Below, piece after piece: positions 1 to 64,000 of a stretch of 64,000 nt of DNA. Origin of the DNA: Candidatus Nitrosotenuis uzonensis (GTDB lineage: Archaea; Thermoproteota; Nitrososphaeria; Nitrososphaerales; Nitrosopumilaceae); assembly GCF_000723185.1 (NCBI RefSeq), contig NZ_CBTY010000008.1:358677-422676 (forward strand). The letters run 5' to 3'. Position 1 is the first letter of the stretch; each line of letters begins with the position of its first letter. Below the pieces are notes generated by a model. The model had not been told where the DNA came from. It worked only from the letters and a program-made list of their open reading frames with translations, and did not search any database. The position numbers and the translations under genes are program-made.

Positions 1-555
1 CTTCCGCGTCTTGATAGTATAAAGCAGGCACGAACCAAGATTGGCGTTACGCAAAAACAGTTAGCAAAGATGACAGGCGTGAGTACATCAATGATAAACC
101 AGATAGAATCAGGGCGAAGTCAGCCAAGCTATGAGACTGCAAAAAGAATCTTTGATAGCTTGGCAACACTCGAAGGAAGGGCTGACCCTAACAAAGCAGG
201 CGATATCTGCAGTAAGGAGATAGTAAAGATGAGACCAACAGATTCTCTTCACGATGCAATTCACAAAATGCGAAAGATGTCAATTAGTCAGATCCCGATT
301 TTTAGCGGTTCAGAACCAGTTGGCATAATTACCGAGGATGGTGTCGTAAAACACCTTGCAGACAGTGACGAGTCATCATGGAAAAGTATTCAGCTTGCTG
401 ATGTGATGGAGGCAACACCACCCATAGTTGACTATCAAACACCTGCTCGAGCATTGGTGCCACTTGTTCGGTATTCAAAATGCATCCTCGTAGTAAAATC
501 GCGTAAAATAATTGGGATCATAACTGCATCAGATACGCTAAAGATGTTAGAATAG
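1..555 (+). CDS. XRE-type HTH plus CBS-pair regulator (5' partial)
   Basis: The reading frame is open from base 1, so the true start lies outside the window; 184 residues are visible. The first ~50 residues form an XRE-type helix-turn-helix (TQKQLAKM...STSMINQIESGRSQPS, with the NQIESGRS recognition helix). Two CBS motifs follow at about residues 65-120 and 125-184 (GIITEDGV and GIITASDT are the usual CBS strands). HTH-CBS proteins are widespread archaeal regulators; the CBS pair usually senses an adenine nucleotide or SAM, but the ligand is not visible here. An internal ATG at 70 would remove half of the HTH, so it is not the start. A hairpin region follows the stop codon. Confidence 0.85.
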   Translation, partial: LPRLDSIKQARTKIGVTQKQLAKMTGVSTSMINQIESGRSQPSYETAKRIFDSLATLEGRADPNKAGDICSKEIVKMRPTDSLHDAIHKMRKMSISQIPIFSGSEPVGIITEDGVVKHLADSDESSWKSIQLADVMEATPPIVDYQTPARALVPLVRYSKCILVVKSRKIIGIITASDTLKMLE

Positions 556-556
556 T

Positions 557-577
557 GGTAGATTTGTCAAATCTACC
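557..577. repeat. 21-bp perfect palindrome after the XRE-CBS gene
   Basis: The arms GGTAGATTTG and CAAATCTACC flank a single central T, beginning 2 bp after the stop codon. It could be an operator or a short hairpin. Its TCTACC half resembles the TTCTACYA element found upstream of five genes between 1.7 and 4.7 kb, but it has no conserved position relative to a start codon. Confidence 0.5.
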
Positions 578-621
578 GGATCTGTTATTACCGATAATTG
601 TAAATTCTACATACAGACCAT

Positions 622-678
622 TGGTGAGAATTAATGGTTATCCCTTCACTTTGTATTTCTCACCATTTTTTCTATTTT
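622..678 (+). terminator. Hairpin followed by T-rich tract
   Basis: The 9-bp arms TGGTGAGAA (622-630) and TTCTCACCA (657-665) are perfectly complementary and are followed by a T-rich run (666-678). This fits a terminator for the upstream regulator gene, or the 3' end of a short RNA. Confidence 0.45.
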
Positions 679-719
679 ATGCCAACAGTTAAGTTGGACA
701 GAATAGTATTTCCATTAAA

Positions 720-1235
720 TTGAAGATCAGTTTTGTATTAATTGTAATTATTACCTTGTGCACACATGCTGCGTTTGCTCAGTCAGAGGAGATAGTGCAG
801 ACAGTACGTTCTGAGATGGTATCATCTGATGGAACGGTAAGAATACAACTTGAGAGCAACCTACCAAAAGAAAATACTCCGCTTATCATAACCATCAAGT
901 TTTCCAACATTGCTACAGGTGCCACGTTACATGATGTTAACTACGATATTGTTGTGATGCAAAATGGTGAGCTTGTGCTATCTCAGATGGGCATGTATGC
1001 TGAAGACGGAATGGCGCAGCATGTTACAGCATCCCTTAACACAGACAACCATGTAGAAGTGATGATAGTACTACAGGGGATAGGAAGCCAGGCCCCATAT
1101 TCCGGCCCCAAGGGTGAGATGATCGAGATAGTAATAGTACCAGAATTCGGACCAGTTGTGTTCTTGATTCTATTTTTAGCCACCATATTCATGCTGGCCA
1201 CCTACAAGATTGCAGGTATCAAGGTCAGAATCTAG
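720..1235 (+). CDS. Secreted protein with C-terminal PEFG anchor
   Basis: A 171-residue protein starting at TTG. An N-terminal signal peptide (hydrophobic residues 4-20, probable cleavage after AFA) precedes a beta-rich domain of about 115 residues. A VPEFG motif near residue 140 leads into a transmembrane helix and a short basic tail. PEFG followed by a TM helix and basic tail is the thaumarchaeal PEFG-CTERM sorting signal, so the protein is expected on the cell surface. The extracellular domain is not recognised. It is convergent with the next gene, and the stop codons overlap at 1232-1235. A second PEFG protein lies at 4694-6952, and both probably depend on the same sorting enzyme. Confidence 0.75.
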   Translation: MKISFVLIVIITLCTHAAFAQSEEIVQTVRSEMVSSDGTVRIQLESNLPKENTPLIITIKFSNIATGATLHDVNYDIVVMQNGELVLSQMGMYAEDGMAQHVTASLNTDNHVEVMIVLQGIGSQAPYSGPKGEMIEIVIVPEFGPVVFLILFLATIFMLATYKIAGIKVRI

Positions 1236-1735
1236 TTTACCTCAACTTTTTCTGGATGGAACGTTATCTCCATAGGCGTATTTTTGATTTTTCCTACTAC
1301 GTGTACTAAAGGATAACCTGAGCTATCAGGCACATATACGCCATAATATGTTCCCTTGTTTGTCTTACTCTCAACTAGCCTTAGGAATGTTTTTTTGTCG
1401 TTGAGTACAACGTCGACTTCGAGTGATTTATTCAAGCCTGAGACTCCGTCAATGTTCTTTGCCACCACATGATTTGTATGCGCAGAATGATCTTCATGTG
1501 ATTGAGATTTATCGTGTGATACATGATCGTGTGAATTGGCCATCTCCTTATCTGATGCAGTAGCTTTTGTCACCGTTATCTCTATTGCATTTTTCATTCC
1601 AGCTATCGGCGGCTCCTTTACCCAACCAACCTGGATTTTATAATCATCTACTACTTCAGATTTGTGTGCATACGCACCATATAATAGTCCAATGGAAATT
1701 AGTGCAACTGAGAACAGTAACAATAATTTGCTCAA
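1232..1735 (-). CDS. Secreted His-rich protein, likely metal binding
   Basis: 167 residues from a TTG start that has a TTAATTAA box centred 26 nt upstream. The signal peptide ends ...LYGAYA, so cleavage after A-Y-A would leave His as the first mature residue (HKSEVVDDYKIQVGW). The GWVKEPPIAG...NAIEI segment is like small secreted domains found beside bacterial copper genes. Residues ~66-90 are a His/Asp/Ser-rich linker with at least six His. These features suggest extracytoplasmic copper or other metal handling, which is inference. The promoter carries the TTCTACCA element shared with four neighbours. Confidence 0.7.
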   Translation of the reverse strand: MSKLLLLFSVALISIGLLYGAYAHKSEVVDDYKIQVGWVKEPPIAGMKNAIEITVTKATASDKEMANSHDHVSHDKSQSHEDHSAHTNHVVAKNIDGVSGLNKSLEVDVVLNDKKTFLRLVESKTNKGTYYGVYVPDSSGYPLVHVVGKIKNTPMEITFHPEKVEVN

Positions 1736-1770
1736 CAGTAACAGTAGATAATTTTCTTAATTAATGATTG

Positions 1771-1778
1771 TGGTAGAA
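1771..1778 (-). promoter_or_regulatory. TTCTACCA element upstream of TATA (copy 1)
   Basis: On the minus strand TTCTACCA ends 10 nt before the centre of the TTAATTAA TATA-like box at about 1756-1765, which is itself 26 nt from the TTG start at 1735. The same arrangement recurs at four other promoters in this region. Confidence 0.6.
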
Positions 1779-1789
1779 ATGTCAAAAAA

Positions 1790-2284
1790 TCAGATGGAGC
1801 TAAAAATATCAGATATGTTGTTTGCAGTGTTTTCGATAAATGACGGTCTTTGTATTTCTACCAGCGAGCCTACAAGTGTGCTGTCAATTAGATGAAACAT
1901 CATGTTGCCATTGTTAAAAATTCGCTCAACTAGTCCGTCATCACATAATGATTTGAGGCAAAGCGAAACTGTTCCTTGTGATTTTTTTGTTTCTGTCACA
2001 AGATCTTTGAAAGATGCATCACCACAAAGCAACTTCAATAGTATCGCAGCGGCGGTCTGATTTCGTAGATTCTTTATTATCATTGTCTGTTCTTTTTGCA
2101 TTCCGCAAGGATAGATTCTTGCAACGCGTGGTGTACGCTCTATGAGAATCTTGCCAGACTGTTCTATTTTTGAGAGATGGTGGCTTAGAACGCCGTTTTT
2201 TAATCCCGTTAATCTCATTATCTCAGAATAACGAATTCCAGGATTGTTGTTAACCAGATCAATTATTTGCTCTGCTCGGTCCAT
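1790..2284 (-). CDS. Two-winged-helix transcriptional regulator
   Basis: 164 residues with two winged-helix domains in tandem. The first (about 1-65, ...GIRYSEIMRLTGLKNGVLSHHLSKIEQSG) is ArsR/MarR-like. The second (about 75-150, ...SFKDLVTETKKSQGTVSLCLKSLCDDGLVERI) is followed by a short C-terminal tail. The ATG at 2284 was chosen because GGAGGG lies 7-8 nt upstream; a GTG at 2305 would place that ribosome binding site inside the gene. The gene sits 1 nt after the stop of the membrane protein gene, so the two are translationally coupled. It is a natural candidate for binding the TTCTACYA elements nearby (inference). Confidence 0.8.
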   Translation of the reverse strand: MDRAEQIIDLVNNNPGIRYSEIMRLTGLKNGVLSHHLSKIEQSGKILIERTPRVARIYPCGMQKEQTMIIKNLRNQTAAAILLKLLCGDASFKDLVTETKKSQGTVSLCLKSLCDDGLVERIFNNGNMMFHLIDSTLVGSLVEIQRPSFIENTANNISDIFSSI

Positions 2285-2285
2285 C

Positions 2286-2678
2286 TTAGTCCCTCCTAAA
2301 TACACCTAGTGAGAATATTCCAAGCATCCCTATAAGAAGTAAATGATTAATCTCACGCAATGAAAGCGCATCCAAATAAAATGTGAATGGCCAAGTTACA
2401 TCAATTATAGAAACGACTTCGGCACAGATGAACATAGAGAATGCCAAGGCTGCGGTCGCAAGACGCTTTGTTCTGATTTTCACATATGCGTATAATGTTG
2501 AGACGGTCAGAAAGATTGCCAATGCAAGACCAGCAATATGAAGGCTAATGTGGGCTATATGAAATCCGTGGAATAAATTCGGCAGTATTACTGGCAGCAG
2601 CATTATTCCTATGGCGGCAAATATACTAAGTATGAATAGGTTTCCCTTACGCTCCACCAGATTCTCAAAAGTTGACAA
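2286..2678 (-). CDS. Four-helix membrane protein, partner of the regulator
   Basis: About 130 residues with four predicted transmembrane helices (ILSIFAAIGIMLLPVI, ISLHIAGLALAIFLTV, LATAALAFSMFICAEVVSI, HLLLIGMLGIFSLGVF) and a His/Phe-rich loop after helix 1. I prefer the TTG at 2678: the TTTAAATT box is centred 26 nt upstream and the TTCTACCA element lies 10 nt before it. An ATG at 2690 would be only 14 nt from that box. It precedes the wHTH regulator gene with a 1-nt gap and carries that gene's ribosome binding site in its last codons. The pairing suggests a membrane sensor or anti-regulator, but the family is not recognised. Confidence 0.7.
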   Translation of the reverse strand: MSTFENLVERKGNLFILSIFAAIGIMLLPVILPNLFHGFHIAHISLHIAGLALAIFLTVSTLYAYVKIRTKRLATAALAFSMFICAEVVSIIDVTWPFTFYLDALSLREINHLLLIGMLGIFSLGVFRRD

Positions 2679-2713
2679 ACACCATACCATAGACTGTAAA
2701 AATTTAAAGAAAC

Positions 2714-2721
2714 TGGTAGAA
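2714..2721 (-). promoter_or_regulatory. TTCTACCA element upstream of TATA (copy 2)
   Basis: TTCTACCA on the minus strand, 10 nt from the centre of TTTAAATT (2701-2708). It serves the membrane protein-regulator operon, so the regulator may control its own synthesis. Confidence 0.6.
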
Positions 2722-2739
2722 TCATCAAAAAATAAAGAA

Positions 2740-3786
2740 TTATGGCTTTGCAGCCGGGATTGGATTTACTGGTGTACCAGTCGCCCCTCCAGTAATTGAG
2801 TTGATTGCCGTAGCGATGTCTCTTAGGAAGTTAAAGATGTCCCAGTTATCCTGTCTTATAGTTCCGATTGCCTTTCTGACATTGGACGGATGTGTCGTGT
2901 CTGTAACACCTGCAGTAGAGTCGGGCCAATAGACACCATCCATAGTCGGAGAAAGACCAAATCCGCTGTTTACTGTGTGTGTCCTATTGTTGGTTCCAGC
3001 CGCACCTCCCGCATTGTTACCTCCAGACAAAGATAGTGTCTTGATGTTTTTGCCATCAATCCACATGTTGATGTTTGTCTTTCCTATGCCAGTGTCATTA
3101 AAGTAGTTGATCTGACCATATATGTGGTATAAAGTCAATCCAGACTCAGTGTAATACTGCCTAGTATTTTGCCTATATTGCAATCCAGAACCAGATTGCT
3201 CTGATGCACCTAGAGGTCTTAAGAACATACCAGTCCTAGAATCAACATATCCAAATGCACCACCTGCATTAGGAATGCAGTTAAAGGCATTTCCAGTTAA
3301 TATGCCACTGGATTTTGTCCCAACTGGGCACCAAAAACCTGCAGTGCTTGAGCCAGGATTTGTTCCTCCAAACGCATGTTTAATTCCACCTGTGGTGGAG
3401 GATGCATTTGTTGTAGCAGCTACTAGTGTTGATGTAGGATAAAAATATGTATCAACTCTTAGTACTTTACCAACAGGACTGAAATCACTAGCTGCATATG
3501 CCGCAGATGTTTGATCTTTGTGTGCATTACTAAGTCGGATGTTGGATATGATATGAGTCATAGTGACTTCCAGATCATGGTACCCATCAACAAATGCAGG
3601 TTCAAACGTTTCTCCTATAACAAAACTCACAGTGTGATTTGCTGAAACTGTTGGAGTGCCTGCACCCGGTACAAACGTAAAGCTTGCATGACCGAATGCA
3701 TCAGTGGATGTCGAAAGTGTTACAATTGTAACTAATGTCAGCATCGCCAGTATTATTTTGAAGTTTTTAGTATTGGTTGCATTCAT
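2740..3786 (-). CDS. Secreted protein with predicted N-terminal His
   Basis: 348 residues. The ATG at 3786 is preferred over the TTG at 3801 because a GTTTAATA box is centred 28 nt upstream of the ATG. The signal peptide ends ...STDAFG, and A-F-G cleavage would expose HASF, a histidine at the mature N-terminus as in CopC-type or histidine-brace copper proteins. The mature domain is rich in Gly, Thr and Asn, has a Cys pair (WCPVG... and FNCIP...), and ends in a Pro/Gly-rich tail. No TM helix follows the signal peptide, so it is probably soluble or loosely surface-bound. The family is not recognised; a copper role is inference. Confidence 0.7.
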   Translation of the reverse strand: MNATNTKNFKIILAMLTLVTIVTLSTSTDAFGHASFTFVPGAGTPTVSANHTVSFVIGETFEPAFVDGYHDLEVTMTHIISNIRLSNAHKDQTSAAYAASDFSPVGKVLRVDTYFYPTSTLVAATTNASSTTGGIKHAFGGTNPGSSTAGFWCPVGTKSSGILTGNAFNCIPNAGGAFGYVDSRTGMFLRPLGASEQSGSGLQYRQNTRQYYTESGLTLYHIYGQINYFNDTGIGKTNINMWIDGKNIKTLSLSGGNNAGGAAGTNNRTHTVNSGFGLSPTMDGVYWPDSTAGVTDTTHPSNVRKAIGTIRQDNWDIFNFLRDIATAINSITGGATGTPVNPIPAAKP

Positions 3787-3823
3787 TTTGTAATTAGTCA
3801 ATTTGTCATCTATTAAACAAAAT

Positions 3824-3831
3824 TGGTAGAA
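3824..3831 (-). promoter_or_regulatory. TTCTACCA element upstream of TATA (copy 3)
   Basis: Minus-strand TTCTACCA, 10 nt from the centre of GTTTAATA (3811-3818). With the plus-strand copy at 3852-3859 it forms an imperfect inverted repeat (arms 3826-3839 and 3844-3857, one mismatch) between two divergent secreted-protein genes. Confidence 0.6.
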
Positions 3832-3851
3832 TTTTAAAAGAAGTTTTAGAA

Positions 3852-3859
3852 TTCTACTA
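3852..3859 (+). promoter_or_regulatory. TTCTACTA element upstream of TATA (copy 4)
   Basis: TTCTACTA, 10 nt from the centre of GATATATT (3865-3872), which is 26 nt from the ATG at 3895. The surrounding 20 bp at 3844-3863 match 4642-4661 with a single difference. Confidence 0.65.
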
Positions 3860-3894
3860 GAAATGATATATTCACAAATTTTTCAATATTTCCA

Positions 3895-4563
3895 ATGAAA
3901 ACTATAGACACACGTCTGTTAATCGCTATTGTTGCAACGGCAGGGGCGTTAGGAAGTTTTACCTATCACTATGCTACTGCCAGTCACGGTTTTGAATCAG
4001 GCGTATCTGGCTCTTCACTTCCAACTGCAGTTACGGTTTCTCTTGCAGGGCAGGTTATGAGACCTGGGGATTATTTTCCTCTTGCAGACTATAGTCCAAA
4101 CTATGTTGCAGGGCACCTCTTAGTGAGAATACCATGTGATAACAATGCAGTTCCACTTGTAACTCCAGTGGCAGGTCACGTAGATGAGCTTCCAGAAAGG
4201 ACATGGGTTGCTCCTGCACAGCTAAACTACATACCTCATGCTTCCAAACCAGGAGACACATGTGTATATCATTCCCATATTCCTGCAATAGATTTGACAG
4301 AGGTAGGCAATCCCGGAGCTCCAAGAATAACTGACATAGGGCTATTAAATCAGGGAAAAAAGAACGTGGTATTTAGAACCGCAAATGCAATGTCATTTAC
4401 ATTGCTCAATGTTTTAGGCGACATAAATCCACCAAATCACTACGGTCCTGGAGGATTTGCAAAGGACATTCCGGGTTCAATATACCTTAACACACCAACA
4501 TTCCCGCCAACGAATCAAGACAATCCAAATCCAAGCTTTGATCAACCTCACAATCACGGTTAA
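3895..4563 (+). CDS. Secreted or N-anchored protein with His-rich C-terminus
   Basis: 222 residues. A hydrophobic N-terminus (residues 8-28) ends in HYATASHG, so it is a signal peptide or membrane anchor; cleavage after ATA would leave a Ser-His N-terminus. The body holds two Cys (IPCDNN and DTCVYHSHIP) and scattered His, and the C-terminus is QPHNHG. CVYHSHIP looks like a metal or disulfide site. The family is not recognised. It is divergent from the secreted gene at 2740-3786, with which it shares a symmetrical promoter region, and is followed by the His-rich PEFG protein under a near-identical promoter element. Confidence 0.7.
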   Translation: MKTIDTRLLIAIVATAGALGSFTYHYATASHGFESGVSGSSLPTAVTVSLAGQVMRPGDYFPLADYSPNYVAGHLLVRIPCDNNAVPLVTPVAGHVDELPERTWVAPAQLNYIPHASKPGDTCVYHSHIPAIDLTEVGNPGAPRITDIGLLNQGKKNVVFRTANAMSFTLLNVLGDINPPNHYGPGGFAKDIPGSIYLNTPTFPPTNQDNPNPSFDQPHNHG

Positions 4564-4641
4564 TCAAGCAAATTTTCTTTTTATTTTTGATTAGATTACG
4601 ATGCTAGTATAAGAATTTGAAAAATAATTTGGAAAAATATG

Positions 4642-4661
4642 TTTTAGAGTTCTACTAGAAA
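4642..4661 (+). promoter_or_regulatory. 20-bp promoter repeat (TTCTACTA copy 5)
   Basis: This stretch equals 3844-3863 except for one base. It contains TTCTACTA at 4650-4657, 10 nt from the centre of CTTTATCAG (4662-4670), which is 27 nt from the TTG at 4694. The distance to the start codon (32 nt) differs by only one from that of the upstream copy. Confidence 0.65.
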
Positions 4662-4693
4662 CTTTATCAGTTTAGCAGAATTTTTTTTTTGTA

Positions 4694-6952
4694 TTGAAGG
4701 AAAAGGCAGAGTACACACCTATTATGATTAGTGCCATTGTTCTAGTTGGATTTACGATAATATTAACATCGTCAGGTATGCTATTTGCAGATGCTGAAAC
4801 AATAATAAAAAATTGCGAGGGGTGTCTTAACAATACAAATACGCAAATACTCACGATTTTTAATTTTCAGACAGAAGCCAATCCATTTCTTGCGGGCAAT
4901 GCCGCATTTCTTATAATGCCAAACCCATACTCCCATACAACAAACTCTACAGACTATCTAGATCTTAACACATGGTTCAACTTTGTCGTGTCAGATAACG
5001 ACCAATTTGATAGCGATCCAACGTTTGGAATAATCGAGCTTAAAGGAGTCAATAATGGAACCTATAGTATATGGCAGATAAAGGGAAGTCCCGGATTTGG
5101 TATGGCACCATATCCAGAGGCATCAGATGACATACTTGGGACGACTGGTTTTTCATACATTACACAAACATATGTTAATTTTACTACAAGTACGACGACA
5201 ATAGCACCTCCACCCGTTAACAGCACTATATTGGGCAAGTTCAGTACCGGTGGCGCAAAGATAAACGGCGTTCCAATCTCATCTGCAAACGATTTACCCC
5301 CCGCAATGCAAATCACCACAAGTCAAAAAATCACGACCACCCCTCCCATTCCAGTCATATTCACATCCAGTATGTCCGGAAACGCCAGTCCAAGTACGCT
5401 AATTGGCACACTTGGGATACCTACGTACTCGGCTCCAACTGGGATTGGGTTATCAGACAACACCGGATTTATACCCCCAGTATTCGTTGCGCCAGTTGCT
5501 GGAGGAGGCAAATTCATAATTTCTCCAATAATAGATGAAGTTTCGCCTGGCTTGAACATAGTGCTTAGAATGGACAATGTAGACCAAGGTACAGCACATC
5601 ACTTCATCAAGGCAATCGATCTTCCAATGAACACTCAAGGTACCAACGTTGGCATTGTAGCCAAAGTCGATACCGCAAATCCAACAGGTGTTCCAATACC
5701 GTCAGGAAATGTCGCATTATTTTTAGAATTTCAAGAGACCGGAGATGTGGATTTTGGCGATCCCGATGTATTTTCTAACAACCCCACAATTCACTTTAAT
5801 GTGGAAAAGGACGGAACGTCGTGTCCTACAGGAGTGGTGCTTTATCTCTTAGAGTCAGGTCACTGGCACGAGGTAACCCCAAGCCCAGTACGAAACCCAA
5901 GTGGCGATACATCACATACTTGTGCATATAGCTCTACAGTAGAGCATTTTTCATCATACTTGGTCGGAACCGGATCTGCCGGACACTCCCATCAAGATAC
6001 CGATCATAGCTCCCATAGTTCCCACTCAGAAAGCCACTCTGAACATTCTAGTCATAGTGGGCATGGAAGTCACGCTCACGGAGAAGGGCATGATGGGCAC
6101 AGTGGGTACCACATCATAACTCAACAATTAAACATTTTTGAAATCGAATATGATCTGTCAAAAGCAATTGCACGCATAATTGTAGGAACGACTGGCAGGG
6201 CAGATGACCTTCAGGTGTTAATTTACTCAAGAGAGGGAGGTATCAGATCAGCAAATCTTGCAAAGGACCAGCCATTTCTGACTGGACTTTTCCAGCAAAA
6301 TATGAAAAAGTATGTTTTCGAAGTACCATTACATCCAAAGGAAACATTCTTCAGAGTTGCAGTGGATGACAAGGATTACAATCTCAACCAATCAGTGATG
6401 ATAAAGGGTTTAACAGGAAAAATCATCCCATGGTTTGCAAATTTGAGCGAAGGTGCTGACCACGACATTCATGATGTACATGATGCTCATACTTCCACCA
6501 TACGAGATACCGGATTTGAAATAAAATTTAACGGCGGAACCAAAGTGCTCACATACAACAATATGGACTTTCCAATAAAATATGAAATGGCAGGCGCTAT
6601 AATAGGTTTGGAAGTAAATGAAGAGTCAAAGTCAGTCACACTCTTACTAGAATATGTGGCAGGAGGCGAGTTAACTCTAAGAATACCCCGTACATTAATT
6701 GATGCAATTGATGACAACTTTGTTGTATTTGCATCTGCTTCGCCGCAGAAACAGATAGACTATGACATCATAAGTTCGACTTCAGATTATTACACATTAA
6801 AAATGAATCTGCCTGAAAATACACGCACGTTGACCATCGTAGGATCCAAAGTAGTGCCTGAATTCGGCACGCTTGCCATACTAGTATTAGTATCAGCACT
6901 CTTTGCAGTATTGATTAAAACTAGTAACAGATTCACTAGTAGATTTAGCTAA
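4694..6952 (+). CDS. Large His-rich PEFG-anchored surface protein
   Basis: 752 residues from a TTG start. It has an N-terminal TM/signal segment (residues 10-32) and a CEGC motif just after it. A long Pro/Thr-rich beta region follows. Residues ~430-475 form a dense His/Ser/Gly cluster (repeats of HSSH, HSEH, GHGSH), with a second small cluster (DHDIHDVHDAHT) near residue 595. VPEFG near residue 721 precedes the TM helix and basic tail. It is expected to be displayed on the cell surface through PEFG-CTERM sorting, and the His clusters suggest Cu, Zn or Ni binding or buffering (inference). It shares its promoter element with neighbouring secreted genes. Confidence 0.75.
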   Translation: MKEKAEYTPIMISAIVLVGFTIILTSSGMLFADAETIIKNCEGCLNNTNTQILTIFNFQTEANPFLAGNAAFLIMPNPYSHTTNSTDYLDLNTWFNFVVSDNDQFDSDPTFGIIELKGVNNGTYSIWQIKGSPGFGMAPYPEASDDILGTTGFSYITQTYVNFTTSTTTIAPPPVNSTILGKFSTGGAKINGVPISSANDLPPAMQITTSQKITTTPPIPVIFTSSMSGNASPSTLIGTLGIPTYSAPTGIGLSDNTGFIPPVFVAPVAGGGKFIISPIIDEVSPGLNIVLRMDNVDQGTAHHFIKAIDLPMNTQGTNVGIVAKVDTANPTGVPIPSGNVALFLEFQETGDVDFGDPDVFSNNPTIHFNVEKDGTSCPTGVVLYLLESGHWHEVTPSPVRNPSGDTSHTCAYSSTVEHFSSYLVGTGSAGHSHQDTDHSSHSSHSESHSEHSSHSGHGSHAHGEGHDGHSGYHIITQQLNIFEIEYDLSKAIARIIVGTTGRADDLQVLIYSREGGIRSANLAKDQPFLTGLFQQNMKKYVFEVPLHPKETFFRVAVDDKDYNLNQSVMIKGLTGKIIPWFANLSEGADHDIHDVHDAHTSTIRDTGFEIKFNGGTKVLTYNNMDFPIKYEMAGAIIGLEVNEESKSVTLLLEYVAGGELTLRIPRTLIDAIDDNFVVFASASPQKQIDYDIISSTSDYYTLKMNLPENTRTLTIVGSKVVPEFGTLAILVLVSALFAVLIKTSNRFTSRFS

Positions 6953-6990
6953 TCAACCAGATTGATTATTAGCAAACACACCAATATAGA

Positions 6991-7122
6991 GCGTGCGGGA
7001 AAGCAGTGCCTATGGTGCGGCTGTCATACTGCTTTCTTGCATTCTTTGAATATTGTTTGTTTTTCCTAATTGGAAAAAACACGGGAGTAGGAAATGAGAG
7101 TGCTGGGCTCCTCCCGCACTCC
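6991..7122 (+). ncRNA. Candidate structured non-coding RNA
   Basis: The 334-bp gap between the PEFG gene and mce contains a segment that folds well. GTGCGGGA (6993-7000) pairs with TCCCGCAC (7112-7119) as a closing stem. Inside are the perfect hairpins AAAGCAGT/ACTGCTTT and TTTTTCC/GGAAAAA, plus a small ATTC/GAAT stem. A TATA-like GATTATTA (6964-6971) would start transcription near 6991, at the base of the closing stem. No known RNA family (5S, SRP, RNase P, common riboswitches) was recognised by eye. The strand is inferred from the promoter. Confidence 0.45.
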
Positions 7123-7209
7123 ACGAATACACAACTTTAGATATTAACAGAATGGTACATTTGATAAATAAACCACACACAATATAAAAAAACAATTCCA
7201 TTAGTGAAT

Positions 7210-7281
7210 ATGAGTAAAGACAGGGATGAAAATAATTCAAAACCCAAGCGAAGATGGTTTTCCTTCATCAAAAGAAAATAG
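7210..7281 (+). CDS. Putative 23-residue basic microprotein
   Basis: A short ORF starting MSKDRDENNSKPKRRW and ending FSFIKRK, strongly basic with an aromatic tail. AATATAAAAA (7181-7190) is centred 26 nt before the ATG, the arrangement used by most genes in this window. It ends 5 bp from the convergent mce stop. There is no homology evidence, and chance occurrence is possible. Confidence 0.3.
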   Translation: MSKDRDENNSKPKRRWFSFIKRK

Positions 7282-7286
7282 CTTTG

Positions 7287-7682
7287 CTATTTTGGATGCG
7301 AGCATATCTCTGCAAGTACGCCACTAAGAGATTTTGGATGTATGAATGTAATTTTTGTTCCTTCAGAGCCATCTCTTATTTTTCCTAGAAATTGAACTCC
7401 ATTACCTTCCATTCTTTTGTATTCTCCTTCTATGTCTTCTGTGGCAAGCGCCATGTGATGTAATCCCTCTCCTTTTTTCTCAAGGAATTTTTTTATCGGA
7501 CTGTCATCACGTGTTGGTTCCATAAGCTCAATTCTTCCGTTTTCAAGCTTTAGTATTGCCAGCCTGACGCCTTCAGTTTCCACAGTTTCAAATATCACCT
7601 TCTCAATGCCGAGCGCCTGCTGGTATTTTTTTGCTGCTTCCTCTACATTGTTTACTGCTATTGCAATGTGATCTATTTTCAT
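7287..7682 (-). CDS. mce: Methylmalonyl-CoA epimerase
   Basis: 131 residues of the vicinal oxygen chelate fold with two beta-alpha-beta-beta-beta modules. The metal ligands sit in DHIAIAVNN (His near residue 4), LHHMALATED (mid-protein) and a C-terminal Glu (LAEICSH). It interconverts the (S) and (R) forms of methylmalonyl-CoA, linking propionyl-CoA carboxylation to the mutase in the 3-hydroxypropionate/4-hydroxybutyrate cycle. Its ATG follows directly after the TAG of the mutase large subunit gene, so it is the last gene of the operon meaB-mcmA1-mce. The length is normal for the family. Confidence 0.92.
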   Translation of the reverse strand: MKIDHIAIAVNNVEEAAKKYQQALGIEKVIFETVETEGVRLAILKLENGRIELMEPTRDDSPIKKFLEKKGEGLHHMALATEDIEGEYKRMEGNGVQFLGKIRDGSEGTKITFIHPKSLSGVLAEICSHPK

Positions 7683-9275
7683 CTAAAATACCTCTTTTGG
7701 CCTGTACTCTCCGAATACCTGACGGAACGTATTGCTTATCTCACCTGTTGTTGCATACAGTTTTACCGAATCAAGGATAAACGGCATCAAATTGTCTGAT
7801 TTTTCTGCTGCGCTCATTAATTTTGATAATGCGTGCTCGACCTTTTTTCCGTCACGCTCTGCCCTGAGCTTTTTTATTGCCTTTCGCTGCTTTTCCCCTA
7901 CAGAGTCATCTATTCGTAATAATTCCTGCTTTGATTCTGCCTCATCTGAGAATTTGTTTACGCCGACTAGCACACGCTCGCCAGAATCAACCTCTTTTTT
8001 GAGGCGATATGCATTCTGTCTTATTTCAGACTGGAAAAACCCTTTCTCTATTGCCTTGAGCGCACCTCCCATTCTTTCTATTTGCTTGAGATATTTCCAT
8101 ACGCCATCCTCAATTTCATCACACAGATACTCTAGGTAGTAAGAGCCTGCCATCGGATCCACCGTCTTTGTGATTCCACTCTCATGCGCCACAATCTGCT
8201 GTGTTCTCAGCGCGATCTTTGCGGATTCGGCAGTAGGCAACGCAAGTGCTTCGTCTCTCGAGTTGGTGTGAAGTGATTGGGTACCGCCCAACACTGCTGC
8301 CATCGTCTGGATTGCAACTCGTACTATGTTATTATCGGGTTGTTGGGCAGTGAGCGACTCGCCGCTGGTCTGAGTATGGAATTTTAGCTGCATTGATTTT
8401 GGGTCTTTTGCATGGAATCTCTCCTTGAGAATTTTTGCGTATACTTTGCGTGCAACTCTAAACTTGGCTATCTCCTCGAAAAACTCGATCGTGCAGCAAA
8501 AGAAAAACGAGAGTCGCGGTGCAAAGTCATCAATTTTCAGTCCTCGTTCAAGACAGGTCTCAATGTACGCGATTGCGTTTGCTATGGTAAACGCTACTTC
8601 TTGTGTTGCAGTGGAGCCTGCCTCCCTCATATGATATCCTGAAATTGATATTGGATACCATTGAGGGACATGCTTTGCACAGTATGCAATCATATCGCCA
8701 ATTAATCTCATTGACGGTTGCGGTGGGTAAATGTACGTGTTTCTTGCGATATATTCTTTGAGGATATCATTTTGTGTTGTACCCCTCAGATCCACACTTT
8801 TGAATCCCTGTGATTCGCCAACTGCGATATAGTATGCCAAAAGTGTAGATGCTGTAGAATTAATTGTCATCGATGTACTCACTTTACCAAGCGGGATTCC
8901 GTCAAACGCAGTAAGCATGTCTTTAAGTGAGGCTATTGAAACGCCGACTTTGCCAACCTCGCCTTCTGCCTGAGGTGCATCTGGGTCATGACCAATCTGG
9001 GTTGGGAGATCAAAGGCCATTGAAAGTCCTGTCTGCCCCTTTTCCAGCATGAACTTGAATCGTTCGTTTGTCTGCTTTGCATCCCCAAATCCAGAATACT
9101 GTCGCATCGTCCAGAATCTCTCCCGGTACATGTCTGCATGTATACCCCGCGTGAACGGGTACTTGCCAGGTTCCTCCTTTGGTCTTTTTTTGGCAGATTG
9201 ATGGTATACCCTATTTACTGGAAAGTTTGAATCTGTGAGAATTTCTTTTGGTTTCTGTTTTTCTGTTTGTGCCAT
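7683..9275 (-). CDS. mcmA1: Methylmalonyl-CoA mutase, large (catalytic) subunit
   Basis: 530 residues covering only the TIM-barrel substrate domain; the B12-binding domain is encoded separately at 13473-13895, as usual in archaea. Family motifs include RQYSGFGDAKQTNERFKFML near residue 55, AFDLPTQIGHDPD and TSGESLTAQQPDNN. It carries out the adenosylcobalamin-dependent rearrangement between (R)-methylmalonyl-CoA and succinyl-CoA. Upstream, 4 nt away, is the MeaB-type chaperone gene; directly downstream is the epimerase. In an autotrophic ammonia oxidizer the direction is toward succinyl-CoA in CO2 fixation (established pathway knowledge). Confidence 0.95.
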   Translation of the reverse strand: MAQTEKQKPKEILTDSNFPVNRVYHQSAKKRPKEEPGKYPFTRGIHADMYRERFWTMRQYSGFGDAKQTNERFKFMLEKGQTGLSMAFDLPTQIGHDPDAPQAEGEVGKVGVSIASLKDMLTAFDGIPLGKVSTSMTINSTASTLLAYYIAVGESQGFKSVDLRGTTQNDILKEYIARNTYIYPPQPSMRLIGDMIAYCAKHVPQWYPISISGYHMREAGSTATQEVAFTIANAIAYIETCLERGLKIDDFAPRLSFFFCCTIEFFEEIAKFRVARKVYAKILKERFHAKDPKSMQLKFHTQTSGESLTAQQPDNNIVRVAIQTMAAVLGGTQSLHTNSRDEALALPTAESAKIALRTQQIVAHESGITKTVDPMAGSYYLEYLCDEIEDGVWKYLKQIERMGGALKAIEKGFFQSEIRQNAYRLKKEVDSGERVLVGVNKFSDEAESKQELLRIDDSVGEKQRKAIKKLRAERDGKKVEHALSKLMSAAEKSDNLMPFILDSVKLYATTGEISNTFRQVFGEYRPKEVF

Positions 9276-9279
9276 GATA

Positions 9280-10203
9280 TCACTTTATGACCGATGCTGT
9301 TATTTTATCTGCCGCTTCAAATGGGTCCAGTTCTTTTGCCTGTAGTCTTGTAAGATATTTTGCATAGTTTTTATCAGATTCCAAGAGCTGATCGACTCTT
9401 GTCTTTACATTATTTATAACAATATCTTTTAGCTCGGTTTCCAGTCTTTTTTGTTCCCTTTCTTTTTGAGATTTTTTCGTTTTTTCCATCAGATCTTTAA
9501 GCTTTTTTGCAAACTCAACAATTCCCTGATTCTTTATAGTCGAGGTCTTTAGAATTATAGGATTTCTCTCAGTCATACCAATGAATTCTTTTACTGATTC
9601 GAACAGCTGGGATGCACCGTCAAGGTCTGCCTTGTTTACAACATAGATGTCTCCGATCTCAGTGATGCCAGCCTTTATTGTCTGAATATTATCTCCAGTA
9701 TGTGGATTGAACACAACCACCGTGATATCTGCAATGTTGGATATTTCTACTTCAGTCTGCCCCGCACCAACGCTCTCAATTATTATTGGATCAAATCCTG
9801 CATACTCTAGCACCCTGATGCTGTTCCTAATTGAGCGCGATATTGCGCCAGTAGCTCCTCGCGACGCTATGCTCCTAATATACAGTCCAGAATCAGTCGA
9901 CTCTGTCATGCGTACACGGTCGCCAAGAATTGCTCCTCCTGTGAGATGGCTTGTCGGGTCCACCGCAAGAACCGCTGCCTTGTAACCGAGCTTTTTGAGC
10001 GCAATTGAGGTCTTGTTTATCAGTGAGCTTTTGCCAGCTCCTGCAGGCCCTGTAATTCCTATTACCGTGGACTTGCCAGAGCTCTTGAAAATTTTTTTTA
10101 CAATCTGTCTGGCTTTTTTTTCATCATTTTCTATGATCGATATTGCCTTGGCAATTGCACCGCGTTTTCCTTTTTTTAATTCGGATAAAAGATCCAACCA
10201 CAT
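9280..10203 (-). CDS. meaB: MeaB/ArgK-type G3E GTPase, mutase chaperone
   Basis: 307 residues. The P-loop GPAGAGKSS is near residue 51, AVDPTSHLTGGAILGDRVRM follows (Switch region), ESVGAGQTEVE is the Switch II-type motif, and NKADLDG is the guanine-specificity motif. A C-terminal helical dimerisation arm is present. MeaB GTPases load and protect adenosylcobalamin on methylmalonyl-CoA mutase. Adjacency to mcmA1, with 4 nt between them, supports this over the older label of arginine/ornithine transport kinase. It is the first gene of the operon. Confidence 0.93.
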   Translation of the reverse strand: MWLDLLSELKKGKRGAIAKAISIIENDEKKARQIVKKIFKSSGKSTVIGITGPAGAGKSSLINKTSIALKKLGYKAAVLAVDPTSHLTGGAILGDRVRMTESTDSGLYIRSIASRGATGAISRSIRNSIRVLEYAGFDPIIIESVGAGQTEVEISNIADITVVVFNPHTGDNIQTIKAGITEIGDIYVVNKADLDGASQLFESVKEFIGMTERNPIILKTSTIKNQGIVEFAKKLKDLMEKTKKSQKEREQKRLETELKDIVINNVKTRVDQLLESDKNYAKYLTRLQAKELDPFEAADKITASVIK

Positions 10204-10239
10204 ATTCTCAATTTTGCTTAAATAAATTCTTGTTGTGCT

Positions 10240-10650
10240 CTAGTCAAGCTGGCTGAATATTATACTGCCGCGAGGCTCACCCACGTTATGAATATCGATC
10301 TTAATTCCAATCTTTCCTAGCTCTTCATGCTCTGCCACAAATGTTACTGGCATCGAACGCCACCCGTACTGCGGCGCCGAGCCAAATGGAACATAGGTAG
10401 TAAAGCTTGACGATTCAAATATTCTCTGGAAGCTTGACTCCATTCCAAGAATTTCCAGTGTCACACGTTTTGTCTTTTTTGTCGTATCGTCAAATGTTAT
10501 CTGCACGGATTTTTTTTCAGGATCAAACAAGGCATCGACGTGAAATATCTGAGAGTACTTTTCAGATACGTGAACATTCTGAACCACTGATAACCCAATA
10601 CCGAACGCAAATATTGTGGCCACCGCGGCAAGGATTAGTTTTTTGTTCAA
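10240..10650 (-). CDS. Small membrane-anchored or secreted protein
   Basis: 136 residues. A single hydrophobic N-terminal helix (residues 5-24) precedes a beta-rich domain with no Cys and no recognised motif. The TTG start overlaps the TGA of the aminopeptidase gene (TTGA), so it is co-transcribed and probably translationally coupled to it. It may be an extracytoplasmic domain held by an uncleaved signal anchor. No function can be assigned; the tight coupling suggests a link with the peptidase or simply operon sharing. Confidence 0.65.
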   Translation of the reverse strand: MNKKLILAAVATIFAFGIGLSVVQNVHVSEKYSQIFHVDALFDPEKKSVQITFDDTTKKTKRVTLEILGMESSFQRIFESSSFTTYVPFGSAPQYGWRSMPVTFVAEHEELGKIGIKIDIHNVGEPRGSIIFSQLD

Positions 10651-13193
10651 GCGTACTCGCGTCTCATCCTGTTAAGGAATGCGTTGTTTATTCTAATACG
10701 TTCAAGTGTCTGCTCCAGCGTCCTTTCTGTTCCCGGAGTTGGGTTTGACCTGAAAAATGACCTTATTTCTTGCTCCATCTTGTCTGTAGCAACTGCGGAA
10801 ATACTAGCAATTATCCTGTTAAGTAATGGGCTGCCTGCCCCAACTTTGACCCGTATACGCTTCCAGTTCTGCTTCAGCCAGGGCCAGAGTATGTTTTTGC
10901 CATAATAGTTTGCCGCCGTCTGAACTACAGGCAGGTGCATGTTCTGAGAGCGTACCTCATCTGTCTGGGAGAATTTAAGCGTCCTGAGTAAGAGTTTTGG
11001 ATCCTTGAAACTACACATTGCAGAAAGAAACCTCATTTTTTCCTCCTGCGATTTTGCCTTCCTATAAAGTGCAAGTAGCTTTGCATAAGTTCGTGAATCT
11101 CCATTCCATGCAGCAATTGAAAATACCGTACCCTGTATGTCAGGATTAAGTGATGATGAATCTTTCATGTACTTGACAAATCTTTTGTTTGCCTCATCGA
11201 TTATCTCTTCATCATCCAGTCTGCCCAGAGCCCCAATTACCTGCGCTCTGAGTAGGGCGTTAGTATGCGGTTCGTTCTTTTTTGCATCCCAACCAAGCCG
11301 ATAGAACACTTTTTTGAAGAACTCGTGTGCGATGTTTTTTATCATGTATGAGAAAGGCTCATCAATTGTTCTCAGATATAATGAAAATAGGTTGCTCGCA
11401 ACGTTTGAGATTGCAATGTAATCATCCTCGTTTTCGTATGCATCCGCAAATTCCAGGTATGTCTGTGATTGCTCATCGCCAGAAACGCACAGGGCAAATA
11501 GGTCGTTCTGGGCAGCCCATCTGTCCACATGAGAGATTTCTTTTGCCACGATCATTGATTTTAGATTATACAAAAGATCCTGTGAGTATTTTACGCGGTA
11601 AAATCCAGGGCGTCCCGAATTTACCACAATGTCATTCGCATTGAATCTGAGATACTCCTGCCGCTTTGTTACAAGTTTGGTTATTGTTTTTTTGCCGCTT
11701 TTAATTGAGACTGGTATGTACCACAATCCATTCTGCTTACCTTTTTTCTCAAGTACGAATCTTTTCTGGCTCAGAATTAATGTTGAATTTTTGGTTTGTA
11801 CCTCAACTAGTGGGAAACCGACCTGCCCAATCCAGGAATTTACCATTGCCCTGACAGGCATTCTTGCAGCCTTTCCTATTTCGTTCCAGAGGTCATCGCC
11901 CTTTGCGTTTTGGTAAGAGTATTTTTTTAAATATGCCCGCAGACCCTGACGGAATTTATCCTCTCCCACATAATGCTCAAGCATTCGCAGGACACATCCT
12001 CCTTTATCATATGATATAGCATCAAAAATCTCTCTGATTTCTGATGGAAGCTTGACCTTGACATCTATAGGATGTGATGAATGTAATGCATCAAGTCCCA
12101 TAGCTGTGTTCATCGTATCTTCAAGGAATTGGTCCCACAACTTCCACTTAGGATAGAACCTGTCAACGAACTTTGTTGCCATAAATGTTGCAAACGATTC
12201 ATTGAGCCACAGGTCATTCCACCACTTCATTGTGACCAAATTGCCAAACCACTGATGAGCAAGCTCGTGTGAGACTACTTCTGCAATGAACTGTTTTGTC
12301 TGTGTCGACGATGTCTTGGGATCATACAGCAGTATTGTCTCACGGAATGTTATTGCGCCCCAGTTTTCCATGGCCCCAGATGCGAAATCAGGCACTGCAA
12401 TAAGATCAAGCTTTGGTAGTGGATACTTTATTCCAAAGTATTTCTCGTAGGACGCCACGAGCCTTTTACACAAATCTAGTGCGAATCTGCCTTTCTTGCT
12501 GTTTCCCTTGGTAGTGACTATTCGATATTGTACTTTGCCTTGTTTTGATGTCAGAAATTCAAACTCGCCTACTCCAAGGTATAGAAGATATGTAGACATG
12601 ATAGGCGTGCGAGCAAACTTGTATTCGATTTTGGAGCCCATCTGCCTTTTTGAGACCAGATTCATATTCGATATTGCAGTATGATGCTTTTCTGCAATTA
12701 TTGTGATATCAAATGTGGCTTTGGCTTCAGGCTCATCTACGCATGGAAATGCTCTGCGCGCATCGGCTGCCTCAAACTGGGTGGTAGCAAGATACTTTAT
12801 CTTGCCTGATTTGTCCAAGTACTTGCTGCGGTAGAATCCGACCAGCCGGTCGTTGAGAATTCCGGAAAACTCGATTAGTATCTTAACCCTGCCGCTTATC
12901 TTCTTTGGAAGGTGTATTGTCAGCGATTCGGTTTTTTTATCGAGTTTTGTCTTGGCGTTTATTGTATTTTCCCCATACATCACGCTGCATTTTTTTATCA
13001 AAAGCTCTGCCGCATCAAGGCGTATCGTGTTTGTCGGCTTTTTGACGTACGCATCAAGTACCTCACTTGCAAGGAATGTAAAGTTGCTAAAAATTGGCTC
13101 AAATCTCAGAGTATAATTTACAGGTTTTAGATGCACGCGTTTTGGAGAATTTGTTGCCTTTATGTATATTACCTGAGAAATCCCATCGATCAA
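10647..13193 (-). CDS. M1-family zinc aminopeptidase
   Basis: 848 residues, full length for the M1 (tricorn-interacting factor / aminopeptidase N) family. GAMEN is near residue 274 and the zinc motif HELAH near 310, followed 18 residues later by the third ligand in NESFAT. A catalytic Tyr region lies further on (SYDKGG). An N-terminal saddle beta domain and a C-terminal ERAP1-like helical domain complete the enzyme. It has no signal peptide, so it acts in the cytosol, probably trimming peptides made by the proteasome. The start is TTG. It is divergent from the small coiled-coil gene at 13265 and coupled to the small membrane protein downstream. Confidence 0.92.
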   Translation of the reverse strand: MIDGISQVIYIKATNSPKRVHLKPVNYTLRFEPIFSNFTFLASEVLDAYVKKPTNTIRLDAAELLIKKCSVMYGENTINAKTKLDKKTESLTIHLPKKISGRVKILIEFSGILNDRLVGFYRSKYLDKSGKIKYLATTQFEAADARRAFPCVDEPEAKATFDITIIAEKHHTAISNMNLVSKRQMGSKIEYKFARTPIMSTYLLYLGVGEFEFLTSKQGKVQYRIVTTKGNSKKGRFALDLCKRLVASYEKYFGIKYPLPKLDLIAVPDFASGAMENWGAITFRETILLYDPKTSSTQTKQFIAEVVSHELAHQWFGNLVTMKWWNDLWLNESFATFMATKFVDRFYPKWKLWDQFLEDTMNTAMGLDALHSSHPIDVKVKLPSEIREIFDAISYDKGGCVLRMLEHYVGEDKFRQGLRAYLKKYSYQNAKGDDLWNEIGKAARMPVRAMVNSWIGQVGFPLVEVQTKNSTLILSQKRFVLEKKGKQNGLWYIPVSIKSGKKTITKLVTKRQEYLRFNANDIVVNSGRPGFYRVKYSQDLLYNLKSMIVAKEISHVDRWAAQNDLFALCVSGDEQSQTYLEFADAYENEDDYIAISNVASNLFSLYLRTIDEPFSYMIKNIAHEFFKKVFYRLGWDAKKNEPHTNALLRAQVIGALGRLDDEEIIDEANKRFVKYMKDSSSLNPDIQGTVFSIAAWNGDSRTYAKLLALYRKAKSQEEKMRFLSAMCSFKDPKLLLRTLKFSQTDEVRSQNMHLPVVQTAANYYGKNILWPWLKQNWKRIRVKVGAGSPLLNRIIASISAVATDKMEQEIRSFFRSNPTPGTERTLEQTLERIRINNAFLNRMRREYA

Positions 13194-13264
13194 TGAAGCG
13201 CTAGCTTTTGATCAGCTGCAAGCACAGGAGATCGGTTTTATCGATTTGCCCTCCACAATCTAAC

Positions 13265-13441
13265 ATGACATTGGATGAATGGACAGGTAAGCAAGATAAG
13301 ATCAGATTTGAAAAATCGCTATTTTCCCATGAACGTGTAGCGCTTGATTCGCTCAAGGAGAGGATTTTGGAACTTGAACGCATGCGTGACCAGATACTGT
13401 ACGAGCTTGACAAACTCGGCAAAATACTGCAAAATCATTAA
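13265..13441 (+). CDS. Small coiled-coil protein
   Basis: 58 residues. The C-terminal 35 residues form a heptad-rich helix (ALDSLKERILELERMRDQIL). The ATG at 13265 is 27 nt from the centre of TTTATCG, so a longer N-terminal extension starting at 13208 is unlikely. It lies 31 bp before the mutase small subunit gene, which has its own TATA box. No Cys, no TM helix, no recognised family; it may oligomerise or bind a partner through the helix. Confidence 0.6.
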   Translation: MTLDEWTGKQDKIRFEKSLFSHERVALDSLKERILELERMRDQILYELDKLGKILQNH

Positions 13442-13472
13442 GTTTTAAAATCCATGCGATCAACTCAACATC

Positions 13473-13895
13473 ATGGCACAAAAGCTTGCATCAAGGCGCG
13501 TTAAGATTCTAGTTGCAAAACTCGGGCTGGATGGCCACGATAGGGGGGCACTCGTATTGTGCCGAGCTTTTAGAGATGCAGGAATGGAAGTAATTTATTC
13601 AGGGCTTTTTGCCACGCCAGAGCGCGTAGCTCAGATTGCCGAGGATGAAGACGTAGATGCTGTAGCACTGAGCCTTCTTAATGGCGCACATAACACGCTA
13701 TTTCCAAGGGTCGTAAAAGAACTTCAGAAAAAAGGGCTCAGGGATGTATTAGTGGTAGGCGGCGGCGTCATACCCGAAGAGGACAAAAAAGGTCTTGAGA
13801 AATCAGGAATCTCCAAGGTTTTTGGGCCAGGATCGCCGCTTCCTGCAATTATAGACCACATCAATTCCGGCGTTGCAAAGCTGAGAAAAATTTAG
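13473..13895 (+). CDS. mcmA2: Methylmalonyl-CoA mutase, small B12-binding subunit
   Basis: 140 residues of the cobalamin-binding Rossmann domain. The base-off/His-on motif DGHDRG is near residue 19, where the His ligates cobalt, followed by SLLNGAHNT (the S-x-L element) and the GGGVIPEED (GG) motif. It forms the holo-mutase with the catalytic subunit encoded at 7683-9275 on the other strand, 4 kb away. GTTTTAAAATCC is centred 26 nt before the ATG, giving an independent promoter. The gene is convergent with ilvC with no intergenic base. Confidence 0.95.
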   Translation: MAQKLASRRVKILVAKLGLDGHDRGALVLCRAFRDAGMEVIYSGLFATPERVAQIAEDEDVDAVALSLLNGAHNTLFPRVVKELQKKGLRDVLVVGGGVIPEEDKKGLEKSGISKVFGPGSPLPAIIDHINSGVAKLRKI

Positions 13896-14894
13896 CTATT
13901 CCTTAGAGTCCGGCCACATCATCTGACGCATCTTCTTGCCGACTTGTTCAATTTGGTGCTGCTCGAGCTGCTTCATGTATCTGTCAAAGGCGTTCTTGCC
14001 GTTCTTTTGGTATTCGGATATCCATTCTTCATTGAACGTTCCGTCTTGAATCATTTGAAGTACTTTTTTCATTTTGGCCTTTACATCTTTGTCCATCACC
14101 ATAGGCCCTCGTGTAAGTCCTCCATATCTTGCAGTCTCTGAAACGCGCCTCCACATGCCATTTATGCCGTAACGTTGTATCATATCAACAATCAGCTTCA
14201 GCTCATGAAGGACTTCAAAATATGCAATCTCCGGTTGATATCCTGCCTCAACTAGTGTTTCAAAAGAGTTTACCACCATAGACGCACATCCGCCGCAAAG
14301 GTCTGCCTGCTCGCCAAACCAGTCAGTTTCAACCTCTTCTTTGAACGTGGTCTGTATCAGTCCTGCCCTAGCAGAGCCTATTCCCTTTGCAAGACCGAGC
14401 GTTCTGTCCCATGCAGTTCCTGTTTTGTCTTGATATACTGCAACTATTGATGGCGTGCCAAATCCTTCAAGGTATGTCTCTCTTACTTTGGAGCCTGGTC
14501 CTTTTGGTGCCACCATGATGATATCAACGTCCTGCGGTGCTGGAATCCAGCCCCAGTGAATCGCTGCCGCATGTGAAAATGACAATGCCTTTCCTTTTGA
14601 GAGGTTTGGTCCTATTTCCTCCCTGTACACCTTGGCCTGAATCATGTCTGGAATCAGTACGTGTATTATATCGCCTTGTTTTGTCGCCTCGGCAACAGAC
14701 ATGACTGTGTGGCCATCTTTTTTGGCTTTCTCCCACGTCGGGCTGCCCTCCCTTAGGCCAACTATTACCTTCAGGCCGGAATCTTTGAGGTTATTTGCTT
14801 GGGCATCACCCTGAATTCCATATCCAATTACAGATATGGTCTGGTTCTTAATAGGATCAAGGCTGATTTCGTTGTCCTTCCATGTCTTTGCCAT
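13896..14894 (-). CDS. ilvC: Ketol-acid reductoisomerase (class I)
   Basis: 332 residues. The N-terminal Rossmann domain carries GYGIQGDAQANN near residue 24, and the knotted C-terminal domain has the Mg ligands in EVETDWFGEQADLCGG and the later FEVLHELKLIVD. It converts 2-acetolactate or 2-aceto-2-hydroxybutyrate into the dihydroxy acid in valine, leucine and isoleucine synthesis, using NAD(P)H. It is a single-gene unit here, with no other ilv gene alongside. The length is normal for the short class. Confidence 0.95.
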   Translation of the reverse strand: MAKTWKDNEISLDPIKNQTISVIGYGIQGDAQANNLKDSGLKVIVGLREGSPTWEKAKKDGHTVMSVAEATKQGDIIHVLIPDMIQAKVYREEIGPNLSKGKALSFSHAAAIHWGWIPAPQDVDIIMVAPKGPGSKVRETYLEGFGTPSIVAVYQDKTGTAWDRTLGLAKGIGSARAGLIQTTFKEEVETDWFGEQADLCGGCASMVVNSFETLVEAGYQPEIAYFEVLHELKLIVDMIQRYGINGMWRRVSETARYGGLTRGPMVMDKDVKAKMKKVLQMIQDGTFNEEWISEYQKNGKNAFDRYMKQLEQHQIEQVGKKMRQMMWPDSKE

Positions 14895-14930
14895 GAGTGC
14901 TGTAAATTAAGAGAGAATAAAAACCATAAG

Positions 14931-15050
14931 TCAGATTTGCAATATCTTGTTACATGAGAGGCAACGAACTCTCACAGTGTTGCCTTCCAGCCTTTGGAAC
15001 TTTTTTGAGCCGCAATCAGGACAAATTGGGCAGGCCCTTAGCCCTTTCAT
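14931..15050 (-). CDS. 39-residue zinc-ribbon protein
   Basis: A short gene read MKGLRACPICPDCGSKKF...RCLSCNKILQI. CPICPDCG and CLSC give two Cys pairs about 17 residues apart, a minimal zinc ribbon of the type seen in RNA polymerase or TFB-like knuckles. It starts 39 bp after the stop of the EF-Tu-like gene on the same strand and could be its operon partner. Codon use and Cys spacing make chance unlikely. Function unknown; nucleic-acid or protein binding is inferred. Confidence 0.65.
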   Translation of the reverse strand: MKGLRACPICPDCGSKKFQRLEGNTVRVRCLSCNKILQI

Positions 15051-15089
15051 GACTGTGAAGACAAGATGTGTCTAATTAACAGTGCTGTG

Positions 15090-16010
15090 TTATTTTATCT
15101 GGCCGCTACCGAGTATTCTTATGGTTTGTGATTCTGGCTTGAGCACCACACAAATATCGCCTTTGTTGAATACGGCCGGCTTGTCAAGAGTTAGTTTTAA
15201 CGGTGAGATTGAGGAAAACTTTGCAGGTTTTATCTGCAGCCCTATATTCACAAGGCACATTTGATTTGGAGTAATATCCCCTTTGTAGAAGGGGTTTTTT
15301 ACAAAGTCGATTTCAAGTTCGGTGCTAACCTGCTCATCTGATGGCGCACACAGTATGTCGCCACGTCCCACCTGATCAGGATTTACGCCCTTTACTGCAA
15401 GGCCAACGCGCGCAGGTGATTCTGCCTCTTCAACCGGATCATCGTGCATTTGAATCGACTTTATTAGAACGTCAACTCCTGCTGGCATTAGTTTTAGATT
15501 ATCATATTGTTTTATCTTGCCCCTTGCAACTTTGCCTAGGATTACAGTGCCTACTCCCTTTACATCAAAACAATGATCAATTACGACTCTGCTGCCACCT
15601 TGCTGCGATATTTGTTCCAGTTTGTCAGTAGTCTCCTTTATCTTCTCAGGCTCCACTTTGAGATAATCTGCAAGAACTGTGTTTTTTATCATTGTGGCAA
15701 GCAGGTTTTCGTCCACATCGTAGCTATGGGAAAGTACCCCCTCTTTCTTTTTTAGGCTGTCAAGGGCCACAATCTGTTCTCCTACAAACTTGTCAAGCTT
15801 GGTAATATGGAATATCACATATTCGGCAAGGTTTATTGTTTGCAAAAGCGGCTGGATTTTTTCTGGAAAGCCGTTTGGGATAGTGTACGTTCTTATCACG
15901 TCAGATTCTTTTTTGTCATACATTGTCATGTCCGTGACAGTTCCCTTCTTTCCAAACTGAGCTGCAATTGATTGATCCCCGAGGACTACAAAGTTTACCG
16001 ATTTTACCAA
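15090..16010 (-). CDS. EF-Tu/SelB-like protein with degenerate G domain
   Basis: 306 residues. Residues ~185-300 are two EF-Tu-type beta barrels (GVGTVILGKVARGKIKQYDNLKLMP is the domain II signature). The N-terminal third has the size and position of the GTPase domain but lacks a P-loop (LGDQSIAAQFGKKGT) and has no DxxG or NKxD. It is therefore a translation-factor relative unlikely to hydrolyse GTP. Archaeal paralogues of this kind related to SelB are known even where selenocysteine is absent; their role is unclear. The start is TTG, with a TATATTATTG box 27 nt upstream. A zinc-ribbon gene follows. Confidence 0.75.
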   Translation of the reverse strand: MVKSVNFVVLGDQSIAAQFGKKGTVTDMTMYDKKESDVIRTYTIPNGFPEKIQPLLQTINLAEYVIFHITKLDKFVGEQIVALDSLKKKEGVLSHSYDVDENLLATMIKNTVLADYLKVEPEKIKETTDKLEQISQQGGSRVVIDHCFDVKGVGTVILGKVARGKIKQYDNLKLMPAGVDVLIKSIQMHDDPVEEAESPARVGLAVKGVNPDQVGRGDILCAPSDEQVSTELEIDFVKNPFYKGDITPNQMCLVNIGLQIKPAKFSSISPLKLTLDKPAVFNKGDICVVLKPESQTIRILGSGQIK

Positions 16011-16084
16011 CGAATTCAGATAAAAAATTAGTCAATAATATACTGTTTGGAAAACAATTACTATCAGAAAGACAATCTTATTGC

Positions 16085-16168
16085 ATGGAGCAGTTAGTCC
16101 CGATAATCTTAATTATTGCTGCAGCCATTAGTGTTGCGATAATTGCGATAGTCAGACTATTCAGATAA
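16085..16168 (+). CDS. 27-residue single-TM microprotein
   Basis: A short ORF beginning MEQLVPIILIIAAAISV and ending IVRLFR. It is almost entirely one hydrophobic helix of about 20 residues with a basic C-terminal end. It fits between the divergent EF-Tu-like gene and the convergent hydrolase gene, and a TTACTATC box is centred about 25 nt before the ATG. Small membrane proteins of this kind are plausible, but a chance ORF cannot be excluded. Confidence 0.4.
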   Translation: MEQLVPIILIIAAAISVAIIAIVRLFR

Positions 16169-16169
16169 C

Positions 16170-16946
16170 TTATGGATATCCATCAAGAACTTCGACATAG
16201 CTTGCAAACCTGTGACTTTTTGGTTGAACCTTTCTTTGAGTGTATTTTGTAATTGTCCTGCCAGAATAACCGCAATATCCAAGCGGCGACTCTATAGAAC
16301 CAATCTTGTATGCGTGTTCCAGCACGTTGTCTTGCAAGCTGTAATAATTGACAATTTTTTTTCTTACCACCTTTTGCAAGATTTTACCATATTTTTTCTG
16401 ACTCAAATAAGCAGCCGGTATTGAGCTGCCAAAAAAATAAACACTTTCCACCATGCCTGGATTTCCTGCAAGACGTCGTAATGCATGCAATATTACATCA
16501 GAGCCAAGCGAGTGCCCCATGAGACGGATTCGAGTCTGAGGCGATTTTCTTTTAAAATCAAGAATAAATTTTGCCAGATTCTTACCGTTTTTTTCCGCTA
16601 TGATTTTAGCCGTTTTCACCGCTTTCATCTCATATGACTTGAGATGCGCTCCATACACATTAGAGTCATAGCTAAATCCCACCACAGGATAGCCATACCC
16701 AAGATGAGCAAGGCGCGTCTTTGCAATCTTGAACTTTGCAAGCGCACCAAAAGTGTCATTTCGCATACCATGAACCATTATTGTGAATTCTTTTTGCCGC
16801 AAATTCTCAAAAAACTTTGAAGGATATAGGACATAATTGCCTTTTTTCAGCGTCACACCTGTCCTCAAATCATAGTACCCGCGTGTCGATATGCGAGGTA
16901 TCCTACTTTGAGCCGAGCTTTTCTTTGTGCTTTTTGATGTCCTCAT
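16170..16946 (-). CDS. Alpha/beta hydrolase (DUF900-like)
   Basis: About 258 residues. The core begins at ISTRGYYDLRTGV, typical of the family N-terminus. MVHGMRND is the oxyanion-hole strand, GHSLGSD the nucleophile elbow (Ser), and a late His lies in KSHRF. The proteins are uncharacterised serine hydrolases (esterase or lipase fold). The ATG at 16946 overlaps metG by 44 nt; the real start could be later, since the conserved region begins about 20 residues in. No signal peptide is seen, so it is cytosolic. It is transcribed with metG. Confidence 0.75.
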   Translation of the reverse strand: MRTSKSTKKSSAQSRIPRISTRGYYDLRTGVTLKKGNYVLYPSKFFENLRQKEFTIMVHGMRNDTFGALAKFKIAKTRLAHLGYGYPVVGFSYDSNVYGAHLKSYEMKAVKTAKIIAEKNGKNLAKFILDFKRKSPQTRIRLMGHSLGSDVILHALRRLAGNPGMVESVYFFGSSIPAAYLSQKKYGKILQKVVRKKIVNYYSLQDNVLEHAYKIGSIESPLGYCGYSGRTITKYTQRKVQPKSHRFASYVEVLDGYP

Positions 16947-18549
16947 CTTCCACTCTTGCAAACAACGGAGCTATCTGCCCCAGCTTGTGATCCGGTCGTA
17001 TTGAAATTTCTGACATCTGTTCCCATTTTACATCCGAAACTTTGCCCTGCATGCCAAGTTGGGTCCAGATCTTTTGTGCCGACTGGGGCAAAAACGGATA
17101 TAGTGCAACCGATATCGAACGTACTGCGTTTACCGACAGAAATACACACGTGTTCGTCCCAAGTCCTTTCTTCCAAGGTTCCTTGTGCTGGAAATACTGG
17201 TTAAAATAAATTGAAAACTCCATTATCTTCTTGAGCGCCCTGTCAAGATGATTCTGCTCCATTAGTGGGGTTATCTCAGAGGCAAGACCCTTGATTTTTG
17301 ATTCAGCCTCCTTATCCTTTTCATCATACACGTCAGGTGCTGGAATCATGCCGGAGAAAGTCTTTTGTGTGAATCCCAGTGCGCGGTTCACCAAATTCCC
17401 AAGGTTTGCAATAAGCTCAGAATTAATCCTGGTCGCAAAATCATCCCAATCAAAATTCAGATCATCCTGAGAATATGGATTGATAGAGACAAGATAGTAT
17501 CTCAAATAGTCTGCAGGATAGTAGCTAAGAAAGTCCTTTAATCCGATGTACCAGTTGCGGCTCTTGGATATTTTCTTTGACTGTAAGGTCAGGTGGCCTC
17601 GCGTCGGGATAAAATCCGGAAGCTTGTACTCTTCGTCTATTCCAAGCCTCATGGCAGGCAGGAATAGATAATGGTGGTATACGATATCCTTACCGATAAA
17701 ATGGTAAATGTCAGCCGAGTTCCAAAATTCTTTTCCGTTAATTCCCCTCTCATTTAAGAACTTGACCGCAGTTGATATGTATGCAAGATGATTGTCAAAC
17801 CAGCCGTAGAACACCTTTGATTCATCTCCTGGAATCGGGACGCCCCACGGAATGTCCCTTGTGATATCCCAATCTACAAGCCCCGATGATATCCAGTTCT
17901 GAACATATTTTTTTACATCCTTTTGCAGGTTTTCGTTCTCATCAAGCCATTTTGTGAGCTTGTCCCCAAAGTTTTTCAGCTTAAAAAAATAATGCGTTGT
18001 CTTTTCCTTTACAGGGGACTGCCCACATATTGCACATTTTGGATTCTCAATTTCCTCAGGAACGCGGCCACACTTTTCACACAGATCAGAATACTGGTCA
18101 GGTGCCTTGCAGTATGGACAGGTACCTACCACGTATCTGTCAGGTAGGAACTTTTTGTCATTTTTGCAGTAAAATTGAATTATCTCGGATTCGTAAATGT
18201 GACCATTATTTCGAAGCTTTTCAAAAACATATCTTACAAACTCAATGTTCTCAGGTGAGCTTGTACGGTAAAAAAAATCAAAGCAAATGTCAAACGTAGA
18301 AAAATCCTCGTAATCTCGCTTATTCCAGTATGCCACATATTCCTGCGTGCTCTTTTTTTCCTTTTCTGCCTGAATTAGAATAGGCGTGCCAAAATCATCT
18401 GATGCGCAGATATAGTACGCCTCAACTCCAGTTGACTTGAGAAACCTTGTAGTAACGTCCGCAGGAAGATATGTCGATGCAACATGGCCAAGATGAATCT
18501 CGCCGTTTGCATACGGTAACGCGCTAGTTACGATTGCTTTTTTCCTCAA
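16903..18549 (-). CDS. metG: Methionyl-tRNA synthetase
   Basis: 548 residues, class Ia. HLGH at residues 19-22 and KISKS near 325 are the two ATP-binding signatures. The Cys-rich insertion (CPYCKAPDQYSDLCEKCG...CAIC) is the double zinc knuckle of the archaeal/MetG1 type. The C-terminal tRNA-binding EMAP domain found in bacteria is absent. It charges initiator and elongator tRNA-Met. The start is TTG. The downstream hydrolase gene overlaps its 3' end. Confidence 0.95.
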   Translation of the reverse strand: MRKKAIVTSALPYANGEIHLGHVASTYLPADVTTRFLKSTGVEAYYICASDDFGTPILIQAEKEKKSTQEYVAYWNKRDYEDFSTFDICFDFFYRTSSPENIEFVRYVFEKLRNNGHIYESEIIQFYCKNDKKFLPDRYVVGTCPYCKAPDQYSDLCEKCGRVPEEIENPKCAICGQSPVKEKTTHYFFKLKNFGDKLTKWLDENENLQKDVKKYVQNWISSGLVDWDITRDIPWGVPIPGDESKVFYGWFDNHLAYISTAVKFLNERGINGKEFWNSADIYHFIGKDIVYHHYLFLPAMRLGIDEEYKLPDFIPTRGHLTLQSKKISKSRNWYIGLKDFLSYYPADYLRYYLVSINPYSQDDLNFDWDDFATRINSELIANLGNLVNRALGFTQKTFSGMIPAPDVYDEKDKEAESKIKGLASEITPLMEQNHLDRALKKIMEFSIYFNQYFQHKEPWKKGLGTNTCVFLSVNAVRSISVALYPFLPQSAQKIWTQLGMQGKVSDVKWEQMSEISIRPDHKLGQIAPLFARVEDEDIKKHKEKLGSK

Positions 18550-18582
18550 TATGTAAAAGCTTGTGAGCGCATCTTAATTAGT

Positions 18583-19824
18583 TTACCAGTTTTCACGATA
18601 CGCAACTTGTTTTTTTGATAGCGTATCAATTTTAACGCCCATTGCACCAAGTGCATCTACTGCAACCTGTTTGTCTATTTCCTCTGGGACCCTGATTACT
18701 TTTTTGCCTATCTTTTTGTGATTTTTCAGTATGTACAATATGGAGAGAATCTGGTTTGAAAAAGATAACGCCATCACTTCCGGCGGATGTCCTTCAGCTG
18801 CAACAAGGTTGGCCAGTCTGCCCTTTCCCACAAGGTAGACTTTGTTGCCATTCTGCAACACACATTCATCAAGGTTGGGCCTCACCTCACGAACTGATTT
18901 TGATTTGTTTAGTAAAAAGTCGCTGTCAATTTCCACATCGAAATGCCCCACATTTCCCATTATTGCCCCATCTTTCATTTTTAGGATGTGCTCCTTTCTT
19001 ATTATATCGCGCATTCCAGTGCACGTGATAAATATATCGCCTATTTTTGCAGCCTCAGACATTGGCATCACATCAAATCCATCCATGTGTGCTTCAAGTG
19101 CCTTTACTGGATCAGTCTCCGTGACAATTACCTTCGAGCCCATTCCGTGACTTCGTGCTGCAACTCCTTTGCCTACCCATCCATATCCTGCGACTACCAC
19201 TCGTTTTGATGCAAACAGTAGATTCATTGCGCGCAACAGGCCATCTATTGTGCTCTGGCCAGTGCCATATCTATTATCAAACATGTGTTTTGTGTAAGCT
19301 TCGTTTACAACTATCACCGGGTACCTCAACTTTCCTTTCTTCTCGATTGCCTTAATTCGGTTCACTCCAGCTGTTGTCTCCTCAGTTGAACCGAGAATTT
19401 TCATACTCTTGTATTTTTTATCAAAGTGTAGCTTTACGTTCATGTCAGCGCCATCGTCAGTGACAACTAACGGCCGGTGGTTTAGTACCTGCTCTATGCA
19501 CCAGTCGTATTCCTCGTTTGTCTCATCATTCCATGCGTACGTATGGATTCCCTCCGATGCAAGAAATGCAGCAATGTCATCTTGTGTAGTAAGAGGGTTT
19601 CCAGCGCAGGCCGCAACATTTGCGCCTAGTTCTTTTGCGCCCATCAAAAGCACTGATGTCTCTTTTGTTATATGCAGACAAAATCCCAAAGTTATTCCTT
19701 TGAACGGTTGAGAGTTTTTCAGTCGTTTGATCGTGTTATCCAAAATAGGCATGTGACTTCTTGCCCACTCGTATGACGTTCTGCCCTGATCTGCCAGACT
19801 CTCGTCTTTTACCTTGCTCAACAT
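18583..19824 (-). CDS. ahcY: S-adenosylhomocysteine hydrolase
   Basis: 413 residues. GYGWVGKGVAARSHGMGSKV is the NAD-binding Rossmann motif, VTDDGADM and NVGHFDVEID are substrate and cofactor contacts, and the C-terminus carries the lid element. It splits S-adenosylhomocysteine into adenosine and homocysteine, sustaining methyltransferases. The ATG at 19824 gives the usual archaeal length; the open frame further upstream encodes a low-complexity Phe/Arg stretch and is not coding. It is followed by metG on the same strand after 33 bp, putting two methionine-related genes together. Confidence 0.94.
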   Translation of the reverse strand: MLSKVKDESLADQGRTSYEWARSHMPILDNTIKRLKNSQPFKGITLGFCLHITKETSVLLMGAKELGANVAACAGNPLTTQDDIAAFLASEGIHTYAWNDETNEEYDWCIEQVLNHRPLVVTDDGADMNVKLHFDKKYKSMKILGSTEETTAGVNRIKAIEKKGKLRYPVIVVNEAYTKHMFDNRYGTGQSTIDGLLRAMNLLFASKRVVVAGYGWVGKGVAARSHGMGSKVIVTETDPVKALEAHMDGFDVMPMSEAAKIGDIFITCTGMRDIIRKEHILKMKDGAIMGNVGHFDVEIDSDFLLNKSKSVREVRPNLDECVLQNGNKVYLVGKGRLANLVAAEGHPPEVMALSFSNQILSILYILKNHKKIGKKVIRVPEEIDKQVAVDALGAMGVKIDTLSKKQVAYRENW

Positions 19825-19904
19825 TCGTTCAAAAAAATATGCACTAAAAAATCTTCTCATATGCAAAAAACAAACTAAATATCTGGCAGGAAAAAATGCA
19901 GTGC

Positions 19905-20207
19905 ATGACATGGCAGAAAGTAGCAGAAAAAGGCGAGATTCCAGCCGGCAAGTCAAAAGAGTTTGCCGTCAATGGGAAGAAAATAGCAGTATTCAACCAG
20001 AATGGCTATCACTGCCTTGATGCACTCTGCGTACATCAGGACGGCTCCATTGCCCCAGGCAAACTTGATGGGGACATAGTAGAGTGTCCACTACACTTTT
20101 GGCATTACAACATAAGGACTGGCGAGCTTTTGGACTATCTAAAAGGCGTCAAACTGCAGACATACAAAGTCGAGGCAAGAAATGACGGCATATACGTTGA
20201 TATCTAG
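19905..20207 (+). CDS. Small Rieske-type [2Fe-2S] ferredoxin
   Basis: 100 residues, a single Rieske domain. Cluster ligands are C42-x-H44 (CVH) and C61-x2-H64 (CPLH), spaced as in bacterial dioxygenase ferredoxins and nitrite-reductase small subunits. There is no TM helix, so it is a soluble electron carrier and not a bc1 component. The ATG at 19905 lies 26 nt from the CTAAATATC box; the ATG at 19896 would not. The electron partner is not encoded next to it. Confidence 0.85.
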   Translation: MTWQKVAEKGEIPAGKSKEFAVNGKKIAVFNQNGYHCLDALCVHQDGSIAPGKLDGDIVECPLHFWHYNIRTGELLDYLKGVKLQTYKVEARNDGIYVDI

Positions 20208-20245
20208 TCAATACAATTTTTAATTCACACGTCAAACCAAAACCA

Positions 20246-21028
20246 GTGAACCAGGAGATCCTTAACCAGATAAAAAAACAAGACTATGAAGCGATTCAGA
20301 ACTCAATAACAGCATTCCTTGCCAACCACATTAAAAAGTCAAATGCACGAGGTCTTGTCTTTGGCTTGAGCGGTGGAATAGATTCTGCTGTGATTGCACA
20401 CATTTGCGCAAAATCATTTCATGACAAGACTCTGGCTCTGATCATGCCGGACAGCAAAATATCGCCAAAAGAAGAAACCGAGGACGCACTGGAAATAGTT
20501 GATTCGCTAAAACTCGAATACAAACTCATCGACATCAATCTAATTCATGCCCAGTTTGCAAATATTTTAGAGCCGGAAGAAAAAGCCCTTGGCAACCTCC
20601 GGGCAAGAATACGTGCAAGCATTCTATACTATTATGCAAATTTGAGAAACTATCTTGTGATAGGCTCCAGCGACAGATCAGAGCAGATGATAGGATACTT
20701 TACCAAATTCGGCGACGGCAGTGCAGACATATTGCCTATTGCATCATTATACAAGACTCAGATACGTGAGCTTGCGCGTTACCTCGGAGTCAAGGACACT
20801 ATCATTTCCAAAAAAAGTAGCCCTCACCTCTGGCACGGGCACCTTGCCGAAGAAGAAATCGGCATCTCATATGAGGAAATAGACATAGCACTCTACTGTA
20901 TCGTAGACAAAGCAATGACAGTTGAGAGAGCGGCAGAGGCTGCAGTAATGGACAAAGACAAAATCGAAAAAATCTATCAATTGTATAAAAAAAGCGAACA
21001 TAAGAGAATAATGCCACCAAGGCTCTGA
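20246..21028 (+). CDS. nadE: NH3-dependent NAD synthetase
   Basis: 260 residues. The PP-loop SGGIDS is at residues 42-47, followed by SSDRSEQMIGYFTKFGDG (deamido-NAD and ammonia site) and KKSSPHLWHG near the C-terminus. It has no glutaminase (nitrilase) domain, so free ammonia is the nitrogen donor, which suits an ammonia-oxidizing organism. It makes NAD from deamido-NAD and ATP. The start is GTG. The next gene, cysS, starts 10 bp after the stop and probably shares its transcript. Confidence 0.93.
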   Translation: MNQEILNQIKKQDYEAIQNSITAFLANHIKKSNARGLVFGLSGGIDSAVIAHICAKSFHDKTLALIMPDSKISPKEETEDALEIVDSLKLEYKLIDINLIHAQFANILEPEEKALGNLRARIRASILYYYANLRNYLVIGSSDRSEQMIGYFTKFGDGSADILPIASLYKTQIRELARYLGVKDTIISKKSSPHLWHGHLAEEEIGISYEEIDIALYCIVDKAMTVERAAEAAVMDKDKIEKIYQLYKKSEHKRIMPPRL

Positions 21029-21038
21029 GGTAATTGAA

Positions 21039-22430
21039 TTGAGAATTTTTGATACACTAAGAGCAAGCGAGGAACCGGTAAATGGAGATAACATCAGAAT
21101 ATATCTTTGCGGTGTCACTGTCTACGATGAATCGCACATCGGACATGCACGCACCATCATCATATTTGACACTTTGCGCCGATACCTCGAATCAAAAGGA
21201 AAGATGGTGAACTTTGTTCAAAACTTTACCGATGTTGATGATAAGATAATCAAGCGGGCAACAGCAGAAAACGTTCACCCACTTGAGATAAGCAGGCGCT
21301 ATATCGACCATTATTTTGAGGATTTCGATAGGCTAAACATAAAGCGCGCCACGGTTCACCCAAAGGCAACAGAACACATACCTGAAATGATAGAGCTCAT
21401 CAAAAATCTGATCAATGCAGGATTTGCCTATGTATCAAGAAATGGTGTATACTATAGTGTAGCAAAGTTTCCAGAGTACGGCAAACTGTCAAAAAAGAAG
21501 ACAGAGGATCTCATTTCAGGAGCAAGAATAGAAATCGATGAAACAAAAAATGATCCGCTAGACTTTGCGTTATGGAAGTTTTCAGACACTGAGCCGAGCT
21601 GGCCAAGTCCGTGGGGAAGCGGCAGGCCCGGCTGGCATATTGAATGCTCTGCAATGAGCCTCAAATATCTGGGTGAAGAATTCGAGATTCATGGAGGCGG
21701 ACGTGATCTTATCTTTCCTCATCATGAAAACGAAATTGCACAGACAGAGGCATTCACAAAAAAACCACTTGCCAAGTTGTGGATGCATGTAGGGATGGTG
21801 ACAATAAATGGCGAGAAAATGTCAAAGTCGCTTGGCAACATAAAGTCAGTCAGACATGTTCTTGATGGCTGGGGCCCCAATGTGATCAGACTGTTCTGTC
21901 TTTCCGGCCACTACTCCAAGGCAATAGACTATTCTGAGGAGCTGCTCAGGGAGAACCTAATAAAGTGGCGTCAAGTCGAAACCGCCTACTATGAGATGAT
22001 CATGGCAGATGATACGTTGCCTGCCGCGGACGAAGTATCGATGCTTGCAGCAGAATCCAGAAGAGAATTTGACGATGCCCTAGAATCAGACTTTAATACA
22101 CCGCTTGCCATAAACGCATTTTTCAAGATGGTCAAAGGGATAAACAGAATTGCCGCAGCAGAGACAATGACAAAACAGACAGCATTAGTAATACTTCCTG
22201 AATTTGAAAGAATGCTTGGAATCCTTGGCCTACAAGTCCAGAAAGTAACAGAGGAAGAAAAACAGAAAATAACTAACATGATAAAAGAGCGCGATATTTT
22301 GCGGGCACAAAAACAATACCAAGAAGCAGACAAGATGCGTGAGCAGATCTCACAAATGAACATAGTCCTGCTTGATCATAAGAACAAAACAATCTGGATG
22401 AAAAAAGAAAAGATAAGAGCAGACTCCTAG
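21039..22430 (+). CDS. cysS: Cysteinyl-tRNA synthetase
   Basis: 463 residues, class Ia. HIGH is at residues 33-36, KMSKS near 260, and the zinc site includes Cys24 (YLCGVTVYD) plus the WHIECSAM and HENE motifs. It charges tRNA-Cys. The start is TTG, 10 bp behind nadE. The 3' end is convergent with the YchF gene, and the two share four bases. The length is normal for the archaeal enzyme. Confidence 0.95.
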   Translation: MRIFDTLRASEEPVNGDNIRIYLCGVTVYDESHIGHARTIIIFDTLRRYLESKGKMVNFVQNFTDVDDKIIKRATAENVHPLEISRRYIDHYFEDFDRLNIKRATVHPKATEHIPEMIELIKNLINAGFAYVSRNGVYYSVAKFPEYGKLSKKKTEDLISGARIEIDETKNDPLDFALWKFSDTEPSWPSPWGSGRPGWHIECSAMSLKYLGEEFEIHGGGRDLIFPHHENEIAQTEAFTKKPLAKLWMHVGMVTINGEKMSKSLGNIKSVRHVLDGWGPNVIRLFCLSGHYSKAIDYSEELLRENLIKWRQVETAYYEMIMADDTLPAADEVSMLAAESRREFDDALESDFNTPLAINAFFKMVKGINRIAAAETMTKQTALVILPEFERMLGILGLQVQKVTEEEKQKITNMIKERDILRAQKQYQEADKMREQISQMNIVLLDHKNKTIWMKKEKIRADS

Positions 22431-23644
22431 TGCGTCTTTTTTGATGCGCTTACAAGAGATATGACGTCTCTGTCCCTCAGCTGGTATGTAGTCGGCAGCC
22501 TGAGGTTGTATCGAATGTCCTTTGCATAGAGAAGTCCCTTTATCAGATCCGTGTGAACTTCCTTTGCAAGATCGGCAACGGTTGCACCGTCCTTGAGCAA
22601 CATAAGATCAGGCAGCACGTTGCCTTTCTTATCAGAGAGTCTTTCCTCGTCGGCCACAGGGTATACTGTGTTCATCTTTAGGAGCTTAAACACTGTCACA
22701 TTGATTGCAAACTGGACGCCTGTTCTCATGTACTCACCCATTATCTCTTTTGTGATAAAATCAAGCGCATTTTTTTGCTTGCCGCTCAGCTCATCTGGTT
22801 TTATTATCTCAAACTGCTCAGAACCTGGGGAGTACTTGATCAGTCCTTTCTGCTCTGCCCGCCTTAATGATAGCTCGCTGTCTGCGCTTGCGGGCACAAC
22901 TATCATGTCTATGAAGCGTTCTCGCAGACGCGCAAAGTTCTTGTCAGCACCCTCCACATCTATCTTGTTTGCCACAATGAGTGTGGGTTTTGATATCTTG
23001 CGTAGTATTGAGGCAAATTTTTTGCTTTCCTTAAAGTCAATAGCATCAAAGTCTTTATCTTCAATATTAGCTGCCTGCAGTGCCTCCTTTACATGATAGT
23101 TATTCACACCTATTCCTCTGTACAGGTCTGCTATTGCGACAACCTTGTCAGTTCCTGACGCAATGGTTTTTGATACCTTGTCACGGTTTCCTTCCAATAT
23201 TTTCAGGTACCACATTATCAGTTCTTCTTCAATATCTGCAAAATCAGATATCGGATCCCCCGCACCCGTCTCGGCAATTTTACCAGATGAATCTATTCCA
23301 CCAGAAACATCAACTACGTGTAGTAATGCGTCCGACTGGGCAGCAACAGAAAGAAATTGGTTGCCAAGCCCCTTTCCCTGCCATGCGTCTTTTATCAGGC
23401 CTGGAAGGTCGATAAGCTCTATTGGTATATACCTCCAACCGTCTATGCATTTTGAATTCTTTGGGTTGTCAACTACATTAAATTCCGGATGAACACAAAG
23501 TGTGATTGCATTAGCTGTAGCAGATTCTGGTTTTTTTGTCGTAAACGGATACGTTGAGATTTCAGATGAAGACAGTGTGGCTGAATTGAAAAACGTGGTT
23601 TTTCCAGTATTGGTCTTGCCGATAATTCCTATCTTTATTGGCAC
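22427..23644 (-). CDS. ychF: YchF/OLA1-type GTPase of the Obg superfamily
   Basis: 405 residues. The P-loop GKTNTGKTT is near residue 10, STYPFTTKKPE is the Switch I region, DLPGL is Switch II, and NKID near residue 245 is the base-specificity motif. The C-terminus carries a TGS-like ubiquitin fold. The archaeal group is related to YchF/DRG proteins, which bind ribosomes and hydrolyse ATP or GTP; the exact role is unsettled. The start is GTG. It is a single-gene unit, convergent with cysS. Confidence 0.88.
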   Translation of the reverse strand: MPIKIGIIGKTNTGKTTFFNSATLSSSEISTYPFTTKKPESATANAITLCVHPEFNVVDNPKNSKCIDGWRYIPIELIDLPGLIKDAWQGKGLGNQFLSVAAQSDALLHVVDVSGGIDSSGKIAETGAGDPISDFADIEEELIMWYLKILEGNRDKVSKTIASGTDKVVAIADLYRGIGVNNYHVKEALQAANIEDKDFDAIDFKESKKFASILRKISKPTLIVANKIDVEGADKNFARLRERFIDMIVVPASADSELSLRRAEQKGLIKYSPGSEQFEIIKPDELSGKQKNALDFITKEIMGEYMRTGVQFAINVTVFKLLKMNTVYPVADEERLSDKKGNVLPDLMLLKDGATVADLAKEVHTDLIKGLLYAKDIRYNLRLPTTYQLRDRDVISLVSASKKTH

Positions 23645-23680
23645 ATGTACAATTGCGAATTTAGCTATTTATCTCTGACT

Positions 23681-24052
23681 CTAGTGGACGTGGTCGTTAT
23701 CAGGTCTTTGGCGAATTTTATCAGAGGTGTTTTTCAGCTCATCAATTGACCAGGAGATTTCACCAATATCTTCTTGTGTGAGAGTATCATCCCACTTGTC
23801 AAGAACAGTCTTTGAAATCTGACATGCATGATACAGCAGATTCCAGTACGGATGGTGTTCCGCAGTAGTGTATGCAAGCTCTACTACATCCTCAAGCCCG
23901 CTTTTGGCTCTTGATATAGAGCTTGAGTTCTCTCCAAAAATTCTGATGATCCCTCCGTCAACATAAGAGTCGACTTTGAGCATCACACCCTGCCTAGAAT
24001 ATGAATCCACTAGATCTTGAAGAGATTTAAAAAAATCATCAAAACTTGCCAT
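23681..24052 (-). CDS. Hypothetical protein, coupled to the CoA-binding protein gene
   Basis: 123 residues, soluble, mixed alpha/beta. The N-terminal half (VMLKVDSYVDGGIIRIFGENS) looks like a small beta sheet, the C-terminal half is helical, and a His-rich end (NDHVH) closes it. No family recognised. The ATG shares one base with the TAA of the preceding gene (TAATG), so translation is coupled to the CoA-binding protein. Confidence 0.7.
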   Translation of the reverse strand: MASFDDFFKSLQDLVDSYSRQGVMLKVDSYVDGGIIRIFGENSSSISRAKSGLEDVVELAYTTAEHHPYWNLLYHACQISKTVLDKWDDTLTQEDIGEISWSIDELKNTSDKIRQRPDNDHVH

Positions 24053-24465
24053 TAGAACAACCGCTGATGCTCAGCTAGCATGCACCTGTTAAAGACTACC
24101 TTTATTCCGGCACTTTTTGCAAGGTTTTCTGCTTCCTCATTGTGTATTCCTTCTTGCAGCCAGATTACCTTGGGTTTTTTCTTTATTGCCTCCTGGATTA
24201 CCGGTAGGACTTGATCTGAGGGCCTAAAGACATCCACAATGTCAATCTGCTCAGGCACTTCTTGCAGACTTGGATAGCACTTTCTTTCAAGTATGCTGTC
24301 TGCGGTGGGATTCACAGGTACGATGTTGTAGCCGTTCTCAAGCAGGTATTTTGGAACATAGTTTGCAGCCTTTTCTTCGTTTTTTGACATTCCCACCACT
24401 GCTACGTTCTTTAGTGACAATATACTGCGTATTTCATCATCAGAGTGTGGATCTTTTTCCATCAT
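24052..24465 (-). CDS. CoA-binding domain protein (YccU type)
   Basis: 137 residues. The Rossmann-like CoA-binding domain starts at HSDDEIRSILSLKNVAVVGMSKNE, the usual N-terminus of this family, followed by YPSLQEVPEQIDIVDVFRPSD and WLQEGIHNEEAENLAKSAG. I chose ATG 24465 because an ATTATATC box lies 24-27 nt upstream and the family starts there. An ATG at 24555, overlapping the start codon of the divergent gene, would add 30 residues without homology. Proteins of this family bind CoA or a related nucleotide; the physiological role is not known. Confidence 0.8.
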   Translation of the reverse strand: MMEKDPHSDDEIRSILSLKNVAVVGMSKNEEKAANYVPKYLLENGYNIVPVNPTADSILERKCYPSLQEVPEQIDIVDVFRPSDQVLPVIQEAIKKKPKVIWLQEGIHNEEAENLAKSAGIKVVFNRCMLAEHQRLF

Positions 24466-24553
24466 ATTGTATCTGCTTGCAAGTGATATAATTTCTTTGG
24501 AGTCCAGCACTTCATTGGAAAGTTCTTTATAGGAAAAATCCAGAACATCAACC

Positions 24554-25090
24554 ATGGAAGAAGAACCAAAAGACATCATAGTTCTTGGTGCGATCAAAAG
24601 AGGAGCAAAGAAATTCGGTAAGATAAGGGACAAGACAGGCATAGAGCCAGAAGAGCTAAACAAAATACTTGAAAAGCTTGAAGAGCGCGGCCTCATACGG
24701 GTGGAGAAGAAAAAAGGATTCCTTGGAGGCGAAAAGATAGAATTGCATGTAACCGAAAAAGGAGACAACGAGCTGCAACAGAGAATACACGAAATGGAAC
24801 AAAAATGGAACCAGATGGTGCAGCTATACAAGCTAGGCGATAAAAAGAAGCTTGAAGAGTTCATGGGTAGTAACAAATCGGACTTTGCAATGATGATGTT
24901 CTTTGGAATAATGAATATGATGATGTTCTCAATGATGTTTTCGATGATAGGTGCGTCAATGCATGATTATGTTCCTGCAGACCAGGTTCCTCCTGGCGCC
25001 GAGAACCAGCCTGGTGATGCCGGAGGCGATATGGGCGGGGATGCAGGCGTAGGAGATACTGGCGGCTACGACATCGACATCGGCTTTTAA
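24554..25090 (+). CDS. wHTH protein with Met-rich hydrophobic helix
   Basis: 178 residues in three parts. Residues 1-75 are a winged helix (GAIKRGAKKFGKIRDKTGIE...LEERGLIRVEKK). Residues 76-105 are a charged linker helix. Residues ~110-138 are a hydrophobic helix in which almost half the residues are Met (FAMMMFFGIMNMMMFSMMFS). An Asp/Gly-rich acidic tail ends the protein. It looks like a DNA-binding domain tethered to the membrane, or one that oligomerises through a Met-rich helix. The TTTATAGG box is 25 nt upstream. A metal-sensing role for the Met cluster is possible but unproven. Confidence 0.75.
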   Translation: MEEEPKDIIVLGAIKRGAKKFGKIRDKTGIEPEELNKILEKLEERGLIRVEKKKGFLGGEKIELHVTEKGDNELQQRIHEMEQKWNQMVQLYKLGDKKKLEEFMGSNKSDFAMMMFFGIMNMMMFSMMFSMIGASMHDYVPADQVPPGAENQPGDAGGDMGGDAGVGDTGGYDIDIGF

Positions 25091-25132
25091 CTCGTTGAAA
25101 TTTTAAATCACTGAACAAACTAGGCAGAATAG

Positions 25133-26122
25133 TTGCTTTACACTTTAGATGAGAATGCCGGCCTCGTAAAGGTTCTACAGTTTCTCAAAGCTCACAAGCT
25201 AGAATACCTCTCAGGTGAGGATCTCAGTGAAGTTCTCAGAATCAGCAGAGTTGCAATTTGGAAACACATAAAAAAAATTCAAAGCCTTGGCTACAAGATA
25301 GAGTCAAAACAAAATCTAGGATACAGACTTGTGGAGACAACGGACAAGGTCTTGCCATGGGAGATAGCCGAGAGCCTAAAAACAAAGACATTAGGTAGAA
25401 AAATCTATTACTTTGATTCTGTTGACTCGACTCAAAATTTTGCCATGCGTCTTGCCAAGACAGATTCCGGATCAGTTGTAATCGCCGAATCGCAAACATC
25501 AGGAAAGGGACGGCTTGGCAGGAAGTGGATTTCACCAAAAGGCGGAATTTGGATGTCGATAGTTCTCTGCCCCGACATCGATGTCTCAAAAATAACACTT
25601 GTTCCAATTGCAGCTGCAGTTGCACTTGCAAATGCAATTGAAAAAACACTTGCACTAAAGACCGAGTTAAAATGGCCCAATGATATAACCCTCAATGGCA
25701 AAAAGATTGCAGGCATAATCATCGATGCGTCAATAGAATCAAGTAAAATAGACAATATAGTTCTCGGAATAGGAATCAACTATAATGTCAACCCCGCAGA
25801 AATTGAAAAAAAGATAAGAACAAAAGCAAACTATTACGGTGTTGGAACACTTGTAAAAAACTACAAACAAAAACCGGCAAGACTTGTACAGTCATTTCTT
25901 GAAGAGCTGGAAAGAATACTCAGACTTCTTGCAGATGGCAAAAGCCAGTTAATCATAACACAGTGGACGAAAAGATCATCCACCATAGGCAAGAACGTAA
26001 CAGTATCCGGTACTACTGGTACTGCCACAGGACGGGCAGTTAGAATAGACCATGATGGAAGTTTGGTGCTAAAGCAAAGGACTGGCTATGCCAGGATTTC
26101 AGCAGGAGATATTTCATACTAG
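25133..26122 (+). CDS. birA: Bifunctional biotin-protein ligase/repressor
   Basis: 329 residues. Residues ~10-70 are an HTH_11 winged helix (LSGEDLSEVLRISRVAIWKHIKKI). The ligase core follows, with SGKGRLGRKWISPKGG (the biotinyl-AMP loop) and LKWPNDITLNGKKIAGI, then a small C-terminal SH3-like domain. It attaches biotin to the carrier protein of the acetyl/propionyl-CoA carboxylase, a key enzyme of the CO2-fixation cycle, and may repress biotin genes. The start is TTG, with TTTTAAATC 28 nt upstream. The 3' end shares CTAG with the convergent gene. Confidence 0.92.
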   Translation: MLYTLDENAGLVKVLQFLKAHKLEYLSGEDLSEVLRISRVAIWKHIKKIQSLGYKIESKQNLGYRLVETTDKVLPWEIAESLKTKTLGRKIYYFDSVDSTQNFAMRLAKTDSGSVVIAESQTSGKGRLGRKWISPKGGIWMSIVLCPDIDVSKITLVPIAAAVALANAIEKTLALKTELKWPNDITLNGKKIAGIIIDASIESSKIDNIVLGIGINYNVNPAEIEKKIRTKANYYGVGTLVKNYKQKPARLVQSFLEELERILRLLADGKSQLIITQWTKRSSTIGKNVTVSGTTGTATGRAVRIDHDGSLVLKQRTGYARISAGDISY

Positions 26123-26460
26123 TTTTTTTGCTTTTTTTTGGAAGGCTTGCCACCTTTTTTACGCTTTGGACCATTGTCAAGAAGTGATGCTTCAGTTCTG
26201 ATTATATCCCTCAGATCAGACTGAATTGATAACAGAGAGGAGACTATCTGCTCTAATTGTTGCAAATACTGCTCATAGCAATAGATAAGCTCGGACTTTG
26301 CAGTATCAGTCCTAGTCAGGTATTCGTTCAGCCTTAGCACGTTAGTCATGTTGATGACCTCTGGCAAAGGCTCACCTGGATGCTCTATCTTTTCAAGATC
26401 CTCCCTAATCTTCTGGATTCGCAGTCTTAACTCGTTAAGGTTGTTCCCAAGCCCAATCAA
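26119..26460 (-). CDS. Helical protein with Lys-rich tail
   Basis: 113 residues. Two long amphipathic helices (residues ~5-30 and 45-95, LEQIVSSLLSIQSDLRDII) suggest a coiled coil, followed by a strongly basic tail (KRKKGGKPSKKKQKN) that could contact nucleic acid or membrane. No family recognised. It is convergent with birA and shares the CTAG of both stop codons. The initiating ATG is the first in frame. Confidence 0.65.
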   Translation of the reverse strand: MIGLGNNLNELRLRIQKIREDLEKIEHPGEPLPEVINMTNVLRLNEYLTRTDTAKSELIYCYEQYLQQLEQIVSSLLSIQSDLRDIIRTEASLLDNGPKRKKGGKPSKKKQKN

Positions 26461-26538
26461 ACCAGATCACAGTATGATTTCATTTAGGGTATTGTTAACT
26501 TGTCGATCGAGTGCAAAAATAGAAAAATGCGGCTCCGG

Positions 26539-26817
26539 CTACCTGTCCGGATTGCCTTCACTTCTTAGCTCTTCTACCAGCATCTTTGATTTTGCAGCTG
26601 CGCGACGAATCATCTCAAAGTATTCTAGAGTCTGAGCATCCAAAAACCTACCCAGCTTGTCATACAATAGATCGTTGGCATTGGAAATCACACAGATGGG
26701 ATCGACAAGATCGTTGACAAGATCTGCCTTCCTTTTGCGTTGTAATGCTAGTCGCATTTGTGGAACCTCCTCCTTTTGCTTCAACCTTTCACAGTGTATT
26801 GATTTGTAACCCATCAT
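26539..26817 (-). CDS. Stand-alone HisKA-like dimerisation protein
   Basis: 92 residues. After a basic N-terminus (QMRLALQRKRKADL), the region NDLVDPICVISNANDLLYDKL...QTLEYFEMIRRAAAKSKMLVEEL follows the pattern of a histidine-kinase HisKA helical hairpin, but there is no HATPase domain and no His at the H-box. The ATG overlaps the TGA of the TrmB-type gene upstream (ATGA), so the pair is coupled. It may act as a dimerisation partner or adaptor for kinases such as those at 29675 and 61614 (inference). Confidence 0.55.
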   Translation of the reverse strand: MMGYKSIHCERLKQKEEVPQMRLALQRKRKADLVNDLVDPICVISNANDLLYDKLGRFLDAQTLEYFEMIRRAAAKSKMLVEELRSEGNPDR

Positions 26818-27644
26818 TGGCTTTTTACCCTTTTAGTTCTTGGCGCCACCAAAACCTCTGCCGGTTTTGATTTGTTCCACAACAGTGTGCAAAGGCTGAA
26901 CATGTTGCTGACCATCTCAAGTGAATTCGTATGCATTACAGAGTCGCCTTCATCATTCAAATCCATTGATGTGTTGAGCGCACCAGACATTATCAATTGC
27001 CTGCTTTCCTCCACAACCATTCTGCTTTTTGAGGGTAGCTTACCCACCCTAATTTCGGTCGGATCAAGTCGATGAACGAATGATAACTCCTTGTCAGTAG
27101 ATGCCTCCGTTAAAATTCTGACTTGTACTCCTTCTTTTTTCAATAGTTGAATTCTCTCTGGAATGCTCGTGTGATACATCCTCATCAAATCTTCAGTTGT
27201 TGTCACAATATACACGATTCCGGTAGCTTTTTGCAAAAGCTTACTTATTCTCGAGTATATGTTCGATCTTCCCTGAATTATGACAAATGAGGAGATTTCT
27301 TGGATATCAGTCTCTTTGGTGATGACACTGATGTCCTCTACGATTTTCTGTGAGAGATTCTTCATCGTGGTTATCTCATCTTGTTTTCTCTCAACTATTG
27401 TCTTTAGTGCTTCGGTCGGCGGTATTGCAGAGCAAAGTGTCGGGTTTGAAAATGTGGTTGCCACCACGCCCATGTTTCGTAGCCTGTTCAGGGCCCTGTA
27501 TGTCTTGCCTCTGTCAATATCCAGTTTTGCAGATAGGGTTCCAACTGACACCGGGCCCGTTTGAAGTAGTCCCATGTATACTTTGGAATCTACATCTTCA
27601 AGACCAAAAAAAGCCAGCGCCTCGATTATTTCGTGCTGATTCAT
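26814..27644 (-). CDS. TrmB-family transcriptional regulator
   Basis: 276 residues. The N-terminal winged helix of the TrmB type is at residues ~1-80 (MNQHEIIEALAFFGLEDVDSKVYMGLLQTG...DIDRGKTYRALNRL). A coiled-coil and a PLD-like sugar/effector domain follow (SNIYSRISKLLQKA, MYHTSIPERIQLLKKEGVQVRIL). Thaumarchaea carry several such regulators, whose ligands are mostly unknown. The ATG at 27644 is favoured because ATTTTATT is centred 26 nt upstream; a GTG/ATG further upstream would lie before that box. Confidence 0.85.
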   Translation of the reverse strand: MNQHEIIEALAFFGLEDVDSKVYMGLLQTGPVSVGTLSAKLDIDRGKTYRALNRLRNMGVVATTFSNPTLCSAIPPTEALKTIVERKQDEITTMKNLSQKIVEDISVITKETDIQEISSFVIIQGRSNIYSRISKLLQKATGIVYIVTTTEDLMRMYHTSIPERIQLLKKEGVQVRILTEASTDKELSFVHRLDPTEIRVGKLPSKSRMVVEESRQLIMSGALNTSMDLNDEGDSVMHTNSLEMVSNMFSLCTLLWNKSKPAEVLVAPRTKRVKSQ

Positions 27645-27779
27645 ATCCCCATAATCACGTTCCACGAATAAAATATGAGATATTGTTTGTCTAAAATAGA
27701 CAGACAATCATCTAATACCCTGTAGATAACGTCTCGAATTTGAAAATTATATAATAACGCCACTTTGAATGTAAGCGAC

Positions 27780-28148
27780 GTGGAAATCATAATAGAACCA
27801 TGGAAGAAGCTCATCATACACGAGATAATCGAATACAATTTTGATGACTGGGCAACGCAGATTGCATTTAGTAGCAAGACTGCGGGCGGGGTAATCCCAA
27901 CAATCAACTGGGTTAACGGCATTGTCTTTCAGTCATTTAATTTTCCCGATACCAACTCTGTGATTGATGAAAAAATGAAAGGTGTACTGCACTGGTCATC
28001 AGTCATGTTTGCAGTAAAAGAAAAGTTTGAAAAACAGATCATAAAGGACAATGCAACGATAAATCTTGTGGATGTCAGCGTAAATCAGATCTTCCAAGAG
28101 CTTGCAGAAAAGCTCAAAGCACACTCCAAATATCAGAAAAAACACTAA
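27780..28148 (+). CDS. Hypothetical protein
   Basis: About 122 residues, soluble, no Cys, mixed alpha/beta, with a helical C-terminus (SVNQIFQELAEKLKAHSKYQKKH). No family recognised. TTATATAA at 27747-27754 points to GTG 27780 as start rather than TTG 27765. It is divergent from the TrmB-type gene, so a shared regulatory region of about 135 bp lies between them. A T-rich stretch follows the stop. Confidence 0.6.
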   Translation: MEIIIEPWKKLIIHEIIEYNFDDWATQIAFSSKTAGGVIPTINWVNGIVFQSFNFPDTNSVIDEKMKGVLHWSSVMFAVKEKFEKQIIKDNATINLVDVSVNQIFQELAEKLKAHSKYQKKH

Positions 28149-28264
28149 TTTGCTCTTTTTTATTTTTATTCTAAAAATCTAGAATGTGTATTAGCTTAAC
28201 CTACACACAAATAATCAGTTAAAGTTGGAAAAATCCATAATAAGCAAAAAACGCATTATATAAG

Positions 28265-29161
28265 ATGATGTCGATGTCTACTCACAGATGCCCATCTTGT
28301 GGCAAAAACTCTATGCAAACCGATATCAACTCTGGCGAGATGTTCTGCAGAACTTGTGGCTACGTGGCAGTTGAGAAATTGGAGGAAGCTGGACCCGAAT
28401 GGCGCTCATTTTCAAACGATGAGTCCGACAGGAGCAGAGTAGGAGCTGGAACGTCGCTTACAATGCACGATATGGGTTTGTCTACAGTAATAGGATCAGC
28501 AGACAAAGATGCTACAGGCAAGCCGCTCTCAGCTTCAATGAAAAGCTCAATTGAGCGACTTCGAACATGGGACAGCCGCACACAAGCGCATTCTTCTGCA
28601 GACCGAAATCTACGACAAGCACTTAACGAATTAAACAAGATGAAAGACAAGATGGCGCTTGCAGAATCTGTAGTGGAAAAGGCTGCATACATTTACAGAA
28701 AGGCAATGGAAAAAAAGCTAGTTCGTGGCAGATCAATACACGGCCTCATAGCAGCATGCCTTTATGCGGCATGCAGGAATACCGAAACACCAAGGACACT
28801 AGATGATGTGGCAGAGAGCATCAACATAAGAAGAAAGGATGTGGCAAGATGCTACAGACTAATCTACAAGGAGCTCGATCTGAAAATGCCTGTTGCCGAT
28901 CCTACAAAGGGCATATCTAGAATAGCTAGCATGGCAAACCTAAGCGAGAAGACCAAAAGAAAGGCAATCGAGATACTCAACAAGGCAAAAAAAATCGGCA
29001 TGGTTGCAGGAAAGGACCCAATGGGGCTTGCAGCAGCTGCACTATACCTTGCATGTATATCAAACGGCGAGATCCGCTCTCAGAAGGACATCTCCGTTGC
29101 AGCCGGCGTTACAGAGGTCACCATCAGAAATAGGTGCGTTGGTCTAAAGAGCCTACTATAG
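28265..29161 (+). CDS. tfb: Transcription initiation factor B (TFB)
   Basis: 298 residues. The N-terminal zinc ribbon has CPSC (residues ~9-12) and CRTC (~28-31). The B-finger/linker (EEAGPEWRSFSND) follows, then two cyclin-like repeats (about 100-195 and 200-298). Recognises BRE/TATA promoters with TBP and recruits RNA polymerase. Thaumarchaea usually encode several TFB paralogues, and this is a complete one. Three closely spaced ATG codons (28265, 28268, 28274) make the exact start uncertain by three residues. Confidence 0.93.
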   Translation: MMSMSTHRCPSCGKNSMQTDINSGEMFCRTCGYVAVEKLEEAGPEWRSFSNDESDRSRVGAGTSLTMHDMGLSTVIGSADKDATGKPLSASMKSSIERLRTWDSRTQAHSSADRNLRQALNELNKMKDKMALAESVVEKAAYIYRKAMEKKLVRGRSIHGLIAACLYAACRNTETPRTLDDVAESINIRRKDVARCYRLIYKELDLKMPVADPTKGISRIASMANLSEKTKRKAIEILNKAKKIGMVAGKDPMGLAAAALYLACISNGEIRSQKDISVAAGVTEVTIRNRCVGLKSLL

Positions 29162-29198
29162 CCTCTAAAAATTTAAAGAGTATAGTCTGACACACATC

Positions 29199-29486
29199 AT
29201 GTCCACGGAGCTTGCATGGTCCGATTGGCTAGACTTTAGCCAAGAGCAGATATCTGTAATGCCAGAATCAAGTGGAGTATACATGATGCATGCTGCAATG
29301 AAGATATTGTACATAGGAGGCTCGTCCAACATAAAAGGGAGTGTATCTGAGCTTGCATTAAAAGAATGTACATGCAATGCAAAACGCTTCAAGTATGCTA
29401 AAACTGCCGACTATAAGCAAGAGGCTGGTAGATTAATCCAAGAGTACAAGCAAAAGCACGGAGGAAGTATGCCAATTTGCATGTAA
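29199..29486 (+). CDS. Small GIY-YIG-like protein
   Basis: 95 residues resembling a GIY-YIG nuclease domain: SGVYMMHAAMKILYIGGSSNIKGSV occupies the place of the GIY...YIG core, with a helical C-terminus (KTADYKQEAGRLIQEYKQKHGG) typical of the small archaeal versions. The first motif is GVY and the second YIG, but the Arg usually found after YIG-x-S is replaced (NIKGS), so activity is doubtful. An AAATTTAAAG box is 27 nt upstream of the ATG. It could be a DNA-repair helper or an inactive relative. Confidence 0.6.
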   Translation: MSTELAWSDWLDFSQEQISVMPESSGVYMMHAAMKILYIGGSSNIKGSVSELALKECTCNAKRFKYAKTADYKQEAGRLIQEYKQKHGGSMPICM

Positions 29487-29552
29487 CCCAAACCGCGTTT
29501 GTTTTGCCCAAACATACACAAACATAGTAATACATGCATCATATTGATATCA

Positions 29553-29620
29553 GGTCTGTTGGACCATTGCCATATTTTCTCCCTTGCCAGACCGATGGTA
29601 TCCCATGGTCCTACAGAACC
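29553..29620 (+). ncRNA. Candidate hairpin RNA in intergenic gap
   Basis: The 188-bp gap between the GIY-YIG-like gene and the kinase gene has the arms GGTCTGTTGGACCAT (29553-29567) and ATGGTCCTACAGAACC (29605-29620), complementary except for one mismatch and one bulge, with a 37-nt loop. An ATAGTAATA box about 26 nt before the 5' arm could start it. It may be a small RNA or a leader/operator structure; the evidence is structural only. Confidence 0.3.
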
Positions 29621-29674
29621 ATTCCTACTAATCCCAACAAAGTTAATTTAGTATGAACGTCTCAACGCCGTCAG

Positions 29675-30358
29675 ATGAGGGAGATACAGCAACGACAAAA
29701 AACAAGCCAGGGCATGGACAGGCTCATCCACATAGGCGAGCTCACATCAAGAATAACCCACGATATGAGAAATCCGCTTACTGTGATAATCAACTATTCC
29801 ATGATGATACGGAAAAACTCTAAAAACAAACTTGACCAAAAATCACTTGACCAGTTAGAGTTGATCGAGGAAGAGGCAAGAAAGATGTACCGCCAAATAG
29901 AGGATGTTCTAAACTATGTAAAGCTGCCACCACTAAAGCTTCACATGTATTCACTTCATGACATACTAAAAAAAGTCATAGAGAGAATCCAAATGCACGA
30001 CGTTGAAATCAACCTACCAAAAAACAATCCGCAGATAACATGCGATATAGACAAGATGGAAATTGTCTTTGTGAATTTGATCACAAACTCGATAGAGGCA
30101 ATGAAAGGATCAGGCATCATTACAATATCTGCGCGTGAAGAGAAAGGAAAGATCATAATAGAGTTCGAAGATTCTGGCCAGGGCATTTCAAAGGAGAACA
30201 TGCCGATGCTCTTCAAGCCCTTATTTACGACCAAGACAAGCGGTACTGGGTTAGGTCTTGCAAGCTGTAAAAACATAATCGAGCGACACAACGGTACGAT
30301 CTCAGCTCAGAACAACCCCACCAGATTCATCATCAAGCTGCCAAAAATCAGTGCCTAA
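29675..30358 (+). CDS. Histidine kinase core without sensor domain
   Basis: 227 residues. The H-box HDMRNPLTVI is near residue 30 (phospho-His), N-box NLITNSIEAM near 145, G1 FEDSGQGIS, the F-box FKPLFTTKTSG and G2 GTGLGLASCK. There is no sensory or transmembrane region, only about 20 residues before the HisKA domain, so it must receive its signal from another protein. No response-regulator gene is adjacent. The ATG at 29675 is the first after an in-frame stop, and a TTAATTTA box lies about 28 nt upstream. The closest relative in this window is the kinase at 61614-62504. Confidence 0.88.
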   Translation: MREIQQRQKTSQGMDRLIHIGELTSRITHDMRNPLTVIINYSMMIRKNSKNKLDQKSLDQLELIEEEARKMYRQIEDVLNYVKLPPLKLHMYSLHDILKKVIERIQMHDVEINLPKNNPQITCDIDKMEIVFVNLITNSIEAMKGSGIITISAREEKGKIIIEFEDSGQGISKENMPMLFKPLFTTKTSGTGLGLASCKNIIERHNGTISAQNNPTRFIIKLPKISA

Positions 30359-31422
30359 GCTTTTGCTTTTAGCTTCCTTTGTCTCAAATACAGACTGACA
30401 CTTATTGCAGCGGCGGCTGGAATAATGAGTAATGCAAGATACCCCTGCGTATCAGAGGCAAGGCCAGTTTGTTCTTGCTGCACGTTGTTTTGACTCTTAA
30501 ATCCGCTAATCAAGATGTTGTTCTGAGATGCTCCGTCCACGTCAAATGCAACGTGCCAGTTTCCTTCCTCATCCAGGCTCTGGATAAATTTAATAGGTTT
30601 TTCGTTGACAAGCACATCAAACTTTTCGCTATCTGATGTCCTTGGGAATTCAAAGTTGACGTATGTTGGGACCTTGAACGAATTTATTCCATATATTGAA
30701 AGCGAGCTTCCCGTGCTGTCAAATCCGATCACGCTGAACGAGGCTGTCGAATCATACCTAAAGTCAAATCGTTCCTCTCCTCTCATAGCATACAGCGGCA
30801 CTATTGTCTCATCGCCTATTGCAAAACAGCTATAATAGCTAACCTCCGAGCTCACAAGCGGGTCAGGATACATTGTAAAATCCACTGTTTGCCCCGGCTC
30901 TATTTTTTCAATTTTTTCAATGTTTTTTCCGACATCGATCACGCTGTGATCACTTGCATGTATTAGCGCATACACTTTGATGTTGTATTCGGTCCTGTTT
31001 CCATGGTTGATTATCTTACCAGTAAGATGCCCATCCTCATGTTTTACAAGTGTTTTATCATAGATTATTTGTATGTTAGATGGCATCTTCGTTTCATCCT
31101 TTACGAACTTGATTGACGGCGATTCGAGCACTACATTGTGTGATCTTACCTGCGGCATGTGAATTTTAAACGGGATGTCCTTATTTGGAAATACTGTTGG
31201 AAGTGTATGACTTGCCAGTACTGTCTTACCCCCGTCATTTACCAGTATGTTCACCGTTGGAGTTACGGCATAGCTTTCAGTATTTTTTACTGCTCCCACC
31301 ACAGTATAGACCCCGCTAGAGTCAAAATAGCCGACAAGCTCGTTGTCAGGAATCCACACATCAGCATATGCAGTAATGCAGGTAAAGGATCCCAAAATGG
31401 CGACAAGTGCAGACAACATCAT
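30355..31422 (-). CDS. Surface protein with C-terminal membrane anchor
   Basis: 355 residues. Signal peptide (residues 1-19, cleavage near AYA), followed by an extracellular region that appears to be several beta-sandwich domains with FxxLVGYFDSSGVYTVVGAVKN at the start. A C-terminal TM helix (YLALLIIPAAAAISVSLYL) ends in a basic RQRKLKAKA tail. There is no PEFG motif, so this is a conventional type I anchor. The architecture recurs in thaumarchaeal surface proteins of unknown function. It is convergent with the kinase gene, sharing CTAA. Confidence 0.7.
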   Translation of the reverse strand: MMLSALVAILGSFTCITAYADVWIPDNELVGYFDSSGVYTVVGAVKNTESYAVTPTVNILVNDGGKTVLASHTLPTVFPNKDIPFKIHMPQVRSHNVVLESPSIKFVKDETKMPSNIQIIYDKTLVKHEDGHLTGKIINHGNRTEYNIKVYALIHASDHSVIDVGKNIEKIEKIEPGQTVDFTMYPDPLVSSEVSYYSCFAIGDETIVPLYAMRGEERFDFRYDSTASFSVIGFDSTGSSLSIYGINSFKVPTYVNFEFPRTSDSEKFDVLVNEKPIKFIQSLDEEGNWHVAFDVDGASQNNILISGFKSQNNVQQEQTGLASDTQGYLALLIIPAAAAISVSLYLRQRKLKAKA

Positions 31423-31466
31423 GTATGCAGATATTGCAATCCAGTATGTTAAACTAACGAATTTTC

Positions 31467-31826
31467 CTACTTGGAGTATTCTTCGATTGCCTTTAATACC
31501 TTGAAGGGGAACTTGGCAAAGTCAATCTCTTTTTCTGCAGAGATAAGAAGTATCTCCTTGTTAAGTGGAAAACTGATCACAATTACCTTGTCCCTGTACG
31601 ATAGGGCAAATCTGACAGGCCCCAGTTCTGGGTCAAACTCCTGTCTCATCCGAACTCGCAATGCAAGCTCCATGAACAGCATCTCATCTTTTTTGGTGTC
31701 TTCAAGTGAGCTTTTGCCTGATGCCATTCCACCGGCAACAAGACGTCCTTTGTCATTAATCAGCCCTACAAAGCGTACGCTTGGATCAAGGCTCCTGATT
31801 TGATTGCATAGTGTTTCTTTGTCCAT
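31467..31826 (-). CDS. DUF6659-like small protein, paralogue 1
   Basis: 119 residues with the pattern RFVGLINDKGRLVAGG...EFDPELGPVRFALSYRDKVIVISFP...LLISAE. The alternating strands around a central helix resemble a profilin/roadblock-like fold (inference from the pattern). A clear paralogue lies at 38850-39233, sharing the GLIN-G-LV-GG, EFD-LGP, RDK-ISFP and LLISAE blocks. It is divergent from the PHA synthase genes at 31899. It may bind nucleotides or act as an adaptor, but no function is established to my knowledge. Confidence 0.7.
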   Translation of the reverse strand: MDKETLCNQIRSLDPSVRFVGLINDKGRLVAGGMASGKSSLEDTKKDEMLFMELALRVRMRQEFDPELGPVRFALSYRDKVIVISFPLNKEILLISAEKEIDFAKFPFKVLKAIEEYSK

Positions 31827-31898
31827 TTTATCCCATCTGCGCTTTAGTCAGTATTAGAAAGGCGATCTATTTATTGCGATCTTTGGTATTTAATCAGC

Positions 31899-32459
31899 AT
31901 GTCGCAAGACGTCAAGCAACCGCTCGATAATTTCAAACATGTTTCACTGTTCTGGACCGACCTGTTACATTTGATGTCAGGCAAGCCAATAGCGTTAACA
32001 TCGGTTGGCCCGATGAGAAATTGGGCAAACGATATGAAGAAAATCATGACAGAGGCAATAGACTCCTACGAGGATATTATCGAGTTCAACCAAAGGCTTA
32101 CAGAATACTACAAGCAGCTATCGGAGACGTGGCTTGAGGCACAAAAAAAGGTAAATGCCAAGATGCCAAGCATTCCGCAAGACTCTGAAAGCCTTGAGGC
32201 ATACAAGAGAATTTGGATTGACATTTTTGAGAATGATTTTACCGGACTGTTTGACTCTGAAAAGTTTGCTCTGAACTATGGCAAGATGGTATCATCTGAG
32301 CTGGAAATAACAAAACACTGGGAAAACATGTTAAACGTGATGCTAAACTCCGCAAGGCTGCCAACAAGGAAGGAAATTGACGAGATATACAAAGAGCTTC
32401 ACGAGCTAAGAAAGCGAGTAAAAAAGCTGGAAAGGAGGGAAAAACAAGATGAGAAATGA
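31899..32459 (+). CDS. phaE: Class III PHA synthase subunit PhaE
   Basis: 186 residues, all helical, with long coiled-coil stretches (a C-terminal LHELRKRVKKLERREKQDE). It is shorter than the bacterial PhaE (about 350 residues) but holds the conserved WxDIFENDF-type region. It overlaps phaC by 11 nt, the pairing that defines class III synthases, in which PhaE activates the catalytic PhaC. The product is polyhydroxyalkanoate stored as granules. Confidence 0.85.
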   Translation: MSQDVKQPLDNFKHVSLFWTDLLHLMSGKPIALTSVGPMRNWANDMKKIMTEAIDSYEDIIEFNQRLTEYYKQLSETWLEAQKKVNAKMPSIPQDSESLEAYKRIWIDIFENDFTGLFDSEKFALNYGKMVSSELEITKHWENMLNVMLNSARLPTRKEIDEIYKELHELRKRVKKLERREKQDEK

Positions 32460-33507
32460 GACAATAGACCCAAAGATAGTAGAAGAGTTTCTCAGCTTTA
32501 CGCGAAATGTGGCAGAAGCGCCAAAACTTGTCCCCGCACCAGATGAGATCAGCCTAGAGTCGACTCCGTATGACATAGCATACGAAGAAGACAAGATGCG
32601 GCTGCTTCACTTTAGGCCCACAGTCCAATCGCAGACAAAGGTGCCTTTTTTGATAAGCTATGCCATAATCAACAGATACCACATACTTGACATACAGCAG
32701 GAGAAGAGCTGGGTCAGAAAACTTCTTGAGAGTGGGATAGATGTCTACATGATAGACTGGGGCAACCCATCAAACATTGACAAGTATCTTGACTTTGACG
32801 ATTATGTCAACACATACATGGAAAACTGTGTTGATTTTGTGCGAAAGGAATCAGATGTAAGAAATGTCTCACTCCAGGGCTACTGTACGGGCGGCACGAT
32901 AGCCACGATATACGCTGCATTGCACCCTGAAAAAGTACGAAATTTGGTTGTCACCGCGCCTGTAATCGACGGCTGGAAGGATACAACAGTAGTTAGCAAC
33001 ATGGCAAAACATATTGATGTCGACAAGCTCGTAGAATCAATTGGGAACATGCCACCTGAGTTTATGTACTATTGTTTTTCAATACTAAAACCATTCGAGC
33101 AGGGTCTTGAAAAATACTATAAATTCTTCAAGAACATACACGATAAGAATTTTGTTGACAGCTTTTTGCGTGTGGAAAAATGGCTGAGCGAGACACCTCC
33201 CATTCCTGGTGAATTGTTCAAGCAGTGGATAAAGGACATCTACCAGGACAACCTTTTGATTCAGAACAAGATGTTCGTAGGAGGCAGACAGATAGACCTG
33301 CAAAAGATAACCATGCCGATTTTCATTCAAATAGCAGTTGGTGACCACCTAGTATCCCCCGAATGCAGTATGCCCTTGTATTACGCAGTTGCAAGCCAAG
33401 ACAAGACACTTCGAATCTATCCTACCGGCCATGTCGGCATGATTGCAAGCTCATATTCACAAAAACAGATTCTGCCTGAGCTCTGTCAGTGGATAAAAGA
33501 AAGATAG
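32449..33507 (+). CDS. phaC: Class III PHA synthase catalytic subunit PhaC
   Basis: 352 residues, alpha/beta hydrolase fold. The lipase-like box GYCTGG carries the nucleophile Cys146; Asp near 299 (VGDHLVSP) and His near 328 (TGHVGM) complete the triad. It polymerises (R)-3-hydroxyacyl-CoA, chiefly 3-hydroxybutyryl-CoA, which is also an intermediate of the CO2-fixation cycle in this organism. The start codon lies inside phaE, so the subunits are translated together. The length is typical of class III. Confidence 0.93.
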   Translation: MRNETIDPKIVEEFLSFTRNVAEAPKLVPAPDEISLESTPYDIAYEEDKMRLLHFRPTVQSQTKVPFLISYAIINRYHILDIQQEKSWVRKLLESGIDVYMIDWGNPSNIDKYLDFDDYVNTYMENCVDFVRKESDVRNVSLQGYCTGGTIATIYAALHPEKVRNLVVTAPVIDGWKDTTVVSNMAKHIDVDKLVESIGNMPPEFMYYCFSILKPFEQGLEKYYKFFKNIHDKNFVDSFLRVEKWLSETPPIPGELFKQWIKDIYQDNLLIQNKMFVGGRQIDLQKITMPIFIQIAVGDHLVSPECSMPLYYAVASQDKTLRIYPTGHVGMIASSYSQKQILPELCQWIKER

Positions 33508-33918
33508 TTAAGAGGATCTGCTCTTTCGCTTTTCCAAAGGAAGTACAAGTACCTGTACCAAGTCTCCTTCGCTAAGCTTCAATGCGTCCCGCTCTGCTTC
33601 AGGAATGGATATTCTACCATTGCTTCCAACCGTTGTCTTGAATGCTCCCCACCCCATGAAATTCTGCATCATGTTTCCAAGGTTGAACATCTGCTCCATC
33701 GTATTTTTTTGGAGCGAGCTTACATTGTTTGCAATGTTTGCCTGCATCTCAGCTGCCTTGGAGGTCATTTCCTTGAGGCTCTGGAGCGGATCAAATTTTT
33801 GATTACCTTCCATGTAGCTGCAAAAGGCCTTGATGAATTCACTTTGCGCCTTGCCGCCCTTTTGCATCCATTCCTGGAACATGTTCACATAGTTTGATTG
33901 GTCATTATTGGCAACCAT
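33508..33918 (-). CDS. Phasin-like protein fused to an AbrB domain
   Basis: 136 residues. Residues 1-90 are helical with the features of a phasin: YVNMFQEWMQKGGKAQSEFIKAF..., then QKNTMEQMFNLGNMMQNFMGWGAF. Residues ~92-130 are an AbrB/MazE-like DNA-binding swapped-hairpin (TTVGSNGRISIPEAERDALKLSEGDLVQVLVL). It lies directly beside phaC on the opposite strand, with no intergenic base. A single protein with a granule-binding half and a DNA-binding half could report PHA content to transcription, as PhaR/PhaQ proteins do elsewhere (inference). Confidence 0.8.
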   Translation of the reverse strand: MVANNDQSNYVNMFQEWMQKGGKAQSEFIKAFCSYMEGNQKFDPLQSLKEMTSKAAEMQANIANNVSSLQKNTMEQMFNLGNMMQNFMGWGAFKTTVGSNGRISIPEAERDALKLSEGDLVQVLVLPLEKRKSRSS

Positions 33919-33949
33919 TGGTAAAATATGGTTCTCTGTCTATTTAAGG

Positions 33950-34738
33950 CTATTTCCCAAGAAACCCCAACGCCACGTCTGCAAAGGCCGACGGGTTTTC
34001 CACATATGGGGTGTGCCCGCAGTTCTCCATTTGGTAAAACCTACAGTCCCTTATCTGTTTGACAAACTGTTCTGCGTATGTGACAGGTATGACAGGGTCA
34101 AGCTGGCCCCAGATCACCAGCGTCGGTGTGCGTATTATCTGCAGGTAGGCAGTAATCTCTGGTGCATTTTTTATTCCAAGAAGTGTAGACATGAAAGCGT
34201 ATTTTGCATTTGGCATCTTCATTCTCTGGACAAAGCTCTCAATTATCTTCGGGTTGATCTTCTTGTTGCTTCCAGTCATCATTGAAAATGCATTCTGTGC
34301 GCTTGTCTCATCCGGGTATAGTGCTGCCATTATGTATGCATCAAGAGCAGGCGTTGATTGCCTCATTGCTCCAGCAGGAGAGACAAGTATGAGCTTGTCA
34401 ACCAGTCCAGGATTGTTTGCAGCAAAATCGATTGCAATATGGCCACCAAGTGAGGATCCGATAAGAGAGGCCTTTTTGATCCCAAGGGAGTTAAAGAACG
34501 ATTTGAGGAAATTGGAGAAAAACTCAAGGGTATAGTCAGCATACGGCTTGTCACTAAGCCCAAATCCTATAAGGTCTGGCACAATTACAGTATAGTATTT
34601 GGCAAAACGCGGTAAAACGAGCTCCCACCTTTCCGCAGAGGCACCAAGTCCGTGGATTAATATCAGTGTCTTATTTGATGAACCGTCCTTGAGGTATCTT
34701 ATCCTGTGTCCATCCACGTTGACAAATTCCTCTTGCAT
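33950..34738 (-). CDS. Alpha/beta hydrolase, possible PHA depolymerase
   Basis: 262 residues. HGLGASAERWE is the oxyanion strand, GSSLGG the nucleophile elbow (Ser near 109), Asp in GQLDPVIPV, and the late His in NCGHTPYVENP. It is a cytosolic enzyme with no signal peptide. Its position in the PHA cluster, 31 bp upstream of the phasin-like gene on the same strand, suggests it may degrade PHA or hydrolyse 3-hydroxyacyl esters, though the fold serves many substrates. ATG 34738 was chosen over TTG 34765; the choice is uncertain. Confidence 0.8.
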   Translation of the reverse strand: MQEEFVNVDGHRIRYLKDGSSNKTLILIHGLGASAERWELVLPRFAKYYTVIVPDLIGFGLSDKPYADYTLEFFSNFLKSFFNSLGIKKASLIGSSLGGHIAIDFAANNPGLVDKLILVSPAGAMRQSTPALDAYIMAALYPDETSAQNAFSMMTGSNKKINPKIIESFVQRMKMPNAKYAFMSTLLGIKNAPEITAYLQIIRTPTLVIWGQLDPVIPVTYAEQFVKQIRDCRFYQMENCGHTPYVENPSAFADVALGFLGK

Positions 34739-34830
34739 TGGGTTACAGTCGGTTTGATATTGCAATAGATAAGTTTTAGCCTATTGCTTGATCGCTTTGA
34801 ATGAATTAATTTGTAAAGTTGGACCTATAC

Positions 34831-36351
34831 CTATGGCACTATTATGCCGCTTCGCACAAGATACGATATTCCGTTGATAAAATCACCGTCAGTTATAGAG
34901 CCTTTGGCCCACCAGCACGAGCTTTGTCTGATCCAGTCAGGCACTTCGCTTCTGGAAGATTCCTTTGTGACTTCAACTCTGATTACTCCTTCAGATATCA
35001 TGTATCCTACACCTTTGAGAAAGTCATCATCAGTTATTGCCTTCTGGCACCACCAGTTAGCGTTATTCTTTACCCATGATGGAATTGAAGTTGTCGGAAG
35101 TGAATCATATAGCATTATCGGAATCTCTGCTCTTGCAAATCCGTTTCCTCCAATGTTCTCAAAGCTTAGCACTACAATATCAGATGCATCGTGTGGAATC
35201 GTCAACGATATTTCACTCCATTTTGAGACATCACTCTTTCCTTTTGTATTGTATATTGCCTGGCCGTTTGACTTTATGACAAATTCATAGTCTGCAGATA
35301 TTGTCTTTCCTTGCAAGAATACGTCATAGATTTTGAATAGGAATGTAGCCCCACCACCCCGTAAAAGACGGTCAGGCTTTGTGGTCAGCTCTATTCTGTA
35401 CTGGACATTGTCAGTTACATCGGCAAGCAGCGTACTTGCAGATTTTGCAGAAAGCACGAAATCCATTTTGTTTGTAATTTGTGTCTTTTGCAGGTTCAGA
35501 AGATCTGATTGGTAAAGAAGTATGTGTATTATCCTCTCATCATTTCTGTAATCGTCTATTGTTAGTGCTTTTTCTGAGAGCGGCACGCCGTTGACGACTA
35601 TCTCGTATTTGGATACTTGGAATGGCGTGAGTGTTTTTGGCACAAAGACTTCCTCGTGCACATGCGTTGTCTGATTAATGTTATCAATAGTCCACTCAAA
35701 GGGCATGCTAAATGACACTTGCTTGCTAGCAGCATCATATCTTAGGTCATAGATAAGATCATAATATGAGACCACTTTGATTCTCTGGCCAGCCAGATCG
35801 TTTAGTTCATAGACAGCAGATTCTGGAAACGAGAGCCCAGATTCAAATCGCACTGGCTTGACATTCTTACCATCATATCTTTCCGCAGACAATACATCCA
35901 AGGTGAATTTATACAGGCCATTGCTTGCAAATACACTCCCACGTGCCTCTATACGCGATTTTTCCTTGCCTGTGATGAATCCAAAAATATCAAATTCTTT
36001 TTTCTTGCTTACCAGTATTTGCTCAGAGCTGTCAGGCATTAGCGAGATCACAAGCACTCCATCAGATGTAGCATACTCGCCTTCAAACAGGACGTGTCCA
36101 TCCTTTAGCGTTTTTAAATGATACACTGCATCACGAACTGTTAGACCGGTGGAAGTATCAAACATTGAAAATGTTATCTGCTTGCTGTTTGTAGAATTCT
36201 CAACTATAGAGCTTACCTCCATTGCTACCTTTCTGTCTCCGAGCATTTGTGGCGGGAGCGTCTCATATCCTATGCCGTGCCCGTATGCCGTGGACACTGC
36301 CAATAGTACTACGGGTACGGTCAATGCGCATATCAGACACACTATGTTCAT
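34831..36351 (-). CDS. Secreted protein with two C-terminal WW-type repeats
   Basis: 506 residues. The signal peptide ends ...VSTAYG; cleavage would leave HGIGYETLPP, a motif seen repeatedly at the start of thaumarchaeal secreted proteins and placing a His first. A large beta-rich body follows. Residues ~425-460 and ~465-506 are two tandem repeats of the pattern [IV]PxW[VI]...NWWCQKAITDDDFLKGVGY...GVI, the short thaumarchaeal surface repeat. It has no TM anchor. Binding to other surface proteins through the repeats is inferred; the function is not known. Confidence 0.78.
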   Translation of the reverse strand: MNIVCLICALTVPVVLLAVSTAYGHGIGYETLPPQMLGDRKVAMEVSSIVENSTNSKQITFSMFDTSTGLTVRDAVYHLKTLKDGHVLFEGEYATSDGVLVISLMPDSSEQILVSKKKEFDIFGFITGKEKSRIEARGSVFASNGLYKFTLDVLSAERYDGKNVKPVRFESGLSFPESAVYELNDLAGQRIKVVSYYDLIYDLRYDAASKQVSFSMPFEWTIDNINQTTHVHEEVFVPKTLTPFQVSKYEIVVNGVPLSEKALTIDDYRNDERIIHILLYQSDLLNLQKTQITNKMDFVLSAKSASTLLADVTDNVQYRIELTTKPDRLLRGGGATFLFKIYDVFLQGKTISADYEFVIKSNGQAIYNTKGKSDVSKWSEISLTIPHDASDIVVLSFENIGGNGFARAEIPIMLYDSLPTTSIPSWVKNNANWWCQKAITDDDFLKGVGYMISEGVIRVEVTKESSRSEVPDWIRQSSCWWAKGSITDGDFINGISYLVRSGIIVP

Positions 36352-36394
36352 TACATTTCAGCGTTGCAAGTATAATAAATAAAAAAGATAAGCA

Positions 36395-36976
36395 TTATCC
36401 CAATGCTCTTGAGTGTTTGTGTGTGTGAGGTCTCTCCCCTGGGAACTTGCGACGCATGTGCGCAGACGGTCGTCCATACAAGAGTTCCAAAAACCACGCC
36501 TCGTGTTCTATCTCTTCTTTGAGTATGTCTTTTGCGACATCATACGTTGCAGGATCCTTGTTGTATGTCATCTGGCATATCTTGTTCCAGTTCACTATTG
36601 CCCCCTGTTCTGCTTTTAGGCATTTTTCCATTATTGCCCGAATGTCAGTTTTGTTTGGAGGCAGCTGCAGAAATTCGCAGCCTGACATCTTGACAAACTC
36701 CATTGCGTCATTTGGCAGGCTTCCTCCAAGCTCATAAATCCTTGAGAGGCAGGACTCAAAATGGCTCAAGTCTTCAAGTCTTGCGTCTTCGATTACGCCC
36801 TTTATCCCCTCGCCTTCTATTCCAGTACAGTGCATTCGCAGATTTGTGAAGTAATAGTAGGCTGTAAATTCGACTGAGGCGTTGTAGACCAGAAGCTTGA
36901 CTAGCTCGTCCACGTCCACGCCGTTCTGCTTGAGGACGTTTACTCCGACCACGTTAGGTTCAGATTGCTTACTCAT
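36395..36976 (-). CDS. Ferritin-like (Dps-like) iron protein
   Basis: 193 residues, four-helix bundle. The metal ligands are in VEFTAYYYFTNLRMH (E, H), LEDLSHFE, EQGAIVNW and EEIEHEAWFLE (ExxHE), giving a bacterioferritin-type diiron centre within one subunit. There are Cys pairs in the middle (SGCEFLQLP and EKCLK), as in Dps-like (DPSL) thioferritins. It should oxidise and store Fe(II) while consuming peroxide. The ATG at 36976 lies 26 nt from an A/T-rich box; the ATG at 36991 is too close to it. It ends with a His-rich tail (HTHKHS). Confidence 0.82.
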   Translation of the reverse strand: MSKQSEPNVVGVNVLKQNGVDVDELVKLLVYNASVEFTAYYYFTNLRMHCTGIEGEGIKGVIEDARLEDLSHFESCLSRIYELGGSLPNDAMEFVKMSGCEFLQLPPNKTDIRAIMEKCLKAEQGAIVNWNKICQMTYNKDPATYDVAKDILKEEIEHEAWFLELLYGRPSAHMRRKFPGERPHTHKHSRALG

Positions 36977-37045
36977 ACGGTACGGTGTCAAACTGAAAAT
37001 AAAAATTAACTGCTTTTTATCACTGCAAGATGTAGACTAATACGG

Positions 37046-38020
37046 TTAGTAGTGGAATACGGTGTCTCCTATGGTCTTCTTCCAGTCGGCTCTTATTCCA
37101 GGCTTGCCCTTGAGTTTTTCAACATAGTTGAATGCTGAAAGTCCTGCAGCAGCGCCGTCTCCGCATGCAGCTACAATCTGCTTGTATGGAATATTAGTTG
37201 CGTCACCTGCTGCAAATATTGCTGGGTGTGAAGTCTTGCCTCCATCGCCAATCTCGATTTCCCCTTTTGTATTAATCGTTACAAGATGTTTGACAAAATC
37301 CAAGTTTATCTTCGAGCCCATCTCAATGAACAACCCATCTACCGTGATTGTTTTTTCAGTACCCGAATTGTCAAGTAATGTGATTTGTTGAAGTGTGTTA
37401 TTGCCGCTTATTGATTTTATTGATGTATTTGGGACAAGTTCCACGTTTTCTTTTTTCTTTATTGCCTCTATCATATCCTTGTCTCCTCCCAATCCGCCTC
37501 CTTTGTAGATAAGATACACTTTAGAGGCCATACGAGACAGCAGTATTCCAGATTCAAGCAGATACCCTCCCACTCCCACAGTTGCAGTAGTCCTTCCCTG
37601 ATAGAAGGGTGCATCGCATTTTGTGCAATAATGCACGCCTTTGTTTGCAAATTGATTTTCGTTTGAGAGACCAAGGTTGTTTGGGACTTTTCCTGGGGCG
37701 AGCACAACTGCTTTTGTCATATACTCGGTTCGCGTGGTTTTTACTTTCAGGCCGGTTTCGGCTTCATCAATTCTTTCAACAGTATCAAACGTCATCTCGC
37801 CTCCAAAAACAAGATACTGATTCTCAAGTGTTTTTGCAAGTAATGGGCCGCTTGACATCATCGTCCCAGGATAGTTTTCAAGCTTTGGTATCAAGTTTAG
37901 CTGGCCTCCAAGATCCTTTGATATTACAAGGCACGATACTTTTTGCCTTGCAACATAGATTCCGGCAGACAGACCAGCAGGTCCTGCCCCAACTACAATT
38001 ACTTCGTATTCTTGAACCAA
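37046..38020 (-). CDS. trxB: Thioredoxin reductase (FAD/NAD(P)H)
   Basis: 324 residues. GAGPAG near residue 11 binds FAD, CTKC near 133-136 is the redox-active disulfide, GVGGYLLESG is the NAD(P)H Rossmann motif, and GDATN near the C-terminus contacts FAD. It keeps thioredoxin-type proteins reduced. The TTG start directly follows the TAA of the AsnC-like gene upstream, so the two form one operon. The second dinucleotide motif is GVGGYLLE, missing the usual GGG, so NADPH versus NADH preference is unclear. Confidence 0.93.
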   Translation of the reverse strand: MVQEYEVIVVGAGPAGLSAGIYVARQKVSCLVISKDLGGQLNLIPKLENYPGTMMSSGPLLAKTLENQYLVFGGEMTFDTVERIDEAETGLKVKTTRTEYMTKAVVLAPGKVPNNLGLSNENQFANKGVHYCTKCDAPFYQGRTTATVGVGGYLLESGILLSRMASKVYLIYKGGGLGGDKDMIEAIKKKENVELVPNTSIKSISGNNTLQQITLLDNSGTEKTITVDGLFIEMGSKINLDFVKHLVTINTKGEIEIGDGGKTSHPAIFAAGDATNIPYKQIVAACGDGAAAGLSAFNYVEKLKGKPGIRADWKKTIGDTVFHY

Positions 38021-38251
38021 TTAAGTCACTGAAATTAACGATGTAAGATTGTTGATTCCGTCAATATTGTGCAGGTGAACGTCAATCGTGTTTTTAATAT
38101 CTTGCATGTTTTCTGATTCCAAAACTATGAGAATATCATAGATGCCATACACTGTCTTTACAGTCTTTACGGCAGGTGCTTTTTTGGCTTGCTCGATTAT
38201 GTTTTTCTGCTGCTTATAATCGACATTTAACAATACATATGCTTCATTCAT
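38021..38251 (-). CDS. Stand-alone Lrp/AsnC ligand-binding domain
   Basis: 76 residues, a single RAM/AsnC_trans_reg fold: MNEAYVLLNVDYKQQ...VKTVYGIYDILIVLESENM...GINNLTSLI. It lacks the N-terminal DNA-binding helix-turn-helix and so probably acts as an oligomeric small-molecule sensor or modifier of full-length Lrp proteins. TTTTTAAATTG is 26 nt from the ATG. The stop codon touches the start of trxB, so the two are translated together. Confidence 0.82.
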   Translation of the reverse strand: MNEAYVLLNVDYKQQKNIIEQAKKAPAVKTVKTVYGIYDILIVLESENMQDIKNTIDVHLHNIDGINNLTSLISVT

Positions 38252-38337
38252 ATCATAACATCATACTATCAATTTAAAAAGTTTCATGATATCATAGAGT
38301 AGAACGGGTTTAATTACAGGAAATTCGATCCTAGTTA

Positions 38338-38853
38338 TTGAAGGTTGCAATAGTAATTTTGATTCTTGCTCTCGTTGCAGTACAAGTACAGTCATCTGCA
38401 ATAACGGACTATCTAAGCGAGAATGACATCCAGTATTGCCAGGAAAGCTACCAGCATTATCTTGCTCTTGGTGAATACGAGTTTGTGGAACGAGAACGCA
38501 GGACGATGGAATCAAGGGTCTGCGTCCACCTATACGGGGATCCAGTATGGGATTACACTGGAAAGGACAGGATGCAAAAACTGCTAGAGCGTGGAAACTA
38601 TTACGTAAATATCGAGATTGAAAAAAGCAAGATTGCCGCCAGGACAGGGACAATTGAGCGCACCAGTCAACCGCCAACGGATCTACAAAAATCAGAAGCC
38701 AAGATACTAGAACAAGAAAAAACAATACGTGAGCTTGAAAAAAAGATCGAACAAAAAGATCAGATCATACTAGAGCAGGTAAGAGTAATCATGCAGCTAG
38801 TCGAGAAGACGATGGCAACATGGTATGGAATTATCGGCAATATCCTAGTCTAG
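38338..38853 (+). CDS. Secreted coiled-coil protein
   Basis: 171 residues from a TTG start. Residues 1-20 form a signal peptide (IVILILALVAVQVQSSA). The body has two Cys (YCQES, RVCVHL) that could form a disulfide, and residues ~115-158 are a strong coiled coil (KILEQEKTIRELEKKIEQKD). The C-terminus is moderately hydrophobic (ATWYGIIGNILV). No family recognised. It is convergent with the DUF6659-like gene, sharing CTAG. Confidence 0.65.
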   Translation: MKVAIVILILALVAVQVQSSAITDYLSENDIQYCQESYQHYLALGEYEFVERERRTMESRVCVHLYGDPVWDYTGKDRMQKLLERGNYYVNIEIEKSKIAARTGTIERTSQPPTDLQKSEAKILEQEKTIRELEKKIEQKDQIILEQVRVIMQLVEKTMATWYGIIGNILV

Positions 38854-39233
38854 GAAACAGAACTAAACGCAGAGACGACCTTTGTTGCAAGGCTCTCAAT
38901 ATCTACTGTCGGCTCTGCTGAAATCAAGAGTATGAATTTACTTACAGGAAACGGGAAGCTAATCAGGACTATCTTGTCTCGTCGGGCTGCAAGATAGTTA
39001 ATCGGTCCAAGAGTCTTGTCAAATTCTTTTCTTAGTGAAATCATTGATGCAAACTCCATAAATGAGTTCAGCCTGCTTTCATCCTCCTCGAGTGGGCGTA
39101 TGTCTTTTTTGAATCCGCCTGAGACTAGCTTGCCGTCTTCGTTTATGATTCCGGCAAATCGTATCTCGTCTTGTTCTAGCAAGAGACTGCATTTTTCTTC
39201 AAAGAATTGTTTTTGTAGCGTTCCAGACAACAA
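38850..39233 (-). CDS. DUF6659-like small protein, paralogue 2
   Basis: 127 residues, homologous to the protein at 31467-31826. Shared blocks: RFAGIINEDGKLVSGG, EFDKTLGPINY, RRDKIVLISFP, ILLISAE. It has an extra N-terminal helix (LQKQFFEEKCSLLLEQDE). Having two copies within 8 kb indicates a duplicated family with divergent partners; the fold looks roadblock/profilin-like. The gene is the last before the rRNA operon, on the same strand as the rRNA. Confidence 0.68.
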   Translation of the reverse strand: MLSGTLQKQFFEEKCSLLLEQDEIRFAGIINEDGKLVSGGFKKDIRPLEEDESRLNSFMEFASMISLRKEFDKTLGPINYLAARRDKIVLISFPFPVSKFILLISAEPTVDIESLATKVVSAFSSVS

Positions 39234-39402
39234 ATATTGTTATCTGTAACTCGCATAAATAACTTGAGATCCTCTAGAATTTCTTAAAACACATATTAAA
39301 ACCGTAATGAATACAGTTAAAAAATTAATCAGATGCAAGTCGTGTAATCCCAGCTACCGCTAGGGGTTGATTTTAAATTAAAAAATCATCGCGCATAGTC
39401 TC
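39234..39402 (-). other. Gap downstream of the 23S rRNA
   Basis: 169 bp without a gene. On the transcribed strand it holds the 3' arm of the 23S processing stem (39385-39400) and T-rich stretches (TTTTTTAATTTAAAA and TTAATTTTTTAAC), which probably end the rRNA transcript, with a CCCCTAGC/GCTGGG hairpin between them. It also contains the upstream region of the DUF6659-like gene. No 5S rRNA or tRNA is seen. Confidence 0.5.
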
Positions 39403-42713
<3,311 letters not shown>

Positions 42714-42714
42714 C

Positions 42715-42730
42715 GACTATGCACGATGAT
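42715..42730 (-). other. 23S processing stem, 5' arm
   Basis: Plus-strand GACTATGCACGATGAT is complementary to the segment at 39385-39400 apart from one G-U pair. The two arms flank the 23S gene and would form the precursor helix cut by the archaeal splicing endonuclease at a bulge-helix-bulge. Confidence 0.7.
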
Positions 42731-42848
42731 CATTGTGTGTTCCCGGGTAGGAACCCACTACATCCTTCATACATCACTTTCGTGATGCATTGCATTTGAT
42801 GATTTTTTGTGAAGATTAGTGCATCCATCACACATTGTCTATTTGTCT
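42731..42848 (-). other. 16S-23S spacer
   Basis: About 118 bp without any tRNA gene. It contains the 3' arm of the 16S processing stem (42808-42823), complementary over 16 bp to 44358-44373, and small local hairpins (GATGCATTGCATTTGATG and CGGGTAGGAACCC regions). Confidence 0.7.
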
Positions 42849-44320
<1,472 letters not shown>

Positions 44321-44595
44321 CCTTGGTTTATCAAATTTAATTTGGAATTGGACGGAATGCACTAATCTTCACATGTTCAGATTAGATCAGTTGATCAAAT
44401 CCTCATTTTGTATGCGTAACTGGAGGCTCGTAAATCACAAACTGGTATGATACCATACTTCATTACAAGCGCCGCCAAAGCGTTACGTATGCAAAAGGAG
44501 AACCATTGAAATATCATATAAACCATTCAAAGTATTATACAAAAACAGGCGTGTTTTTCGATCAGAATTTATCCCACAATATAAAGTAGCAGACG
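44321..44595 (-). promoter_or_regulatory. rRNA promoter and leader; divergent promoter
   Basis: 275 bp between 16S and the aminotransferase gene. On the minus strand a GGTTTATATG box (44515-44524) would start rRNA transcription near 44493; TATAATAC (about 44532-44540) is an alternative. The leader contains the 5' arm of the 16S processing stem (TGCACTAATCTTCACA, 44358-44373), a TGGTAT-G-ATACCA palindrome (44443-44455) and a larger stem around GTTACG. On the plus strand ATTTATCC (44567-44574) is 26 nt from the TTG of the aminotransferase gene. Confidence 0.6.
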
Positions 44596-45900
44596 TTGGA
44601 AAACACCGAGCGCACCTACAGGCAAAAGACTCCAAAGTCTGCAAAGATTTTTGCGAGATCGCAAAAGCTTCACGTAAACGGCGTTCACCACAACATCAGG
44701 TTCTTTGAGCCCTACCCGTTTGTGACAAGGGCTGCATCAGGCAAGTTCCTAATAGACGTAGACTCGAACAAATATGTAGACTATTGGATGGGGCATTGGA
44801 GTCTGATTTTGGGCCATGCTGCAGCCGGTGTCTATGAAAGCGTGCGCGAGCAGCTAAAACAAGGATGGATGTATGGAACTGTGAACGAACAGACAATGGA
44901 GCTATCAGAGAAGATTGCAAGTGCAGTGCCTGTCGCAGAAAAAATACGATACGTCACAAGTGGTACTGAGGCAACAATGTATGCCGTGCGACTTGCCCGC
45001 GCAGTTACTGGCAGGAAGATTGTCGCAAAAATAGATGGTGGGTGGCACGGGTACACAAGCGACCTGCTCAAGACAGTCAACTGGCCGTTTTCCAAGTCAG
45101 AGAGCAGAGGACTTACAGATGAAAGGCACATAATCTCCCTTCCCTACAACGATGTTGAAGGTTCCATTGAGATTTTGAAAAAAGCAAGAAAAGATCTTGC
45201 CGCAGTAATAATAGAGCCGATGCTTGGGGGCGGCGGGTGCATACCTGCCAGAAAGGATTACCTAAAGGCAGTGCAGGAGTATGCAAAAGATAACGGCGCC
45301 ATTTTTGTGCTAGATGAGATAGTCACTGGATTCAGATTCAGGCATGGTTGCATGTACGCTACCATGGGACTTGATCCTGACATTGTGACACTTGGAAAAA
45401 TTGTCGGTGGTGGATTTCCAATAGGAGTAATTTGCGCAAAAGATGAGATATTCAAGTATGCCGATACAAAGAAATTCCCTAAAGAGGGGCGCGCATACAT
45501 AGGAGGCGGCACATTTTCTGCAAATCCGATGTCAATGACTGCAGGAAGTAGAACACTAGAGATTCTAAAAAGAAAAAAATCAATCTATTCCAAGCTAGAG
45601 TCACTTGGCAGAAAAACTCGTAATGCGTTGACAAAGGTGTTTGATGGCAAGGTGGTAGTAACTGGGACGGGTTCTCTGTTCATGACGCATTTTGTTGCCG
45701 ACGGAACTGCGCAAGTTCAGAGTGCTGCTGATGCGGCAAGATGCGATACGCATCTTTTGCAGCAATTTCACTTTGAGATGATTGCAAAGGACGGCATATT
45801 CTTTTTGCCTGGAAAACTCGGCGCGTTCTCCGACGCTCATACAGATGATGACGTAAAGTCCCTCACAGCATCAGCTGAGAAATTCAGGCAATCACTATAA
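44596..45900 (+). CDS. Class III aminotransferase (GSA aminomutase-like)
   Basis: 434 residues, PLP fold-type [15 protein letters not shown] binds the cofactor phosphate, LDEIVTGFR holds the pyridine-N Asp, and [12 protein letters not shown] carries the Schiff-base Lys near residue 270. It resembles HemL but has differences in the substrate loop, and the neighbours (cupin, DNA-binding protein) are not haem genes, so it may be an aminotransferase or aminomutase of other specificity. A GSAT-like gene next to 16S rRNA was noted in the earliest marine archaeal fosmids, so the synteny is old. The start is TTG. Confidence 0.85.
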
Positions 45901-45937
45901 CAGATACAGAGAAATTACTCGTGCGAAAAGTACATTC

Positions 45938-46297
45938 GTGTTAGTCGTGGACACATATGCTATTCCTGCAGCTTGTGGCGCAGAGGAAAGCACGATAAGA
46001 CAGATCTTCCATCCGCACACCTACAAGCTTGAGACAAGATACAGTATTGCGCATTGTACTCTCGGACCTGGCAAAAGCACAAAACCGCACATGCTCAAAT
46101 CCTCCGAGGTCTATTACATCATAAAGGGTTCAGGAACGATTTATGTCGATAAAGAAAGTGCTGATGTCGGACCTGGCAAGTCAGTTTACGTACCTCCAAA
46201 TTCAAGACAATCCATCAAGAACACATCGGATGTGCAGCTAGAGTTTCTGTGTATAGTGGATCCTGCATGGAGGAAAGAAGATGAGAGATTTGATTGA
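45938..46297 (+). CDS. Single-domain cupin
   Basis: 119 residues, one conserved beta barrel. GKSTKPHMLKSSEVYYIIKGSGTIYVD is the first metal-binding cupin motif (H near 49, E near 55), and GPGKSVYVPPNSRQSIKN the second; the final His is replaced by Gln/Asn. It may bind a metal or small ligand and act as an isomerase or sensor. It lies 37 bp behind the aminotransferase and overlaps the following gene by 17 bp, so it is part of a three-gene unit. The start is GTG. Confidence 0.82.
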   Translation: MLVVDTYAIPAACGAEESTIRQIFHPHTYKLETRYSIAHCTLGPGKSTKPHMLKSSEVYYIIKGSGTIYVDKESADVGPGKSVYVPPNSRQSIKNTSDVQLEFLCIVDPAWRKEDERFD

Positions 46298-46982
46298 TGT
46301 ATCTACCAACCAACTTAAATCGTCCAGATTACATCTCTATTCAAGGATGGAAGGCATAGACAGGCTGCTTGTAAACTCACTATCAGAATCCATACGAAGC
46401 GAGCTTACAGATGAGAAAGTTAGCAGGCTGGAAAAAAAGATAGCCGAGGATTTTGGACTTGGCTTTGACGAATTTGTCTACAAATTCGGCCATGTACGCA
46501 AGTCATTATTTGCATTTGAACTAGAATTAAAAAAAATTGAAGATAACATACTGCGTAACTTTGTTACGCTGGAAAAGCATGAAGATGAGACATGGCTTGT
46601 AGTAAAGAACGACCATTTGACGGAGGTCTTGCTAAAGACTTTGGCAGACGAGGATAAAAAACGCATTCTTGATGCGACGAGGGAAAAGGCAGAGTCCATA
46701 CCGCGCGTTCTTACACAGTGCGGCATACCAAACACTTCCGGATACAGAAAGATGAACCAGATGATTGATGAAGGGTTTGTAGTACCTGTAGGACTTGCAG
46801 AGACATTCGAAGGAAAAAGAGCAATACTGTACAAATCAGTAATACAGAAGATCCATATCAGCATAGACAAAAATGACATAGTTACCAAGATTCTTGTTCC
46901 AGAAGAGATCATAACATCAAGCCCGCTGGTGCAGTTGATGACAGAGATGACATGTGGTGCAAAAAAGAGGCTTGCAAACTAG
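46281..46982 (+). CDS. DNA-binding regulator with C-terminal winged helix
   Basis: 233 residues. The N-terminal half is helical, with a possible coiled coil (SRLEKKIAEDFGLGFDEFVYKFG...). Residues ~110-190 form a winged helix (TLADEDKKRILDATREKAESIPRVLTQCGIPNTSGYRKMNQMIDEGFVV). The C-terminal ~40 residues look like an extra beta unit. The ATG lies within the cupin gene, with GGAGG 7 nt upstream, so translation is coupled. The target is unknown; the context suggests control of the aminotransferase-cupin unit. Confidence 0.78.
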   Translation: MRDLIDVSTNQLKSSRLHLYSRMEGIDRLLVNSLSESIRSELTDEKVSRLEKKIAEDFGLGFDEFVYKFGHVRKSLFAFELELKKIEDNILRNFVTLEKHEDETWLVVKNDHLTEVLLKTLADEDKKRILDATREKAESIPRVLTQCGIPNTSGYRKMNQMIDEGFVVPVGLAETFEGKRAILYKSVIQKIHISIDKNDIVTKILVPEEIITSSPLVQLMTEMTCGAKKRLAN

Positions 46983-47016
46983 CATGTTTTTAACATAGGG
47001 CGCACATCTAGTATTA

Positions 47017-47688
47017 TTGGACGCTGCGCAGGCATATCAGGTATTGCAGATACAGCCAAACTCGTCGTTTTCCGAGATCAAGTACGCATACAGAAAACTT
47101 GCACTTGAGCTACATCCGGACAAGAACGTAGAGGAACGCGATGGTGCCAAATTCAAAATTGTTACAGAAGCCTATCATGTTCTAAAAAAGAGCAACAAGA
47201 TTGCAAATTCCAAGACAAAAACTGCCAAATACACAGATTCTGCAAAAAAAGAAAGGACTGTAAGGCGCACCAACTGGGGCGCGCCGCCAGGCCAAAAGAT
47301 ACCAGAAGAGGACTGGTCCAGATACACTCGCCATGTGGAGGAGACTGACCCGTCATTCTGGCAAAAATACGTATCAGAGTTTTGGAAAAGATACGATGAG
47401 CAGGTCAAGCACCCGAACGGCATGTATGACTTTGAGATAACACAGGAAAAAGAACCGGATTTATCCGTTGATGTAGACCACAGCTTGTGCATTGGTTGCT
47501 GCAGCTGCGAGATTATCGCCCCTTCGGTGTTCTCAGTAGACAAGGCTTCAAAGATGAACCCAAAATCGACGGTGATAAACAAAAAAGGTGCCAAATGCAG
47601 CAAGATAATGGATGCCGCCCAGACATGCCCTACAAAGGCAATAATGGTTGAAGATGAAAAGACAGGAGCTCGCCTTTATCCATACTAG
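47017..47688 (+). CDS. DnaJ-ferredoxin fusion protein
   Basis: 223 residues from a TTG start. Residues 1-65 are a J domain with HPD at 33-35. A linker of about 85 residues follows. Residues ~150-223 form a ferredoxin-like domain with C158, C161 and C164 (CIGCCSC) and C204 (TCP), a single [4Fe-4S] site; C162 and C194 are extra. J-domain/ferredoxin fusions are otherwise known from green-plant plastids and Thaumarchaeota, and lateral transfer between them has been proposed. It probably delivers an Fe-S cluster or redox signal to DnaK. Confidence 0.88.
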   Translation: MDAAQAYQVLQIQPNSSFSEIKYAYRKLALELHPDKNVEERDGAKFKIVTEAYHVLKKSNKIANSKTKTAKYTDSAKKERTVRRTNWGAPPGQKIPEEDWSRYTRHVEETDPSFWQKYVSEFWKRYDEQVKHPNGMYDFEITQEKEPDLSVDVDHSLCIGCCSCEIIAPSVFSVDKASKMNPKSTVINKKGAKCSKIMDAAQTCPTKAIMVEDEKTGARLYPY

Positions 47689-48089
47689 GCAAGCCTTTTT
47701 TGTAGCTCATCAAGTTCACGCTCAGACATGGCTGGCCTTTTTGTAAACATGCTGTGTACTGGTCCTGCAGCGTCATCTTGGCTCCTTGGGATAAGATGTA
47801 CGTGTATGTGAGGTACTTCTTGTCCTGCACCACGCCCATTATGCACTGCAAGAAGTGTAGAGCCTGTAAGTGCGTCCACCTTTGATGTCAAAATGCGTAC
47901 CGTTTCAAACAGGTCTGCATTGTCTTCTTTGCTCAACTGTTGCACCTTCTCATAGTGTTTTTTCGGTATTACCAGCGTATGTCCCCTGGCTACCGGAAAT
48001 GCGTCAAGGAATGCAAGTGAGTTATCAGTTTCCATTATTTTTCTTGCAGGGATAAGACCGCTTACGATTTTGCAAAAGATACAATCCAT
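47685..48089 (-). CDS. HIT-family nucleotide hydrolase
   Basis: 134 residues. HIHVH at residues 94-98 is the catalytic histidine triad, and the zinc-binding Cys pair (CIFCK) is at residues 3-6, as in HINT/PKCI-like enzymes. It probably hydrolyses adenosine phosphoramidates or dinucleotides. The ATG at 48089 lies 26 nt from GTTATAAAAAATC; the frame upstream of it is not coding. It is convergent with the DnaJ-ferredoxin gene, overlapping by 4 bp. Confidence 0.9.
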   Translation of the reverse strand: MDCIFCKIVSGLIPARKIMETDNSLAFLDAFPVARGHTLVIPKKHYEKVQQLSKEDNADLFETVRILTSKVDALTGSTLLAVHNGRGAGQEVPHIHVHLIPRSQDDAAGPVHSMFTKRPAMSERELDELQKRLA

Positions 48090-48174
48090 CAGTTTACTGT
48101 GGATTTGATTTTTTATAACTTGTGCGGATTGGCTGCAAAAACACATTAAAAGGCAGCAAGGCAGTCTATATCAA

Positions 48175-49314
48175 TTGTCAATTAAGAACATAACTGTGCT
48201 CGGCTCTGGCGTGATGGGTCATGGAATAGCTCAGGTTAGCGCGATGTCAGGATACAATGTAGTTCTGCGCGATATCGAGCAGCAGTTTCTTGACAAAGCC
48301 ATGGAAAAGATAAAGTGGAGTCTTGAGAAGCTTGTAACAAAGCAAAAGATAACTTTAGCAGAATCAGATGCCATATTTGCTCGTATCACAACCAAGGTAG
48401 ATCTCAAAGAGGCAGTAAAGGATGCAGACATGGTAATAGAGGCAGTTCCCGAGATAATGGACCTGAAAATGAAAGTATACGCAGAGCTTGACAAGGTAGC
48501 AGACAGCAATGTCATATTTGCCTCAAACACCAGTACTCTGCCAATAACTGAGATAGCCAACACTACTAGCAGGCCGGACAAATTTGTTGGAATTCATTTT
48601 TTCAACCCGCCGCAGCTGATGAAGCTTGTAGAGGTCATTCCCGGGCAAAAGACAGACCCACAGATAGTCCAGGCCACAGTCGACTATGTCAGGTCAGTGA
48701 AAAAGGAGCCGGTAATATGCAAAAGAGACGTTCCAGGATTTATCGTTAACAGGCTGTTCATTCCGATGGTGCATGAGGCATGCTGGCTAAAACAGAGGCA
48801 GAATCTGACACTAGAGCAGATAGATTCGGCAGTAAAATTCAGAATGGGCTTTCCAATGGGCATATTTGAGCTTGCAGACTTTACAGGAATGGACGTCATC
48901 CACAAGGCCACAATAGAGTTGCATCTCAGAGACAAAAAAGTAATCTTTCCACATCCCGAAATAGAAAGACTGTACAATGAGAAAAAGCTTGGACAAAAGT
49001 CAGGTGAAGGATTCTACAAGTATTCTGATGAAAAATATGAAAGAGTACAGCTTGATGAAGGTCTTGCAAGCAAATGCAACCCAATTCAGCTTGTTGCAAA
49101 CATTGTAAACAATGCTGCATGGCTTGTCACAAACAAGGCAAGTGATATAGAAGAGATAGAAAAGGCAGCGCAGCTAGGATTAGGACTAAAAAAGCCAATC
49201 TTTGAGACTGCAAGGGAGTTTGGAATGAAAAATATAGTGTCCGAGCTTGCCGAGTTAGCAAAAAAGCATGGACAGTTTTACGAGCCCGACCCACTGCTTG
49301 TCTCTATGCAGTGA
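48175..49314 (+). CDS. 3-hydroxyacyl-CoA dehydrogenase
   Basis: 379 residues from a TTG start. The N-terminal Rossmann domain has GSGVMGHGIAQ near residue 9, and HFFNPP (catalytic His), SNTSTLPI and GFIVNRL are the expected motifs; the helical C-terminal domain is duplicated. It oxidises (S)-3-hydroxybutyryl-CoA to acetoacetyl-CoA with NAD, the late part of the 4-hydroxybutyrate branch in thaumarchaeal CO2 fixation. The crotonase domain found fused in other archaea is absent here, so the hydratase must be a separate protein. Confidence 0.93.
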   Translation: MSIKNITVLGSGVMGHGIAQVSAMSGYNVVLRDIEQQFLDKAMEKIKWSLEKLVTKQKITLAESDAIFARITTKVDLKEAVKDADMVIEAVPEIMDLKMKVYAELDKVADSNVIFASNTSTLPITEIANTTSRPDKFVGIHFFNPPQLMKLVEVIPGQKTDPQIVQATVDYVRSVKKEPVICKRDVPGFIVNRLFIPMVHEACWLKQRQNLTLEQIDSAVKFRMGFPMGIFELADFTGMDVIHKATIELHLRDKKVIFPHPEIERLYNEKKLGQKSGEGFYKYSDEKYERVQLDEGLASKCNPIQLVANIVNNAAWLVTNKASDIEEIEKAAQLGLGLKKPIFETAREFGMKNIVSELAELAKKHGQFYEPDPLLVSMQ

Positions 49315-49813
49315 TCTTATCAAGGATGTACTTTACGGCGTCCTGAGGCGTATCAACGCCAACAATTTTGACATTTTGTCTGTGATCAAGGTACTGGTCG
49401 GCAAACTTTGCTGCCATTCCGCCAGATTTTCTGAGTGCGGCAATTGGTTTTTTATGCATGTATGCTGCGCACATCTCAGAGAGTGTACCAGAGCCGCCGC
49501 CTACAACTATGACGCCGTCTGATGCAAGTGCATTAAGAAAGTCTCTTGAGAGTCCAAGACCGCTCGGAATGACTATATCACAATATTCGTTGGCAAACGA
49601 AGCGTCGTCTTGTGGGATTATCCCAACAGTAAGTCCGCCCGCATCGTGCGCTCCATGACAGGCTGCTCTCATGACACCACCAAGACCCCCTGTTATCAGT
49701 ACAGAGCCGGAGATTGCCACTTCTTTGCCTACCTCGTAAGCTAGCAGCTCAAGTTCAGGGGTGCAGCCATTTTCATTATTTCCAATAACTAGAATCTGTC
49801 TTTTCTTTGGCAA
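49304..49813 (-). CDS. LOG/TIGR00725-type nucleotide-binding protein
   Basis: 170 residues of the LOG (Lonely guy-like) Rossmann fold: ILITGGLGGVMRAACHGA near residue 45 and VVGGGSGTLSEMCAAY near 110, the PGGxGT-type motif altered to VGGGSGT. Related proteins release free bases from nucleotide 5'-monophosphates or bind nucleotides such as molybdopterin precursors. The start at TTG 49813 is chosen because TAAATTATC is centred 26 nt upstream. It is convergent with the hydroxyacyl-CoA dehydrogenase gene. Confidence 0.8.
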   Translation of the reverse strand: MPKKRQILVIGNNENGCTPELELLAYEVGKEVAISGSVLITGGLGGVMRAACHGAHDAGGLTVGIIPQDDASFANEYCDIVIPSGLGLSRDFLNALASDGVIVVGGGSGTLSEMCAAYMHKKPIAALRKSGGMAAKFADQYLDHRQNVKIVGVDTPQDAVKYILDKITA

Positions 49814-49903
49814 TACTCGTATTTTCTTTATGGCTAAATTATCTTTTTCAAAAAATGCGATCGAAAGCGTAAAGGATATAACAATATGAGAAAATATAAC
49901 AGC

Positions 49904-50029
49904 ATGACAAATCGCACAATGCCAGTCTGCCTCACAGCTGAACAATATGAGAAAATCGCCCAGATTGCAAAGATGAGCGGCATGCTCAATGCAAGCCAGG
50001 CAATAGAGAAGATCCTAAAAGAGATCTAA
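49904..50029 (+). CDS. Ribbon-helix-helix (CopG-like) protein
   Basis: 41 residues, MTNRTMPVCLTAEQYEKI then helices ending ...ASQAIEKILKEI. A short beta strand (TMPVCL) followed by two helices is the RHH pattern (strand, TAEQYEKIAQIAKM, NASQAIEKIL). GATATAAC is centred 27 nt before the ATG; an ATG at 49886 is too close to that box. It lies between the LOG-type gene and the Cys-rich gene. Possibly a small transcriptional repressor, or the antitoxin half of a lost toxin pair, since no toxin-like gene is adjacent. Confidence 0.6.
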   Translation: MTNRTMPVCLTAEQYEKIAQIAKMSGMLNASQAIEKILKEI

Positions 50030-50096
50030 ACGGGCATTTTTACTCACTTTTTGTTATTTTAATTACGTTTTTTAAAAGAGATCGCATACGCCAGAC

Positions 50097-50507
50097 ATGG
50101 GCCTATTCAGCAAAAAACCCGCAGCGTGCACAGTGTGCAAAAAAGAGATCACACACAAACACAGACCAAAAAAGGAATGGGGTCTTGAATATCCGCTTTG
50201 CACGGACTGCTATATGAGGACGCTTGAGCAGTATTACAGCGGCACATACAAACAAAAGTGCACTGTATGCGGCATAGAACAAAAAATAACCGATTTGTGG
50301 GAGCCGCGGTGGCAGTGGGAGACCAATGGGCTGTTGTGTAAGAAATGCTTTGATAAAAAGGAAGAAGATTTCAATCAGAAAAAAGAGTTCTGCGGTGTTT
50401 GCGGCACACGGTTGGGATTCTTCAGATATAATCCAAAAAGCGACTGGAAGATAGACGGACAAATTTGCAGAAAGTGTTGGGACGAGCAAAAGCAATCTCG
50501 CAGATAA
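50097..50507 (+). CDS. Three-repeat Cys-rich zinc protein
   Basis: 136 residues built of three similar units, each with CxxC ... CxxC: residues ~11-39 (CTVC...CTDC), 56-81 (CTVC...CKKC) and ~100-126 (CGVC...CRKC). The W/Y between each pair is conserved. This is a tandem zinc-ribbon protein, probably for nucleic-acid or protein contact. The next gene, with two C2H2 fingers, starts 2 bp after the stop codon, so the two probably form one unit. No family name known to me. Confidence 0.78.
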   Translation: MGLFSKKPAACTVCKKEITHKHRPKKEWGLEYPLCTDCYMRTLEQYYSGTYKQKCTVCGIEQKITDLWEPRWQWETNGLLCKKCFDKKEEDFNQKKEFCGVCGTRLGFFRYNPKSDWKIDGQICRKCWDEQKQSRR

Positions 50508-50509
50508 AA

Positions 50510-50704
50510 TTGTTCAAGAAAAATATCTGTCCCATGTGCACCAAATCGTTCGGGTCGCAGGAGGAGATGATGCAGCATCAGCAGGTATTACACGGCAAGG
50601 ATATACCGTATGAATGCAAAAAATGCAATCAGAGTTTTTCAAATATGCAGGATATGAGAACGCATTTGCAGCGATTTCACAGTTACAAAAAAGATAGGTC
50701 CTAA
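50510..50704 (+). CDS. Two C2H2 zinc fingers
   Basis: 64 residues from a TTG start, 2 bp behind the Cys-rich gene. Finger 1: CPMCTKSFGSQEEMMQHQQVLH. Finger 2: CKKCNQSFSNMQDMRTHLQRFH. The spacing (C-x2-C-x12-H-x4-H) is that of the classical C2H2 finger, and the inter-finger linker GKDIPYE resembles the eukaryotic TGEKPY type. Archaeal C2H2 proteins are rare and usually have one or two fingers. An upstream start at 50465 would overlap the previous gene, so it is unlikely. Confidence 0.8.
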   Translation: MFKKNICPMCTKSFGSQEEMMQHQQVLHGKDIPYECKKCNQSFSNMQDMRTHLQRFHSYKKDRS

Positions 50705-50898
50705 ATTGCGTTTACTGTTTTTACTACAGGTGGCCTTACTTTGGTAAATACCCTAAATCCACAGATGCATTTTATCTCAGGCAGTCTGCTAAGCTCAGTG
50801 TTTGTTACGCTGGTTCCACATCGAAGGCACTTGTATATGACATCAAACTTTTCAGTCACTGGTGCTTCAGTTGTTGAGAGTTCGGGTTCTTCAGACAT
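50701..50898 (-). CDS. rpoP: RNA polymerase subunit P (Rpb12)
   Basis: 65 residues. The zinc ribbon YKCLRCG ... IKCICGFRVFTKVRPP matches the RpoP/Rpb12 family, with four Cys in two pairs and the invariant C-terminal GFRVFTKVRP. A Thr/Glu/Pro-rich N-terminal extension of about 20 residues is present, longer than in most archaea. The gene is the third of the tuf-rps10-rpoP group, all on the minus strand with short gaps. Confidence 0.93.
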   Translation of the reverse strand: MSEEPELSTTEAPVTEKFDVIYKCLRCGTSVTNTELSRLPEIKCICGFRVFTKVRPPVVKTVNAI

Positions 50899-50931
50899 TA
50901 AGAATCATGACACTTGACGATAATTTAAGGT

Positions 50932-51240
50932 CTACTTTAACGAGAGTTCAATGTATACGTCGTCGGGAATCTTTAAGCGCATCAGCTGTCGTATGGCCTT
51001 GTCGTCTGCGTTAAGATCGATTATCCTTCTGTGCATTCGCATCTCCCATTTCTCATAAGTTTCAGTTCCGTTCCCACATGGAGATTTTCGTGTGACTACG
51101 TTGAGTCGTTTCACTGGAAGTGGGGTTGGACCTTTGACGCGAACGCCTGTCTTTTTGCCTATGCCCAAAATCTCGGTGCAAACGCCGTCAAGTTTTGGCA
51201 GAGATGTGCTTGTGAGTTTTATTCGGGCAGATTGTGTCAA
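50932..51240 (-). CDS. rps10: 30S ribosomal protein S10
   Basis: 102 residues. Family motifs: ARIKLTSTS near the N-terminus, GPTPLPVKRLNVVTRKSPCGNGTETYEKWEMRMHRR in the middle (the loop that contacts 16S rRNA) and IPDDVYIEL at the end. The start is TTG. It follows tuf by 15 bp, the arrangement common to many archaea (tuf-rps10), and precedes rpoP. Confidence 0.95.
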   Translation of the reverse strand: MTQSARIKLTSTSLPKLDGVCTEILGIGKKTGVRVKGPTPLPVKRLNVVTRKSPCGNGTETYEKWEMRMHRRIIDLNADDKAIRQLMRLKIPDDVYIELSLK

Positions 51241-51255
51241 GGAAACGACCAGGTT

Positions 51256-52554
51256 TTACGGTTTGTACTCTTCAGTGATATCTTTGACAATGCCGGCCGC
51301 GATTGTTGCGCCCATGTCTCTGAGTGCAAATCTTCCCATCTCCGGGAACTCTTTGAATGTCTCAATGCAAGTAGGTCTTACCGGTCTAATTTTGACAATT
51401 GCTGAATCTCCAACTTTGAGGAATTTTGGATTCTGCTCATCGACTGCACCAGTTGCGGGGTTGATCTTTGCTTCAAATTCAGTGATTGTTGCTGCAACTT
51501 GTGCTGTGTGTGCATGCATGACTGGTGTGTAACCAGGTGCAATTGCTGTTGGGTGGTGTATTACTATAATTTGCGCTCGGAATTCCTTAGCAACCTTTGG
51601 TGGGTTATCTGGGTGTCCCATGACATCACCTCTTTTGATGTCTTTCTTTTCAATACCTCTTAGGTTGAAGCCGATGTTATCGCCTGCCTCTGCAGATTCC
51701 ATCTGGGTGTGGTGAGTCTCAATTGATTTTACCTCACCGACTGCGCCTGATGGCATGATGATTATTTTGTCGTTTGTTTTGAATTTGCCAGTCTCTACTC
51801 TTCCTACAGGGACTGTACCAACACCAGTGATGGTATAAACATCTTGGATTGGTAGTCTGAGTGGTTTACCGATTGGTTTTTCAGGCACTTGAAAGTCATC
51901 GAATGCCTGCAATAGTGTTTTGCCTGTCCACCAAGGCATGTTCTCTGATTTTTTTACTAGGTTGTCTCCTTTCCATCCAGATACTGGAATGATTGGTACG
52001 TTCTCTAGTTTGTAACCTACTGATTTGATTAGTTTTTCTGCTTTTTCCTTTGCAACTTTGAATGCTGCCTCAGAATAGTTACTATCATCCATCTTGTTGA
52101 TTGCAACAATTAGCTGGTTTACTCCCAGAGTCTTTAGCAGAAATGCGTGCTCTCTTGCTTGTCCTCCTGGTGCTATCGCAGTATCAGTCTCTCCTTCCTT
52201 AGCTGATAGGACGAGTACTGCGGCATCTGCTTCAGATGCTCCAGTGATCATGTTTTTGATAAAGTCCCTGTGGCCAGGTGCATCAATTAGTGTGAAGAAA
52301 TACTTTGGCGTTTCGAATTTTTGGAACGCAAGATCTATTGTAATACCTCTTTCTCTTTCGTCTTTAATGTTATCCATTACCCATGCGTATTTGAAGGTGT
52401 CACCCTTTCCGGTTTTTTCAGACTCTGCCGCATGTGCAGCTATAGTTCTTTCATCTACAAGGCCCATGTCCATTAAAAAGTGACCCATAGTAGTTGATTT
52501 ACCATTATCGATATGTCCAGTTACGATCAAGTTCAAGTGTGGTTTGGTTGCCAT
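51256..52554 (-). CDS. tuf: Translation elongation factor EF-1alpha
   Basis: 432 residues. G1 GHIDNGKST near residue 13, G2/Switch region RERGITID, G3 DAPGHRDF, G4 NKMD near 150, and the two beta-barrel domains at the C-terminus. It delivers aminoacyl-tRNA to the ribosome. TAATAAAC is 26 nt before the ATG. It is the first gene of the tuf-rps10-rpoP unit and divergent from the fructose-bisphosphatase gene. Confidence 0.97.
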   Translation of the reverse strand: MATKPHLNLIVTGHIDNGKSTTMGHFLMDMGLVDERTIAAHAAESEKTGKGDTFKYAWVMDNIKDERERGITIDLAFQKFETPKYFFTLIDAPGHRDFIKNMITGASEADAAVLVLSAKEGETDTAIAPGGQAREHAFLLKTLGVNQLIVAINKMDDSNYSEAAFKVAKEKAEKLIKSVGYKLENVPIIPVSGWKGDNLVKKSENMPWWTGKTLLQAFDDFQVPEKPIGKPLRLPIQDVYTITGVGTVPVGRVETGKFKTNDKIIIMPSGAVGEVKSIETHHTQMESAEAGDNIGFNLRGIEKKDIKRGDVMGHPDNPPKVAKEFRAQIIVIHHPTAIAPGYTPVMHAHTAQVAATITEFEAKINPATGAVDEQNPKFLKVGDSAIVKIRPVRPTCIETFKEFPEMGRFALRDMGATIAAGIVKDITEEYKP

Positions 52555-52693
52555 GTAACCATGCTTACGAGAGGGGTTTATTAGAGTTACGATTTTTTCA
52601 AGAGTTTTTGCCGTTTTTTAGATTTTTTTGATCATCAAAACTACTTGGAAAATTTTCGATATACTATAAATCAAAGTAAAAAAACAAAGAGAC

Positions 52694-53824
52694 ATGAAAG
52701 TTACTGTATCTGCAATCAAAGCAGATGTTGGCGGTATTGGCGGCCACACGCGACCCAGTGATGGACTACTGGATGCTGTAAGAAGGACAATAAAGCAATC
52801 ATCAGATCTGTTGCTTGATTATTATGTTGGATATGCAGGGGATGATGTTCACATTATCATGTCTCATACAAAAGGCACGGATAATGCTCAGATTCACGGC
52901 CTTGCATGGAAGGCGTTTGAAGAGGGCACCAAAGTTGCCAAGTCAGAGGGCCTGTACGGTGCTGGACAGGACCTGCTAAAAGACTCTTTTTCAGGAAATG
53001 TCAAAGGGATGGGGCCTGGCGTTGCAGAACTGGAGTTTGAGGAAAGGCCAAACGAGGCATTCACCGTGCTGGCAGCTGACAAGACAGAGCCGGGCGCCTT
53101 TAATTATCCGTTTTACCGACTGTTTGTTGACGCGTTAAGCAATACGGGACTTATTGTAAACAAATCGCTTGCTGCCGGCGTCAAGTTCAACATAATGGAT
53201 GTTGAGGTAGGCGAGATAGCAGAGCTATCTTTATGGGAAGACAAGCCCATTCTGGAAGCCGCACTCATGTATCCTGGCAGATACGTCGTATCATCAGTGT
53301 ATACAAAGTCGGGCGAGCCAATAGTGGCATCGTCAACGGACAGACTGCACAACATAGCAGGAACGTATGTAGGAAAAGATGATCCGATCGCAATAGTGAG
53401 GACACAGAAGAACTTTCCTGCCACCGAAGAGCTCGGAAGCGTGTTTAACAATCCGCATTACGTTGCAGGCAACACGCGTGGAAGTCACCACATGCCGCTG
53501 ATGCCAGTAAAGATAAACACTGCAGCATCAATTGACTTTTGCATCCCGATCATAGAGGCACTTGTGTTTTCAATGCACGGGGGCAAATTCACAGGACCGT
53601 TTGACGGATTTTCAACGCCTGACTGGGATTATGTCAGGGAGATTGCGACCAAAAAGGCCTTGGCCATGAGAAGTCAAGGATTCATACACCCTGCAACTCT
53701 TGTGCCTGCAGAGTTAGAGTATGCGGAAGGATACAAGGCAGTAATAGAAGGCTTGCACAAAAAAATGAAACCACTTGAAACAAAACAGGTTGGCGGTAAC
53801 AAAAAATACGAAGATCCCGACTAG
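52694..53824 (+). CDS. fbp: Fructose 1,6-bisphosphate aldolase/phosphatase
   Basis: 376 residues of the archaeal bifunctional FBPA/P (type V FBPase) family. MKVTVSAIKADVGGIGGHTRPSD at the start and HTKGTDNAQIHGLAWKAF carry metal ligands (His, Asp); the flexible substrate lid and the catalytic Lys/Tyr region follow. One enzyme both condenses triose phosphates and dephosphorylates FBP, making gluconeogenesis unidirectional, which suits an autotroph. ACTATAAATC is 26 nt before the ATG. It is divergent from tuf. Confidence 0.95.
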   Translation: MKVTVSAIKADVGGIGGHTRPSDGLLDAVRRTIKQSSDLLLDYYVGYAGDDVHIIMSHTKGTDNAQIHGLAWKAFEEGTKVAKSEGLYGAGQDLLKDSFSGNVKGMGPGVAELEFEERPNEAFTVLAADKTEPGAFNYPFYRLFVDALSNTGLIVNKSLAAGVKFNIMDVEVGEIAELSLWEDKPILEAALMYPGRYVVSSVYTKSGEPIVASSTDRLHNIAGTYVGKDDPIAIVRTQKNFPATEELGSVFNNPHYVAGNTRGSHHMPLMPVKINTAASIDFCIPIIEALVFSMHGGKFTGPFDGFSTPDWDYVREIATKKALAMRSQGFIHPATLVPAELEYAEGYKAVIEGLHKKMKPLETKQVGGNKKYEDPD

Positions 53825-53876
53825 ATTACGACAAACACAACAATAAGGTTAAGTGTGACAGAAGACTAATGAGAGT

Positions 53877-54275
53877 ATGAGATTATCCGAATACCTAAAA
53901 ACAGTGATTTTTAGCATAGGAATAGTTTCGGTATCTCACGTTCTTATCACATTGTTTGGGCAGACGATACCAAACTACGTTTCAGGATTCTTCAGAGAAG
54001 TCGGTGGAGCGTTCATGCTTGTGTTTGTCTTTGCGTTTGCGTTCGCATGGTTTCTCCGGGCAAGGCCACATAACAGACCAAAGAAATATGCTATTGTGGC
54101 ATTTGATGTGTTCGGCAATCAAGTGGAATTAGACGGATTGCGCACAGAGTTTAGGAACCACGATGTGGCATGGAGTTTTATGAAACAGTACAAAAAGGAT
54201 CACCCGCTGCACAACTTTGCAATGGTTGCGGACACACCAAACTCAGAGAAGAAAACAATTTTCAGATACATCTAA
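53877..54275 (+). CDS. Small membrane protein with two TM helices
   Basis: 132 residues. Two TM helices (VIFSIGIVSVSHVLITLFG and AFMLVFVFAFAFAWFLRA) separated by a short loop are followed by a cytosolic domain of about 75 residues (KKYAIVAFDVFGNQVEL...AWSFMKQYKKDHPLHNFAMVA). The cytosolic part could be a small alpha/beta module. No family recognised. It lies 52 bp after the FBP aldolase/phosphatase gene and could share its transcript. Confidence 0.65.
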   Translation: MRLSEYLKTVIFSIGIVSVSHVLITLFGQTIPNYVSGFFREVGGAFMLVFVFAFAFAWFLRARPHNRPKKYAIVAFDVFGNQVELDGLRTEFRNHDVAWSFMKQYKKDHPLHNFAMVADTPNSEKKTIFRYI

Positions 54276-54322
54276 AACATTAGACATTAATCCTAAATAC
54301 GCCAAGTCGGTAGTTCAAACAA

Positions 54323-54613
54323 ATGCCACTTGACGTAATTCAAGAAAAGAATCTAAAGGACATAACAGATTACGCACTAGAGTATCCAAGCATGGTACTA
54401 GCAGCTACAAAGAGCAATATCGTATCGACGTCACTGACAGACTTTGCGTATGGACTGTATATTGGATATATTTCTGGTGTGTTTTTTGAAAAGTTCCTTG
54501 CCGAAAACAAGCGGTTTCTAAACGACGATGAGCTTGCAGACTTTTATTCCAAGATAGCGAGCAGGAATGCAGAGATTGCTTTAAAGATAAAGGCGCATTT
54601 GAAGATAAAGTAG
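54323..54613 (+). CDS. Small helical protein
   Basis: 96 residues, almost all helical. The centre is mildly hydrophobic with many aromatic residues (DFAYGLYIGYISGVFFEKFL). A CCTAAATA box is 26 nt upstream of the ATG. No family recognised; the hydrophobic patch suggests a partner-binding helix rather than a TM segment. It precedes the DNA ligase gene by 41 bp, which has its own TATA box. Confidence 0.6.
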   Translation: MPLDVIQEKNLKDITDYALEYPSMVLAATKSNIVSTSLTDFAYGLYIGYISGVFFEKFLAENKRFLNDDELADFYSKIASRNAEIALKIKAHLKIK

Positions 54614-54654
54614 CTGACGACTCACTTTTATTTTGGACCGGGTAAAACTGCCTA

Positions 54655-56421
54655 GTGCAGTTCTCGTTAATTTCAGACACTTTTGAGAAGATGGAATCGA
54701 CCACAAAGAGACTTGAGCTTACTCAATACCTTGTTGATTTGTTCAAGGCAACACCAAGGGAAATAATTTCCAAGGTAGTCTATCTCATTCAAGGAAAGAT
54801 CAGGCCAGACTATGAGGGTGTGGAGCTAGGTGTTGCTGAAAAGCTTGCAATGCGTGCAATTTCCAAGTCGGCGGGAATACCGGTAAAAAAAATCCACGAA
54901 GTGTTTGTCGAAGACGGTGACCTAGGGCATGCCGCATCAAAGATACTTGAGCAAAAGGCCCAGACAACATTCATGGTACAACAGATAACCACTGAGCGTG
55001 TCTATGACACACTGTTAAAGATAGCAAAACTTGAAGGCACAAGATCGCAAGACATGAAAATGAAATACATCTCAAGCCTGCTTAACGACGCTACACCACA
55101 AGAGGCTAAATTCATTTTAAAGCTGATTATGGGTACGCTCCGGCTCGGAATTGCCGATAACACCGTAATGGATGCGCTTGCAATTGCATACACGGGCTCA
55201 CGTGAAAACCGGGAAAGGTTGGAGGCAGCTTACAACGTCTCATCGGATTTGGGCAGAGTTGCCGAAGAGATTGCAAAGCATGATTTGCGCGGACTGGATA
55301 ATTTTCGCGTAAGCTTGTTCAGCCCCATCCGTCCCATGTTGGCAGAACGCGTAAAGAGTGAGAGCGAAGCTGTGGAAAAGCTAGGACATGAATTTGCTGC
55401 AGAGTACAAGCTAGACGGCGAGAGAGTGCAGATTCACCTGCAAGACAAAAAGGTCGTGCTATTCTCAAGAAGGCTGGAAAACATCACCAGTTATTATCCG
55501 GACATAGTAGAAAACATAGCCAAATCGCTCAAGACTACAGAAATAATTTTGGAGGCAGAGATAGTTGCAATAAATGAGAATACTGGCGAGTTTTTGCCTT
55601 TTCAGGAGCTTATGCACAGAAGAAGAAAATACGATATTGCAAAAATTGTAGGACAGTATCCAATAACGGTAAACTTGTTTGATGTCATGTACCTTAATGG
55701 AAAAAGCTTACTTGACACTACATATGATGAGAGAAGAAAAAAGTTGGAAGAGACAGTCATAGAAAATGACTTTGTCAGGCTTGTGCCAAGAACCATCGTA
55801 AGATCCGAGAATGATTTGGAGGAAGTTCTTGAGAATGCCATAAACGCAGGATGTGAGGGGCTTATGCTCAAGGTTCTAGATGCCCCATACAGAGCTGGAG
55901 CAAGGGGCAGCAACTGGCTAAAGCTAAAACGAGAATATCGTAATGAGCTTGGCGATAGCCTTGATCTTGTTGTAATAGGAGCGTTCTTTGGCAAGGGGCG
56001 CCGTACTGGAAGATATGGGACTTTACTTTTGGCAACTTACAATCAGGAAAGGGACACATTTGAGAGCATCTGCAAGGTTGGTACCGGTTTTACCGATGAG
56101 AATCTGGATCAGTTCTATCAGATTTTGCAGGACAAGGTGACACTGAAGAAAAACCCACGAATTGAGAGTGGAATGGAGCCGGATGTATGGTTTGAGCCAG
56201 AGATAGTAATCGAGGTGGTCGCATCTGAGATTACGCTCAGTCCAGTACACACCACTGCAAAGGATGTCATAAGGAAGGGAAGCGGCCTTGCGTTAAGGTT
56301 TCCAAAGTTTACAGGCAAGATAAGAGATGAAAAAGCCCCAGAAGATGCGTCAACGGATCAGGAAGTCATCACGTTGTACCGAAATCAGAAAAAAATAACA
56401 CAAAATCCCGCCGAAACCTAG
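54655..56421 (+). CDS. lig: ATP-dependent DNA ligase
   Basis: 588 residues. The N-terminal DNA-binding domain (about 1-215) is followed by the adenylation domain with KLDG at residues 252-255 (AMP-Lys), ERVQIH, and EGLMLKVLDAPYRAG (motif IV), and the OB fold with WLKLKRE at its start. It seals nicks in replication and repair. CTTTTATTTT is 26 nt before the GTG start; the conserved fold begins within the first ten residues, so no alternative start is needed. The length is normal for archaeal ligase I. Confidence 0.95.
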   Translation: MQFSLISDTFEKMESTTKRLELTQYLVDLFKATPREIISKVVYLIQGKIRPDYEGVELGVAEKLAMRAISKSAGIPVKKIHEVFVEDGDLGHAASKILEQKAQTTFMVQQITTERVYDTLLKIAKLEGTRSQDMKMKYISSLLNDATPQEAKFILKLIMGTLRLGIADNTVMDALAIAYTGSRENRERLEAAYNVSSDLGRVAEEIAKHDLRGLDNFRVSLFSPIRPMLAERVKSESEAVEKLGHEFAAEYKLDGERVQIHLQDKKVVLFSRRLENITSYYPDIVENIAKSLKTTEIILEAEIVAINENTGEFLPFQELMHRRRKYDIAKIVGQYPITVNLFDVMYLNGKSLLDTTYDERRKKLEETVIENDFVRLVPRTIVRSENDLEEVLENAINAGCEGLMLKVLDAPYRAGARGSNWLKLKREYRNELGDSLDLVVIGAFFGKGRRTGRYGTLLLATYNQERDTFESICKVGTGFTDENLDQFYQILQDKVTLKKNPRIESGMEPDVWFEPEIVIEVVASEITLSPVHTTAKDVIRKGSGLALRFPKFTGKIRDEKAPEDASTDQEVITLYRNQKKITQNPAET

Positions 56422-56463
56422 TCTGCAAGGTTAATTAAGACCAAGCCAAGTTATACAAAAAGG

Positions 56464-57117
56464 ATGTATAGTGGAGAACTAGAGGTCCAAGCAAAACGAA
56501 AAGCAATCGCAGTTTTACAAGATGAAATAAACAGGATTCTGAATGCAGCTCGTGAGCTGGCAACTCTGCCGGACCTAATAATGAAAAAAGACAAAGCTGG
56601 CATAAAGGCAGCTAACGAACAAATCTCAAGCATTGAGGAAGAAGTCGAGAACCTGAGACGAAAAATCACACGCGAGGTAGCGGATGTTGGTGGGCTGATA
56701 ATAAACAGGGAAAACCTGCTTAACACGGCATACACTATGGATGAGATTGCAGGATACATCACAGGCATCGCATTCAAGCTTTCCAACATCAAGCCAGCCA
56801 CACTAAAGAGCGCAAAAATCGATTCAGACATCTCTGCATTAATTGATTTGCTAGTAGACGAAGTCTACAAGCTAAATGAGATAGTGCGTGGCCTGAACAC
56901 GAATACTGCAAATGCAATCGAGCTTGCACAGGAAACACAGAAAATTGAACGAGAAATTGACATAAAGTACAGAGCGCTAGTCATAAAGGCACTAGATGAA
57001 ATCAGCAATACCAAGGAGCTGTTGCTTGTAAAGGATGTCATTCAGGGAATTGAGGAAATGGCAGACAAATGCCAAGAGGTTTCCGACTCGTTCATTTTGC
57101 TCGCTTTGAGCTTATAA
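56464..57117 (+). CDS. DUF47/PhoU-like helical protein
   Basis: 217 residues, all alpha. REVADVGGLIINRENLLNTAYTMDEIAGYITGIAFKL and the later DKCQEVSDSFILLALSL are DUF47 (TIGR00153) signatures, a family related to PhoU that accompanies PiT phosphate transporters. No Pit gene is adjacent here. The protein is cytosolic and may regulate phosphate uptake or bind polyphosphate. The ATG at 56464 follows GGA closely, so it may be translated with or without a leader. Confidence 0.8.
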   Translation: MYSGELEVQAKRKAIAVLQDEINRILNAARELATLPDLIMKKDKAGIKAANEQISSIEEEVENLRRKITREVADVGGLIINRENLLNTAYTMDEIAGYITGIAFKLSNIKPATLKSAKIDSDISALIDLLVDEVYKLNEIVRGLNTNTANAIELAQETQKIEREIDIKYRALVIKALDEISNTKELLLVKDVIQGIEEMADKCQEVSDSFILLALSL

Positions 57118-57172
57118 TCCCCATTTTCATTATTTGTCAAAAATGCAAAGCGATTTGTAGGCGTGCGCCTAA

Positions 57173-57715
57173 ATGATTTGTATGAATGGTGAACTTGTAG
57201 AAAACAGGATAATTGTCTGGGATCCAAAGGATGCTCGCGAGCTTTTCTCAGAGTCATACTATGGTAAGCCAATAGGAATCTCAAAACCAAAGCCAGAGGA
57301 GATAAACGGTCCGCTGATTTTAGATCTTATTGAGGGATATTATCTACAAGAAAAATCACATCTTGTGATTTTCAAGTCAAAGAAAAAAATCACCCAAGAA
57401 CAAATGCTTGAAATTTGCAGAAAAGAACATCATAATTTCGATAAAAAATATCTAGTCTACAAAGATTTCAGAGATAAAAAATACATCATAAATCCAGGAA
57501 TAAAGTTTGGGTGCGATTTTGCAGTGTATCAGAGGGGACCAGGCATAGACCATGCACCGTATCTTGTACAGGTGTATAATAAGACAGATACGATTTCATC
57601 CACCGGAGTTGTCCTTGCAGGTAGACTTGCCACTAGTGTGAAAAAAAATTTCATTTTAGCTATACCGCATGGTGAAAAAGTAAGTTATCTTGCGCTTGAT
57701 TGGTGGAGGGCCTAG
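57173..57715 (+). CDS. endA: tRNA-splicing endonuclease
   Basis: 180 residues. The C-terminal nuclease domain holds the catalytic Tyr near 116 (FAVYQRGPG), His near 126 (GIDHAPYLVQV) and Lys near 158 (SVKKNFILAI). An N-terminal Rossmann-like domain precedes it. The homotetrameric type cuts bulge-helix-bulge motifs in tRNA introns and rRNA precursors. The rRNA spacer stems in this window are exactly its kind of substrate. ATG 57173 or 57182 could be the start. It is convergent with the next gene, sharing four bases. Confidence 0.9.
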   Translation: MICMNGELVENRIIVWDPKDARELFSESYYGKPIGISKPKPEEINGPLILDLIEGYYLQEKSHLVIFKSKKKITQEQMLEICRKEHHNFDKKYLVYKDFRDKKYIINPGIKFGCDFAVYQRGPGIDHAPYLVQVYNKTDTISSTGVVLAGRLATSVKKNFILAIPHGEKVSYLALDWWRA

Positions 57716-58083
57716 ATCTTTTTTACGTATTCTGCAATTTTATTGTAAATTGCATACATGTCCTTTGTTATCTTAAAATCATGAGAGTTCATCCACTTAC
57801 CATAGATTCTTACGCCGCTCTCTGAGGGATCAACGAAGATCGTGGCATTCTTGAGTGACTGTCGTGCTATCAACTCGTTTAATTCAGAATCCTTGTTTAG
57901 CTCGTCTGCAAGCAATCCGCCAACCCAACTTACGGAAACTGGTTTTTTTGCGGCAAAGTGACCTTTTGTCTTAACTACAGTTCTTGCCACGTATTTTGAC
58001 GGATTCTTCACGTCAATCTTTACAATAAAGTGTGCTTGAAATCTGTCTTGTGCACCCCATGGAGAAATAGTTGCATCCTGCAT
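57712..58083 (-). CDS. Hypothetical protein
   Basis: 123 residues, soluble, alpha/beta, no Cys and no TM helix. GLLADELNKDSELNELIARQ and a Val/Ile-rich strand (ATIFVDPSESGVRIYG) stand out. No family recognised. It follows the gene at 58088-58327 by 4 bp, so both belong to one small unit, convergent with endA. Confidence 0.65.
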   Translation of the reverse strand: MQDATISPWGAQDRFQAHFIVKIDVKNPSKYVARTVVKTKGHFAAKKPVSVSWVGGLLADELNKDSELNELIARQSLKNATIFVDPSESGVRIYGKWMNSHDFKITKDMYAIYNKIAEYVKKI

Positions 58084-58087
58084 TGTT

Positions 58088-58327
58088 CTAACCTTTCTGG
58101 ATGATCTGAATCACATCTATGCTCGAGTTTTCCAGCTCTATGCAGCCTCTGTTTGTATACATCCTTGGAGTCTGCGAGAAGTTGCGGCCATAGTAGTCCT
58201 TTGCCTTTTCGACCGGATCGGTGCCAATCTCCTTTGGTTTTGAAGAAACTCCGATCTCGGCTAACATATGTGAGACTTTCTCAGGCCATGTCTGATAAGC
58301 GAATGTGTCCGATTCAGAATCATGCAT
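58088..58327 (-). CDS. Hypothetical 79-residue protein
   Basis: The ATG at 58327 is 27 nt from CTTTATTTG; the ATG at 58378 is too far upstream and overlaps the divergent SDR gene. The protein is acidic, with FAYQTWPEKVSHMLAEIGVSS and KAKDYYGRNFSQTPRMYTNRG as recognisable blocks. No family known to me. It lies in a unit with the gene at 57712 and is divergent from the SDR gene. Confidence 0.6.
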   Translation of the reverse strand: MHDSESDTFAYQTWPEKVSHMLAEIGVSSKPKEIGTDPVEKAKDYYGRNFSQTPRMYTNRGCIELENSSIDVIQIIQKG

Positions 58328-58407
58328 GATTTTGCTGGATTCCACCCTCAAATAAAGATTTGAGATCAGTTGATCCAATTAAATATTACAAGACTAGTGT
58401 CAATTCC

Positions 58408-60183
58408 ATGTTAAAGTTTCAAAACAAGGTCGTCCTGGTTACTGGAAGCGGCACCGGCATAGGCCAAACTGTCGCAAAACTGTTTGCCGAAAACGGTGCA
58501 AGCATAGTCATCTTAGGTAGAAGAAAAGAGCCGCTTGAGGAAACAAAAAAAATTCTTGAAGAGATAATTACAAGGGTAAAAAGCGGGGCAAAGGTATGGC
58601 TGTTCTCAGGAGTTGACGTAAGTGATGAATCCGGAGTTTCAGAAATGTTTGATTCTTTGAAAAACTCCAATGTGAACGTTGATGTGGTTGTAAACAATGC
58701 AGGTGTATCAGGGCCTGTCACATGTTTTTCAAACGCTCCACTTGAAGAATTCAAAAGTACCGTTGCAATTCATCTTACCGGAACATTCTGGACGTCAACC
58801 CAAGCTCTCAAAGTTATGAAACCTGGAGCCAAAATAGTCACGATTTCAACATTCTTTACAGAAGAAAGGCCATTTGAGCAAAGACCGTACAGGTTTCGCA
58901 GTCCATACACAGCATCACAGGGAGCAAAGAACAGGCTTGCCGAGCTAATGTCCTGGGAGCTTACGGATAGAGGAATTGTATCGATTGCTACAAACCCGGG
59001 CCCAGTGCATTCTGATCGAATTTACAAAACTGTGTATCCAAAAGCAGCTGCAGAATTTCTACGAACAAGTGGATTTGAAGATCTCTCACCTGCAGAAGTA
59101 GATGTTGCAAACAGAGAAATAGTTGGATTGCTCGGCGAGGATGAAAAAACAGTAAAGGAAGGAATAATGAAAGCTGCGACAAGTGTAGCCAAGATAAAAA
59201 GCGGCGACGTGGAGAAAATTTCTCAGACATTAGGCAGACTGCTTTCCAAAATACAAGAGATTGCAGAAAAAGTCCAAAAAAATACATCATTTATGATTGC
59301 AGACAGGCAATTTCTCTCCCAGATGCAGGTAGCGCAAACGGTTATGACGCTGGCAGATGATGATATTGCAAAAATTCTAAACGGCAAGGTGATTCCAGGG
59401 GACAGGGTATTTTATCCGGTAAAACCACAAATTGCCACGGCCGCGCCAGTGGTACAACCAAACTTTGCTTCTCAAGTTTTTGTCTTCGCAGTTGATGCGA
59501 CCGACAAATCAGATGTCGACAGAGTCTTGTTTTTGGCACAACATGTTGAAAGCAACGGGGCAAAGGCAGTATGCCTTGTTTCTGGCGCAATGCCAAAAGA
59601 CCAGCAAGAGGCAATAAGCTCAAAATTCCATTCCCACATAGTAAATCTGAAAAACCCCGATGAGATTCAAAGGTGGCTTGGTGCAGCAAAAGGCATAGGC
59701 AAGATTGCGGCTGTAATCCACATCACAGGTAAGGTGCCAGAGAACATCAAGATAGTAGACACATCACGCGCGTCATGGGATGCTCTAGTTGACAAATTCA
59801 TAAATACGCCTGCAACAGTACTGCAGTCCGCCTTTGAGATGTTTGTACCAGGAGGCAGAAAAGATCCACGCCTATACAAGGATGCCTTTGGCACGACTGT
59901 CATCATAGGCCCAGACATGCCCACAGGTGCAAAGATATCTGGAGCTGACAGAGCACGTGTGGAAGTATTCAGAGGGGCACTAAGGCCATTTACCACCACA
60001 GTAAATCAAGAGTTAAGCGACGTTCTCAAGTCCAAAGTAAGGTCGTTTTTAGTCTTGCCGGGAGGAGTCGACGGTAAGGAATCAGACAACAAAAAGATTG
60101 CCCATGCCATAAACTACTTTGTAACAGAGCAGGCAAGAAGCTCGTCTGAGGTAACTTTCTGCGTCGATGAAACGCGCGAATGA
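58408..60183 (+). CDS. Tandem-domain SDR protein
   Basis: 591 residues. Domain 1 (about 1-270) is a short-chain dehydrogenase/reductase: TGSGTGIG at 12-19, NNAG near 97, a Ser before FFTEE, and Y167-x3-Q171 where the usual catalytic Lys is Gln. Residues ~275-360 are a helical linker, and domain 2 (about 370-591) is a second, degenerate Rossmann unit without the Gly-rich motif (AVDATDKSDVDRVLFLAQHV). The double-SDR layout resembles halves of bacterial malonyl-CoA reductase (Mcr). The start at ATG 58408 fits the TTAAATATTA box. The next gene overlaps by 4 bp. Confidence 0.82.
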   Translation: MLKFQNKVVLVTGSGTGIGQTVAKLFAENGASIVILGRRKEPLEETKKILEEIITRVKSGAKVWLFSGVDVSDESGVSEMFDSLKNSNVNVDVVVNNAGVSGPVTCFSNAPLEEFKSTVAIHLTGTFWTSTQALKVMKPGAKIVTISTFFTEERPFEQRPYRFRSPYTASQGAKNRLAELMSWELTDRGIVSIATNPGPVHSDRIYKTVYPKAAAEFLRTSGFEDLSPAEVDVANREIVGLLGEDEKTVKEGIMKAATSVAKIKSGDVEKISQTLGRLLSKIQEIAEKVQKNTSFMIADRQFLSQMQVAQTVMTLADDDIAKILNGKVIPGDRVFYPVKPQIATAAPVVQPNFASQVFVFAVDATDKSDVDRVLFLAQHVESNGAKAVCLVSGAMPKDQQEAISSKFHSHIVNLKNPDEIQRWLGAAKGIGKIAAVIHITGKVPENIKIVDTSRASWDALVDKFINTPATVLQSAFEMFVPGGRKDPRLYKDAFGTTVIIGPDMPTGAKISGADRARVEVFRGALRPFTTTVNQELSDVLKSKVRSFLVLPGGVDGKESDNKKIAHAINYFVTEQARSSSEVTFCVDETRE

Positions 60184-60626
60184 AGAAATTCTCAGAGCTC
60201 AAAGTAGGAGAAGAGTTCTTTTCCACATGTACATTCTCAAAAAAGGAACTCGAATCGTATCTGGCATTCTCTAGGATAAAGAATACAATTTTTGATGACG
60301 ATGAATATAACTCTATAATTTCAGGTAGAGCCATAATTGCAAGAATGGAAGGAGAATTTACAAGGCTGAGCCAGATTTACGGCAATATGATTTTGCTGTA
60401 CGGAATGGATGGAGATACAAACTGGGAAAACCGCAATACGAGATTCCTAAAACCGCTTCACATAGACGAAATTCTGAAGATAAAATTCACAATTTCTGAT
60501 AAAAAAGAAATCGATGATGAATTTGGAATGATTGCAGTAGACTTTGAAGGCAAGAAGGAAAACGGAGATCTAGTCGTGATATCAAAAAAGAATCTATACC
60601 GAATTAAAAAAGAGCCGCCAAGATAG
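60180..60626 (+). CDS. MaoC-like hotdog protein without catalytic dyad
   Basis: 148 residues with the MaoC dehydratase pattern VGEEFFSTCTFSKKELESYLAFSR ... NTRFLKPLHIDEILKIKF ... EGKKENGDLVVISKKNLYRI. The hydratase motif S-G-D-x-N-P-[IL]-H is replaced by S-R-I-K-N-T-I-F, so the Asp and His needed for (R)-hydratase activity are gone. It may bind an acyl-CoA without hydrating it, or act as a subunit of the SDR protein, since its ATG lies in the last codons of the SDR gene (ATGA overlap). Confidence 0.7.
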   Translation: MKKFSELKVGEEFFSTCTFSKKELESYLAFSRIKNTIFDDDEYNSIISGRAIIARMEGEFTRLSQIYGNMILLYGMDGDTNWENRNTRFLKPLHIDEILKIKFTISDKKEIDDEFGMIAVDFEGKKENGDLVVISKKNLYRIKKEPPR

Positions 60627-60628
60627 CA

Positions 60629-60781
60629 TCATTCTGGAACAGATGTGGTCTCTAGCTTGCCGTCTTTGACTCTTATATGCAAGTATCTATTATCCTGAAA
60701 GACCAATGTTATCCCCCCGTCTTTGTCTGGGTCTTGGACTTCCACTAGTTCTTGCATTCGAATTCCGTCAAATTTTACCAT
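60629..60781 (-). CDS. Conserved-looking 50-residue protein
   Basis: A short gene: MVKFDGIRMQELVEVQDPD ... RYLHIRVKDGKLETTSVPE. It is predicted as a small beta sheet of three or four strands. GATATAATC (60803-60812) is centred 26 nt before the ATG. It fits exactly between the MaoC-like and TauE genes. The pattern of charged and hydrophobic residues supports a folded protein, but no family is recognised. Confidence 0.55.
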   Translation of the reverse strand: MVKFDGIRMQELVEVQDPDKDGGITLVFQDNRYLHIRVKDGKLETTSVPE

Positions 60782-60818
60782 ACTACAGAGCAGATAAAGC
60801 AGATTATATCTTTTAATC

Positions 60819-61577
60819 TCACACGTTAAATGCGTCCAAGAACAACTTTATTGCAGCGATAACTATAACACCACAGATAAGCAGCCTTATGCTGTTTTCT
60901 TTTAATTCGACTGAGAGTCGTGCACCAAGAAGACCTCCCCCAAATGCGCCGATTGATAAGAGTAACGCATATTCAAAATCAGAATGTCCCAATAGAGTAT
61001 GAGCTACCAGTCCAGACAATGATGAGAAGATGAGAATTAGCTGAGATGTAGCAGTCGCATTTTTTACTAGCATTCCTAGTCCAATTATCATTAAAGGTAC
61101 GAACACAATTCCTCCTCCGATACCAAAAAAGCTTGAAAGAATTCCGGCAAAAAAGCTGATGGCAGCAGAAGCAACTGCCATGTATTTTGGGACTGAAGAC
61201 TTGGGCTCAATCTTTCGTTTTATGAAAAGATAGTAGCACGATGCGATTAGTATTATCCCGAATGTGATCTTAAAGAATGCTGGGGTCACCTGTGCTGAAA
61301 TCAATGCGCCAATTACAGTTCCCGGAACTGAAAGTAAGCCAAGTCGAAGGCCAATTTTATAGTCTACTCGTTTCTGCTTTGCGTATGATGCACTAGCGGC
61401 AATTGAATTACTAAACGCGGCAAACAGACTGCTGCTTGCAGTAATTGTATGTGGAACGCCAAGGAATGTTAGTACAGGCACGACTATTATTCCACCTCCA
61501 AGACCAATTATAGAGCCAACCACACCTGCAGCAAAACCAAGTGGGATCAACCATATGATGTCAAACACGATTAACAC
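60819..61577 (-). CDS. TauE/SafE-family anion transporter
   Basis: 252 residues with seven or eight TM helices in two inverted halves. Each half has the family motif: VVGSIIGLGGGIIVVPVLTFLG near residue 20 and GILSSFFGIGGGIVFVPLMI near 140. These transporters export or import sulfite, sulfonates or related anions. No sulfur gene is next to it. The GTG at 61577 was kept, although a GTG at 61568 would fit the upstream box better. The transcript is separate from the kinase gene. Confidence 0.9.
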   Translation of the reverse strand: MLIVFDIIWLIPLGFAAGVVGSIIGLGGGIIVVPVLTFLGVPHTITASSSLFAAFSNSIAASASYAKQKRVDYKIGLRLGLLSVPGTVIGALISAQVTPAFFKITFGIILIASCYYLFIKRKIEPKSSVPKYMAVASAAISFFAGILSSFFGIGGGIVFVPLMIIGLGMLVKNATATSQLILIFSSLSGLVAHTLLGHSDFEYALLLSIGAFGGGLLGARLSVELKENSIRLLICGVIVIAAIKLFLDAFNV

Positions 61578-61613
61578 AACAATAGAATATGTATTGAATC
61601 TTGGGGTCAGATG

Positions 61614-62504
61614 TTATTTTGGAAGAAGTATTGAGAAGGTAGTGGGGTTGCTGGTAACGTTTATTGTTCCTTCATGCTGCTGAATTATGCTTTTGACTGT
61701 CGGTAGCCCAAGTCCGGTTCCTCGTGACTTGGTAGTAAAAAGTGGCTCGAAGATTTTTTCTAGAAGGCCATCCGGTATCCCCGGTCCTGAATCCTCTACT
61801 TCTATGCAAACCGTGCCGCTCGTTTGGATGAACCGTATCACTACATCGCCAGAATTGTCCATCGCCTGGATGGAGTTCATTATCAAATTTGTAAATACTG
61901 CTTCGATTTTTTCTGCATCACAATAAACCAATACATCTTTGTCCGGTACATGCAGCTTGACATCATCTGGGACAACAATCTTTCCTATTGCGGATTTGAG
62001 TATTTTACGTAAAGAATACTCATCGCAGTGCAATGGCGATATACGTACAAAGTTAAGAACTTGGTCTAATTGAAAAACCAGTCTGGAGGATGCAGCATCT
62101 ATTGTGGCAAGAAGATTTTGGAGTTCGACTGGAATACGTGGCGCATGTTTTATTTTTGCAATTTCTACGGTATTTTTAATTATTGCTAACGGATTTCGCA
62201 TGTCGTGTGCTAGGCGAGCAGACATCTCACCTATCGCAGAGAACCTTTCTGATTTGAAAAGCTCTGACTGAAAACGACTAAGATCAGATATTTTTTTTGT
62301 CATCTCATCCAATAACCAATCGCGTTGCTCTCTTATTTCCTCGAATTTGGCAAGTTTTCTTTCAAGTGTGACAAGTGCCCTGCGATTGATACGATTCTGT
62401 TCTTCCAAACGCTGCTTTTCAGTCTCCAAGCGTTCTATCTTGTTCAAAAGTTGGCATTTTTCATCTACAGACAGATGTATTGCATATGTTTCCCCCAAAG
62501 CCAA
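61614..62504 (-). CDS. Cytosolic histidine kinase with N-terminal coiled coil
   Basis: 296 residues. Residues 10-75 are a coiled coil (KCQLLNKIERLETEKQRLEEQ...), HisKA spans ~85-155 with the H-box LAHDMRNPLAII, and HATPase_c spans ~170-296 with N-box NLIMNSIQAM, G1 DSGPGIP, F-box FEPLFTTKSRG and G2 GTGLGLPTVK. There is no TM helix or sensory domain, so input probably comes through the coiled coil. No response regulator is adjacent. It is similar to the kinase at 29675. The start is TTG. Confidence 0.9.
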   Translation of the reverse strand: MALGETYAIHLSVDEKCQLLNKIERLETEKQRLEEQNRINRRALVTLERKLAKFEEIREQRDWLLDEMTKKISDLSRFQSELFKSERFSAIGEMSARLAHDMRNPLAIIKNTVEIAKIKHAPRIPVELQNLLATIDAASSRLVFQLDQVLNFVRISPLHCDEYSLRKILKSAIGKIVVPDDVKLHVPDKDVLVYCDAEKIEAVFTNLIMNSIQAMDNSGDVVIRFIQTSGTVCIEVEDSGPGIPDGLLEKIFEPLFTTKSRGTGLGLPTVKSIIQQHEGTINVTSNPTTFSILLPK

Positions 62505-62557
62505 ATTTCAGACAGCAAAAGAACACTAAGAATGGCTGTTTGTTCAAAATAGACAAA

Positions 62558-63175
62558 CTACGAGTAAATAAAGAGCTGCCAAAGGTAGCCGTCATCGTTC
62601 GTGGTAAGTTCCAATTGTATAGTTTTTTGGCCCAATTTGAGCTGCGTTGACCTACTATGGGGTTGAGTGTCAGACTGATGGAACTGCTTTAGTCCATCAA
62701 TCCAATCATTTAGACTTGACATGCCACCAGGTCTTATGTCTTCCCAGCATTTACACACCACATCATCAATTACTGTATGAAAGACTGTTTTTACCGTATC
62801 CAGCTCTGACATTAGCGGATCAGTTTGAATAAGTGCCATGACAACCTGCGGCATTTCACCAGAGCCAACCATATGGATGTTTCCAAGAAATTTTCCCTTG
62901 GCATCTTTTAACTCAGTTGACGTGCAGTATTTTACAAGGCTTTGCTGTCGTTCATCTGAGAAAAGTGAACAGTATTTTGCAATAGCCTCCTGGCTTTGTA
63001 ACCGTACCGGTGAAGACATTGCCACATTTTGTTTTGACAGATCCTCACGTAGCAGTCCGTTAAGAGCATCAAAAGTAAGATTTTGCTCTGATGGGTCTGG
63101 CAAATACCAGTAAATCAACAGTATGACTACTGCAATAATTGAGATTGATGTAAAGACAAGTATTCTGTGATTCAT
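62558..63175 (-). CDS. N-anchored extracytoplasmic protein
   Basis: 205 residues. A single TM helix (residues 8-24, ISIIAVVILLIYWYL) anchors an extracytoplasmic domain of about 175 residues, with Cys in KYCSLF, KYCTST and CKCWEDIRPGG, some probably disulfide-bonded. No family recognised. It follows the DUF192 gene by 28 bp on the same strand. Another extracytoplasmic protein upstream suggests a joint envelope role. Confidence 0.65.
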   Translation of the reverse strand: MNHRILVFTSISIIAVVILLIYWYLPDPSEQNLTFDALNGLLREDLSKQNVAMSSPVRLQSQEAIAKYCSLFSDERQQSLVKYCTSTELKDAKGKFLGNIHMVGSGEMPQVVMALIQTDPLMSELDTVKTVFHTVIDDVVCKCWEDIRPGGMSSLNDWIDGLKQFHQSDTQPHSRSTQLKLGQKTIQLELTTNDDGYLWQLFIYS

Positions 63176-63203
63176 TTCTTATTGTCTGCCAGCCCCAATG
63201 CAC

Positions 63204-63698
63204 CTATATTGATATGATCTCCAGTTTAGAATTTTCAGTTATGTTAAACTTGTCTACAAACCCAGAAGTAACCTCTAGTACATATTTTGCGTGTTGCTCA
63301 TTGCCATTGGTAAATGTACATGCCATTGTCTCAAGGGCGGATTTGCATGGTTGAGCATCTTTTTCTATATGAACCACGTTGCCTTCAGCATCAATCCATA
63401 TCACATCCAATGCAAACTGCATATTTAGCATCCACATGGACCGGACGCCTTCATCCTCAAAGACAAAAAGCATTCCTTGATCATAGGGGAGTTTTTCTTG
63501 GAACATCAGGCCTCGCGTTTGAAGCGGCCTTGTGTCTGCAATCTGCACATTAAGTGTCACGCCGTCAATTTTCACAAGGCCACGTGGAAATTCGGTCTGC
63601 TCAAGCTTTGCGTCTTTAGGTATCGACATCATACCGATTACGCCAATTATTACTGCCGCTATTCCGATAGGAATGAGAACTTGGGCACGTGTTGCCAT
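63204..63698 (-). CDS. DUF192 extracytoplasmic protein
   Basis: 164 residues. An N-terminal TM/signal helix (VLIPIGIAAVIIGVIGMM) is followed by the DUF192 domain: VQIADTRPLQTRGLMFQEKLPYDQGMLFVFEDEGVRSMWMLNM, DVIWIDAEGNVVHIE and a late strand (AKYVLEVTSGF). The family is widespread in archaea and halophiles, and its role is unknown. The ATG at 63698 lies 26 nt from GTTTTTAAAACC; an ATG at 63707 is less likely. Confidence 0.88.
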   Translation of the reverse strand: MATRAQVLIPIGIAAVIIGVIGMMSIPKDAKLEQTEFPRGLVKIDGVTLNVQIADTRPLQTRGLMFQEKLPYDQGMLFVFEDEGVRSMWMLNMQFALDVIWIDAEGNVVHIEKDAQPCKSALETMACTFTNGNEQHAKYVLEVTSGFVDKFNITENSKLEIISI

Positions 63699-63736
63699 GT
63701 AAACCAAAGTATTTCTTGGTTTTAAAAACTGTGTAA

Positions 63737-64000
63737 CTAGAACATTGCATCCTTAAAGCTTGTAACCGTGTAATTATGATTTTTTGTCTCAGACGCAATA
63801 TCCTTTAATGTGGCGCCGTTATACTTTTTTTGCAGGTACTTGCCTGCAAGAATCATTGGGGCCCCTATAGCATTTGATATGCCAGTAGGCTCAGGCACCC
63901 AAAATATGATGAAGCCTATTTTCTGCATTTTTCCTCCAGGGTCAGGTGCCTTTCGTAAGGCTTTCAGGGATCTGGCAGAGTCCTTTTTGTCAATATCAGA
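63737..64000 (-). CDS. Conserved hypothetical protein (5' partial)
   Basis: 87 residues are visible and the frame stays open to the end of the window, so the start lies beyond base 64000. The motif DPGGKMQKIGFIIFWVPEPTGISNAIGAPMILAGKYLQKKY resembles a small thaumarchaeal membrane-associated protein. An internal ATG at 63928, with GGAGG before it, may be a coincidental match within the frame. The gap of 38 bp to the DUF192 gene is short, so the two could share a transcript. Confidence 0.6.
   Translation of the reverse strand, partial: SDIDKKDSARSLKALRKAPDPGGKMQKIGFIIFWVPEPTGISNAIGAPMILAGKYLQKKYNGATLKDIASETKNHNYTVTSFKDAMF

Follow-up and report, generated by a model that had tools for sequence, protein, structure and literature searches.

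Bifunctional malonyl-CoA reductases (MCRs) of Chloroflexus, Roseiflexus and Porphyrobacter are fusions of four SDR domains with ORFs of about 1,210-1,310 aa. The N-terminal half (SDR1-SDR2) is a malonic semialdehyde reductase, and the C-terminal half (SDR3-ED-SDR4) reduces malonyl-CoA in SDR3 and carries an extra domain (ED) between SDR3 and SDR4. In the Roseiflexus enzyme (RfxMCR), Ser731, Tyr749, Lys753 and Arg799 are essential, CoA binding depends on Arg746, Arg785 and Leu795, and Tyr743, Arg746 and Tyr749 bind the carboxylate of the malonyl group, with reprotonation of the CoA thiolate proposed to proceed via Tyr743-Arg746 (PMC10470521). The semialdehyde site in SDR1 of the same enzyme is formed by Thr165, Tyr172, Arg175, Tyr178 and Lys182 (PMC10470521). 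The crenarchaeal version of the 3-hydroxypropionate/4-hydroxybutyrate (3HP/4HB) cycle uses the Sulfolobales malonyl-CoA/succinyl-CoA reductase (K15017), an ASADH-like enzyme that performs the step proposed here with an unrelated fold, that of the semialdehyde dehydrogenases. Another tandem SDR acting on acyl-CoA is the yeast peroxisomal MFE2 (PDB 2et6), which also has a hotdog hydratase and in which both SDRs are active.

In the thaumarchaeal cycle, malonyl-CoA reductase activity was found in extracts of N. maritimus with no gene assigned to it (PMC6038301, 2018; PMC6964070, 2020); the initial annotation of the locus had called this enzyme hard to assign. The steps of succinyl-CoA reductase and succinic semialdehyde reductase are also without genes (PMC6038301). 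A marker set from 2026 has no malonyl-CoA reductase gene for the thaumarchaeal cycle variant (PMC12894919), and none of the papers after 2020 that were covered names a thaumarchaeal MCR gene, although one outside that literature may do so. Each of six genomes of ammonia-oxidizing archaea (AOA) encodes only two PF02774 proteins, one of the ASADH type and one of the ArgC/LysY type as judged by reading their sequences; therefore no duplicated Sulfolobales-type reductase was seen. The single-copy ASADH-type protein might moonlight as MCR. At least one aldehyde dehydrogenase was present in the six AOA genomes checked. Work attributed to Otte in 2015 reportedly described a separate malonic semialdehyde reductase in Nitrosopumilus.

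We analysed a window of 64,000 nucleotides from Candidatus Nitrosotenuis uzonensis, which encodes a 591-aa protein at 58408-60183 on the forward strand. The ATG at 58408 was taken as the start instead of the upstream TTG at 58360, because orthologs begin with MLKF. Pfam matched the protein to SDR at aa 7-203 only, with nothing beyond (PF00106, E 4e-34), and a search of NCBIfam gave no specific family above cut-off. An AlphaFold2 model (mean pLDDT 88.5, pTM 0.89) was built from alignment A1, which holds 22 sequences with overall identity to the window protein down to 45%. In the model, aa 1-205 and about 306-340 form an SDR core, the residues between them (206-305) form a helical insert, and aa 356-590 fold into a second Rossmann-like domain. 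The catalytic core, encoded at 58408..59022 (+; aa 1-205), is delimited by PF00106 and the model and contains the motifs TGSGTGIG and NNAG; by analogy with MCR, its Arg38 would take the position of the arginine for the 2'-phosphate of NADPH. The insert (59023..59322, +) takes the position of the extra domain of MCR-C, as judged from the secondary structure of the model and the whole-chain superposition on MCR-C. The degenerate second Rossmann/SDR-like domain (59473..60180, +; aa 356-591) is by structure the counterpart of SDR2/SDR4, and has neither TGxxxGxG nor YxxxK.

Structure prediction and superposition on Mcr, proposed as a check when the locus was first annotated, placed the MCR halves before all other structures. 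In a Foldseek search against PDB, the best 25 matches were all MCR chains, from N- and C-halves (E 7e-27 to 3e-18). TM-scores by query were 0.67-0.74 for MCR chains, followed by 0.55 for MFE2 and 0.34-0.38 for single SDRs. With VIA-align, MCR-C gave Z 36.0 over 517 residues at 3.3 Å and MCR-N gave Z 34.0 over 490 residues; the values were Z 26.8 over 431 residues for MFE2 and about 27 over about 255 residues for single SDRs. In the model, the relative placement of both domains thus matches that in MCR, beyond the SDR fold alone. The C-half of MCR has the same domain order, a helical insert in the same place and a dead second SDR, but identity over the structural alignment is about 17%, and the archaeal protein is a stand-alone half instead of a part of a four-SDR fusion. 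The N-half shares the tandem architecture, YxxRxxY, the catalytic Thr and a GP(I/V)xSDRI motif, but its insert is smaller, and SDR1 needs Lys182 and acts on an aldehyde.

The active-site stretch (58849..58929, +; aa 148-174) is invariant in orthologs and aligns to Ser731/Tyr743/Arg746/Tyr749/Lys753 of RfxMCR (PMC10470521). It comprises T148, F150, E153, P160 and Y161-x2-R164-x2-Y167-x3-Q171-G-A-K174. To compare these positions, MCR residues were located in 60 bacterial MCRs of full length that are encoded on genome contigs. Thr148, Tyr161, Arg164, Tyr167 and Arg204 of the AOA protein stand at matching MCR positions, and their counterparts are near-invariant in the 60 MCRs. The invariant Tyr161-Arg164 corresponds to the carboxylate-binding pair Tyr743-Arg746 of MCR (Tyr172-Arg175 in SDR1). 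Arg204 (59017..59019, +), also invariant, corresponds to Arg785 of SDR3, which follows the GPV(E/H) turn and takes part in CoA binding, and to Arg215 of SDR1. Two further arginines of MCR were less clear: Arg219 lies near the position of Arg799 in the extra domain as a loose match, and Arg1164 of SDR4 has no clear AOA counterpart, since the alignment, itself weak, has a gap there.

At the Lys position of YxxxK, all 41 orthologs, drawn from three families, have Gln171, and therefore neither a sequencing error nor chance explains it. The register is also correct, since the spacing from Q171 to G189 is +18, equal to that from K182 to G200 in MCR SDR1. A FabI-type Tyr-x6-Lys reading (Tyr167-Lys174) was rejected, because the classical +18 spacing to the turn Gly is that of Gln171 and does not fit Lys174. 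The Ser/Thr-Tyr-Lys triad is accordingly incomplete, with Thr148 and Tyr167 kept and Lys changed to Gln171. The stretch EQRPYRFRxPYTxxQGAKN is nearly invariant across the same 41 orthologs. Alignment A1, in which overall identity goes down to 45%, shows no variation at Q171, Y161, R164, Y167, T148 or R204, nor over most of the NPGPVHSDRIYKTVYPKAA stretch; Gln171 is therefore fixed and under selection. The initial annotation had described a tandem SDR whose catalytic Lys is replaced by Gln171, and both parts of that description were borne out by the Pfam match, the modelled second domain and the orthologs.

The combined motif YxxRxxYxxx[KQ] was present in 41/41 AOA proteins (as Q) and twice in 59 of the 60 MCRs, and was found in 1 of 69 other SDRs. 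The one exception is L217, a single-domain SDR of Chloroflexota with YxxRxxYxxxK, and the motif is therefore rare without being exclusive. The AOA protein and the malonyl-CoA-reducing SDR3 also share a loop of six residues ahead of Tyr161 (F..E[KR]....PY), which is absent from SDR1; its pattern was found in 38/41 AOA proteins, 42/60 MCRs and none of the 69 others. L217 and two more single-domain Chloroflexota SDRs (L214, L218) resemble MCR in having R-x2-YxxxK together with a G-(D/E)-R motif, and may represent the kind of single-domain relatives from which MCR arose. Full-length bacterial Mcr was also encountered on two contigs titled Klebsiella pneumoniae MAG (L075, L123), whose organism labels look wrong. 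Mcr homologs on three contigs labelled Planctomycetaceae or Candidatus Gracilibacteria (L055, L069, L073) reflect either wide spread or misbinning.

Among 300 genomes of the phylum, full-length homologs of the 591-aa protein were confined to the order of the window, and were present in 50/50 genomes of that order among those listed; outside the order, the sample contained ordinary SDRs only, matching the first 200 residues. Of 250 genomes of the order, 155 gave a full-length SDR match and 150 a match to archaeal AmoA (PF12942), and every AMO-bearing family sampled had orthologs. In the high-quality subset (160 genomes, >= 90% complete and <= 5% contaminated), the SDR gene and AmoA were each found in 124 genomes: 122 had both, 34 had neither, and four were discordant (SDR gene only in G382 and G499, AmoA only in G424 and G426), all of them multi-contig drafts. 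This co-occurrence indicates that the SDR gene is universal in AOA and absent from the sister families lacking AMO. As AOA share many lineage genes, it fits carbon fixation but is no proof of it. Two bacterial samples, one of 301 Chloroflexota genomes and one of 299 genomes from the phylum of Luminiphilus, contained no full-length protein of the AOA type, and tblastn against plasmids with MCR or the AOA protein returned ordinary SDRs only. A literature search for AOA proteome evidence on the SDR protein found nothing.

When a profile of the AOA proteins was run against eight genomes bearing Mcr, the best match was an SDR domain of Mcr in seven, among many SDRs per genome. In a tree of SDR cores with the motif columns removed, AOA grouped with MCR against 55 other SDRs with support of 94/87. 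The clade was lost when the single-domain SDRs scoring best with the AOA profile were added, and an AU test did not reject a tree in which AOA and MCR were held together (p 0.11). The phylogeny, to which the initial annotation had looked for a decision, thus spoke for the kinship in one sampling and not in the other. Profile comparison of the second domain to SDR2/SDR4 gave no significant match, and SDR2 and SDR4 scarcely find each other either. A phmmer score of 125 bits to MCR was dropped as evidence, because two domains contribute to it; taken singly, an MCR domain scores 63 bits and an ordinary SDR 71. Since the AOA protein differs from bifunctional MCR in two defining features of the family, the Lys and the fusion, it was not classed as a member. 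It is an analogue of bifunctional MCR in structure and probably in function, and perhaps its sister lineage.

We propose with moderate confidence that the 591-aa protein serves the 3HP/4HB cycle as an NADPH-dependent acyl-CoA reductase, most likely the missing MCR, possibly acting also on succinyl-CoA. It is the best MCR candidate found here, a stand-alone, Lys-less, MCR-like tandem SDR; its substrate and the direction of its reaction we infer from fold, domain order, residue conservation and distribution. The likeness to halves of bacterial bifunctional MCR, suggested when the locus was first annotated, is strongly supported by whole-protein structure, substrate-binding residues and distribution. 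The further step to an MCR function shares this support, but is weakened by the Gln at the Lys position and by the loss of the AOA and MCR clade in the second sampling. The same two points, together with neighbours of the SDR gene that are not cycle genes and the many lineage-specific genes common to AOA, which make co-occurrence with AMO unspecific to carbon fixation, would fit an enzyme peculiar to AOA that acts in some other pathway, or a scaffold without catalytic activity, in either case with a retained or convergent MCR-like shape. We consider this unlikely, because the remaining active-site residues are all invariant at 45% overall identity, the nucleotide-binding motif of the SDR core is intact, and the domain orientation of the whole protein is that of MCR.

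As a malonyl-CoA reductase, the protein would bind NADPH in its N-terminal SDR core, hold the free carboxylate of malonyl-CoA with Tyr161, Arg164 and Tyr167, and hold CoA with Arg204 and the helical insert. Thr148 and Tyr167 would polarise the thioester carbonyl, and hydride transfer would expel the CoA thiolate, which would be reprotonated via Tyr161-Arg164, the route also proposed in the bacterial enzyme. The malonic semialdehyde would then leave and be taken up by the separate reductase described in Nitrosopumilus. Gln171, in place of the ribose-binding Lys, could still form a hydrogen bond with the nicotinamide ribose but would be unable to lower the pKa of Tyr. This exchange may make the protein a poor alcohol dehydrogenase while leaving thioester reduction possible, so that a second, alcohol-forming reduction would be disfavoured. 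Such a preference would accord with the presence of a separate semialdehyde reductase in AOA. The Lys-to-Gln change also bears on how far thioester reduction needs the SDR triad.

It is possible, although we hold it doubtful, that one NADPH-dependent reductase serves both malonyl-CoA and succinyl-CoA, with the Tyr-Arg relay transferring protons and Gln blocking over-reduction. If true, a dual reductase would fill two gaps of the 3HP/4HB cycle with a third, independent lineage of malonyl-CoA reductase. An MCR function as such would already make this single, universally conserved gene a marker of the pathway in AOA, which rank with the most abundant CO2 fixers of both sea and soils. A substrate restricted to succinyl-CoA, or an aldehyde such as succinic semialdehyde bound in the same carboxylate pocket, appears unlikely. 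Both succinyl steps are among those without assigned genes (PMC6038301), MCR-N and MCR-C both recognise a carboxylate through the Tyr-Arg pocket, and the aldehyde-reducing MCR-N superposes nearly as well as MCR-C (Z 34 against 36). Against this, the AOA loop is common to the thioester-reducing SDR3 and not to SDR1, and the loss of Lys should harm aldehyde reduction most.

The SDR gene is followed by a gene for a 148-aa MaoC/PhaJ-like hotdog protein (60180..60626, +), the two being joined by a 4-base ATGA overlap (60180-60183). The model of the hotdog (pLDDT 75.9) matched MaoC/PhaJ hydratases with TM up to 0.74 and Z of 14-15. The positions of the Asp-x4-His dyad are occupied by Ile33 and Phe38 in a phmmer alignment to PhaJ1, confirming the earlier description of a MaoC-like partner that lacks the hydratase dyad. 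The hotdog gene adjoins the SDR gene in 31/35 loci of the family of the window. A wider sample did not show it in four divergent members of the family, nor in 5/5 genomes of a second AOA family, and in a few genomes of a third family it was elsewhere in the genome or broken up. The coupling of the two proteins stated in the initial annotation therefore holds for part of the family of the window and fails in other AOA families. This patchy distribution indicates that the hotdog is not required and lies outside the core function; in the lineages that have it, its role may be to stabilise the SDR enzyme or to bind an acyl-CoA. An MFE2-like (3R)-hydroxyacyl-CoA dehydrogenase that works together with the hotdog protein, or an acetoacetyl-CoA reductase of the PHA pathway in a PhaB/PhaJ-like pair, would suit the MFE2 layout of tandem SDR plus hotdog, the PhaJ-like fold and the PHA synthase gene (PhaC) at 32449-33507 in the window, but is highly improbable, since structure clearly favours MCR over MFE2, the YxxxK of both active MFE2 SDRs is replaced by Gln171 in the first domain and has no counterpart in the dead second one, the hotdog lacks its dyad and is missing from many genomes, and three AOA genomes keep the SDR gene without a PHA synthase.

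The cycle genes first noted in the window are there in a loose sense, namely those for methylmalonyl-CoA mutase (7683-9275), MeaB (9280-10203) and 3-hydroxybutyryl-CoA dehydrogenase (48175-49314), but they lie about 10-50 kb from the SDR gene and form no operon with it. A 274-aa protein encoded at 24052-24876, in the window with these genes, is a partial CoA-ligase-like protein; it weakly resembles ADP-forming acetate/3-hydroxypropionate-CoA ligases in their CoA-binding part. Downstream of the hotdog gene, a TauE/SafE-family membrane protein is encoded on the opposite strand (60819..61577, -). Its gene converges on the SDR gene at 29/41 loci (L037-L040 and L042 among them), many loci having short flanks, and does so in three AOA families, suggesting an ancestral gene order rather than an operon. 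A homoserine-dehydrogenase-like gene follows in two AOA families, and in the window a small histidine kinase gene (61614-62504) adjoins the SDR and TauE genes. A 5-kb ORF-poor stretch is an rRNA operon with 23S and 16S genes (39416-42694, -), whose archaeal 23S rRNA gene contains a match to a group I intron at 40440-40689 (68 bits against a gathering threshold of 50).
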